Origin: a virus
DNA: 34,623 nt
Strand: one strand, 5' to 3'
Virus record (IMG/VR): IMGVR_UViG_3300048928_000668
Span: 1-34,623 of that record
In this document: positions 1-34,623 of the stretch, piece by piece
Layout of the letters: every line of letters begins with the position of its first letter
Position numbering within the stretch: position 1 is the stretch's first letter
Made by a program: the position numbers and the translations under genes
Notes under the pieces: model-generated
Seen by the model: only the letters and a program-made list of their open reading frames with translations
The model's database searches: none
What the model was told of the DNA's origin: nothing

Positions 1-624
1 TACTAACGGGTCGGCTAGGGCGGCGCGTGTCGCATCGGCAGTTTGCGCTCTTGCGGCCGGGTCTTTGTATCTCGTCACCATAGATGCGCTAATTCTTCTG
101 CGCTCGTCCTGGCTTATGGTCTTGCCGCGATGGATGTCGCCAATCTTTGCCCGCTCCACCGGGTCTTCAAACCTACGCCGCGCAGCGGCCGCCGTCTTTT
201 CGCGGCTTTCCGGATTAGAAAAATACAGTATCTTGGCCTTGCTTTGCAGTTCGCGCCACTCGGCGGACCGTTCGACACCAGAGACACCATCTCCACCGAG
301 CGTCAGGTTTGTAAGTCGGTCGCCAGAAGTCGCCCTGTGCTCCGCGATAAGTGAAATTTCTGTCGCTTTGGCATCGTCATTAGTCATTCCCGCATGCAGG
401 ATGGCCATCAGCACCGAGCCACCGCCGGATAAAACTGAAGCCACCCAATTGGACTTTTTCCAGCCTTCACTGTGCGCAAGACGGTGATGATCCGAAAGCC
501 TCGACTTCGGATTGTTAGTGATGCCTATGTATCTGACTTCGTCTGGCTCTCGGCTGTCTACCAGCGCATAAACGAACCACGTATCCGCGCGTTTAGGCGC
601 ATTTGTTCTGTCGAACAATTCCAT
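1..624 (-). CDS. GIY-YIG homing-type endonuclease, 3' end cut by window edge
   Basis: The frame is open from an ATG at 624 to the window edge (208 codons, no stop), so the C-terminus is missing. An AGAGGGA Shine-Dalgarno lies 8-9 bases upstream. Residues 17-47 carry a GIY-YIG-like core: FVYALVD, then RYIGIT, then RL..HH. The glycine of GIY is replaced, but YIG is intact. A conserved glutamate follows in TEISLIAEH near residue 100. The C-terminal half is basic, with NUMOD3-like repeats such as NPESREKTAAA, EDPVERAKIG and KDPAARAQ, which in phage homing enzymes wrap target DNA. It lies downstream of the head-tail connector gene in the late operon, a usual site for free-standing homing endonucleases. 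Family assignment is good; target and activity are unknown. Confidence 0.8.
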   Translation of the reverse strand, partial: MELFDRTNAPKRADTWFVYALVDSREPDEVRYIGITNNPKSRLSDHHRLAHSEGWKKSNWVASVLSGGGSVLMAILHAGMTNDDAKATEISLIAEHRATSGDRLTNLTLGGDGVSGVERSAEWRELQSKAKILYFSNPESREKTAAAARRRFEDPVERAKIGDIHRGKTISQDERRRISASMVTRYKDPAARAQTADATRAALADPLV

Positions 625-741
625 CGCAAGTATCCCTCTTGCTATCCAATGAAGGCGCTTGGCAGGTGCGTGGATGCGCACTCTTCGGGCTGCAGACCCT
701 AGCCAAGCAACGAGTATTGTATTTGGAGTCGGTAGCTGGCG

Positions 742-1299
742 CTATGCCCAGTTGCGCAGCGGAAGCAGCAAAGCCTCGACGCCGAATGGAACTTCTTGCG
801 GCGCTTTCTCAGAAATCGACTCTCTGTTTTCGTACCAGCCGCCAACAATCAGTTTGATGGCGTGCTTAAATTGGGCAGGGGCAGAAGCAGCGCCGACCGA
901 AAACGTCACGCGAACCGCTTGAGGCTCGCCGCTCACCTGTGGCCATTCCGTGTTGACCGGCGGCAATATGTAAGCTCGGTCATTGGTGCCCTCATTGAAG
1001 GTGCGGAAGCCGACCAAGGCCGTCTCTATGCCGTTGGCGTTGTCGTAAACCACTGCGCCTACCGAAATCACTGGCAAAAGCGGGATGACCAGGCCATCGG
1101 AGAAGTTGTCTACCAGGTACTCCCATTCCTGCTCGGCAACCGCAAAACCTAGCCACTTTTCGGCCCAGGCCACTGCGGCCAATTCCAAGTCCTGCAAATA
1201 GGCGTCGTCGTCCGTATGAAACTCACACCGGCAGTGCTTTTTCAGGTCCGGCAACGACACCACGGCGGCCGTCGGCGGCGTCAGTTGGCGGAGTGTCAT
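742..1299 (-). CDS. Phage gp6-like head-tail connector protein
   Basis: This 185-aa protein has the hallmarks of the HK97 gp6 / phi-adaptor family that forms a ring under the portal and closes the filled head. The N-terminus has the typical pattern of a short lead followed by SLPDLKKHCR and an acidic stretch (TDDDAYLQDLELAAVAWAE) that makes the first helices. The middle is beta-rich, with PLLPVISVGAVVY and an AVRVTFSVG strand. The C-terminus has helix and GGWYENRE followed by PFGVEALLLPLR, all characteristic of the family. Length is normal to slightly long. It starts 3 bases after the stop of the 1303-1593 gene, inside the late head operon, where a connector is expected after the capsid gene. 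Confidence 0.85.
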   Translation of the reverse strand: MTLRQLTPPTAAVVSLPDLKKHCRCEFHTDDDAYLQDLELAAVAWAEKWLGFAVAEQEWEYLVDNFSDGLVIPLLPVISVGAVVYDNANGIETALVGFRTFNEGTNDRAYILPPVNTEWPQVSGEPQAVRVTFSVGAASAPAQFKHAIKLIVGGWYENRESISEKAPQEVPFGVEALLLPLRNWA

Positions 1300-1302
1300 G
1301 GC

Positions 1303-1593
1303 TTACCTGGAGGTGCGGGTCTTGGGTGCCGGTGCGGGCGTGGTCGGCGTGTTTTCCACGGCGGGGGTCACCACAGTCTCGACCACAGGCGTCGCTACTG
1401 TCTCGGCCACCGTCTCGGTCACCGTCTCAACCACCGGTTCCGGCGACCCAGCGGAAGTCTCGCCAGCCTCAATGAACTTTTCGCCAGCAAGGCCAGCGGA
1501 CAATTCGCCGAAATCAATGTCGTCGTCGACGCTGGCGTGGAGCACAGTTACGCCGTCGAAGCTATAGTCGAATGCGCGCAGAACTTTGGCCAT
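1303..1593 (-). CDS. Small head-module protein with Thr/Val/Glu-rich tail
   Basis: A 96-aa protein between the capsid-associated gene and the gp6 connector. Residues 1-43 look folded: a beta strand KVLRAFDYSFDGVTV, then an acidic stretch, then GLAGEKFIEAG. This is the pattern of small phage proteins commonly found in this slot of HK97-like head operons. Residues 50-96 are low complexity, made of repeated VET/TET/VAT units and a Pro/Ala/Lys tail, so they are probably disordered. An AGGAGGG Shine-Dalgarno precedes the ATG. No specific function can be assigned. Position and co-transcription suggest a minor head or head-completion protein. Confidence 0.65.
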   Translation of the reverse strand: MAKVLRAFDYSFDGVTVLHASVDDDIDFGELSAGLAGEKFIEAGETSAGSPEPVVETVTETVAETVATPVVETVVTPAVENTPTTPAPAPKTRTSR

Positions 1594-1614
1594 ACGGCCC
1601 TCCTCAAAATGAGA

Positions 1615-1637
1615 GGGCGCCCCTTCACGGAGCGCCC
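1615..1637 (-). terminator. Hairpin / weak terminator after 1644-2036 gene
   Basis: In the minus direction GGGCGCTCC pairs with GGGGCGCCC (9 pairs, one G-U) around a GTGAA loop, followed by TCTCATTTTG. The U-tract is imperfect, so partial termination or 3'-end protection is more likely than a full stop. The arms are identical to those at 2061-2086. Confidence 0.55.
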
Positions 1638-1643
1638 AATTGA

Positions 1644-2036
1644 TTAGGCGACTGGCTTGCTGCGTGCGTGGCCGAGAATGAACTCAGCGCCATACGCGAC
1701 CGAAGTGCCGCTGTTCAGCGTGCCCTTGGCGCGGACATACCGCTTGGCACCAATGTAGCCCTGCTTGTACGCGGTGCTGGCAACCAGCGCGGCGGGAATG
1801 GTGCCCAGAAGCTGAGCGGCCGGCACGTCGACGAAGTCGCCATCGGTGGTGGTGTCGCTGTGCTGCAGCTTGAGCGTCACGTTGCCGGAGGCGGCAATTG
1901 CGCCGACGTTGACCAGCAGGGTGGCCGATTCAAAGCCTGCGGTGTCGACAGTAGTACCGGTCACGAGGGCGGAGTTCACCGCCGGAACAATGGTCGAGAC
2001 GAGCTTGACGTTGTTGTAGGTATCCTTGGAAGCCAT
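1644..2036 (-). CDS. Putative virion protein next to the major capsid gene
   Basis: A 130-aa protein immediately downstream of the major capsid gene. It starts at ATG 2036 behind an AAAAGGAGAAAG Shine-Dalgarno. The sequence is almost all predicted beta strand: alternating small and hydrophobic residues, for example the stretch around SATLLVNVGAIAASGNVTLKLQHSD and the C-terminal KRYVRAKGTLNSGTSVAYGAEFILG. This is compatible with a beta-sandwich decoration or head-stabilising protein. Such proteins often occupy this position in HK97-type phages, but no named family is recognised, so decoration protein is an inference from position and composition. Confidence 0.7.
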   Translation of the reverse strand: MASKDTYNNVKLVSTIVPAVNSALVTGTTVDTAGFESATLLVNVGAIAASGNVTLKLQHSDTTTDGDFVDVPAAQLLGTIPAALVASTAYKQGYIGAKRYVRAKGTLNSGTSVAYGAEFILGHARSKPVA

Positions 2037-2060
2037 CAGGCTTTCTCCTTTTCAGAATGG

Positions 2061-2086
2061 AAAAGGGCGCCCCGATTGGAGCGCCC
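2061..2086 (-). terminator. Terminator after major capsid gene
   Basis: Minus strand: GGGCGCTCC-AATC-GGGGCGCCC followed directly by TTTT. The nine-pair stem starts 9 bases past the capsid stop codon. It probably lowers read-through so that downstream head genes are made in smaller amounts than capsid. Confidence 0.75.
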
Positions 2087-2094
2087 AGCCTGGC

Positions 2095-3378
2095 TTAGGC
2101 CGCGCAAACAAGCTTGCGGATGGCCTCGGCAAGAACCACCTGACCGCCGAGGCGACGGCGGAAGATGAAGCGGATGTTGCCGCTCGTTGCCTGAGTGTAC
2201 GGGTCGCGCAGCATTTCCATCTGGATGCGATCAACCAGCGTGTAGGCGCGGGCGAAGTCGCCATAGGCGATCGGCGTGGTGCCGGCGCCCTGGTTCGGCA
2301 TGTCCGGCACTTCCACGTACGGGTCGCCGTCGATGGTGTTCGGCTGGCCGTTGATGCCCGGCATCCAGATGTAGTTCTTGTCGCCATCCTTCAGCTTGCG
2401 GACGCCGCCAAGGGTCGTGCGATTGAGTGCCCAAGTCGCGTTGCGAGCGTATGCGGTCTTGAGGTCGTACTTCAGCGAAAGGAGGCCGTTAGCCTGACCG
2501 TCAACGTCGGCGATGGTGGTGGCGGAACCGGAGTTGTTGGTCCCAACGCCGGCGGCGACGAGGAAGCCCTCGGGGCGACCCACACCGCTACCCGAAACGA
2601 ACGCCGCGCCCTCAGAGACAGCGAACTGCTCGGTGGCTTCGAAGCTGATTTCGGACTCCATGTTGAACGCGGAGTCTTCCAGGTTCTGGTTGGAGATATC
2701 GATCAGTGCGTAAAGCTCGTGGGTCGGGATTTCCCACATGCCATAGCGCAGACCGTCGGTCTCGGACTTGGTGCCCTGATCGGCGACCCACTGGGCAGCG
2801 AACTGACCGGTGCGCTTCGGAAGCATGACTGCCTTCGACGCGGTCTGACGGACGCGAGCGAGCGCGCGGGCCGGCGAAATGTCGGTCACGCCCTTGATGA
2901 TCTCGCGGACATACTCGGCCGGGGCGAGATAGCCGCCGGTGGTGTCGTTCGCGATTCCGAGAGCCTTGTACTCAGCGGCGACATCCGCAAGCGCCTTCTG
3001 CTGCGCTTCAGGCAGGTTGGGAATGCCAACCAGGTGAGCGCCAACGACGGCCCGTGCCCAATCGTTGACCTTGGTCTTCAGCTCGGCGGCGCGCTGGGCG
3101 GGATCGGCAGCACCCTTGAGCGACAGGCGGTTGAGCTGAGCCTCGAGGTCGTCGACGTGCTTGACTTCGTCGTCGAGCGCCTTCTTGGTTTCCAGGAGGG
3201 CCGCAGTGGCCTTCTGGTTGGCGTCTTCGTGCTTGGCGATTGCGGTTTCAAGGCGATCGACCTTATCGGTCAGCAGGACGTCGGCGCTGCCCTTCTTCTC
3301 GATTTCCTTGAGACGATTGTCGTTGGCTGCCTTGAACTCTTCAAAGGCGGTCATGACTTCAGTGATGGCGTCAGCCAT
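2095..3378 (-). CDS. HK97-family major capsid protein
   Basis: This 427-aa protein is the shell subunit. Residues 1-100 are a charged coiled coil (EEFKAANDNRLKEIEKKG, then heptads to about residue 95). This is the delta/scaffold domain that HK97-type phages fuse to the capsid protein, expected to be removed by the prohead protease encoded just upstream. From about residue 140 the HK97 fold signature appears: TTGGYLAPAEYVREIIKG, SPARALARVRQT, then ALIDISNQNLEDSAFNME and EAAFVSGSG-type text GAAFVSGSGVGRPEGFL. The C-terminus has DPYTQATSGNIRFIFRRRLGG, typical of the end of the P domain. Length matches family members with a delta domain. The start is supported by a purine-rich upstream site (GGAGTATCACA). 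Confidence 0.95.
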   Translation of the reverse strand: MADAITEVMTAFEEFKAANDNRLKEIEKKGSADVLLTDKVDRLETAIAKHEDANQKATAALLETKKALDDEVKHVDDLEAQLNRLSLKGAADPAQRAAELKTKVNDWARAVVGAHLVGIPNLPEAQQKALADVAAEYKALGIANDTTGGYLAPAEYVREIIKGVTDISPARALARVRQTASKAVMLPKRTGQFAAQWVADQGTKSETDGLRYGMWEIPTHELYALIDISNQNLEDSAFNMESEISFEATEQFAVSEGAAFVSGSGVGRPEGFLVAAGVGTNNSGSATTIADVDGQANGLLSLKYDLKTAYARNATWALNRTTLGGVRKLKDGDKNYIWMPGINGQPNTIDGDPYVEVPDMPNQGAGTTPIAYGDFARAYTLVDRIQMEMLRDPYTQATSGNIRFIFRRRLGGQVVLAEAIRKLVCAA

Positions 3379-3408
3379 TGTGATACTCCAGATGGATGTG
3401 GATTTCGC

Positions 3409-4122
3409 CTACTTGGCGAGGGCTCGAATGCGATCGGCGAGGCTTTTCAATTCGCCATCGCGCTCAGCCGCGGCTTCCTCATCCCGAGGATCCGATTCCG
3501 GCTCTCCAGCATCGCGCTGAAGTAGGCTTTTGAAGACCGCGACAGCTTTCACGCTGTCCGCCCGCGACAAACCGGCTTCACGCAGGCCGTCTTCCACTTC
3601 GCGGGGTTGAAACTCTGATTTCACCGAGACGACACGCGCCTTGGAATTTGCTGGGAAGGTGACGAACGAAACCTCAAAAAGGTCAACCGTCTTCAGCTTC
3701 CGGCGCGGCTCTTCGGCCTTGGTGCGCTGATGTAGCGTGTAATCGCGGGCAAAATACCCAATCGACAGACCGGACAGGGCGGGTCTCGGCTGCATTTTCA
3801 GCAACTCATAGACTTCCCGGCCGCGCTCGGTGTTGGCAAGCTTGCCCTCGACCCACAGCCCGCGCTGGTCTTCCTTCATGTCGGTCCACACGCCGGTTGG
3901 CATGCTGTAACCGTTGTGGGAAGTCAGCATCGCTGGCCAATTTCCGGACGCCTTGGCATCCTTCAGTGTCGCTGCGAACGCGCCAGGTTCCAGAACATCC
4001 CCAACGCTGTCGACATTGCCGAAAATGGCCGCATAGCCAGCGAAAGTCATTTCCTTCGCGTCCGCGCCGGGCTCGGCGAGCTTGATCTCGCCGAGCAGCA
4101 CGTTCATGTGCTCGATGGTCAT
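3409..4122 (-). CDS. HK97-type prohead protease (peptidase U35)
   Basis: A 237-aa serine protease that cleaves the capsid delta domain and itself during head maturation. The core reads FAGYAAIFGNVDSVGDVLEPGAF (residues 28-50), then the catalytic-histidine region PAMLTSHN (His69), then PALSGLSIGYFARDY with the candidate catalytic serine near 117-120, then VDLFEVSFVTFPANSKARV. These are the three diagnostic blocks of the family. The ~60-residue C-terminal extension is charged and likely disordered. The ATG at 4122 overlaps the portal stop as ATGA. The capsid gene starts 30 bases downstream. Confidence 0.93.
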   Translation of the reverse strand: MTIEHMNVLLGEIKLAEPGADAKEMTFAGYAAIFGNVDSVGDVLEPGAFAATLKDAKASGNWPAMLTSHNGYSMPTGVWTDMKEDQRGLWVEGKLANTERGREVYELLKMQPRPALSGLSIGYFARDYTLHQRTKAEEPRRKLKTVDLFEVSFVTFPANSKARVVSVKSEFQPREVEDGLREAGLSRADSVKAVAVFKSLLQRDAGEPESDPRDEEAAAERDGELKSLADRIRALAK

Positions 4123-5354
4123 TCTGTGGTGTCTTTCTGCGGTTTTTCTGTCGCCGCAACGGGCGCCACTTGGGTCGGCTTCGGCAATTCGTCGCCGCCA
4201 TCGACCGGATTCAGGTCTTCCAGCGCCCGGATTTCGTTCGGCGTCATCCAGGCCGGCGAGCCGCCGCTACCCAGAGACTTCGAATAGCCCTCAAAACGGT
4301 CCTTGAAAGCGCCGCGTTGCAGCGAGTTCAGGTTGAAATGGGCCTCGTAGCCCTCGTCTTCAGGCCCATCGAGCAAGTCATTGTCGATTGACTGCTCCAG
4401 CCGCTCGACCCACGGGGTTAGCGTGTGCGCGACGTGCGCCTGAAACACCTGTTCGGCGCTCGCGAACGTCATTGACTGACTGGGGTGGCCGATCATGGCC
4501 GGAAACACACCGAACGCGTGGCAAATCTGCTCGACTTGGAACTTCCGAGTCTCCAGATGCTGCGAATCCACACCAGTCATGGTCTGTGGGGTCCATTTGA
4601 ACCCCGAGTCGATCACGAACGGTTTGTGCTTATTCGGGCCGCCGACCTGGGCCGCAATCCATGCCTGAATCTTCTTGTAGTCGTCGGCACCGATCTTTTG
4701 TTCGGTGGAATACGTGCCGGACATCTGCAAGCCGTTGGCGTGTAGCTCGGCCTGTGTGTTTTCGGTCGCAATCGTAAGGCCAATCGCCTCGCGAGCGAGC
4801 TTCACCGGGTCGAGACCCATCCATGTGTCCCATGAGGGGCCGCGAACGTGCCAAACTAGGCTCTGCGGTAGCTCAACCGAGCTGCCATCAAGCGAAGTGA
4901 GGCGATAGGTGATCGAATAGTCGTCGTGCCGCGTCACTGTGATGTGCGCTGGATCGACCGGAATCAGCTCTTTGACCTGGCCGCGCACCATGTTTTTGTA
5001 CGCGTAGAAGTTTCCGGTAAGGCCGAGGTGCAGGATCATGGTCTCGCGCAGGGCGAAACTCGTCATCCAGGGGTTGGGCTTGCGGTTCAGCACCTTGTAA
5101 AGCGGGTGCTTCGTCGCTGGCTCCCACCCCTTGCCGTCCGGGAGTTCCTTCATGACCCGCAGCGGAACCTGCGCAATGCCGTTGGCAATCACACGCAGGC
5201 AGGCATAGACTACCGACACATCGAGCGCGGTCTGCCAGTTCACCGGGACGCCGGCCTTCGCCTGGGTCATGCCGAAATAAGCATCCCATGCCTGGGAAAA
5301 GCTGACGCTCTTTGCCTCGGCCTTTCGACCGGGCAGCCAATCGAGGAAACCCAT
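4119..5354 (-). CDS. HK97-family portal protein
   Basis: A 411-aa protein forming the dodecameric portal ring through which DNA is packaged. A longer frame is open upstream, but that stretch is arginine- and proline-rich shadow sequence. The ATG at 5354 (MGFLDWLPGRK) has an AAGGA site 7 bases upstream and lies just past the terminase stop. Family blocks are visible in order: VSVVYACLRVIANGIAQVPLRV, HPLYKVLNRKPNPWMT, LTGNFYAYK, LVWHVRG, and FQVEQICHAFGVFPAMIGH followed by SAEQVFQAHVAHTLTPWVERLEQ. The C-terminus, rich in Glu, Pro and Lys, is typical of phage portals in this family. Confidence 0.93.
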   Translation of the reverse strand: MGFLDWLPGRKAEAKSVSFSQAWDAYFGMTQAKAGVPVNWQTALDVSVVYACLRVIANGIAQVPLRVMKELPDGKGWEPATKHPLYKVLNRKPNPWMTSFALRETMILHLGLTGNFYAYKNMVRGQVKELIPVDPAHITVTRHDDYSITYRLTSLDGSSVELPQSLVWHVRGPSWDTWMGLDPVKLAREAIGLTIATENTQAELHANGLQMSGTYSTEQKIGADDYKKIQAWIAAQVGGPNKHKPFVIDSGFKWTPQTMTGVDSQHLETRKFQVEQICHAFGVFPAMIGHPSQSMTFASAEQVFQAHVAHTLTPWVERLEQSIDNDLLDGPEDEGYEAHFNLNSLQRGAFKDRFEGYSKSLGSGGSPAWMTPNEIRALEDLNPVDGGDELPKPTQVAPVAATEKPQKDTTE

Positions 5355-5368
5355 GCAGCAATCCTTAT

Positions 5369-6982
5369 TTAGGCGGCCGCAGGGGCTTCGCTTTGTTCGT
5401 TGGGGTCGAGCGTCTGCCAGAACGAGACGGTTGCTTCGGCGCCCTCGTAGGTGCCGGCCATTGCCGTCGCCATGGTGAGTGCGACCGCGCCGTCGATGCG
5501 TCCGCGGGACTTTTGTTTGACCAGTTTTCGGTTGCCGGACGGGTCGGATTGCACTGTGGCGTTCGTCATGCACATCGCCAGAACAGGGTGATCGCCGTGA
5601 GCAATCTGCTTATTCAGGGCCATGCTCTCCAAATCGCGCAAGGCCGGCGACATCGACTGATATCCTTGGCCAAACGGCTCAAAGACAGCGTCGTCGCCCT
5701 CCAACTGCTCTTCAGTGAAGCCCTCTTTGACCAGCCACGGCTTCAGGTGCCGCCAGTTCCACCGGTCAAACGCCAGCTTTCGGATGTCCATTGTGTCGAA
5801 CAGGCCGCGCAGATGGTGCGCAACGAACTCATAGTCGATGGTTGGGCCGGGCGTAGTCTCGAGGAAGGTCTTTCCGTCAGCATTTGGCGCTGCCCACACG
5901 TCATAGGGAACGCGATCATCCTTGGCCTTATCGCGCAGGCTATCGCCCGGCAGCCAAAACGTCGGCTTCACATGCCACTTGGTCTTGCCGTCCTCTTCCT
6001 TCGGAGCCATGAGCACCAAGGCAGTGAGGTCGGCCACCTCGGAAAGGTCGAGGCCGCCGAAGACTGGAAGGCCTTCGAAACTATCGGCCACTGGTCCATT
6101 GCAACCACGCCAAACGGCCGGCGACAGGAACGGGGCGGACGCGTCGATGCGCTGGTTCAGGAACAACCAGCGGAAGCTGGCTTCCTTGGTCGGCATGCGC
6201 TCGGCGAGCTTCGAAAAATCCTCAACGTCTTTGATGGAGCGGAACACGCCGAGTGCGGGGTTCGCCGCGGCCCAGCCGTCGCGATCACCAAGATCGCAGT
6301 CTTTCGGCGCCGTGTAGATGTGCGAGACAATGCGCGGATCTTGAGACGTCTCAGCGTCGTCAATCCAGCGGCTGAAAAGGTCGTTGTCGGTCGCGGCCTG
6401 GGTCGAAATGGCGAACAACATCGCCTTGCCTTCGTAGGCACCCTGCGAAGTCTCGATCGCCTCGACGAAATCGTCGGTCGGGCCCTTGATCTGGCCGACC
6501 TCGTCAAGAATGGCGAGGATGGGCGAACCGCCGTGGGCGCTCTTGGCCTCGGCCGAGCTCGCCTGGTATTCAACGTTCTTAGCCAGACCAACAATCATCT
6601 TGCCGGAAGGCACGATGCGCGCGAGCTTCGATAACTCCGGCGACATCAGGATCATTTTCGAGGCGTAGTTGAACACCTCGGCCGCTTGCTTGCGCGAGCG
6701 AGCGCCGGAAACGATGCGACCGTTCTGATAGGCCTCAGGGCCAACGATGTGGGCCAACAGAATGCAGGCAATTAGGCCTGTTTTGCCGTTCTTACGGGCG
6801 ATCGACAAATAGGCTCGGCTTGTACCGTGCGGGTTGTCATAGACGGCCAGGATGAACCTGCGCTGGAACGGCAACAGGCGAACTGGTTTGCCGAGCAGCG
6901 TCCCCTCGGGGACCATGCAATAGCGCTCAATAAACGCAATGACGCGCTCGCCGCGCGTCAACTTCACAGGAGGCTTGGCCAT
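5369..6982 (-). CDS. terL: Terminase large subunit (ATPase and nuclease)
   Basis: A 537-aa packaging motor. The N-terminal ATPase has Walker A ARKNGKT at residues 62-68, preceded by the adenine-binding FQRRFILAVY, and Walker B LAILDE at 156-161. The C-terminal RNase H-like nuclease starts at FGGLDLSEVADLTAL (about residues 308-322), where the first catalytic Asp sits, with further acidic residues near YDVWAAP and in the last 60 residues. Length and order match the Terminase_1 / HK97 TerL group. It lies 13 bases after terS and 14 bases before portal. An HNH nuclease and small terminase upstream complete a packaging set. Confidence 0.95.
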   Translation of the reverse strand: MAKPPVKLTRGERVIAFIERYCMVPEGTLLGKPVRLLPFQRRFILAVYDNPHGTSRAYLSIARKNGKTGLIACILLAHIVGPEAYQNGRIVSGARSRKQAAEVFNYASKMILMSPELSKLARIVPSGKMIVGLAKNVEYQASSAEAKSAHGGSPILAILDEVGQIKGPTDDFVEAIETSQGAYEGKAMLFAISTQAATDNDLFSRWIDDAETSQDPRIVSHIYTAPKDCDLGDRDGWAAANPALGVFRSIKDVEDFSKLAERMPTKEASFRWLFLNQRIDASAPFLSPAVWRGCNGPVADSFEGLPVFGGLDLSEVADLTALVLMAPKEEDGKTKWHVKPTFWLPGDSLRDKAKDDRVPYDVWAAPNADGKTFLETTPGPTIDYEFVAHHLRGLFDTMDIRKLAFDRWNWRHLKPWLVKEGFTEEQLEGDDAVFEPFGQGYQSMSPALRDLESMALNKQIAHGDHPVLAMCMTNATVQSDPSGNRKLVKQKSRGRIDGAVALTMATAMAGTYEGAEATVSFWQTLDPNEQSEAPAAA

Positions 6983-6995
6983 AGGTCTCCCGACG

Positions 6996-7457
6996 CTACG
7001 GCCGTGCCAGCAGGTCGTCCTCTAGTGGGTTGTCGCCCTCGATTTCCTTCGCGGCTTCACGGCGCTTGCCGACATCTCTGGCCTCGCCCGCTTGCGCACG
7101 CGCGTGAAGGGCAAGCGACCGACGAAACGACAGGATCGACCCGGCGTACATCTGCACCACGGACTTCCGAGGGCTTGCCACCGGCGTTCCCTTTTCCGAG
7201 TAGGCAATGCTGCCCTCTTCGCGCAGGAGCTGCTGCTCGGTCACCATGTCGGCCATGGTGCGAGCCAGCATTGCGGCCAGCTCGAGCTGGTGAGCCGACC
7301 ATTCCGAGCGAGCATATTCGGCGATCACGCTATGAAAGAACGGCAGGTCGCCGTCATCCAGCGGCACATTGGCCGGCGGCGTGATCTCGGTTGTGGCCTT
7401 CGCCATGATGCGAACAGCCTCGGCAGCGCTGTCGACGCGCGCTTTCCGCTTGGCCAA
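6996..7457 (-). CDS. terS: Terminase small subunit, P27-like
   Basis: A 153-aa protein that should recognise the packaging site and recruit TerL. It appears to start with TTG at 7457 (MAKRKARV), behind GAGGTGA at a spacing of 6. The sequence is helical with the family pattern: FFHSVIAEYARSEWSAHQLELAAMLARTM, then EEGSIAYSEKGTPVASPRKSVVQM, then SILSFRRSLALHARA. The S/A-x-KGTPVASP block and following helix are diagnostic of P27/Terminase_4 small subunits. The acidic C-terminus is normal. The stretch 5' of it (7458-7659) is the natural place for cos. Confidence 0.88.
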   Translation of the reverse strand: MAKRKARVDSAAEAVRIMAKATTEITPPANVPLDDGDLPFFHSVIAEYARSEWSAHQLELAAMLARTMADMVTEQQLLREEGSIAYSEKGTPVASPRKSVVQMYAGSILSFRRSLALHARAQAGEARDVGKRREAAKEIEGDNPLEDDLLARP

Positions 7458-7659
7458 GGCTTCACCTCATAGAAAAAACTGTATTTGCGTTATCGTTGTG
7501 GGGTGCGGGCGGTGTGCGGTCTCGACCTCCCCAGACATCGAAGGGGGGGGGGTCGAGGGACTTGGTGTTGCAAAAGGGTCACAAAGGGGTCGATGGCAGG
7601 TATTGAAACCGGTTTTCGGCCGCAGTGCAGGAGGTTGGCCTCCACGAAATTTCTACTCG
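7458..7659. other. Non-coding stretch upstream of terS: candidate cos region
   Basis: About 200 bases without a gene. It contains a run of ten G (7543-7552) forming an inverted repeat with TCGACCTCCCC at 7522-7532 (arm TCGACCTCCCC against GGGGGGGTCGA, one G-T). Beside it are two short direct repeats, AAAGGGTC at 7573 and AAAGGGGTC at 7583. A structured site plus iterated short repeats next to terS and an HNH gene is the layout of a cos site with terminase-binding repeats. The cleavage position cannot be read from sequence. Confidence 0.4.
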
Positions 7660-7857
7660 TCAGCCGGGCGGACGAACGAAGGGCACCACGTTGCCGACCG
7701 ATCCGAACTGAATGTGCTTAATCGGAATGGCAATGATGGCGGTGTGCTCACCGTTCACGGTCTGGATGCTGCTGAACTCAGCGCCCGACGCGTACTGCCC
7801 GGACACCGCGAGGTGGAGCTTGCCGCAGTGATCCTTGTTAAGTTCGATGTTCATCAT
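7660..7857 (-). CDS. Small protein of unknown function between terS and HNH
   Basis: A 65-aa reading frame with a good GAGGAG Shine-Dalgarno 5-8 bases before ATG 7857 / ATG 7854. The sequence alternates hydrophobic and polar residues in a way that suggests a small beta-rich fold (KLHLAVSGQYAS, TAIIAIPIKHIQFG). There are no motifs of a known family. Its position between the HNH nuclease gene and the small terminase gene suggests expression with the packaging module. It starts 18 bases after the HNH stop codon. Confidence 0.55.
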   Translation of the reverse strand: MMNIELNKDHCGKLHLAVSGQYASGAEFSSIQTVNGEHTAIIAIPIKHIQFGSVGNVVPFVRPPG

Positions 7858-7875
7858 GCTTGCTCCTCAGCATTG

Positions 7876-8187
7876 CTACTCGATTGGGTATCCATCCACG
7901 CCATAGTAGGTGACAGCCTGGCCACGCTCCTCAGCGGCCTTGTCCCTGTCGTGACAGGGCTTGCACAGTGACTGCAGGTTGTCCGGGTCATGGAACAGGG
8001 CGAGATCGCCCTTATGTGGCACGATGTGGTCGACCACCGTTGCTACCTCTACGACCTCCCGCCGTAGGCAGAAGGCGCACAATGGGTGGCAGGTTAGCTG
8101 GTGTTGGCGCAGCGCCTTCCATCTGGCGCGACTATAGAGATGGCGCCACGTCCTGGTGTCAGGCGAAGACAACGTCTTGGTCGCCAC
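7876..8187 (-). CDS. HNH endonuclease, packaging-associated
   Basis: A 103-aa HNH nuclease. The N-terminal helix WRHLYSRARWKALRQHQL precedes a zinc knuckle HPLCAFC. The catalytic DHIVPHKGD (His-His region) follows, and the second zinc pair is in LQSLCKPCHD. This matches the small HNH proteins encoded beside terminase genes in HK97-like phages. In such phages the HNH protein stimulates or is required for TerL cos cleavage (established for HK97 relatives). It starts with GTG at 8187 without a convincing Shine-Dalgarno of its own. The start lies inside a short upstream ORF (8159-8233) that has one, so translational coupling is likely. Confidence 0.88.
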   Translation of the reverse strand: MATKTLSSPDTRTWRHLYSRARWKALRQHQLTCHPLCAFCLRREVVEVATVVDHIVPHKGDLALFHDPDNLQSLCKPCHDRDKAAEERGQAVTYYGVDGYPIE

Positions 8188-8233
8188 GCAACCAGGACAG
8201 CAGGCGCTTCAGGTTGTTGTTGATAAGGGTCAT
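8159..8233 (-). CDS. 24-codon ORF overlapping the HNH start, possible coupling leader
   Basis: ATG at 8233 follows a near-perfect GGAGG site 6 bases upstream. The product MTLINNNLKRLLSWLRGDQD plus VVFA is a short amphipathic helix. The frame ends 28 bases inside the HNH gene. Because the HNH GTG lacks a ribosome site, this micro-ORF may serve to bring ribosomes to it. It could also be a true small protein. Confidence 0.45.
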   Translation of the reverse strand: MTLINNNLKRLLSWLRGDQDVVFA

Positions 8234-8252
8234 GTCTATCCTCCGATATCCA

Positions 8253-8462
8253 TCACTGCACCCGAAGCAGCACGCCGGCTGGCCACTGATTGAAGACCAG
8301 ATCGTTGTTGCTGTCGGCATAGACGGTTTCGACCTCGCCGCAGTCATCACAGGTTTCGACAACCATGAGTGCGGGACCGCCGATTGGCAGCATGACGATT
8401 TCGCCTTCGACGAATACGTCATAGTCGGGAACGGGCATGCGATTGCGTGTTTGTGTGGGCAC
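8253..8462 (-). CDS. DUF2158-like small protein
   Basis: A 69-aa protein starting with GTG at 8462. AGAGGA lies 4-5 bases upstream, which favours this start over the internal ATG at 8438. The core VEGEIVMLPIGGPALMVVE resembles the F-x-GD-x-V-x-L-x-SGGP-x-M-x-V signature of DUF2158 (YodC-like) proteins. These are small beta-barrel proteins common in proteobacteria and phages, with no established role. A CDDC pair follows, so metal binding is possible. It lies between the tRNA gene and the HNH leader ORF. Confidence 0.6.
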   Translation of the reverse strand: MPTQTRNRMPVPDYDVFVEGEIVMLPIGGPALMVVETCDDCGEVETVYADSNNDLVFNQWPAGVLLRVQ

Positions 8463-8487
8463 GGTTTCCTCTGGGTGGTGTGGATGG

Positions 8488-8563
8488 TGGTGCCGGCTGC
8501 AGGGGTCGAACCCGCGACATCCGCATTACAGGTGCGGCGCTCTACCAACTGAGCTAAGGCGGC
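8488..8563 (-). tRNA. tRNA-Thr (anticodon TGT), with unusual features
   Basis: A 76-nt cloverleaf with encoded CCA. The acceptor GCCGCCT pairs with AGCCGGC, with one C-C mismatch at pair 5:68. The D arm is GCTC...GAGC, the anticodon stem CCGCA/TGCGG with loop CCTGTAA, and the T arm GCGGG-TTCGACC-CCTGC. The anticodon would be TGT (Thr, ACA). Position 33 is C instead of the near-universal U, which together with the mismatch suggests a decaying or specialised phage tRNA. It shares its strand with the late genes. Confidence 0.85.
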
Positions 8564-8921
8564 GAAGAAGATGACGGGTAGGTTCCACCTTGCGGTGCTG
8601 CTGCCTTCACCCGTCGCTCACTGGCGATCAACCCAGCGGCCCGGTTACCCGGTGACCTCGTTGCCCATTGGGCGAAACTGTGCCCGCTCAACCATTGCTG
8701 GGAGCGGGCATGACCTACCTGCGGCTGGAGGAGACAGCGCTGGTGGTGGGGTAGCGAGGCCGGGGTAACAAGCTATCCCGCGCCCACTCGCAATAGTTAC
8801 CCAAGGCTCAGCGGCTGCACCTAAGCTGCAGCATGGTCTCGGGTCGGTCTAAGACCGATCGGGGCGAGGCCGTTCCCGGCCTCTTCCCTGGTTAAGGTTT
8901 TTTGTCGCCAGAATTTAAACA
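8564..8921. other. 358-base non-coding stretch with at least eight inverted repeats
   Basis: No gene is supported here. Inverted repeats lie in close succession: GACGGGT/ACCCGTC (8573/8609, with an inner CACC-TTGC-GGTG hairpin), GGTTA/TGACC (8643-8657), GCCCA/TGGGC (8663-8673), GCCCGCTC/GAGCGGGC (8682/8702), GGGTAAC/GTTACCC (8763/8796), GCTGCA/TGCAGC (8814/8827), TCGGTCT/AGACCGA (8844-8858) and GAGGCCG/CGGCCTC (8866-8883). The last one could act as a terminator for the 8922-9905 gene, although no U-run follows. The stretch precedes the tRNA and the late genes on the minus strand, so it is a candidate late leader or regulatory RNA. Confidence 0.6.
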
Positions 8922-9905
8922 TCAGGCTGATTTTTTCTTTATCGCCGCCGAGAGGTTGTCATTCGCAGCGATTAGCGCGCGCTTCCCGCCACCATTGTAC
9001 GCGGCATATTTGGCCGACTGCCCCGCCGCCACGCCAACTTCCTGCAACGTTCTTGCCGAAAGTGCCGCATTGAGAACGGCAGCGTGCTTGCCCTCAACCT
9101 CGCCAATGGTTTCCATCCACTCCTCGTGGTCGCGGCCTGCCATGTAGAAATCAACCCAATTGGGTGCGCCACCTTTTCCGGTTGAGCCAACCTTCATTCC
9201 GATGAACTGGTCGGAGTAGCGCGCCGTTCCTGAGGCAATTCCAGGCGGGCAAACGGTCACGGGTGGCAATACAGGCGTGTTGGCAATGGCCTCGGCGATG
9301 AGAGTACGAGATTGGTCTGGGCTAATCGATCGGCCCTTACGACGCTTACGAACGGCAGGCGTGTAGCCACGCGCGACAATCCTCTTGCCAGTAACAGGCT
9401 GCAGACGATGCGTAATGTTCGTGTTACTGATTGTCACGACGTTGGGAGAACTACTTCCGTGTGCGGCTCCTGTTTTCTCGGTCGCACCGAGCATGGCGCC
9501 GGCTGGCATCTTGCGCATATAGGCGACGACTTCGCCGTCAATGCCACGCTTGTAGGCTCGTTCGTGGTCCTCGCCGTCGCTGAACTTCAGCTTGCCGATG
9601 CCAACGACAGGGGATCGCTTCTCACCCCCTCGCGGGGTTCCGTAGGTGACTTCGCCCTTCTCGACTTCCCGCACGATCTGCCGAATGGATGGAGTAATCT
9701 CAAGCAGCAAGTCTTCCTCAAATTTCACCGCTGGCTCGCCATCGTCCTCGATGGCTTTCTCGATGACCACCTGTGACGGGTCGGTGGTCCAGCTCGACTG
9801 GAGCGGATCGGGAGGGCTGTCAGGTCGGTTGCGGAACTCCAGCAGTGCGGTCAGTTGCTCGGCAAGCTTTGTGGGCACGTTGTCATTAGCTGGGGTCACT
9901 TGCAT
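8922..9905 (-). CDS. Unknown 327-aa phage protein, possible late regulator
   Basis: No family is recognised. The start is ATG 9905 (MQVTPANDN). The longer upstream frame is a shadow of the zinc-ribbon gene, whose stop at 9896 overlaps this start. Residues 55-110 are acidic. A stretch near 165-185 is strongly basic (VRKRRKGRS). The C-terminal 50 residues are helical with ARTLQEVGVAAGQSAKYAAYNGGGKRAL, which could be a helix-turn-helix, and end in IKKKSA. The protein carries the ANDN tetrapeptide at both ends. It is the last gene of the 12.26-8.92 kb operon, directly before the structured leader of the late region. That is where lambdoid phages keep their late regulator. The regulatory role is inference from position and weak HTH appearance only. 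Confidence 0.75.
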   Translation of the reverse strand: MQVTPANDNVPTKLAEQLTALLEFRNRPDSPPDPLQSSWTTDPSQVVIEKAIEDDGEPAVKFEEDLLLEITPSIRQIVREVEKGEVTYGTPRGGEKRSPVVGIGKLKFSDGEDHERAYKRGIDGEVVAYMRKMPAGAMLGATEKTGAAHGSSSPNVVTISNTNITHRLQPVTGKRIVARGYTPAVRKRRKGRSISPDQSRTLIAEAIANTPVLPPVTVCPPGIASGTARYSDQFIGMKVGSTGKGGAPNWVDFYMAGRDHEEWMETIGEVEGKHAAVLNAALSARTLQEVGVAAGQSAKYAAYNGGGKRALIAANDNLSAAIKKKSA

Positions 9906-10096
9906 TGCTCCGCAAGATAATCGATGAATGGCTTTCCGTGTTCTACGAGAAGGCTGCTGCCGATCGCAGGATTGTGGCTGCAGCTTCGGCAAATGCCCAC
10001 ACCAGCCCTTTTTACGGCTCTGTGTTCCTCCTGTGGGAACAACTCGAAATGCATAGTGTGGCCACAGTAACGGCATTGAATCCATTTGAATGCCAT
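9896..10096 (-). CDS. Small zinc-ribbon protein
   Basis: A 66-aa protein with two CxxC knuckles, CRYC near residue 8 and CRSC near residue 36, spaced as in a small zinc ribbon. The rest is a helix (GKPFIDYLAEQ). ATG 10096 has a GGAGGT site 9 bases upstream and overlaps the previous stop as TGATG. Its own stop overlaps the start of the next gene. Zinc-ribbon proteins of this size in phages usually bind nucleic acid or protein; no specific role can be assigned. Confidence 0.7.
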   Translation of the reverse strand: MAFKWIQCRYCGHTMHFELFPQEEHRAVKRAGVGICRSCSHNPAIGSSLLVEHGKPFIDYLAEQCK

Positions 10097-10626
10097 CAGG
10101 CAGCCACCTCCATGATCGGCTCTAGGGGAGTCATGACGCAGTAATTCTTGATGCGCTGATTGGTTGTAATGGCCGCCTCGATTGCCGCGTGCGCTTCAAA
10201 TGGTCCGCACGAAAACCACTCACCCCACAGCCTGTCGAAATAGTGTCCAGCAATCCTGTGAGCGCCGCGTTCGACTGTGCTGATAAATTTAGAGTCGACC
10301 CAAAACACTCGATGCAAAAATAGCTGACGGTGATTTCCGGTTTGGAGCTGTGCCAAACGGGCTATGGGATCGAGAGCTTTACCAATTTTGCACTCGTCTC
10401 CATAAACGTCTCCAATTACATAGACGGCGCCGTTTGAAGCCTCCAGCCCACTGGATCGTATGGCGTGCATGGACTGCACAACCAACTCGTTCAGCATCTC
10501 TAGTGGCTTCGCGACCGTGGCTATTTCGCCCGCAGTCAACTCGCCAAACTGCTCGCCAACCCTCCACTGGGTGTTTCCGACACCAACCAAGTGCCGGACG
10601 GGGGCGTTATCGTTGGCTGGTGTCAT
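10096..10626 (-). CDS. T5orf172/MUG113-type GIY-YIG superfamily protein
   Basis: A 176-aa protein. From about residue 68 it matches the T5orf172 / MUG113 branch of the GIY-YIG nuclease superfamily: GAVYVIGDVYGDECKIGKALDPIARLAQLQTGN, in which VYVI is the GIY-like strand and CKIG the YIG-like strand, with the arginine in IARL. A glutamate in TVERGAHRIAGHY fits the metal-binding Glu, and GEWFSC is the usual end block. The N-terminus (MTPANDNAP, residues 1-60) is unrelated. ATGA overlaps join it to its neighbours. Nuclease activity is likely but untested. In phages this family is found free-standing and fused to antirepressor-like domains. Confidence 0.75.
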   Translation of the reverse strand: MTPANDNAPVRHLVGVGNTQWRVGEQFGELTAGEIATVAKPLEMLNELVVQSMHAIRSSGLEASNGAVYVIGDVYGDECKIGKALDPIARLAQLQTGNHRQLFLHRVFWVDSKFISTVERGAHRIAGHYFDRLWGEWFSCGPFEAHAAIEAAITTNQRIKNYCVMTPLEPIMEVAA

Positions 10627-11114
10627 GCTTGGCTCCTCAAATTATCGTTGGCCGGCTCGCCGAGCCATTCTTTGACGAGAGCGACGACATCGGCCGCGCC
10701 CTGCTCGATTGTCTTCCCGCGTACTATGGTGACCGGGTGACCAAGGCTGGCGAGCAGCGGATGCCTGACCTTTTGGTCCTTGCTCACAGGCGTCACTGGA
10801 CCTTTCATCTCAATCAACAGCAGTCGCCCGCCTGTGGCGTAAATCCTAAGGTCTGGTTCGCCAGCCGCAATCCCGGTTGCCTTCGCGATCGTGGCTTGCT
10901 GCCTTGATCTGCGGGCCGAATTGAAGTCGCCTGCAAAAGTGAACGTCACGCCTGGGCCGGGTTTGTCGCCGTATCCCGGCAACTGACGCAACCTGCGGCA
11001 GGCCTCGGCTTGGATTTCCCACTCAAGCGGGCCAGCCTCCACCAGCTTCGTCTTCGTCACCTTCGTGCCGTTCGCCAGCGTGGTCGTGGTGCGGGAGAGG
11101 CGTGTGCGGGTCAT
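10623..11114 (-). CDS. VRR-NUC (PD-(D/E)XK) nuclease
   Basis: A 163-aa protein starting at ATG 11114 (MTRTRLSRT), with GGAG 8 bases upstream and an ATGA overlap. The frame upstream of this ATG is shadow sequence. The VRR-NUC core is clear: an early helix WEIQAEACRRLRQLPG, then GEPDLRIYATGGRLLLIEMKG (PD and ExK catalytic residues), then PVSKDQKVRHPLLASLGHPVTIVR, where the Q and the VRR-like strand sit. Stand-alone VRR-NUC proteins are common in phages and cut branched or flap DNA. The protein ends with EPANDNLRSQA. Confidence 0.88.
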   Translation of the reverse strand: MTRTRLSRTTTTLANGTKVTKTKLVEAGPLEWEIQAEACRRLRQLPGYGDKPGPGVTFTFAGDFNSARRSRQQATIAKATGIAAGEPDLRIYATGGRLLLIEMKGPVTPVSKDQKVRHPLLASLGHPVTIVRGKTIEQGAADVVALVKEWLGEPANDNLRSQA

Positions 11115-11434
11115 GCTGCTTGCTCCAGTGACGGGGCAACAATCCCAAGCCGCGCCGCGACCACGGGGTGATGCTCGAGCAGCCACGGCTCGTCTTCCCG
11201 CTCCAGTGTGTGCTGAAACCACGTAAACTCATCGCCCCAAAGGCCAGTCATTTTGGCGTATGCCATCCCGGCGGCGTAGCATTCGGGGTGCTCGTATTGG
11301 CGGTAGAAGTCACCCCAATACGAGCCGACGCTGTACTTCGCCGTGCCACCGACTTCGATGGTGGTGCCGCATTGTTCGCACCGGTGGGGCTTCCGTGTAG
11401 CCTTGATGGTCGTGGTGTTGTGGAAGTCGCTCAT
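11111..11434 (-). CDS. Small zinc-finger-like protein
   Basis: A 107-aa protein with KPHRCEQCGTTIEVG near residues 16-30, followed about 25 residues later by YEHPECY. This gives a C-x2-C ... H-x2-C zinc site like that of small phage zinc-finger proteins. The C-terminal 45 residues are helical and acidic (DEFTWFQHTLEREDEPWLL). Start and stop overlap both neighbours as ATGA. It probably binds nucleic acid or a protein partner; no specific function is recognised. Confidence 0.7.
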   Translation of the reverse strand: MSDFHNTTTIKATRKPHRCEQCGTTIEVGGTAKYSVGSYWGDFYRQYEHPECYAAGMAYAKMTGLWGDEFTWFQHTLEREDEPWLLEHHPVVAARLGIVAPSLEQAA

Positions 11435-11715
11435 ACCGCCACCTTCTGGGCTCGCAGCTCGGCAATCTCGGCGCGGAGCGCATCGCGCTGACCGAGCAGG
11501 TGTTTGATGACCAAGTCATGCCACGCGGCGGGCAGAAACTCTTTGGCTAGATCTTCATGGATCCATCGACACTCGCCGCTGGTGAGGCGGAACATATGCT
11601 TGGCCTCGTCGAGGCTGTAGCGGCCTGCCTGATCGCGAATGCCGGTGTATCCCTGATGGTTTGGGCACTCGTACAGCCCGCGCTTCATGATGAGGTAGTG
11701 GTTGCCTTCGCTCAT
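11431..11715 (-). CDS. Hypothetical protein with C-terminal coiled coil
   Basis: A 94-aa protein with no recognised family. The N-terminal half has aromatic and charged residues with two cysteines (LYECPNHQGYTGIRDQ and SGECRWIHEDLA). The last 30 residues are a leucine- and alanine-rich heptad pattern (GQRDALRAEIAELRAQK), a likely coiled coil. It overlaps neighbours by four bases on both sides (ATGA), so it belongs to the same translationally coupled operon. Confidence 0.65.
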   Translation of the reverse strand: MSEGNHYLIMKRGLYECPNHQGYTGIRDQAGRYSLDEAKHMFRLTSGECRWIHEDLAKEFLPAAWHDLVIKHLLGQRDALRAEIAELRAQKVAV

Positions 11716-11975
11716 GCTGCAGCCTCCGCCAAGCGATACGCCAGCGCTATCGGACTACCCGCAGGGTGATACCCGCCGAACTGGTCGATGGCGCCACCCT
11801 TCGCGTCGACCGGGCTCTTGCCGTCACTCAGGTCGTAGGCCTCATCTTCAGACCAGCCGCACTCGGTGCAACCACGTGGGCCGTAGATGACCCCTACGCC
11901 AACATCAGCGCTATCCTGCCACGTCTCGCCGCTGCACTTCGGGCACGGCTCATTGCTGCGGTCGTGGTAGCTCAT
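11712..11975 (-). CDS. Small zinc-ribbon protein
   Basis: An 87-aa protein with CPKC near residue 11 and CTEC near residue 36, a compact two-knuckle zinc ribbon. A Gly/Ala-rich tail follows (DQFGGYHPAGSPIALAYRLAEAAA). It overlaps both neighbours by four bases. It is the third such zinc protein in this operon. No specific function can be assigned. Confidence 0.7.
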   Translation of the reverse strand: MSYHDRSNEPCPKCSGETWQDSADVGVGVIYGPRGCTECGWSEDEAYDLSDGKSPVDAKGGAIDQFGGYHPAGSPIALAYRLAEAAA

Positions 11976-12256
11976 ACCCGCGCCCCTTCGATAATCTTCG
12001 CGTTCCGCTCATTGCGCCTTGCCGCAGCCTTGCGCCGATCCTCTGCCAGCAGGCTTTCCGAAGAGGTCAGGCGCTCCACCACCTTGCGCGCCGTTTCGGC
12101 GGAGAGGGACAAGGGAACCTCATCGCGGCGCAAGTGGCGCTCCGTGCCGTGCCACTTGCAAATCACCTTCTGCGCCGTGACGCGAACGATCGGCAGACAC
12201 TCCCAGCGGTAGCCGTCGAAGTGCACGGCGTATTGCGGTTCGGTGGTGGTGGTCAC
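11972..12256 (-). CDS. Hypothetical protein, first gene of the 12.3-8.9 kb operon
   Basis: A 94-aa protein starting with GTG at 12256 behind GGAGGG at a spacing of about 6. The N-terminal half looks beta-rich (YAVHFDGYRWECLPIVRVTAQKVICKW). The C-terminal half is a basic helix (ETARKVVERL, EDRRKAAARRNERNAK). No family is recognised. The gene is headed by the perfect operator at 12274-12289, so it should be under repressor control. Confidence 0.7.
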   Translation of the reverse strand: MTTTTEPQYAVHFDGYRWECLPIVRVTAQKVICKWHGTERHLRRDEVPLSLSAETARKVVERLTSSESLLAEDRRKAAARRNERNAKIIEGARV

Positions 12257-12273
12257 GACGCCCTCCTGCGATA

Positions 12274-12335
12274 TGCGAATATATTCGCAGGAGTCGAGCG
12301 AGGATGCAAGAGATTATGCGCTAGGGAATATTGGC
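12274..12335 (-). promoter_or_regulatory. Composite operator/promoter region of the 12.3-8.9 kb operon
   Basis: TGCGAATATATTCGCA (12274-12289) is a perfect 16-base palindrome just upstream of the ribosome site of the 12256 gene. Sixteen bases further upstream starts a module (12306-12331: GCAAG, AGATTATGCG, TAGG, AATA) repeated almost exactly at 21416-21441 with the same 16-base gap. In the minus direction it includes CGCATAATCT, which also forms the -10 part of the 31.3 kb promoter. The likely binder is the 30588-31268 repressor. The exact -35/-10 choice here is uncertain. Confidence 0.7.
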
Positions 12336-12342
12336 TGTTGGA

Positions 12343-12789
12343 CTACACGGCGCTATCGCGACGCGGCCATGCCCCCTGTCGCTCCAACAAGTCGCGCACA
12401 TTAACGCCGCGCGGCCTTTCTACCCGTGGCCGCAACTCGCCCGCGGGCTTCGTCAAGCCGAGATAAACTTTCTCGGCCGCCTTGTGCATGTCCCACGCCT
12501 CTTGATAAGCGGCGCCGAGGTCGCGGTTGTCGTGGTCAAGCTCACAGGCGGCACGCGCCTCAAGCGAAGCCTGGTAACACTGCACCGCGATGTTGAGTGC
12601 CGCCTGAAGACGGCCTTCGCTTGTCCTGGCGTTACGGCGCTGGCGCACCACTCGCACATAAGTCTCTGTCGAGCCGGCAAGCTCTGCGACCTCGGCATTC
12701 CGTAGACCTGGTCGATCGCGCAGAATACTGCGGATGGCGTCAGCCTTGGTGGCGCGATGACGTTGGTCTGGTGAAACGTGCATGTTCAT
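12343..12789 (-). CDS. Helix-turn-helix DNA-binding protein
   Basis: A 148-aa protein. Residues 14-52 form a winged-helix or HTH segment: KADAIRSILRDRPGLRNAEVAELAGSTETYVRVVRQRR, with the turn at ELAGS and a recognition helix starting at TETYVR. The remainder is helical (AALNIAVQCYQASLEARAACEL) and could mediate oligomerisation. ATG 12789 has AAGGAGA 6-7 bases upstream. The gene lies directly beside the CACGAAAG repeat array (12874-13104), so it is the natural candidate to bind those repeats, either as an initiator accessory or an autoregulator. That link is inference. Confidence 0.75.
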   Translation of the reverse strand: MNMHVSPDQRHRATKADAIRSILRDRPGLRNAEVAELAGSTETYVRVVRQRRNARTSEGRLQAALNIAVQCYQASLEARAACELDHDNRDLGAAYQEAWDMHKAAEKVYLGLTKPAGELRPRVERPRGVNVRDLLERQGAWPRRDSAV

Positions 12790-13192
12790 GATGCTTCTCC
12801 TTTGACAGGAGATTAGAACAAAACAGGAACACTGTGGAGTCGAAAATTGTTGGCCCTAGATGGGGCCTGACCCCTTTCGTGTCTTTTGTGCGCGGTCTCT
12901 TATATACACCCCCTAAATACGCAAGAATTTGTAGTTCCTTCAAAACACAACATAAAAGACATGAAAGGTATAACATATTGATTATGTTATATAATAAGGA
13001 GGACTTTCGTGTTTTCGAGATACCCTTTTGTGCGCACGAAAGGGTCGGCAAAAACCTTTCGTGCAAACACGAAAGGGTCAAAAAACACGAAAGTTGACAC
13101 GAAAGTCTGGGCCTATAAATGGCAAAAAAGAACCCGCTGCCGGGGTGCGGAGCGGGTCAAGTTGGGGGAGGAGGGAGGTGGGGAGATTAGGT
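12790..13192. repeat. Array of CACGAAAG repeats in an AT-rich non-coding stretch: candidate origin or operator
   Basis: A 403-base gap. The octamer CACGAAAG or its complement occurs exactly seven times: 12874, 13004 and 13056 as CTTTCGTG; 13035, 13068, 13085 and 13097 as CACGAAAG. Three near copies lie at 12883, 12960 and 13025. Two are arranged as larger inverted repeats: 13023-13044 (CCCTTTTGTGC / GCACGAAAGGG) and 13055-13076 (CCTTTCGTG-CAAA-CACGAAAGG). Between them, 12890-13003 is markedly AT-rich and contains ATAACATA-TTGAT-TATGTTAT. Iterons, an AT-rich tract and a nearby primase/helicase gene fit a replication origin. A regulator binding array is the alternative. Confidence 0.65.
13123..13156 (-). 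terminator. Rho-independent terminator after 13193-13510 gene
   Basis: Minus strand: ACCCGCT pairs with AGCGGGT around a 12-base loop with inner CCG/CGG pairs, followed by TCTTTTTT. It is well placed to end transcription from the 13.80 kb promoter before the CACGAAAG array. Confidence 0.85.
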
Positions 13193-13510
13193 TTAGGTGG
13201 GCAGGCGAACAGAGACTTCAGCACGCTGTCGATCTGCTATGTCCCAGCACGCGTCAGTGAAGGCATTATGATCAACAATCTTGTAATCTTTGCTGCTGTA
13301 GTGGTGGGCGAGCGCCTTATCTTCGATTACGCCGCCGTTCTGCCGGCAGGCCGCTTCGGCCTTGCATCGCCCTATCCACGTCATGAACTCGTAGCCCCAC
13401 AGTTTGGGCGCCCAAGCCTTGAAGTCGGGGTCACTATCGCCGCCTATAGACCATAGCCATGCGGCAAAGCGGGGCTGTATCTTGTCGCTGTGTGGGTATT
13501 GGCGGCCCAT
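13193..13510 (-). CDS. Hypothetical protein, two-gene operon with 13510-13749
   Basis: A 105-aa protein of unknown function, rich in Trp and other aromatics (FAAWLWSIGG, FKAWAPKLWGYEFMTWIG), with single cysteines in RCKAEAAC and CWDIAD. The start overlaps the upstream stop as TGATG. It is followed by the strong terminator at 13123-13156. It lies between the primase gene terminator and the repeat array, so it is transcribed from the operator-controlled promoter at 13.80 kb. Confidence 0.65.
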   Translation of the reverse strand: MGRQYPHSDKIQPRFAAWLWSIGGDSDPDFKAWAPKLWGYEFMTWIGRCKAEAACRQNGGVIEDKALAHHYSSKDYKIVDHNAFTDACWDIADRQRAEVSVRLPT

Positions 13511-13749
13511 CAGGCCGCCTCAACTTCGTTGATGTCGACGCCAACACGGGCCAGAAAGCTGGTTGCCACCCCACGACCGATCACGGCCGACGACCCCACG
13601 GACACCCACTTGAAAGCGGCGCGTTTACCGGGGATTGCATAGCAGGGCATTTTGCCACCCGACTTGACCAGCACAGATGCATTGACTGCATCTGCATTGT
13701 TGCCGCGATTGGCAATCTTTTCGGCCTGTGTCTTGTTTGCGATCATCAT
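13510..13749 (-). CDS. Hypothetical small protein, first gene after the 13.80 kb promoter
   Basis: A 79-aa protein starting at ATG 13749 or the adjacent ATG 13746. The sequence (KTQAEKIANRGNNADAV, KMPCYAIPGKRAAFKWVSVG) has no recognised family. It is the first gene after the best promoter in the window, TTGACT-N17-TATATA, whose spacer holds an operator. Strong, repressor-controlled early expression is therefore likely. Confidence 0.65.
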   Translation of the reverse strand: MMIANKTQAEKIANRGNNADAVNASVLVKSGGKMPCYAIPGKRAAFKWVSVGSSAVIGRGVATSFLARVGVDINEVEAA

Positions 13750-13791
13750 TTTTCGTATTCCCCGGCGTCTGTGTTTGTTTCCTTGTCCTCA

Positions 13792-13835
13792 TATATATGC
13801 GCATATATTCGCACAGTCAACACATATTATTCGCG
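13792..13835 (-). promoter_or_regulatory. Strong promoter with repressor operator in its spacer
   Basis: Minus strand: TTGACT (13815-13820), 17-base spacer, TATATA (13792-13797). The spacer contains TGCGAATATATGCGCA (13798-13813), one base from the perfect palindrome at 12.27 kb. A second half-like site, CGCGAATAATATGTG, lies at 13821-13835. The arrangement is nearly superimposable on the promoter at 31.3 kb. Confidence 0.8.
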
Positions 13836-13841
13836 CCAGCC

Positions 13842-13867
13842 AAAAAGAAAGGGCGCCGAAGCGCCCC
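13842..13867 (-). terminator. Rho-independent terminator after primase/helicase gene
   Basis: Minus strand: GGGCGC-TTCG-GCGCCC followed by TTTCTTTTT. A UUCG tetraloop and a strong stem make this one of the best terminators in the window. It ends the 21.36-13.89 kb operon just before the next promoter. Confidence 0.92.
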
Positions 13868-13890
13868 ATCCCATTACGACCAGCCGGTGG

Positions 13891-16212
13891 TCACCACATC
13901 CAATAAAGCCGCTTGGACGGCCTACCCTTAGTCTCTCGCGTCTCGTCCTTGATCATCCCAGCGTCCACCATATCCTTCAGGATGTCGTCACGCTGCCGGC
14001 TCTCAATTCCCTTGACCTTGCGAGCCAGGATGCCGCGGGAAATCCCAGCCGTGCCCGCGTCACGGATCACCCGCTCAATGAGCTTGTAGTTCGCCTCGCG
14101 CTGGTTGTCGGCAAGCCGCGCCGTGACCTCCTTGATCATGTCGGCGGCACAGGTCCACGACAGCGACGCCGCCCACTCTAGGATCGACTCCGTGATGACG
14201 GGGCGCTCTGGATCCTGACCGATCGCCACAATCATGGCGAGCTTGATGGCGTTTTCCGCAATGCGCCTGACGAACGGCTTCGCCTCCGGTGCCACTTTGG
14301 CCTCGTGTTCGTCGATGCTGTGCTTGATGGCGGCAAACATCGACAGGGCGTCCGGCGTCCACGGCACGATCTTCGGCTTGTTCTCGCCGGGGCCACGGGT
14401 CTTCTTGACGATGCCCGACAGGTTGCCGGTTCGGCGCTGCACAACATCAATGCCAGCGACGCGCGACATGCGCAGCAGCAACTCGGCCGGCACGAGGCGA
14501 ACGTCGCGTTGCGGCTTAACCACGGGCGGCTTGTCGCCCTTGACGTAGAACAGCACCAGGCGCGGCAACAGACCGTCTTCCGCACTGGACGACGACAGGG
14601 CTGTCCAGAACTGGTCCGGGGTCGACGTTCCATGCACGCAGAGGTTCGGGTTGTAGATGCGCTTGGGCGGGCTGCCCCGATAAGCGGCGCCCTCAAAGAA
14701 CGTGCTGGACGCTGAGTAATAGTCACGCAAATCCGTTGAGATGGCTTTCTGGTGGGCTCCGGCCTTGCGATCAGTGATGTCGCGAATAAACCCACCGAAC
14801 TCGTCAATCTGGCAATTGATCGACGGATTTGCCTCGAGCACTTCGCGCAGGGCCGACGCCGACATGATGCGGGCCGGACCGCTGAACTCGTCGAACTGGC
14901 CCTGGCTCTCCATAAGCAGTCGCTTGATCTGGCTGCGGGCGTGCTCCTTGCCGAATCCGGAGTCAGCCAGCGCCACGGTGTATATGTTGGGGCGGGTGTC
15001 GCGGCTGCCGGTGGAGTAACGAGAGCCAGCCAGCGCCGCAACCAACGGCAAGACCGCGGCAAGAGCAAGGGGGCGGCTTGGCTGCTCGGCCGACGAGGTG
15101 ATCCAGTCAATCAGGTCTTCGACTAGGCCGCCGGGCGTGGTCATGGATTCCAGATCGCCGACAGCGTCGAGATGGTATTCTGCCGCCTCTTCTGGTTCGG
15201 CATAAAGCTCGGTCGGCACCAGTGCGGCGCGCTTGGCCTTCCCGTTTTCGATCAAGCGCGTGACATCAACCACGGGCCAGTTGTCGGTCTCGCGCTCTGG
15301 AATGACGCGCGGCTGCTTTATGCCCGCATCAAGTCCCCGCTTGATCTTGCGGCGGATTTCCTTCTCGCCATCCTTTGCCACCACACCATTGGCGTATGCC
15401 GCATCGAACAGTCCGGCCTCTGCCTCAGTACGCGAAAGCACCCCGGCACCGACAAGGGTGCCAAGGCTGAACGCGGATCGATTGACCGCCTCGCCGCGCC
15501 CACCCTGGCTGGTGTGGGCAAGCTCGTGCAACTCCTCAGACACAGCGCGCTCGACATAGGCCGAGTTGTCGCCGGCCTGATAGGTGTAGTCGGTATTGGT
15601 CGCTTCGCGCACGTCTTCGGGCGGCAGCACCAACTCGAGCAACCAGTCGGGGGCGTCCGGCACCGGTGGCAGGCCGGGCTCGTCCCAGTCGAGCCAGGTG
15701 TATTCCGCACCTGTGGCGAGCACCGAGCCGGGCATGATGACGTAGCCACCAGCCCCGCGCACGTCGATGCCGTCGCCCAGCTTGCCGCGGTTACGCACGC
15801 CGGGCACGTACCGAAAATAGTGATGCTCGCCGCCCCCAGCCGTCTTGGCCACGGCCGTGCGCGGCAGGTCGCCGTGCTTCGCCTCGAGCGCGGCAAGCGT
15901 GTGGTATCCGTTGACCACGTCGCCGTTGTCATCGGTGTGCACGTCGATGTCGATCACGAACGCACCCATCTGCTCGCCGGTGGGGGCGCCAACCATGGAT
16001 GTGGGAAAGCGCTCGCCGAACAAGATGCGAACGACTCGCTCGCTGGTGGTGGCACCCTTAAAACCGTTGCTCACGCGGGGCGTCTTGGCCTTCAGGACTT
16101 CGACTTCACCGGTTGCGGGATCGGTGTTACCGGTCTCCTCGTCCACCTCGCGGCACGGGAAAACGGGAATGCCGGCAGCGGTGTAGGACAGGGCTAGGTC
16201 TAGGGTGGTCAT
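13891..16212 (-). CDS. Bifunctional primase-polymerase / helicase-like replication protein
   Basis: A 773-aa protein, starting at ATG 16212 (MTTLDLALSYTAAGIPVFPC) with a TGATG overlap. The frame upstream is shadow. Residues 1-200 are a Prim-Pol domain: the SNGFKGAT block, catalytic VIDID (86-90) and the His-bearing GGGEHHYFRY (126-135). From about residue 350 it matches DUF3987-type phage primase/helicase proteins. A Walker A-like ADSGFGKEHA (416-425) has Glu where Thr/Ser is usual, and a Walker B-like QIDEFGGFIRD follows about 60 residues later. The last 60 residues form a winged helix (AGISRGILARKVKGIESRQRDDIL). It is probably the phage replication initiator and primase. The CACGAAAG array lies about 0.8 kb downstream. 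Confidence 0.88.
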   Translation of the reverse strand: MTTLDLALSYTAAGIPVFPCREVDEETGNTDPATGEVEVLKAKTPRVSNGFKGATTSERVVRILFGERFPTSMVGAPTGEQMGAFVIDIDVHTDDNGDVVNGYHTLAALEAKHGDLPRTAVAKTAGGGEHHYFRYVPGVRNRGKLGDGIDVRGAGGYVIMPGSVLATGAEYTWLDWDEPGLPPVPDAPDWLLELVLPPEDVREATNTDYTYQAGDNSAYVERAVSEELHELAHTSQGGRGEAVNRSAFSLGTLVGAGVLSRTEAEAGLFDAAYANGVVAKDGEKEIRRKIKRGLDAGIKQPRVIPERETDNWPVVDVTRLIENGKAKRAALVPTELYAEPEEAAEYHLDAVGDLESMTTPGGLVEDLIDWITSSAEQPSRPLALAAVLPLVAALAGSRYSTGSRDTRPNIYTVALADSGFGKEHARSQIKRLLMESQGQFDEFSGPARIMSASALREVLEANPSINCQIDEFGGFIRDITDRKAGAHQKAISTDLRDYYSASSTFFEGAAYRGSPPKRIYNPNLCVHGTSTPDQFWTALSSSSAEDGLLPRLVLFYVKGDKPPVVKPQRDVRLVPAELLLRMSRVAGIDVVQRRTGNLSGIVKKTRGPGENKPKIVPWTPDALSMFAAIKHSIDEHEAKVAPEAKPFVRRIAENAIKLAMIVAIGQDPERPVITESILEWAASLSWTCAADMIKEVTARLADNQREANYKLIERVIRDAGTAGISRGILARKVKGIESRQRDDILKDMVDAGMIKDETRETKGRPSKRLYWMW

Positions 16213-16568
16213 CAGAACGGCGTCCCTGTTTCGACGGCATCCCGAACCCCATCCCCGCATGCCGACCAGAGCTTGCGCACGAAGGCCTCGACGGTTTCGG
16301 ATTCCCACTCGCCCATGTCAGGGCCGTGCTTTTCGATGAATGGGGTGACGGCGTCGATCGCGTAGTCGACCGCGGCGCGCTCGTAGCCGTTGAAGTTGGT
16401 GATGTCTTTGATTTGGGTGAGCAAGGCCATGCACTCCGGGCAAAGGTATTTCGGGTCGTGGCGCGGCGGGTTACCGATGCCCAAGCCATGGGCGTGCCGG
16501 CCGCAGGTCAAACAGGCGGTTGGGTAGCCCGTTTTGTCCTGGGTGGGGCGGAAGGGTAGGACGGTCAT
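16212..16568 (-). CDS. Small zinc-binding protein between methyltransferase and primase
   Basis: A 118-aa protein starting at ATG 16568, overlapping the methyltransferase stop as ATGA. The frame is open much further upstream, but that part is arginine-rich shadow. CLTC (residues 19-22) and CPEC (43-46) form a two-knuckle zinc site within ACLTCGRHAHGLGIG and KYLCPECMALL. The C-terminal half is helical (YERAAVDYAIDAVTPFIEKHG, VEAFVRKLWSACGDG). The layout resembles small alphaproteobacterial phage proteins of the DUF6511 kind, but that name is tentative. Tight coupling to methyltransferase and primase genes suggests a DNA-metabolism role. Confidence 0.72.
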   Translation of the reverse strand: MTVLPFRPTQDKTGYPTACLTCGRHAHGLGIGNPPRHDPKYLCPECMALLTQIKDITNFNGYERAAVDYAIDAVTPFIEKHGPDMGEWESETVEAFVRKLWSACGDGVRDAVETGTPF

Positions 16569-17893
16569 GCGGCACCGGTGAACAGGTCGGGTGCGTTGTC
16601 GTTGGCGGGCTGCGGTTGCGGTGCAACTGCAGCGGGCTCGTGATCCACGATACCGCCGGCCATACGCAACACCGCCCAGGCAATCCGCGCCTCGGCGATC
16701 GGCATGTATTCGTCCTCGCGCTCGATGCCGACGAAGTTGAAGCCCTCCAACACAGCGGCCTTGCCCGTACTGCCGGAACCCATGAACGGATCCAGGATCG
16801 TGCCGCCCGGTGGTGTGATGAGCCGGCCAAGGTAGCGCATCAGGTCGGTTGGCTTGACTGTCGGGTGGATGTTGGCGCGGGGCTCGGGCTTGTAATCCGC
16901 ATCGCGTCGCGTGATGTGCTGGCCCGACGTTTCGGACACCATGCCTCCCGCCTGCTTCGGCAGATGCGCCAACCCCTCGTCGCGGTCCTTGCGACTGGCC
17001 TTGGCACAATAAAAAAAGCGGGCGGCGCTGCCGGAGTCACCATCAATGGCGGGCATGGGCGCAGCGTCCGCACCGTGATAGCCCATCAGGCCATGCTCAC
17101 CAGCCTTGCGACTACCCGACTTGGCATCAGGAAACGCTGCCAGCACTTCGTCGCTGCCGTCGTGGATTATGTTGGCGGGCCAGCGGCCGAGAATGTCTCG
17201 CTTATCGTGCGACTCTTCTCGCCTCTCTTCACAGGCCGCCCTTGCCAACTCGTTCTCGTTCCAAGGGCGTTGCCACCCTTCGTGCTTGTTTGTTGAAAGA
17301 GGAGGCCGTGCTGTAGGCCCATCAGTCGGCACCCGGCACCCATCAATGTTCAACGCCCCCACACCCCATTCGGCGAGGTTGCCCGCAATCGTCCCGGTCA
17401 GCGGCTTGCGCGCCAGACAGATCGGCTCCCATGCTGGCTTCAGCGCCGAGCCCCATCCCTGCCAGTCGCCGGTCTGGCTGTGCGACTTCGGAAAGCCCGA
17501 CCCATAGACCCAGCCCAACTGGTCCCGGATTTCAAATCCAGCATCTTCGATCGCGCAGACCAGCCGGTGATATGTCCGCGTGCCACCGAACGCGACGACA
17601 TGGCCGCCCGGCTTCAAGACGCGCAGGCACTCAGCCCAGAAGGTCTCGGCGAATGCAGTGTCCGCAACATCCCAATCCTTGCCCATGAACCCACGGGCGG
17701 CGCGGGCGAACGCACCGTCTGTTCCGTGCTTTGCGGCTGCCGAACCCGGCTTGCCGAAGCGCTTCTGGATGCTGACCAGTGCGTAAGGAGGATCGCAGAC
17801 AATGCTATCGATCGACGAGTCCGTCAGCGTCTTGAGCACGTCGCGGCTGTCGCCCTGGTGCAGGCGCACCTGGCCGTTGTTCATCTCGATCAT
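16565..17893 (-). CDS. Beta-class DNA methyltransferase (N6-adenine or N4-cytosine)
   Basis: A 442-aa enzyme that transfers a methyl group from AdoMet to a DNA amino group. Motif IV DPPY is at residues 34-37 near the N-terminus. The AdoMet motif I, LDPFMGSGSTGKAAVLEG, is near the C-terminus with NFVGIERED after it; this order defines the beta class. HPTVKPTDLMRYLGRL is the usual motif X region. The middle 200 residues should hold target recognition. ATG 17893 overlaps the GcrA-like stop as TGATG; a GTG one codon upstream and an ATG at 17884 are alternatives. The tail ends PQPANDNAPDLFTGAA, similar to the second methyltransferase. The target sequence cannot be predicted. Confidence 0.9.
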   Translation of the reverse strand: MIEMNNGQVRLHQGDSRDVLKTLTDSSIDSIVCDPPYALVSIQKRFGKPGSAAAKHGTDGAFARAARGFMGKDWDVADTAFAETFWAECLRVLKPGGHVVAFGGTRTYHRLVCAIEDAGFEIRDQLGWVYGSGFPKSHSQTGDWQGWGSALKPAWEPICLARKPLTGTIAGNLAEWGVGALNIDGCRVPTDGPTARPPLSTNKHEGWQRPWNENELARAACEERREESHDKRDILGRWPANIIHDGSDEVLAAFPDAKSGSRKAGEHGLMGYHGADAAPMPAIDGDSGSAARFFYCAKASRKDRDEGLAHLPKQAGGMVSETSGQHITRRDADYKPEPRANIHPTVKPTDLMRYLGRLITPPGGTILDPFMGSGSTGKAAVLEGFNFVGIEREDEYMPIAEARIAWAVLRMAGGIVDHEPAAVAPQPQPANDNAPDLFTGAA

Positions 17894-18411
17894 CACTCCG
17901 CCCCCTCAAAATGCTGCGCCTTGCCGCCATGCATCAGGGCGCGGCGATCATGCCGGTTGACGCCGGGCTGGATGGTCGGACGCTCGGGAATAGCAACCGG
18001 CTCAGGCCCTGCAGGGCGGTAGGCCTTGGCGTAGTGAGCCTCGCAGAACGACTTGGCGTGCACCTTGCCGCCGCAGCACGTCCGGTCGCGATCCGGGCCA
18101 ACTGGCCAAGCGCACTGGTCTTCCCGCCGGTCAAGCAGCGAAACCGGCTCCCCGATAGGCAGCCAGTTGTCCTCGGACACGGGCGGCTCGACGGGCAGTG
18201 CGACGCGGGGACGCTGGACCCGCTCGGAAATGGTAATGCGTGCGCGGTGAGCGACACCATGCACGGCATGGCGCGTGGTTGAGAGGATGGCGGCGATCTG
18301 GGTCGACGTGTGGCCGAGCCCGGCGAGCGCGCGGATAGCGGCGACGCGCTGGTCCTTGTCGAGGTCGGACCAGGTGGCGGGGGTGGCCCCAACGAACGAA
18401 GGCGCACTCAT
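17893..18411 (-). CDS. GcrA-like cell-cycle regulator homologue
   Basis: A 172-aa protein starting at ATG 18411 (MSAPSFVG), overlapping the upstream stop as ATGA. The N-terminal helices (WSDLDKDQRVAAIRALAGLG, then HTSTQIAAILSTTRHAVHGVAHRARI) match the GcrA HTH, where the second helix and AVxGxxHR are diagnostic. The C-terminal block CAWPVG followed by TCCGGKVHAKSFCEAHYAKAY matches the GcrA zinc-like Cys/His sigma-factor-binding domain. In alphaproteobacteria GcrA acts with sigma-70 at promoters carrying CcrM-methylated GANTC. Here the gene lies between two methyltransferase genes, suggesting a phage regulator that reads methylation or redirects host RNA polymerase; that role is inferred. Confidence 0.85.
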   Translation of the reverse strand: MSAPSFVGATPATWSDLDKDQRVAAIRALAGLGHTSTQIAAILSTTRHAVHGVAHRARITISERVQRPRVALPVEPPVSEDNWLPIGEPVSLLDRREDQCAWPVGPDRDRTCCGGKVHAKSFCEAHYAKAYRPAGPEPVAIPERPTIQPGVNRHDRRALMHGGKAQHFEGAE

Positions 18412-18599
18412 TCCCCACCCTCCAGCTTGTACTGGCGCACGATGCGCGTGACGAACATCGCCGGCGTTTCGGTCGGGCCCGGCCGCAGACACACAGTGTC
18501 CGCCACAGCCTTGATAGCCTCAAGGCTCACCGCTGGCGGCGGTGTAATTATTCCTTTCCGAATATCGGAAGGCACGGGAAAGGCGATGACGTTGTTCAT
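18408..18599 (-). CDS. Hypothetical 63-aa protein
   Basis: A small protein between the two methyltransferase-linked genes, with a GGAGC ribosome site 8 bases before ATG 18599 and an ATGA overlap with the GcrA-like gene. The sequence has a proline-rich middle (ITPPPAVSLEAIKAVADTVC) and a C-terminal basic helix (PAMFVTRIVRQYKLEGGE). No family is recognised. It starts 2 bases after the methyltransferase stop, so it is certainly co-transcribed. Confidence 0.62.
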   Translation of the reverse strand: MNNVIAFPVPSDIRKGIITPPPAVSLEAIKAVADTVCLRPGPTETPAMFVTRIVRQYKLEGGE

Positions 18600-18601
18600 G
18601 G

Positions 18602-19780
18602 CTAAGCTCCGATGGCGGTAAAGAGATCGCCACCAGCTTGCGCAGGAGGCAGGTTGTCGTTGGCTGGCTTTAGCTTTTTGGCTGACGGTGGAGCGTCAAT
18701 TCGGCTCCGAGCCATTGCGGCATATTCCGGGTTGAGTTCGATACCGATTGCGTTGCGCCCCAAGCGGGAAGCGACAAGTCCGGTCGTCCCTGTGCCGAAG
18801 AACGGGTCCAGCACCGTACCTCCAACAGGGCAGCCGGCCAGGATGCAAGGCTCGATAAGGTCTGGCGGGAAGGTCGCGAAGTGGGCGCCCTTAAATGGTT
18901 TGGTGGCTACGGTCCAAACGGAGCGCTTGTTGCGCTTCTCCGCCATCAGAAACTCGCGATAGTACCCACCAAGTGCGCCCTTCGCCTCGGCGGCAAGGGC
19001 TTGGATGGCAGGGTCGTTTTTCCCTGCACCATTTGTGGTGGTGAGAGCCTTACCAACATCCGAGATGCCTACCGACCGGATTGCTGCAATGTGCGCCTCG
19101 GTAAGCCCGGCTGCATGGGCTAACTCCATGGCGCGCTTGGCCTGTGGCCGATCACCTGCTTGAGCTTTACCCATTTGGTGGGTTGCTGTTTTCCCGCTGC
19201 TGAACGACGATCCGGCCCAGCCGCGGCTGGATGGCTCTTTGATCGCCTCGCCATCGAAGTAGTAACGTGGACTCTTGCTCATCAAGAAAATGTATTCGTG
19301 CGCCTTTGTGCATCGATCAGTCACCGACTCCGGCATAGGGCTCGGCTTGTGCCAGATGATGTCCTGACGAAGAATCCATCCATCGGCCTGAAGAGCCAAC
19401 GCAACGCGCCACGGGATGCCAATGAGGTTCTTATCCGGTAGCCCGGTAGCGCGCTTTCCGCGTCCTACCCCGGTATCTCCGTGCAGCGCCTTTGCTGATT
19501 TGCCACCAGTAGACCCGCCCCACTTTGAGTCGGACGCGTAACTGTCCCCAAGGTTCAGCCACAGAGTACCATCATCAGCCAGCACACGGCGCACCTCGCG
19601 GAACACGGCGACCATGCCGGCGACGAACTCGTCTGGCGTTGGTTCAAGCCCCATCTGCCCATCAACACCATAGTCGCGTAGTCCGAAGTAGGGCGGGCTG
19701 GTGACGCAGGTCTGCACGCTGCGCTCCGGTAGGGTGCGCAGTTGTTCGCGGCAGTCGCCAATTAGGATTTCTACGGTCAC
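18602..19780 (-). CDS. Beta-class DNA methyltransferase, TSPPY type
   Basis: A 392-aa enzyme starting with GTG at 19780 (VTVEILIGDCREQL), which overlaps the upstream stop as GTGA and has GGAAGG upstream. A much longer frame exists but is shadow sequence. Motif IV is TSPPYFGLRDYG (residues 27-38), the form common in N4-cytosine and some N6-adenine enzymes. Motif I LDPFFGTGTTGLVASRLGR lies near the C-terminus, with AIGIELNPEYAAMA after it. TPDEFVAGMVAVFREVRRVLADDGTLWLNLGD and DIIWHKPSPMPES are typical family blocks. The last 25 residues contain PANDNLPP and GGDLFTAIGA, echoing the tail of the other methyltransferase. Confidence 0.92.
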   Translation of the reverse strand: MTVEILIGDCREQLRTLPERSVQTCVTSPPYFGLRDYGVDGQMGLEPTPDEFVAGMVAVFREVRRVLADDGTLWLNLGDSYASDSKWGGSTGGKSAKALHGDTGVGRGKRATGLPDKNLIGIPWRVALALQADGWILRQDIIWHKPSPMPESVTDRCTKAHEYIFLMSKSPRYYFDGEAIKEPSSRGWAGSSFSSGKTATHQMGKAQAGDRPQAKRAMELAHAAGLTEAHIAAIRSVGISDVGKALTTTNGAGKNDPAIQALAAEAKGALGGYYREFLMAEKRNKRSVWTVATKPFKGAHFATFPPDLIEPCILAGCPVGGTVLDPFFGTGTTGLVASRLGRNAIGIELNPEYAAMARSRIDAPPSAKKLKPANDNLPPAQAGGDLFTAIGA

Positions 19781-19956
19781 GCTGCCATCCTTCCGTGACA
19801 AAACTCGACGGCCTCGCGCGCCAACTGGCGCAGGGTCTGTGCTTGGGCGCGCTGTGTGCGTGCCGCATGGTAGAGGCCGGCCGCAGCGTTGTCGCTGGCG
19901 CGGCGGTCCAGGGTATTGGCGCGGGCCCGGAGTTGGGCTGGGGTGGCGTAGGTCAT
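19777..19956 (-). CDS. Small helical protein upstream of the methyltransferase
   Basis: A 59-aa protein from ATG 19956 (MTYATPAQLRARANTL), overlapping the neighbours at both ends (ATGA upstream, GTGA downstream). It is nearly all helix, rich in Ala, Arg and Gln (RRASDNAAAGLYHAARTQRAQAQTLRQLAREAVEF), and could form a short coiled coil. The upstream extension of the frame is shadow. No family is recognised. Confidence 0.65.
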   Translation of the reverse strand: MTYATPAQLRARANTLDRRASDNAAAGLYHAARTQRAQAQTLRQLAREAVEFCHGRMAA

Positions 19957-20363
19957 GCGACACCGAGAGCGGCGCGGATGCTGCCGATAACGGCGCGCGT
20001 ATCCTCGACCGAGAGCACTGGAGTGATCGGCCAGTAAACGGGGCGATACACCTTGCCGCCGAAAACCTCCCAAATGGTTTTACCATCGGCGGATGCCCAT
20101 TGGATTTCGCGGGCGACGCCAGCTCCTATGCTGCCATCGGGGAAGCGCATGAATGCTAGGCTCCAGCACTCATCAACCACGCCCCTAAAGTAATCCATGC
20201 CATGCGCGGCATACCCCTTCTGGTGATGCGGCTGATCCGGGTTCTCGATGATTGTGTGCGGCTGGCAAATGTCGTCCAGTTCTTTGCGCAACGCCCGCAA
20301 AGCCACGGCCTGTCGCTCTGTTCCGTAATCGGTGATCGGATGAGCGAAATAGACTTTTCTCAT
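19953..20363 (-). CDS. Nucleoside deoxyribosyltransferase-like protein
   Basis: A 136-aa protein with the opening MRKVYFAHPITDYGTERQ, typical of the nucleoside 2-deoxyribosyltransferase-like Rossmann fold seen in phages. It also has a central YFRGVVDECWSLAFMRFPDGSIGAGVAREI, where the aspartate and the G-x-G-V-x-x-E block would bind nucleotide. The family exchanges or hydrolyses N-glycosidic bonds of deoxynucleosides, so a role in nucleotide salvage or base modification is plausible. It overlaps both neighbours by four bases. The family is assigned from fold-level motifs only; substrate is unknown. Confidence 0.65.
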   Translation of the reverse strand: MRKVYFAHPITDYGTERQAVALRALRKELDDICQPHTIIENPDQPHHQKGYAAHGMDYFRGVVDECWSLAFMRFPDGSIGAGVAREIQWASADGKTIWEVFGGKVYRPVYWPITPVLSVEDTRAVIGSIRAALGVA

Positions 20364-21208
20364 GCTGCGCGCTCACGAATGTTGTCGTTCGCACTGATGG
20401 CGCAGTCTCCCGCGCACATCGGCTGGAACAAATCGCCTTGCCCGATCAGTTTGCGACTGCGCGGAAAAGGGTCGCTCCAACCGAAGCCGTGTTTAGCGAT
20501 TGCTTCAGCTTCTAGACCGTCCAGCCATGCTCCCCACTTCGGGTAAAGTGCTGCCGCTTCTGCTCGTTCTGCTTTGGTTTGCATCGTTCCGCACATGCAC
20601 TCACCGGAACGGCATAACTGCCGAGCCACCGGGTTGATCGGAGTTCCTCTGTTGTCGAGGTATCCATCACGGTCCGCCTGCGTCCAGTTGTGGATCAGGT
20701 TCACCCAGATGTTTCCCGGTGCGCCGGGGTCTGCGCGCGACACCTGAAGGTTGTTCCTGCGGTTCTCGCTCTCGTCCTTGCGCGCACCGTTGAGTAGCAG
20801 GATCCGAACATCGCGCTTGCCTTGCCTGATGGCCTTGGAAATCGCTTTTCGAAATGGTCCGGCCTTCAGCACTCGATATGCGAACGCGTGGGCGCCAATA
20901 CCCTTGCCAAAAAAGCCTTTGCGAAGAACGTAGTCCTCGTAGGCGGTGCCAGCGTCTGCCTCAACCACATCCCCAAGCTGACCGTACGTTTCGTGGACAA
21001 ACTGCGTGGTCTCTGGAATGCCACACCGGGTGTTGCCATGCACAACCATGTCAATCTTGATGCCCAGCTCGCGCGCGACCTGATCGTTCGCGGCGCTATC
21101 CTTGCCTCCCGACACCATCGAAACAATGTGCGTCGGGCTGTGCTCGGCGATCGCCTGCTTGAGAATTGCGGCGCTGTCGCTGACTTTGTGACTGATGTTC
21201 AGTTCCAT
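20360..21208 (-). CDS. PAPS reductase / adenine nucleotide alpha hydrolase family protein
   Basis: A 282-aa protein starting at ATG 21208 (MELNISHKVSD), which overlaps the stop of the preceding small gene. The PP-loop SGGKDS at residues 33-38 binds ATP or an adenylylated substrate. LLNGARKDESENRRN (about 138-152) is the second conserved block of phage and Dnd-type members. Cysteines at 199, 204, 206, 265 and 269 could hold an iron-sulfur cluster, as in DndC. Family members activate sulfate or transfer sulfur. Phage versions beside methyltransferases may act in DNA or RNA modification, but no dndDE or iscS-like gene is present here. QGDLF at 257-261 resembles a sliding-clamp-binding motif. It ends ISANDNIRERAA. 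Confidence 0.82.
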   Translation of the reverse strand: MELNISHKVSDSAAILKQAIAEHSPTHIVSMVSGGKDSAANDQVARELGIKIDMVVHGNTRCGIPETTQFVHETYGQLGDVVEADAGTAYEDYVLRKGFFGKGIGAHAFAYRVLKAGPFRKAISKAIRQGKRDVRILLLNGARKDESENRRNNLQVSRADPGAPGNIWVNLIHNWTQADRDGYLDNRGTPINPVARQLCRSGECMCGTMQTKAERAEAAALYPKWGAWLDGLEAEAIAKHGFGWSDPFPRSRKLIGQGDLFQPMCAGDCAISANDNIRERAA

Positions 21209-21357
21209 CACTCTTCCACCCCAAGACCGATCGCCACAGCCTCGTAACAGACACGCGCTACTGCTGGCCGCGTCCACTTGGTGGGGCGCGGATGTGGTTT
21301 GGCCTTGTGGTCGGGCCGCTGGAACGGGGTTGCTGAAGCTTGGTAGGCCATAGCCAT
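21208..21357 (-). CDS. Small basic protein, first gene of the 21.4-13.9 kb operon
   Basis: A 49-aa frame (MAMAYQASATPFQRPDHKAK, then PHPRPTKWTRPAVARVCYEAVAIGLGVEE). AGAGGAG precedes ATG 21357, and its spacing actually suits the second ATG at 21351 better (8 bases). The stop overlaps the next ATG as TGATG, so coupling to the PAPS-reductase-like gene is clear. Proline and basic residues dominate the first half; the second half is a short helix. No family is recognised. It is too short for many gene finders, but the ribosome site and the overlap support it. Confidence 0.62.
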   Translation of the reverse strand: MAMAYQASATPFQRPDHKAKPHPRPTKWTRPAVARVCYEAVAIGLGVEE

Positions 21358-21383
21358 TTCTCCTCTGGCCGCTATTCGAATCT

Positions 21384-21441
21384 CACGAATATAGTCGCAT
21401 AATCGTCCCGGCCAAGCAAGCAGATTATGCGGTTAGGAATA
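21384..21441 (-). promoter_or_regulatory. Composite operator/promoter region of the 21.4-13.9 kb operon
   Basis: CACGAATATAGTCGCA at 21384-21399 matches 13 of 16 positions of the perfect palindrome at 12.27 kb. Sixteen bases upstream in the minus direction begins the same module as at 12306 (GCAAG, AGATTATGCG, TTAGG, AATA). A minus-strand promoter can be read as TTGGCC (21410-21415), 16 bases, TATATT (21388-21393), overlapping the operator. CGCATAATCT within the module is an alternative -10. Confidence 0.65.
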
Positions 21442-21448
21442 AATCAGG

Positions 21449-23254
21449 CTAAAATGGTATGACGTCCTCGTCGAACTCGCGGGCCATCTGGCGAAGCCGC
21501 TCTTGTTCTGCGGTGCGAGCCGCGGACGCCTCCGACCGGCCACGACCCAGGAGGGCGGACAGGTTGCCTTTTGGCTCTTCCGCCGGGGCCTCGGACTCGG
21601 TCACATATGAGCCTTCGCCAACGCGGTAGGCCACAACGTCTGGATACTTGGATGACTTGGCATAGTTTAGCTGCACCTCAGTCGTCGCCTTCAATTCACC
21701 GGCGCGGTCCAGGAACTCGTCGACCGTGGCTGGAAACGGACGCTTGCCGCCGTGGGTCGCCCAGTACCTGTCCGACTTGCCTTTCGGAAAGGCGCGGGAC
21801 TTTTCGACCGGGTGCTCCATGTGCTGCGGGCAGACCCATTCCGAAACGGTCTTGCCGTCCGTGTTGTAGGTCACCTTGACCGATGGCGGGTTGCCATCGA
21901 CCTTCGCGGGGTGGAACGCAAAGCGCCGACCCGTCACCTCGAACCATGGGCGCTCTGTGCTCAGCACCGGGGTCTTGTCTGCCGTCGCCGTGATCTTCTC
22001 TTCCTCGTTGGGCGGGAAGGTGTAGCCACAGCATGGGCAGGTCATGATCGAGATTGCCACAAGCTCGCCGCAGCCAACCTTGCCATCGATGTCTGTGCCG
22101 TCTTGCGGGCAGAGCTTCTTGGGTTGCTCGCCGGTACCGGAGCCGGGCTCCAGCGGCTTGATTTGGTCGATCGGCCCGAAGTGCGCGAGGTTGCGCCCAT
22201 GGTCACTGACCAGGCAGTCGGTCTTGCCGGGATAGAGGCGAGTGCCACGGCCAAGGATCTGGACGATCTTGCCGGCCGACTTCGACGACAACAAGAGCGA
22301 GATAAAATCGACGCGCTTGAAATTAGCGCCGGTCGTGATCTTTCCGACAGATGCGATCGCCCAAAGGCGCCCTGCGTCGAAGTCGTCAAAAATGCGCTGC
22401 TGCTCATGCTCGTTGTCGCTGGTCAGCCAAGCGCAGGTGCGCCCATGCCGCTGCACCGCCGCCGCCACGTGCATGGCGTTTTCCTTGCTGGTGCAGAAGA
22501 ACAGCGCGGCATTGCGGTCGTGAGACGACTCCATGTCTTCCGCGATTGCGGCCTCGATTATCTTCTCGGCGGCGTCGGCAAGCTGGCCCTGGTTGTATTC
22601 TCCGGCAACGGTGCGAATGCCGCGCAGGTCAATCTTGGACGTGGTCTTCTGGCTCGTGAGGCGGGTCAGGTAGCCCTCTTCGATCAGCTTGCCAATGCCT
22701 ATTTCATAGACCACCTCATCGAACATGGCGCCTTCGCCTTCAGTGAGGCGCCCGGAGTCCATGCGATAGTCAGTCGCGGTGAGGCCGACCAAGCGGTAGC
22801 CGCCCTCTTCCTCAGCGGTCAGCTCGTCGAGGCGGGTGAAGAACTTCCCGTAGCGGGTGTCCTGGTCGCGGCTAATGGCGTGCGCCTCGTCGAGGATGAC
22901 GAGATCAAACGCGCCGAGCACGTCGAGCTTGTTCCATACGGACTGGATGCCGGCGAACAGGATCTGCGCGCGGTCGCGCCTACCCAGCCCGGCCGAGTAG
23001 ATGCCGGCTGGCGCGAAGGGCGATAGTGCGATGAACTCGGCGAAGTTCTGCGCGACCAGCTTGGAGCTGTGCGTCAAATTGATGATGCGCAGGCCGGGGT
23101 ACTTCTCGAGCAATTCCATGATGAGGAGGGCAATAATGTAGGCCTTGCCGCCACCGGTCGGCACGACGATCAGGCCGTTGCCGCTGTCCTCTTTCTCCCA
23201 ATAGGCATAGAGCGAGTCCAGCGCGTCGCGCTGGAAATAGCGTGGCTCAAGCAT
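21449..23254 (-). CDS. SF2 DEAH-box DNA helicase with zinc-binding insert
   Basis: A 601-aa ATP-dependent helicase. The Q-motif region YFQRDALDSLYAY precedes Walker A PTGGGKA (residues 32-38), whose last residue is Ala instead of Thr or Ser. DEAH is at 122-125, and motif III LTAT at 158-161. Helicase C-terminal blocks are present: AALFFCTSKENAMHVAA, WAIASVGKITTGANFKRVDF, and motif VI QILGRGTRLYPGK. A cysteine-rich stretch follows (LCPQDGT, VGCGEL, TCPCCGYTF), a probable zinc finger, then a C-terminal domain. ATG 23254 has AGAGGA 8 bases upstream. Such helicases serve phage replication or recombination; with the nuclease next to it, DNA-end processing is plausible. Confidence 0.9.
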   Translation of the reverse strand: MLEPRYFQRDALDSLYAYWEKEDSGNGLIVVPTGGGKAYIIALLIMELLEKYPGLRIINLTHSSKLVAQNFAEFIALSPFAPAGIYSAGLGRRDRAQILFAGIQSVWNKLDVLGAFDLVILDEAHAISRDQDTRYGKFFTRLDELTAEEEGGYRLVGLTATDYRMDSGRLTEGEGAMFDEVVYEIGIGKLIEEGYLTRLTSQKTTSKIDLRGIRTVAGEYNQGQLADAAEKIIEAAIAEDMESSHDRNAALFFCTSKENAMHVAAAVQRHGRTCAWLTSDNEHEQQRIFDDFDAGRLWAIASVGKITTGANFKRVDFISLLLSSKSAGKIVQILGRGTRLYPGKTDCLVSDHGRNLAHFGPIDQIKPLEPGSGTGEQPKKLCPQDGTDIDGKVGCGELVAISIMTCPCCGYTFPPNEEEKITATADKTPVLSTERPWFEVTGRRFAFHPAKVDGNPPSVKVTYNTDGKTVSEWVCPQHMEHPVEKSRAFPKGKSDRYWATHGGKRPFPATVDEFLDRAGELKATTEVQLNYAKSSKYPDVVAYRVGEGSYVTESEAPAEEPKGNLSALLGRGRSEASAARTAEQERLRQMAREFDEDVIPF

Positions 23255-23315
23255 TCGATGATTCCTCTAATTCATGACGCAGGGGATGGTATGGGGCGAA
23301 TGGTTGGCGCGAAAA

Positions 23316-24269
23316 CTACGCCTCCACCCCATCGACCCAGCGCTCGCCGCGCACGCTGTAGGCCACCCATTCGTCTTCTTCGCTGGCATCCACCTGTTCA
23401 CCCGGAACAAGGCCGGGCACAAACAAATGGGCAGCGCACCCGGCACGCTGATCGTCGATCGACAGCGGCCGAGAAAACCTCTGGCAGTTCCACTGTGCGT
23501 CGCCATCCATGGTCGGTTGTGCATAGAGGCAAGAACGGCACGACACGCGCGCGAACACCGGTTCCGGCGCCTGCTCACCATCCGCATCGACCTGATGGCA
23601 CAACGGCTTGTGCCTGCAGAACATGCACACCATGGCCTTGTGGTCTTTGCCGGAGCGGGCTGGTGTCTCGTCGGATTCAATGATGCGCTGCGCCTTGGCA
23701 AGGATGCGGAGGCAGAACTCTAGATCGTAGTTGACCCGCTCTAGGTGGCGCTCATCAGTGTTTTTATTGACCACGACATAGGCGCCGCGAGTCAGGCCAA
23801 ACATGTGCATCCCGAGCTGTAACTGGACGTGATGCTTCGGCTGCGCATTTTGCACGCCGTGCTTCACCACCTGCTTGAAGTTGGAGTCGTTCATACTCTT
23901 GATTTCGAGCAGGTGCTCGGTCTTCGGAGCCTCCGCTAGACCCAGAAGCGCGCCGTCCCGCTTGCCTCGGACATGGCCCGAGACCATGCGGATGCGATCC
24001 TGCTGGCCCCATACTTCGACGCCAATCTTTTCCAGGTCGCCGACGAGAATGTCTTCCCACCGGTCGCCCGTCCTGAAGATGCTGATTTTGCGCCCGTCTG
24101 GGGCTTCCAAAGGCGAGGCCCAGCGCAGCGTGTAGAAGAGCGAGCGATCGCACTCGTTACCGAGTTCACCGACGGACAGGCCCCAGGAATCCCAGGACTC
24201 GTTGTCGGCCTCGTAGGCTCGGTAGATCGCGGCAACGGTTGGCGAGATGGGCGTGGGGAGTGGTGTCAT
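23316..24269 (-). CDS. Cas4/RecB-like PD-(D/E)XK exonuclease with cysteine cluster
   Basis: A 317-aa protein. NECDRSLFYTLRW near residues 38-50 carries a first cysteine. GDRWEDILVGDLEKIGVEVWGQQDRI, VRGKRDGALLGL and HLLEIKSMND follow as the catalytic G-x-D and E-x-K strands of the RecB/Cas4 nuclease fold. QLQLGMHMFG is the helix with the conserved Gln. Further on are CMFCRHKPLCHQ and VSCRSCLYAQ, then NCQRFSRPLSIDDQRAGC. Cysteines at both ends of the nuclease suit a 4Fe-4S cluster as in AddB/Cas4-type enzymes. It overlaps the 24266 gene as ATGA and lies 61 bases before the helicase gene. It probably resects DNA ends for the Sak4 recombination system. Confidence 0.82.
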   Translation of the reverse strand: MTPLPTPISPTVAAIYRAYEADNESWDSWGLSVGELGNECDRSLFYTLRWASPLEAPDGRKISIFRTGDRWEDILVGDLEKIGVEVWGQQDRIRMVSGHVRGKRDGALLGLAEAPKTEHLLEIKSMNDSNFKQVVKHGVQNAQPKHHVQLQLGMHMFGLTRGAYVVVNKNTDERHLERVNYDLEFCLRILAKAQRIIESDETPARSGKDHKAMVCMFCRHKPLCHQVDADGEQAPEPVFARVSCRSCLYAQPTMDGDAQWNCQRFSRPLSIDDQRAGCAAHLFVPGLVPGEQVDASEEDEWVAYSVRGERWVDGVEA

Positions 24270-25126
24270 GCTGCCTTGCTCGTTTGATTATTGTCATTGT
24301 CCGGAGCGCCAAATGAGAGGCTAGGTTGAAAAGGAACCGCCAGCTTGTTGCTCTTCAGGACGTTGTCTAGCTTCCAAAGCGGCTGTAGATTTGAAAGTGC
24401 CCAAGCACGATGAAAATCAAAGTCCTCAGGTGCATCGAAATTGTGAGCGGTCAGGGGAACGATATGGTCGATTTCCCAACCCCTTTTGCCGTAGTTTTCC
24501 CACGACATGCCAGGTCGAAACTTCGACTCCAAATGTGCCATCAGCTGCTCGAATGTGTAACCGACCAATCGCTCCCACCGTCTTCCACCCTTTATGCTGC
24601 CGTTGACCAATGAGTGTCGGACTCCGGCTGCCATGGAGGCGTTGATACGTACGGAAGGTTTTGCACGCTGCTTGAGGTAACTCCTCTTCCTGGTTGCAGT
24701 CACTTTGTCGGGGTTCGACGCGACCCACCTGCGGTCAGCCTCTCTGGCTTCCTGTATGTTAGCGGCGCGCTTTTCGCGGCGGCGTCTGTTCATCTCGTCA
24801 CGGTTCTTTTCGCGACTGATGCGAGAGCGTTCCAACAGAGTGTCCGGACTCTCCTTGTATTTGCGCGCCGCGTATCCGCGTTTCGCCTCTCGGTCTTGCT
24901 CCGGGTTCGCATCGGCCCACTTCCTGCGGGATGCAGCCATACGATCTGGATTCTCTATGCGAAACCGAGCGCTGGCTACGTCTTTGCACTCAAGGCAATG
25001 GCTACCTGGCAACGACCTGACGCAGATGTGTCCGTGCTTACACGGCTTCCCAGTGAAGTAGTACTTGCTACCGTGAAGGACTGCGCTCTGCCGGCATGGT
25101 AAGAACGGCCCAACCTTTGTGTTCAT
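24266..25126 (-). CDS. HNH homing-type endonuclease with basic repeats
   Basis: A 286-aa protein. The N-terminal part has a zinc knuckle set (GKPCKHGHICVR, then SHCLECK). Residues 55-150 are strongly basic, with repeats of the type NPDRMAASRRKWADANPEQ and SNPDKVTATRKRSYLK, typical of DNA-wrapping linkers in phage homing enzymes. The catalytic HNH is GWEIDHIVPLTAHNF followed by RAWALSNLQPLWKLDN and LKSNK. It is inserted in the replication operon, overlapping the nuclease gene as ATGA. The C-terminus APDNDNNQTSKAA is a near variant of the ANDN tail. It is probably a mobile intruder that kept the operon intact. Confidence 0.85.
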   Translation of the reverse strand: MNTKVGPFLPCRQSAVLHGSKYYFTGKPCKHGHICVRSLPGSHCLECKDVASARFRIENPDRMAASRRKWADANPEQDREAKRGYAARKYKESPDTLLERSRISREKNRDEMNRRRREKRAANIQEAREADRRWVASNPDKVTATRKRSYLKQRAKPSVRINASMAAGVRHSLVNGSIKGGRRWERLVGYTFEQLMAHLESKFRPGMSWENYGKRGWEIDHIVPLTAHNFDAPEDFDFHRAWALSNLQPLWKLDNVLKSNKLAVPFQPSLSFGAPDNDNNQTSKAA

Positions 25127-25128
25127 GG

Positions 25129-25446
25129 TCAGGCGACGGCGCCGAGCGCCGCCTCCTTGTTGTCGTTGACTGCACGAGGGTGGAGCGCAGCGCTAAGTGC
25201 AGTGAGGCTGTCTCCAACCGATTTCCATTTCGGCCAGAACTCGCGTTCGAGCCGAAGGATTGCTTCTTCCTTGTCGTCGGCCTTGATCAGGTCGATGACC
25301 TCGCGCACGGTTTCGAGGTGAGTGCGTCCCGCATTGCGGAGCCCTAGTTCGGCGACAAGGTCCTCGTCGCTGATTAGGTCGAGCACTTCGTCTTGCTCGA
25401 CATCAACGTTCACACTCAGGGTTTTCAGTCTGCGCATTACCATCAT
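25129..25446 (-). CDS. Hypothetical protein coupled to dnaN
   Basis: A 105-aa protein. ATG codons at 25446, 25443 and 25437 are all possible starts; the first overlaps the DnaN stop. The frame upstream of these is shadow of dnaN. The sequence has a short N-terminal strand (RRLKTLSVNVDV) and a long acidic helical part (EDLVAELGLRNAGRTHLETVREVIDLIKADDKEEAILRLE), ending in the tail AVNDNKEAALGAVA. No family is recognised. Position directly after the clamp gene suggests a replication-associated role. Confidence 0.65.
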   Translation of the reverse strand: MMVMRRLKTLSVNVDVEQDEVLDLISDEDLVAELGLRNAGRTHLETVREVIDLIKADDKEEAILRLEREFWPKWKSVGDSLTALSAALHPRAVNDNKEAALGAVA

Positions 25447-26534
25447 CCCACCCGCATCGGCATGAGAACGGAAAGCCAGTTGTCGTTGGCCCCGGTGACG
25501 ATCGATGGCGAGTTGGCGTCGTTCCACTTGAACGTCACCTCGCTGCCGCCGGCGACGCGCACGATTTCCGAGAGGTAGCTGGTGTTGTAGCCGATCTCGA
25601 ACTCAACTTCTCCAGAGACCAAGACGTCCTCGGATGCCGTGTTGCCGTCGCCGTCGCGGCACGACAGTTCGAGTCGGCCGTCATTCGCCACCAGGCGAAC
25701 AGCCTTGCTGCCACGGTCGTTCGTGACGATGCCAACCCGGTCCAGCGCTGCGTACAGGCTAGTTCGGTCAACAGTCAGGACGATGTCATTGTTTTTCGGC
25801 GTGACACGCTCATAGTCAGGGAACGTGCCTTCGATCAGCTTTGAGACGAGAACCGTGTCGCCGGCCGTGATGCGCAGTTTGGTGTCGGACAACTCAACCT
25901 TGACCACGCCCTTTGGCACCAGGGCGACGGTCTTCTTGGGAATGATGCAGCCCGTGGTGATGCACCCCGCGTCCACGGCTGGACCGTCGTGACGCGCCAT
26001 GCGGTGCCCGTCCGTTGCGACGGCGCGAATGGTGTCGCCGGCGACGTGGACGAAGATGCCGTTGAGATAGTAGCGCGTCTCCTCGTTGGAGATGGCAAAA
26101 GCCACCGGCGCGAAGAGTGCGGCAAGATCGATGTCAAAGGCTGGCCAGAACGCGCCGGACTTGAGTGTCGGGAAAGCATCGGGGCCTAGAACGGGAAGCT
26201 GGAACCGCGACCGCCCCGCCTTCACGATCAGCTTGTCGCCCTCAAGCGTCATGGTGACTTCGGCGCCGTCTGGGAACTTGCGCACGATCTCGAGCAGCGT
26301 CTTGGCTGGCACGGTCGTGACGCCCGGCACGCACTTGGCTGCGCACTGGGTGGTGATTTCGATGTCGAGATCAGTGCCGCGCACCTGAAGGGACTCTGGC
26401 TCGGCGGTGAGCAGGACGTTGGCGAGAATGGGGTAGGTATTGCGGGATTCGACCGCCTTGGTGGTGGCGGTAAGGGCGCGCAGCAGGTCGGCACGTTCGA
26501 CCACGATATGCAGGCCGGTGGGGGACTTGGCCAT
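25443..26534 (-). CDS. dnaN: DNA polymerase III beta subunit (sliding clamp)
   Basis: A 363-aa clamp of normal bacterial length. Three clamp domains can be followed: N-terminal GLHIVVERADLLRALTATTKAVESRNTYPILANVLL, middle FAISNEETRYYLNGIFVHV with TDGHRMARHDGP, and C-terminal IEGTFPDYERVTPKNN, DRTSLYAALDRVGIVTNDRGSKAVRLV, ending in VLMPMRVG. LNGI, TDGHR and PMR are diagnostic of DnaN. The ring tethers polymerases and other enzymes to DNA. It lies in a phage operon between a small membrane protein and an unknown gene, so it is a phage copy. A GAGGAG site precedes ATG 26534. ANDN occurs 12 residues before the C-terminus, close to the end strand that shapes the partner-binding pocket. Confidence 0.95.
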   Translation of the reverse strand: MAKSPTGLHIVVERADLLRALTATTKAVESRNTYPILANVLLTAEPESLQVRGTDLDIEITTQCAAKCVPGVTTVPAKTLLEIVRKFPDGAEVTMTLEGDKLIVKAGRSRFQLPVLGPDAFPTLKSGAFWPAFDIDLAALFAPVAFAISNEETRYYLNGIFVHVAGDTIRAVATDGHRMARHDGPAVDAGCITTGCIIPKKTVALVPKGVVKVELSDTKLRITAGDTVLVSKLIEGTFPDYERVTPKNNDIVLTVDRTSLYAALDRVGIVTNDRGSKAVRLVANDGRLELSCRDGDGNTASEDVLVSGEVEFEIGYNTSYLSEIVRVAGGSEVTFKWNDANSPSIVTGANDNWLSVLMPMRVG

Positions 26535-26562
26535 GATTTCTCCTCATCATGTGGGTGAAGGC

Positions 26563-26588
26563 GCCTCCCGAACTTGCGAACGGGAGGC
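26563..26588 (-). terminator. Hairpin between small membrane gene and dnaN
   Basis: GCCTCCCG and CGGGAGGC pair around a 10-base loop in the 61-base gap before dnaN. No U-run follows, so an mRNA-stabilising or processing hairpin is more likely than a terminator. Confidence 0.45.
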
Positions 26589-26595
26589 AGTGGGG

Positions 26596-26760
26596 CTAGG
26601 CGAAGAACCCGCCGTAGTAGAGCGGCACGAGGGTGAGAGCGGCGCTAAGCAGGCCGACACCTACGCCGTAGTTGCCGGTGCGCGGCTTGCTGTGCAGGGC
26701 CAAGTTGATGCCGAGGCTCATCGCCACCAACACAATGATGGTGACCTGCGGCCAACCCAT
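26596..26760 (-). CDS. Small membrane protein, two segments
   Basis: A 54-aa protein from ATG 26760 (MGWPQVTIIVLVAMSLG), overlapping the previous stop as TGATG. Two hydrophobic segments, roughly residues 5-21 and 32-52, are joined by a short basic loop (HSKPRTGNYG), so an inner-membrane hairpin is likely. Tiny membrane proteins in early phage operons often act in superinfection exclusion or host interference. That role is a guess here. Confidence 0.65.
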   Translation of the reverse strand: MGWPQVTIIVLVAMSLGINLALHSKPRTGNYGVGVGLLSAALTLVPLYYGGFFA

Positions 26761-27383
26761 CACGCTGCCGCCTTCGCTTTCGCCCACGGCTTGCTGCCCG
26801 GCTCACGGGCTGGCGCCTGTGCCGCGGCAGGACGGGAAGCAGTGGGACGAGACGCGGGCTTGTTGTCATTGGCAGCGGCGGGCTTGGCGCCGCCTTCGAT
26901 CACGCCGATTTCGGGGTATTTGTCGGACTGGTCCGGGTAGAAGAACGTCTTGATTTCGTTCTTGTCGTCGTACTTGCCGACGACAGCGCCACGCTCGTCC
27001 TTCTTGTCGCCGCCCTTGCTGATCCCGATCTTCGCGACGAACTGCTTGAACAACAGGTCGTCTGTGTCTTCGGGCTCGGGCACATCGACCGCGCGGCAGA
27101 GACGATCGAACATCGGCTTGCCGAACTTGAAGTAGCGCTTGTTCTCGGCGCCATCCTGGTGAGAGATGATCCAGTAGGCCCACAGCTTGCGGCCCTTGAA
27201 CTCTTCAGGTTCGACGATGTCGAGGACGATCACGGCTTCCGTGCCGCGCTCATCCCTGGTGTCGCGAAGGTCGATCGCGCTGGCTTCAAGCACCGCGTTC
27301 ATCTCAGGCATGAGCTCGAAATCGCCGCCGCCCTGGTTTTCGGTGTTGTCGATATCGACCTTATAGTTGTCTAGCTTGGCCAT
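26760..27383 (-). CDS. DUF669-type phage single-strand DNA-binding protein
   Basis: A 207-aa protein starting at ATG 27383 (MAKLDNYKVDIDNTE) with AGGAG 5 bases upstream. The frame upstream is shadow. The core has VLEASAIDLRDTRDERGTEAVIVLDIVEPEEFKGRKLWAYWIISH, then KFGKPMFDRLCRAVDVPEPEDTDDLL and VAKIGISKGG. This matches DUF669-type proteins, which are encoded beside Sak4-like recombinases and act as ssDNA-binding partners. The C-terminal 40 residues are Ala/Pro/Lys-rich and disordered, containing AANDNKPAS. The Sak4-like ATPase is two genes upstream, so the two probably form a recombination module. Confidence 0.78.
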   Translation of the reverse strand: MAKLDNYKVDIDNTENQGGGDFELMPEMNAVLEASAIDLRDTRDERGTEAVIVLDIVEPEEFKGRKLWAYWIISHQDGAENKRYFKFGKPMFDRLCRAVDVPEPEDTDDLLFKQFVAKIGISKGGDKKDERGAVVGKYDDKNEIKTFFYPDQSDKYPEIGVIEGGAKPAAANDNKPASRPTASRPAAAQAPAREPGSKPWAKAKAAA

Positions 27384-27410
27384 AGTGGCTCCTCTGTGTA
27401 GGGAAGTGGT

Positions 27411-27428
27411 GGCGGGCCGGAGCCCGCC
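27411..27428 (-). terminator. GC-rich hairpin after the 27434-28807 gene
   Basis: GGCGGGC and GCCCGCC pair perfectly around a 4-base loop, 6 bases past the stop codon of the 27434 gene. No U-run follows. It probably protects or attenuates rather than fully terminates. Confidence 0.5.
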
Positions 27429-27433
27429 GTTGA

Positions 27434-28807
27434 TCAGGCCGCCGTCACGTACTTGGCGGGCAGCGCAAAGCTGTTCTGGGCCGGCGCCAGGTCCGGGAAA
27501 GTCACCTGCAGGTGGCCGTTGTCGTTGATGGCGGAGAGGCGGCCAGTCGCGGTGAAGGTGACGGTCGAGCCGATGGGGAGGGTGGGGGCAAGTTCGAGTT
27601 CGGACTCTTCCCACCAGTAGCCGTTCTCCGACGAGTCTCCCGACCATCCAGTGTCACCCGGCCCGTCCTTCCGTGTGATTGTGAACTCCTTGCCAATCTC
27701 TTCATTGAGGTGCGTTTGGTTCGGTCTGTTGTTCCGCACAATCCGAACCCGATCACCCACCTTGAACTTCGCCGGCGGAGCGGCGGGTTCAGGGGGTTCC
27801 GCAACAGCAACTGCTGCTTCCTGGACAGGCTCGACCCACTCGGCGACGAGGTCGTGTCGGCTTGGGTTGTTTGCGTCGAGCCATGAGCCATCCGCTTCGT
27901 AACCGCGATCTGCAGGTCCGGAATGGTCATAGAGCTTCCAGGGCTGATGGCCAGATGACGATACGACTGGCCCGACCTTCCGCCCATCGCGCGTCTTTCC
28001 GAACTTGCCAGCCACCGGCGCCCACAGGGCTGCTGCGGGTTGAGCTTCCGCGGCAACGGGCAGCGGTTCGAAGCAGCCGATGGTGGCGCGGGTGTACTTC
28101 TCGTCAACGGCGCGCGTCTCGTAGTCGACCGGCGCGTCGATGTTGAGCAGGTACTGGCCGTCGTCGATGTAGGAGCCGTCCGACCAAGCTTCCAACGTGG
28201 CGATTTTTCCGACCGCACCGGTGGTTGACGTACCGTCCTTCACCAGCTTCACCCGATCCCCAACCTTCGGTTCCCACTTGGCCAGCATGTCGACCGGCGT
28301 GCGCCACTTGGTCGTGCCGATCGACACCCACACGTGGTTAGCCGAATCCGGATCGGTGTCGACGGTGACGTAGTCGCCGTTCATCGAGAGGGCGCGGTCG
28401 CCCTTGGCGAAGGTGGGGGGGGTGGCCGGGGTGGGCCGCAGCACCAAAGACGGATGCTCGTTTGCCGCGCTGCCATCCGCATTCCACATGCGCCCGTCGC
28501 CGAGCACTTCGATGAATCCGTCCATATAGGCGATCATCGGCCCGACTGCGGTGCCTTCGGTGTCGGTGTAAGTCACACCTTCCATCACCGAATATTCCTT
28601 TTCGAATACCGGAGGGCACGCCGAAACAGCATTGTCGTTTGCGACAACCTCCAGTGGCAGGGCGGAAAGGCGGCCCTTGAGTTGCCAAAGCGACCCGTAG
28701 TCCGTGTCATCGTAACGCACCAGGCGCTCGCCTTTCCGCTTGTCGACGATCTCGCCAGCGTCGCCGCCATCGTCGCGCACTCGTGCGCCAATTCCAAATT
28801 TACCCAT
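27434..28807 (-). CDS. Multi-domain SH3/KOW-like beta-barrel protein
   Basis: A 457-aa protein of no named family. It appears to be built from repeated small beta-barrel units that each begin with a G-D/A-R-V-type strand: GIGARVRDDGGDAGEIVDKRKGERLVRYDD (residue 6 on), KGDRALSMNGDYVTVDTD, KVGDRVKLVKDGTSTTGAVGKIATLE, KVGDRVRIVRNN and IGSTVTFTATGRLSAI near the end. The same unit opens the 123-aa protein at 29897. A proline/alanine linker separates later units. SH3/KOW-like barrels usually bind nucleic acid or proteins. The gene lies between the Sak4-like ATPase and the DUF669 protein, so it may belong to the recombination complex. ANDN is at residues 56-59. Confidence 0.72.
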   Translation of the reverse strand: MGKFGIGARVRDDGGDAGEIVDKRKGERLVRYDDTDYGSLWQLKGRLSALPLEVVANDNAVSACPPVFEKEYSVMEGVTYTDTEGTAVGPMIAYMDGFIEVLGDGRMWNADGSAANEHPSLVLRPTPATPPTFAKGDRALSMNGDYVTVDTDPDSANHVWVSIGTTKWRTPVDMLAKWEPKVGDRVKLVKDGTSTTGAVGKIATLEAWSDGSYIDDGQYLLNIDAPVDYETRAVDEKYTRATIGCFEPLPVAAEAQPAAALWAPVAGKFGKTRDGRKVGPVVSSSGHQPWKLYDHSGPADRGYEADGSWLDANNPSRHDLVAEWVEPVQEAAVAVAEPPEPAAPPAKFKVGDRVRIVRNNRPNQTHLNEEIGKEFTITRKDGPGDTGWSGDSSENGYWWEESELELAPTLPIGSTVTFTATGRLSAINDNGHLQVTFPDLAPAQNSFALPAKYVTAA

Positions 28808-28830
28808 ATCAGTCTCCTCGCTTCGTGGGA

Positions 28831-29640
28831 TTATGCTTCTTCGTCTTCGGTGGTCTCGACCTCGGGAGCGGCGCCCTCGAAATCAGGGAAGTACTGCGCC
28901 AGCACCTTGAAGCCGGAGCCCTTCTTGAACGGCAGCGTCGCCTTGGGGATGTCGTACCGGTTGCCCGAGATGAACCCAGGGCGCTCCTGCACAGCGATCA
29001 TGATTTCGTCGCCGCCTTCGCCCCGGTTATTCGTCTTTTTGAAGCCGGCATCTTCCTTCTTGATCGACACCCGCTTGTGCAGGAAGCCGATCAGGTCCGA
29101 CGCATCGACGATGGTGCCAATGGCGTCATCGCGCAGGTTCGGCATGTAGCGCGGATAGGACTCGGTCGTGACACCCGGCACCGTCTTGGCCTTAACGTGG
29201 GCCAGCAGGACCACATAGTACCCGGCGCGCTTCATGCGCAGGCACAGCTTCATGAACTCGTGCCAGATCACCTGCTCGGCGGCGTAACCCTTGCCGAAGC
29301 CTGGCGATTCAATGTCTGGCCAGCCGTTGCGACGGCAGGCCTCGGCGCGGATATGCAGTTCCAGGCCGTCGAGCGCGTCGAGCAGGAAGGTGCGGCGGTC
29401 GTGGTCGCCATCAAGCATCCACTCAATTTGGTCGACAACGTCCTGGTAGGTTTCAGACACACCGAACGATGGCATGACCACGCCCTTCGGGGCGCGCTCG
29501 CCGTCGCCGGTGCGGCAATAATACGGCTCGGGGAACTCACTGCCCAGCGTGGTCTTGCCGCCCTTGGCGCCGGCGTAAAGCGTGACGATGGGCGGATCCG
29601 TATCTTCCGCCGTTTTCAGTTCACTCCAGTCGATTGCCAT
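28831..29640 (-). CDS. Sak4-like AAA ATPase / single-strand annealing recombinase
   Basis: A 269-aa P-loop ATPase with Walker A AGAKGGKT (residues 23-30) directly after a leading strand IVTLY, and a Walker B-like strand RTFLLDALDGLE near 85-95. Later blocks MKRAGYYVVLLAHVKAK and NLRDDAIGTIVDASDLIGFLHKR match AAA_24/Sak4-type phage recombinases, which resemble a RecA core without N- and C-terminal domains. The acidic C-terminus (VETTEDEEA) is typical. With the DUF669 protein two genes downstream, it likely drives single-strand annealing and recombination-dependent replication. GAGGAG precedes ATG 29640. Confidence 0.85.
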   Translation of the reverse strand: MAIDWSELKTAEDTDPPIVTLYAGAKGGKTTLGSEFPEPYYCRTGDGERAPKGVVMPSFGVSETYQDVVDQIEWMLDGDHDRRTFLLDALDGLELHIRAEACRRNGWPDIESPGFGKGYAAEQVIWHEFMKLCLRMKRAGYYVVLLAHVKAKTVPGVTTESYPRYMPNLRDDAIGTIVDASDLIGFLHKRVSIKKEDAGFKKTNNRGEGGDEIMIAVQERPGFISGNRYDIPKATLPFKKGSGFKVLAQYFPDFEGAAPEVETTEDEEA

Positions 29641-29649
29641 CTTGGCTCC

Positions 29650-29778
29650 TCAGTGCAGTGTCGAGATGATGAAAATGGTGGCTGCGGCCAGAATGATCAG
29701 GCCGACCACGGCGCCGCGCGAAACGTCCTTCATGCGCTGGCGTAGGAAGGTGGTGGAGTAGGGGTAGTAATAGTTCAT
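29650..29778 (-). CDS. Small single-pass membrane protein
   Basis: A 42-aa protein from ATG 29778 (MNYYYPYSTTFLRQRMKD). The upstream extension is the antisense-free shadow of its neighbour, which it overlaps as ATGA. A basic stretch (RQRMKDVSRG) is followed by one hydrophobic segment (VVGLIILAAATIFIIS), giving an N-in topology by the positive-inside rule. No family or function is recognised. Confidence 0.58.
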   Translation of the reverse strand: MNYYYPYSTTFLRQRMKDVSRGAVVGLIILAAATIFIISTLH

Positions 29779-29897
29779 GGCGACACCCAGCGAATGGCCA
29801 TGCCGACAGACAGGCCACCAGCTACCGCAGCAGGCCACCAACGCGCGATAACCCAGAACCCTCGCCAGAACGCTTCCCAGTCAATCGTGCGCTTCAT
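29775..29897 (-). CDS. Small membrane protein rich in tryptophan
   Basis: A 40-aa frame: MKRTIDWEAFWRGFWVIARW, then WPAAVAGGLSVGMAIRWVSP. It starts at ATG 29897, overlapping the stop of the 123-aa gene as TGATG, and its stop overlaps the next start as ATGA. Such overlaps on both sides strongly support translation despite the length. One hydrophobic segment (about residues 14-35) with five tryptophans is present. Function is unknown; membrane location is likely. Confidence 0.58.
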   Translation of the reverse strand: MKRTIDWEAFWRGFWVIARWWPAAVAGGLSVGMAIRWVSP

Positions 29898-30268
29898 CAC
29901 GCCACCTCGTCGAGGGCGTCGGCGGTAGCAGAGATGAGACCGGCGATTTCACGCAGGTCCGCCTGGGTGTAGAAGCGAGTTTCCAGCGCCACTGCCGCAC
30001 TGCGGCTATTGACGCCATTGGGTGCAATCTCCAACGTGTTGAGCCGACCATACTTGCCGCGTACGATTTCCTTGACGACGCGCTCGCGAACGGGCCCGGC
30101 CGCACTGACAAGCTCAAAGTAATCTTGCGACCACGTCTGAGAACGACCCTCGATCATCAGCTCCGAGTTGCCAATAACGGCAGACACAATATGCTCGGTG
30201 CCGACATCGAGAGCGGGACTTCCACCAGCCACCCGCCGCACCCGATCCCCAATCTTGAATTTACTCAT
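29897..30268 (-). CDS. Small protein with N-terminal SH3-like unit
   Basis: A 123-aa protein. Residues 1-52 (KFKIGDRVRRVAGGSPALDVGTEHIVSAV, then LMIEGRSQTWSQDYFELV) repeat the barrel unit seen several times in the 27434-28807 protein. The remaining part has a beta stretch (YGRLNTLEIAPNGVNSRSAAVAL) and a helix (QADLREIAGLISATADALD). It overlaps neighbours on both sides. It is early in the leftward operon, so it is made soon after induction. Function is unknown. Confidence 0.68.
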   Translation of the reverse strand: MSKFKIGDRVRRVAGGSPALDVGTEHIVSAVIGNSELMIEGRSQTWSQDYFELVSAAGPVRERVVKEIVRGKYGRLNTLEIAPNGVNSRSAAVALETRFYTQADLREIAGLISATADALDEVA

Positions 30269-30422
30269 CCTTCGACCCTTCCATCAGTTCCCGCGCCATG
30301 CCGTAAGACATTCGCGCCGTTGTTTCTTTCGCGGGCCTACCCCGCTGCTTGAGCACAATGGGCACGTCGATTTCCCCCTCCGCTCTCGATGTCGCGACGG
30401 AACCGTTTGGATCATGTCGCAT
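30261..30422 (-). CDS. Small hypothetical protein, first gene of the leftward early operon
   Basis: A 53-aa protein from ATG 30422 (MRHDPNGSVATSR), preceded by GGAGG at 4 bases. ATG 30449 in the same frame has no ribosome site and overlaps the promoter region. The sequence contains LKQRGRPAKETTARMSYG, with an AT-hook-like RGRPAK, so minor-groove DNA binding is possible. The stop overlaps the next gene by 8 bases. The gene is the first after the leftward promoter, the place of early regulators or kil/cIII-like genes. No family is recognised. Confidence 0.6.
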   Translation of the reverse strand: MRHDPNGSVATSRAEGEIDVPIVLKQRGRPAKETTARMSYGMARELMEGSKDE

Positions 30423-30468
30423 CTGCCCTCCACATTCTCTTGACCGCATAATTCGGCTTCATGCTGAG

Positions 30469-30550
30469 TAGAATATTCGGAGTCGCATAAATTAGGCAAG
30501 CGCTAAATTCGAATTTATTCGTTGACACGATGTCGTATTATGCGTACTAC
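30469..30550. promoter_or_regulatory. Divergent early promoters and repressor operators
   Basis: Plus strand: TTGACA (30522-30527), 17 bases, TACTAC (30545-30550) for the repressor gene. Minus strand: TTGCCT (30494-30499), 18 bases, TATTCT (30470-30475) for the leftward early operon. TTCGAATTTATTCGTT (30508-30523) matches 12 of 16 positions of the 12.27 kb palindrome and lies against the repressor -35. CCGAATATTCT over the leftward -10 looks like another half site. This is the expected control switch of the phage. Confidence 0.75.
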
Positions 30551-30587
30551 GGCGCCACCACACGGATTTTGAAAGAGAAACAAGAAA

Positions 30588-31268
30588 ATGAAAGCCGTAG
30601 CCAAGCACATCAAGAACCTTCGGATCGCCGCTGGCCTGAACCAGACTCAATTCGCGGAAAAGGTCGGTGTTAAGCAGGGTACGATTTCCAAGTGGGAAAG
30701 CGGCACCGACGAGCCGCGCGGCGTAAATCTCCAACGCCTGGCGGACGTGCTCGGTGTCGAGCCCAAGGACATAGTCGGCTTCGGCTCAACGGCAGAATAT
30801 GCTGGCACCAAGGTCCGTATTGTTGGCGAACTCGCGGCTGGTGACTGGAAGGACACCTTCGAAATCCCGCACGAAGATCAGGAAGTGGTCACGGTTCAAC
30901 TCGACGACGATCTAGCCAGTCTGCCGATCCAGGGCTTCAAAGTCGTGGGCGACTCCATGAACCAGCACTATCCGGACGGATCGGTGGTCTATGTCGCACC
31001 GCTGCACTCTCTTCCCGGCGCCCCGATGAGTGGCGACCACGTCATGGTGATGCGTCACCGCGACGGCGAAGTTGAAGGCACGATCAAAGAATTTGTGCGC
31101 GACGAAGACGGCAAGCAGTGGCTGTGGCCGCGTAGTTCGTCGCCGATGCACCAAGCGCCGCTGGACTATAAGGGCGGGAAGCGCGGCAAGATCGAGTCCG
31201 TCGTGATTGCCGGTGTGGTTGTGGCCGCACTGGTCAAGCGTCCTTCGCGGTATGGCATCGCGGGATAA
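30588..31268 (+). CDS. CI-like repressor, XRE HTH with LexA-type S24 peptidase
   Basis: A 226-aa repressor. Residues 4-60 are an XRE helix-turn-helix (IKNLRIAAGLNQTQFAEKVGVKQGTISKWESGTDEPR). An Ala-Gly self-cleavage site lies at 84-85 (GELAAGDW). The S24 catalytic serine is in VVGDSMNQHYPDGS (Ser123) and the lysine in VEGTIKEF (Lys167). RecA-stimulated self-cleavage and SOS induction follow from the family. It is the only gene divergent from the leftward operons and sits between operator-bearing promoters at 30.5 and 31.3 kb. By position it should bind the TGCGAATATATTCGCA family of sites. The upstream site is purine-rich (AAAGAGAAAC), not a strong Shine-Dalgarno, so basal translation may be modest. 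Confidence 0.93.
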   Translation: MKAVAKHIKNLRIAAGLNQTQFAEKVGVKQGTISKWESGTDEPRGVNLQRLADVLGVEPKDIVGFGSTAEYAGTKVRIVGELAAGDWKDTFEIPHEDQEVVTVQLDDDLASLPIQGFKVVGDSMNQHYPDGSVVYVAPLHSLPGAPMSGDHVMVMRHRDGEVEGTIKEFVRDEDGKQWLWPRSSSPMHQAPLDYKGGKRGKIESVVIAGVVVAALVKRPSRYGIAG

Positions 31269-31270
31269 AC

Positions 31271-31313
31271 GCGAATAATACGCGTTGACTCGACGAATAA
31301 ATGCGCATAATCT
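31271..31313 (+). promoter_or_regulatory. Rightward promoter with operators, drives accessory/int operon
   Basis: TTGACT (31285-31290), 17 bases, TAATCT (31308-31313). The spacer holds CGAATAAATGCGCA and the upstream flank GCGAATAATACGC (31271-31283). Aligned with the minus-strand promoter at 13.80 kb the two share GCGAATAATA, GTTGACT and CGAATAwATGCGCATA at the same spacing, so the same protein should bind both. Confidence 0.75.
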
Positions 31314-31337
31314 GTTCCCACATGAGGGAGTCGGATT

Positions 31338-31457
31338 ATGCTTAGAGCCGGTAAGATACTCAAAATCGTCGCAACTGAAATCGCCGGGGTGGCTTCGTTC
31401 ATCCTGGTGATTGCGCTTGCCGTCGCGCCTGCCGTGGTGTGGGGGATGGTGTCGTGA
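31338..31457 (+). CDS. Small single-pass membrane protein
   Basis: A 39-aa frame: MLRAGKILKIVATEIAGVAS, then FILVIALAVAPAVVWGMVS. GAGGGAG lies 7 bases before ATG 31338, and the stop overlaps the next GTG as GTGA. A basic N-terminus is followed by one long hydrophobic segment (residues 10-38). It is the first gene after the rightward operator promoter. Function is unknown; a lysogenic-conversion or exclusion peptide is one possibility. Confidence 0.6.
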   Translation: MLRAGKILKIVATEIAGVASFILVIALAVAPAVVWGMVS

Positions 31458-31870
31458 GTGGGCTGGGGGAACTGCTGGAGCGCGTGCGTAGCGCGAAAGG
31501 GCCGGATCGGAAGGTAGACGCACTGATCGAGGTCGAGGTGCGTAGGCAGGAGGCTTATCGTGTCGGGCTGAATGATCAGCAGCGAGCTTACTGGACCGCG
31601 ACCGTGGATGGCCTCGTTTACGATAGCGCAACCCGATACGACGCGCCCAGACTCTCCGCCTCCATCGACGCTGCCCTTGCTCTTGTGGAGCGGGTGTTGC
31701 CGGGGTGGCGATACGATATTCACTCGCCCCGCTTCGGCAGGCAGTTCGAAGGTGTGCTGATGGATGGCGATCACGCATCTCGCCGCATCGATGTTGCCAC
31801 AGCAACAACCGCACCCCTCGCCATCCTTGCCGCCCTTCTCTCCGCCCTCATAGCCCAGGAGCCGAAATGA
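31454..31870 (+). CDS. Phage ABA-sandwich-like protein
   Basis: A 138-aa protein starting with GTG at 31454, with GGGGGA 7 bases upstream and a GTGA overlap. ATG 31439 in frame has no ribosome site. The middle RYDAPRLSASIDAALALVERVLPGWRYDIH matches the phage ABA-sandwich pattern (a helix with SIDAALALVE-x-x-LPGW before a strand). These are small proteins of unknown role common in alphaproteobacterial and rhizobial prophages. The C-terminal Ala/Leu helix (ATTAPLAILAALLSALIAQE) is the other usual block. It is coupled to the next gene by ATGA. Confidence 0.68.
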   Translation: MSGLGELLERVRSAKGPDRKVDALIEVEVRRQEAYRVGLNDQQRAYWTATVDGLVYDSATRYDAPRLSASIDAALALVERVLPGWRYDIHSPRFGRQFEGVLMDGDHASRRIDVATATTAPLAILAALLSALIAQEPK

Positions 31871-32592
31871 TCACGGACGAACGCGTTGCGAAGTTCATCG
31901 ACACCTGCCGCGCCATGGCTGACGCAGGAGACGGCGCCCGGTACGATTGGTGGGACGACCTCACCACAGCCCTTGTCGAGTTGCAGGGCTTGCGGGCTCG
32001 TGGCAATGTGCCCGTAAATGCCCGCGAACGAATGTATTATCCCATCATCATGCCGTTGAACGCTGATGGCTATGGTCCTGCGTCAGAGGAGCGTGGCGAA
32101 ATCCGCAAGATCACATGGCAAGTGTGGGACCAGTTTTGTGACACGTTCGGCGACTTTGATTGTCTTCCCGATGCTATCATGGAAGCCGAGCGACTGAACC
32201 GAACCTTCTACGCCTCTCCGGCCGCCACGGTTGGGCAGAAACAACAGCCTGTTGCGTGGGTTAATCCAGCCACTTTGGAGTGCCTGTCTGAGCGCAGGGA
32301 CCACACGACTGCGATCCTCATGCCGTCTCCGAAGGAGGGCGCGACCCGCCCCCTCTACGCCTCCCCCCAGCCAGAGGCGGCCATAACCGAGGACATGGTG
32401 GAGCGGGCAGCGAAGGCTATCCTATACGACCGTTTCGGAAGCGATGCCGACGCGTTCTTTGAAGTCGTTCCAGACGCATTTCCCAACGCGATCGAAGCGC
32501 GCACCCTTTTTGCGCGACGGATTTCTGAGGCCAACTCGGAAGCTCGCGCCTCCCTCACCGCTGCACTCGACAGTCAGGGAGGCGGTGAGTGA
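31867..32592 (+). CDS. Hypothetical accessory protein with PLYA motif
   Basis: A 241-aa protein from ATG 31867 (MITDERVAKFIDTCRAM), overlapping the previous stop as ATGA; the frame upstream is shadow. The N-terminal helix (residues 3-42) and AVELQGLRA-type text resemble the start of short phage accessory proteins. RPLYASPQPEAAIT near residue 165 is a PLY-x-x-P motif common in phage-encoded DUF551-like proteins. The C-terminal 70 residues are helical and acidic (MVERAAKAILYDRFGSDADAF, then ARTLFARRISEANSEARAS). No function is recognised. It may be modular, joining segments shared among phages. Confidence 0.68.
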   Translation: MITDERVAKFIDTCRAMADAGDGARYDWWDDLTTALVELQGLRARGNVPVNARERMYYPIIMPLNADGYGPASEERGEIRKITWQVWDQFCDTFGDFDCLPDAIMEAERLNRTFYASPAATVGQKQQPVAWVNPATLECLSERRDHTTAILMPSPKEGATRPLYASPQPEAAITEDMVERAAKAILYDRFGSDADAFFEVVPDAFPNAIEARTLFARRISEANSEARASLTAALDSQGGGE

Positions 32593-32846
32593 ACATCTTC
32601 TCTCTCTTCCGCCGCCGACGTCCGGCGCCCCAGATCAAGTGGCGCGCACAGTACCACGCCCAGTTTCCCAAGGCCGGCGATCCGCTCTATCACTTCGGCT
32701 ATCACCGCATCGGCACGTTCGAGATTTTCGAGGATGGCGACAACGTCTTGATGCTCTTCCCACGTGGGATGGGTAGGCCGGCAGAGGTCTTCCCGTCCGT
32801 GGCCGCGGCGAAGGCAGTCGCCGAAGCACTGGAGGCAGCAGCATGA
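32589..32846 (+). CDS. Hypothetical protein, GTG start
   Basis: An 85-aa protein starting with GTG at 32589, overlapping the previous stop as GTGA. The N-terminus is basic (FRRRRPAPQIKWRAQY). A beta stretch (HRIGTFEIFEDGDNVLMLFPRG) and a C-terminal Ala-rich helix (VAAAKAVAEALEAA) follow. No family is recognised. It lies in the accessory operon leading to excisionase and integrase. Confidence 0.62.
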   Translation: MNIFSLFRRRRPAPQIKWRAQYHAQFPKAGDPLYHFGYHRIGTFEIFEDGDNVLMLFPRGMGRPAEVFPSVAAAKAVAEALEAAA

Positions 32847-33085
32847 AGCGCTCCGACATCACTCAGCTAATGGTGCTGGAGCACTATGCCCTCCCAATCG
32901 ACGAGCGGTTTCCAGCCGATGAGAAGCTGATGGCGGCCACCGGCGCTCCGCTAAAGGTCGTTTGGTCCGCTATGCAGCGAGAGTCCGACCTGGGCTTGCT
33001 CGACTACGGCGTCAACCTCCGTGGCGGGTGGCTCACACCAGAAGGCCGCGCCAGGCTTGAAGAACTGCGCACGGTGAAGCCATGA
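32843..33085 (+). CDS. Hypothetical small protein, possible winged helix
   Basis: An 80-aa protein with ATGA overlaps on both sides. Its order of elements, helix, helix, helix with LKVVWSAMQRESDLGLLDYG, then strand GGWLTPEGRARLEEL, resembles a small winged helix in which LTPEGRARL is the typical end of the wing. DNA binding is therefore plausible but unproven. It lies just before the excisionase-like gene. Confidence 0.62.
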   Translation: MKRSDITQLMVLEHYALPIDERFPADEKLMAATGAPLKVVWSAMQRESDLGLLDYGVNLRGGWLTPEGRARLEELRTVKP

Positions 33086-33312
33086 GACCTGCCAATGACA
33101 ACCACCCTGCCGCGCTTACCAGGCCGCAGGCTGCCGCCTTGTGCGGGCTCACCCCCAGCGGCTTTGACGGTTGGGTGCGCCGCGGTATCGTGCCGCCTCC
33201 AATCATGGGGACGCGCCGCTGGAGCCGCGACGCCATTCTGCGCGCCATCGCGGGAACGGCGATCGACGTCGAGATGGATGCCTTTGAACAATGGGAGGCC
33301 GCACAGAAATGA
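33082..33312 (+). CDS. AlpA/excisionase-like DNA-binding protein
   Basis: A 76-aa protein with a MerR/AlpA-type HTH: LTRPQAAALCGLTPSGFDGWVRRGIVPPPIMGTRRWSRDAIL, where GLTPSGF is the turn and WVRRGIVPPPI plus the RRWSRDAI wing are diagnostic. Small proteins of this type just upstream of an integrase gene commonly serve as excisionases or as regulators of int. Coupling to the integrase (ATGA at 33309) supports that. It begins MRPANDNHP. Confidence 0.78.
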   Translation: MRPANDNHPAALTRPQAAALCGLTPSGFDGWVRRGIVPPPIMGTRRWSRDAILRAIAGTAIDVEMDAFEQWEAAQK

Positions 33313-34397
33313 TGGCCAGGTATAAGGGCGTCAACAAGGTCACCAAGAAGCTGGCCGACGGCTCGGTCAAGCTGCACTACTATCATCGCGCCACCGGCAC
33401 CAAGCTGGAGGGCACGCCCGGCACTGCCGCCTTTGCAGCCTCGTTCGCCGCGGCCGGCAAGATCGGCGCCAACCGCCAGGAGGGGACGCTGTCGGGTCTG
33501 ATACGCGATTTCGAAAAGACGGCCAAGTGGCGCCGCCTCGCCGAGAGCACGCAGAAAGAATACCGGCGCGTGTTCAAGTTCTGGGACGGCAAGTTCGGCA
33601 AGGTGCCGCTCGCCGCGCTCGCGAGCAAGGGATTTCGCCAGCGGGTGCTTGAGTGGCACGACGAGTTTTCCGAAGACAAGCCGCGCGAGGCAGACAACCG
33701 CGTGACGATCTTGGCACGCATTCTGTCATGGGCCGCCACCGATGCGGACCTGGCCAAGAACGTGCTCGAGACTTTCGACCGGGCCTATGATGGCGATCGC
33801 AGCGACAAGGTTTGGCTGCCGGAGCATGTGGAAGCCTTCATGGCAGCCGCGGAGCCAGAGATGCAGCTTGCCATGGTGCTCGCGCTCCACACTGGCCAGC
33901 GGCAAGCAGACATTCGCGAAATGGCTTGGGGGCAATACGACGGCAGCCGAATAACGCTTCGTCAGAACAAGTCGCGCCGGGCCGGCAAGGAGGGCAAGGT
34001 TGTCACCGTGCCTTGCACTGTTGCGCTGAAGGCTAGCTTGGACGCCGCCCCGCGCCGTGGGCTAATGATACTCCTGACCAAGACCGGCAAGTCGTTCAAG
34101 AAGCGCTATTTCGCCGAGCGGTGGGATGTGGCGTACCGGGCGGCGGGGCTACAGATCAATGTCGACCCAAAGACCGGCGAAGAGAAGCACGACCTTCACT
34201 TCCACGACATCCGCGGCACGACCGTGACGATGTTGTTCGAAGCCGGCTGCACCGTCGCCGAGGTGGCGTCGATCACGGGTCACAGTTTGCGTCGAGCCCA
34301 GGAGATTCTGGACAAGTATCTGTCGCGGACCAGCGGCATGGCGACGAACGCGATTGCGAAGTTTGAGGCCGGCATGGCAAAGGGGAGTGGGGAATGA
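33309..34397 (+). CDS. int: Tyrosine recombinase / integrase
   Basis: A 362-aa integrase starting at ATG 33309 (MMARYKGVNK), overlapping the excisionase-like stop as ATGA. Residues 1-60 resemble the arm-type DNA-binding region, and 60-160 the core-binding SAM-like domain (LSGLIRDFEKTAKWRRLAESTQKEYRR). Catalytic residues in order: Arg198 in LHTGQRQADI, Lys near 221 in LRQNKSRR, His299 and Arg302 in FHDIRGT, His325 in TGHS, and nucleophile Tyr337 in LDKYLSRT. All are intact, so it should be active. The att site is expected near or beyond the gene end. Confidence 0.93.
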   Translation: MMARYKGVNKVTKKLADGSVKLHYYHRATGTKLEGTPGTAAFAASFAAAGKIGANRQEGTLSGLIRDFEKTAKWRRLAESTQKEYRRVFKFWDGKFGKVPLAALASKGFRQRVLEWHDEFSEDKPREADNRVTILARILSWAATDADLAKNVLETFDRAYDGDRSDKVWLPEHVEAFMAAAEPEMQLAMVLALHTGQRQADIREMAWGQYDGSRITLRQNKSRRAGKEGKVVTVPCTVALKASLDAAPRRGLMILLTKTGKSFKKRYFAERWDVAYRAAGLQINVDPKTGEEKHDLHFHDIRGTTVTMLFEAGCTVAEVASITGHSLRRAQEILDKYLSRTSGMATNAIAKFEAGMAKGSGE

Positions 34398-34437
34398 TGG
34401 TTTCCGATGAAGGGCGCGCAAAGCTATCTTGAGCTTC

Positions 34438-34623
34438 ATGGAGGCGCGCTGCGACGTGCGAAGCCAGCACAAGTTGCCAGGGATGAACGAGATACTGAAT
34501 ACGACCACGGTCGAGTACATCGGCCTTGAGCGGGCCAAGCGGATCATCGAATCCTTACTCGCTGACGGAACGCTGATCGCCTATGGGCCATACATAAGCG
34601 ACCACAACATCGACGTCATGTGA
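34438..34623 (+). CDS. Hypothetical short protein at the right window edge
   Basis: A frame from ATG 34438 (a TTG at 34429 is in frame) to a TGA at the very last base, about 61 aa. The text TTTVEYIGLERAKRIIESLLADGTLIAYGPYIS has plausible folded character, but there is no clear ribosome site and the frame overlaps nothing else. It may be the beginning of host sequence past the att site or a small phage gene. Confidence is low. Confidence 0.35.
   Translation: MEARCDVRSQHKLPGMNEILNTTTVEYIGLERAKRIIESLLADGTLIAYGPYISDHNIDVM

Follow-up and report, generated by a model that had tools for sequence, protein, structure and literature searches.

The DNA analysed here (the window) is a complete IMG/VR virus record of 34.6 kb. 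It encodes a terminase large subunit, a portal protein, a protease and a major head protein, as well as a CI-like repressor (30588-31268) and an integrase; judged by these genes, the virus is a temperate tailed phage. Its host group is probably the Alphaproteobacteria, given that the closest cellular homologue sits in a Rhizobium genome. The region around the array described below, used as a DNA query, matched nothing in phage records.

On one side of the repeat array lies the gene of an 805-residue primase-helicase (13891-16308, minus strand), our proposed initiator, which combines a Prim-Pol domain (PF09250, 102.1 bits) with a DUF3987 domain (PF13148, 50.8 bits). Both scores exceed the gathering score, and the true start of the gene may lie downstream of the listed GTG. 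The operon terminator that an earlier, sequence-only reading had placed after this gene was recovered as a consensus match: a terminator-like hairpin directly 3' of the gene (13850-13867, minus strand), about 0.75 kb from the array. The 0.8 kb between the primase-helicase stop and the array contain two small minus-strand ORFs (13510-13749 and 13193-13510, spanning 13193-13749), which are absent from relatives and are a probable insertion. They are not unusual in this position, since two other phages of the family (L077 and L086) have analogous, different ORFs inserted there.

The first gene past the array encodes a helix-turn-helix (HTH) protein (12343-12789) with a weak match to TrcR (PF06242, below the gathering score). 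TrcR is an alphaproteobacterial cell cycle regulator, like GcrA. A GcrA-like cell cycle regulator is encoded at 17893-18492 (PF07750, E 9e-10), flanked by two N6/N4 DNA methyltransferase genes (16565-17896 and 18602-20086), and may link the expression of phage genes to methylation in the host; a phosphoadenosine phosphosulfate reductase-like gene (20360-21277) lies near the methyltransferases. A VRR-NUC-like nuclease (10623-11222, minus strand) is the first gene past the array in many relatives; in the window, other small genes intervene.

The repeat array and its AT-rich core

Within 12874-13105 the window contains seven exact and three one-mismatch copies of CACGAAAG, and no exact copy was found in the rest of the 34.6 kb. 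The exact copies begin at 12874 (minus), 13004 (minus), 13035 (plus), 13056 (minus), 13068 (plus), 13086 (plus) and 13098 (plus, ending at 13105); those with one mismatch begin at 12883 (minus), 12960 (plus) and 13025 (minus). In 2000 dinucleotide shuffles of 12800-13200, the most frequent 8-mer had at most three copies, compared with seven observed. The copy numbers given by the sequence-only reading are thus borne out, as is the array itself, except that the last copy ends at 13105 and not at 13104. Each repeat unit spans about 10 bp (RCACGAAAGK), and with a weak eleventh copy at 12950-12959 the array comprises eleven sites over 230 bp.

The sites fall into three groups. Seven iterons form the primase-proximal set (13003-13106, no strand assigned to the set as a whole), at 13097-13106 (plus), 13085-13094 (plus), 13067-13076 (plus), 13055-13064 (minus), 13034-13043 (plus), 13024-13033 (minus) and 13003-13012 (minus), with inverted pairs at 13024-13043 and 13055-13076. 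The latter, an adjacent pair, also resembles a terminator hairpin followed by TTTTT on the minus strand. Two degenerate plus-strand iterons, ACATGAAAGG (12959-12968) and ACATAAAAGA (12950-12959), lie inside the core (12950-12968), and a distal minus-strand pair, GCACAAAAGA (12882-12891) and ACACGAAAGG (12873-12882), occupies 12873-12891. Larger inverted repeats, also claimed before, were found with arm identities of 74-100%: 13022-13033/13034-13045 (92%), 13004-13030/13049-13075 (74%), 13003-13015/13082-13094 (100%) and 12873-12890/12951-12968 (89%).

The core between the iteron sets (12900-13003) is 71% AT, compared with 39% for the window, and contains an inverted repeat with 9-nt arms (12969-12977/12983-12991), in agreement with the AT-rich core and palindrome described earlier. 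By nearest-neighbour stability, the least stable 100 bp of the entire 34.6 kb are located here, at 12898-12997, making this stretch a candidate DNA unwinding element. Adjoining the distal iterons is a GGGGGTGTATATAAGAGACC element (12892-12912, minus strand) that resembles AGGGGGTCTGTATAWAAG in four relatives (L024, L026, L028 and L032). It does not match the sigma-70 consensus, and is possibly a promoter of the downstream operon or a piece of the unwinding element. The GC-skew check proposed by the sequence-only reading was run over the window and proved uninformative, showing no clear switch at 12.9 kb.

Counterparts in related phages

Protein scans identified full-length homologues of the primase-helicase, with 61-70% identity, in viral contigs and one Rhizobium genome. 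The most clustered 8-mer of each locus lies just 3' of the primase-helicase gene, and its sequence differs between phages. All 14 close-homologue loci examined that include a 3' flank have an array, no more than about 300 nt past the primase stop, so that the search for the array in related phages, suggested earlier, yielded arrays of the same kind in each. The anatomy is recurrent: primase stop, often a terminator hairpin, inverted iterons of about 10 bp, an AT-rich core, usually further iterons (this distal set is weak or unmatched in L020, L024 and L033), and then the next gene, commonly that of a VRR-NUC-like protein. The element is noncoding, and in 14/14 loci the least stable 100 bp fall in the core between the iteron sets, 109-269 nt past the primase stop.

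The iteron motif is GGACGAAAST in most loci, GGATAATT in L032, GGACAAAAT in L031, GGATGAAAGG/GGACGAAAGG in L028 and GGACGAAACT in L004. Its score exceeded that of all 30 shuffles in 12 of the 14 homologues; the exceptions are L024 and L026, in which the iterons are more degenerate. Refined 10-bp profiles gave 6-12 sites per locus. The palindrome of the window, used as a DNA probe, matched no other viral contig, and the exact iteron of the window therefore appears to be unique so far. An 18-bp palindrome from the arrays, TTTCRTCCATGGAYGAAA, matched 14 viral contigs; ten of these encode a primase homologue beside the palindrome, and the other four are isolated matches without an array.

The spacing and orientation of the proximal set are partly common to the relatives, an example being the order - + - + + at about 0, 10, 31, 41 and 62 bp. 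The core iterons have positional equivalents in most relatives, and the distal pair has them in L004, L016 (Rhizobium sp. 16-449-1b), L021, L028 and others. The layout fits that of the window beyond random expectation in 11 of 13 relatives (p<=0.04); the fit is marginal for L028 (0.06), and the spacing in L031 does not fit beyond chance. In L032 the iteron sequence is wholly different, yet seven of nine sites fit the layout of the window. Thus, letters change together in all copies of one phage, and spacing and orientation are largely kept, as would be expected if a single DNA-binding protein assembled into an ordered complex on these sites.

A candidate reader of the iterons

A winged helix is predicted at the C-terminus of the primase-helicase (residues about 736-805, window 13894-14103). 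Modelled separately, this tail gave three helices and a two-stranded wing with a pLDDT of 88.5; the model of the full-length protein is poor (mean pLDDT 49.9) and confident at the C-terminus only. Fold comparison of the tail model returned many matches to winged helices, with Z up to 10.7. The winged helix of phage P4 alpha was not among the 50 best matches, which is no evidence of a different fold, and a profile of the family found no match among the sequences of solved structures. DUF3987 is a predicted helicase, and winged-helix tails have been predicted to recognise origins (PMC5862659).

Iteron divergence correlates with winged-helix divergence across the 14 loci (Mantel r=0.68, p=0.002), and continues to do so when the rest of the protein is controlled for (partial r=0.60, p=0.004), noting that the sample consists of 14 sequences related by descent and that a partial Mantel test only partly removes shared descent. 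For the Prim-Pol domain, linker, helicase and segment 661-735, partial r ranges from -0.12 to 0.11, and in a scan along the primase-helicase the correlation rises only at the C-terminus. Neighbouring proteins show little correlation (VRR-NUC, r=0.15; DUF6511, r=0.03). Removal of the three most divergent iterons left a partial r of 0.44 (p=0.018), and removal of five left 0.26 (p=0.05).

Within the GACGAAA group, TEGK in the second helix is paired with AAACT iterons in 4/4 cases, and (T/A/Q)..GR with AAAG iterons in 6/6; this K/R rule, which holds in 10/10 cases, was spotted by eye before it was tested, and its p value (Fisher p=0.005) is indicative only. Of two phages found later, L086 fits the rule (K with C) and L077 is mixed (R). 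The variable residues (SRQR, GWQR, GRRR, AWQR) are located at the start of the third helix, the usual recognition helix of a winged helix. We infer from the covariation and the model that the iterons are bound by the primase-helicase through its predicted winged-helix tail.

Other candidate readers fare less well. No homologue of the 12343-12789 HTH protein, for which the array had earlier been considered a large operator, was detected in 20 related loci, among them those with the homologous array, and no relatives were found in the viral-contig scan at the sensitivity used, which speaks against that assignment. The GcrA-like protein likewise has no homologue in the 20 loci. The primase is present in 20/20 by construction; homologues of the VRR-NUC-like protein occur in the 14 close loci.

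A candidate replication origin

Several replication systems provide precedents. In SaPIs, the C-terminal domain of Rep recognises iterons directly 3' of the rep gene (PMC7581432); a PICI ori is functional on a plasmid (PMC6092414), and PICI origins always consist of two iteron sets around an AT-rich region. The present element shares with this rep(pri)-ori arrangement the position immediately 3' of the primase-helicase/initiator gene (0.8 kb away in the window), iteron sequences that differ between elements, and two iteron sets around AT-rich DNA (the distal one weak or unmatched in the few relatives listed above). Where Rep has its iteron-recognising domain, the primase-helicase has a predicted winged helix that covaries with the iterons. 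The element differs in belonging to a temperate phage of full size, which has capsid and terminase genes, in having DUF3987 as the helicase part instead of DUF927 or a D5-type helicase, in its fused N-terminal Prim-Pol domain, and in its iterons, which form inverted pairs about 10 and 21 bp apart. Given its own terminase large subunit, portal, protease and major head genes, we rejected the idea that the window is itself a PICI; by analogy, the element would be a variant of the PICI-type origin in a full phage with another helicase.

SCCmec Cch2 also has repeats just 3' of the helicase gene, but these are direct repeats (AAGTG), bound in vitro by its C-terminal domain (PMC7581432), with three iterons in a 23-bp region, and Cch2 has a separate primase and a D5-type helicase. 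Phage P4 alpha is a primase-helicase whose C-terminal winged helix binds origin repeats (summarised in PMC4234260); the likeness is one of description, and P4 differs in its TOPRIM-type primase and its origin arrangement. For pRN1 (ORF904) and Bordetella phage BIP-1, the proposed origin lies directly 3' of the gene of a Prim-Pol fusion replication protein with a winged-helix tail (PMC4234260). The pRN1 origin, however, is a long stem-loop without iterons, and stem-loops have been proposed for Prim-Pol phages (PMC4234260). We rejected an origin of this type for the window, where the inverted repeats comprise dispersed inverted pairs and one short repeat in the core, and include no long stem-loop. 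No published Prim-Pol/DUF3987 iteron origin was found in the open-access papers searched.

Because the array is conserved beside the gene, has an unstable core, covaries with the winged helix and has such precedents, we consider it very likely to be the replication origin of the phage, with the iterons bound by the adjacent Prim-Pol/DUF3987 protein through its C-terminal winged helix. The iteron-type origin already proposed by the sequence-only reading is in this sense supported by comparative data. The protein would bind the iterons of about 10 bp through its winged helix, assemble on the inverted iterons flanking the 100-bp AT-rich core into a multimer, probably paired hexamers, melt the core and load its own helicase domain as a hexamer; the Prim-Pol domain would then prime synthesis, and host or other polymerases would extend the primed strands. 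Counting against an origin are the lack of a GC-skew switch at the array, the exceptional loci L024/L026 and L031, and some distant phages without an array.

An unlikely alternative is that the array serves mainly as an operator or promoter of the following operon (VRR-NUC and others), bound by the primase-helicase or another protein, and that replication starts elsewhere. The distal iterons do adjoin a conserved stretch that resembles GGGGGTSTGTATAWAAG and precedes the next gene, and plasmid initiators commonly autoregulate, but this stretch has no sigma-70 consensus, an operator would need less than an array of eleven sites that spans 230 bp and surrounds the genome's least stable DNA, and the covariation points to the replication protein. 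Operator and origin functions may coexist. It is very unlikely that the array has no function of its own and was kept by descent: the relatives are homologous and some similarity is inherited, but neutral drift does not produce coordinated change of the iterons, both among the copies in one phage and together with the winged helix, and more distant Prim-Pol genes also have arrays after them, unrelated in sequence. We give hardly any weight to a role of the array as operator for the lysogeny repressor or for the HTH protein, even though the window encodes a CI-like repressor and the HTH-type gene adjoins the array, as the HTH protein was not detected in the 20 related loci or, at the sensitivity used, in viral contigs, the exact iteron is absent near the repressor and elsewhere in the window, and the array follows the primase gene and no regulator. 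Equally improbable is a packaging (pac/cos) or centromere-like partition site: repeat arrays mark such sites too, but the terminase genes are 5.4 kb away from this one, which accompanies the primase even among relatives with very different terminases, and the window proteins that were searched included no partition genes.

Arrays of unrelated sequence also occur directly 3' of Prim-Pol genes with other helicase parts. Rhizobium phage 16-3 (L064, NC_011103) has twelve GCGTGACA sites at 8121-8430, directly 3' of p101 (Prim-Pol/AAA_25), and RHph_X2_25 has 14; the array of 16-3, a classical cultivable phage, is a candidate replication origin, and our search of open-access papers found no published origin for this phage. 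Other arrays after Prim-Pol genes are ACTTTTGC in L009, CCCTTCCA in L041 (D5_N), GAAGGAAC in L042, ATGTGAAA on Spartinivicinus plasmid pC and ATTCCAAA in RHph_TM3_3_14B. Achromobacter phage ART has a GGGGCAGA array, with no Prim-Pol domain recognised. An array 3' of the Prim-Pol gene is borderline relative to shuffles in Eidolon. In Pseudoalteromonas H40/1, Serratia BUCT805, RHph_X2_26 and Acinetobacter Loki, the 3' side of the gene has either no array or none that exceeds shuffles. Brucella-type Prim-Pol/DUF3987 genes (L017, L036, L037) are followed by fewer copies of GTGACAAA, a motif similar to that of 16-3 despite the different helicase part. Ochrobactrum plasmid NZ_CP022602 was rejected as a minimal replicon, its Prim-Pol gene being short, truncated and amid transposases.

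Tentatively, and with rather less confidence than for the window itself, we propose a common origin design for the Prim-Pol-fused primase-helicases found in many phages and some plasmids, whose helicase parts are of three unrelated kinds (DUF3987, AAA_25/RepA and D5_N). Each gene would be followed directly on its 3' side by a self-specific iteron array, and a C-terminal DNA-binding domain of rapidly changing specificity would read it. If true, the gene alone could suffice to locate, and in part to decode, the origin of an uncultured phage, and looking 3' of the Prim-Pol gene would be a simple origin-finding rule for metagenomic phages. For a widespread family of alphaproteobacterial temperate phages, the findings provide a candidate origin and initiator, and they would show that an origin layout like that of PICIs also exists in full phages whose helicase is of another kind. 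The matched protein tails and DNA sites of these phages would also constitute a natural series for the study of winged-helix recognition.
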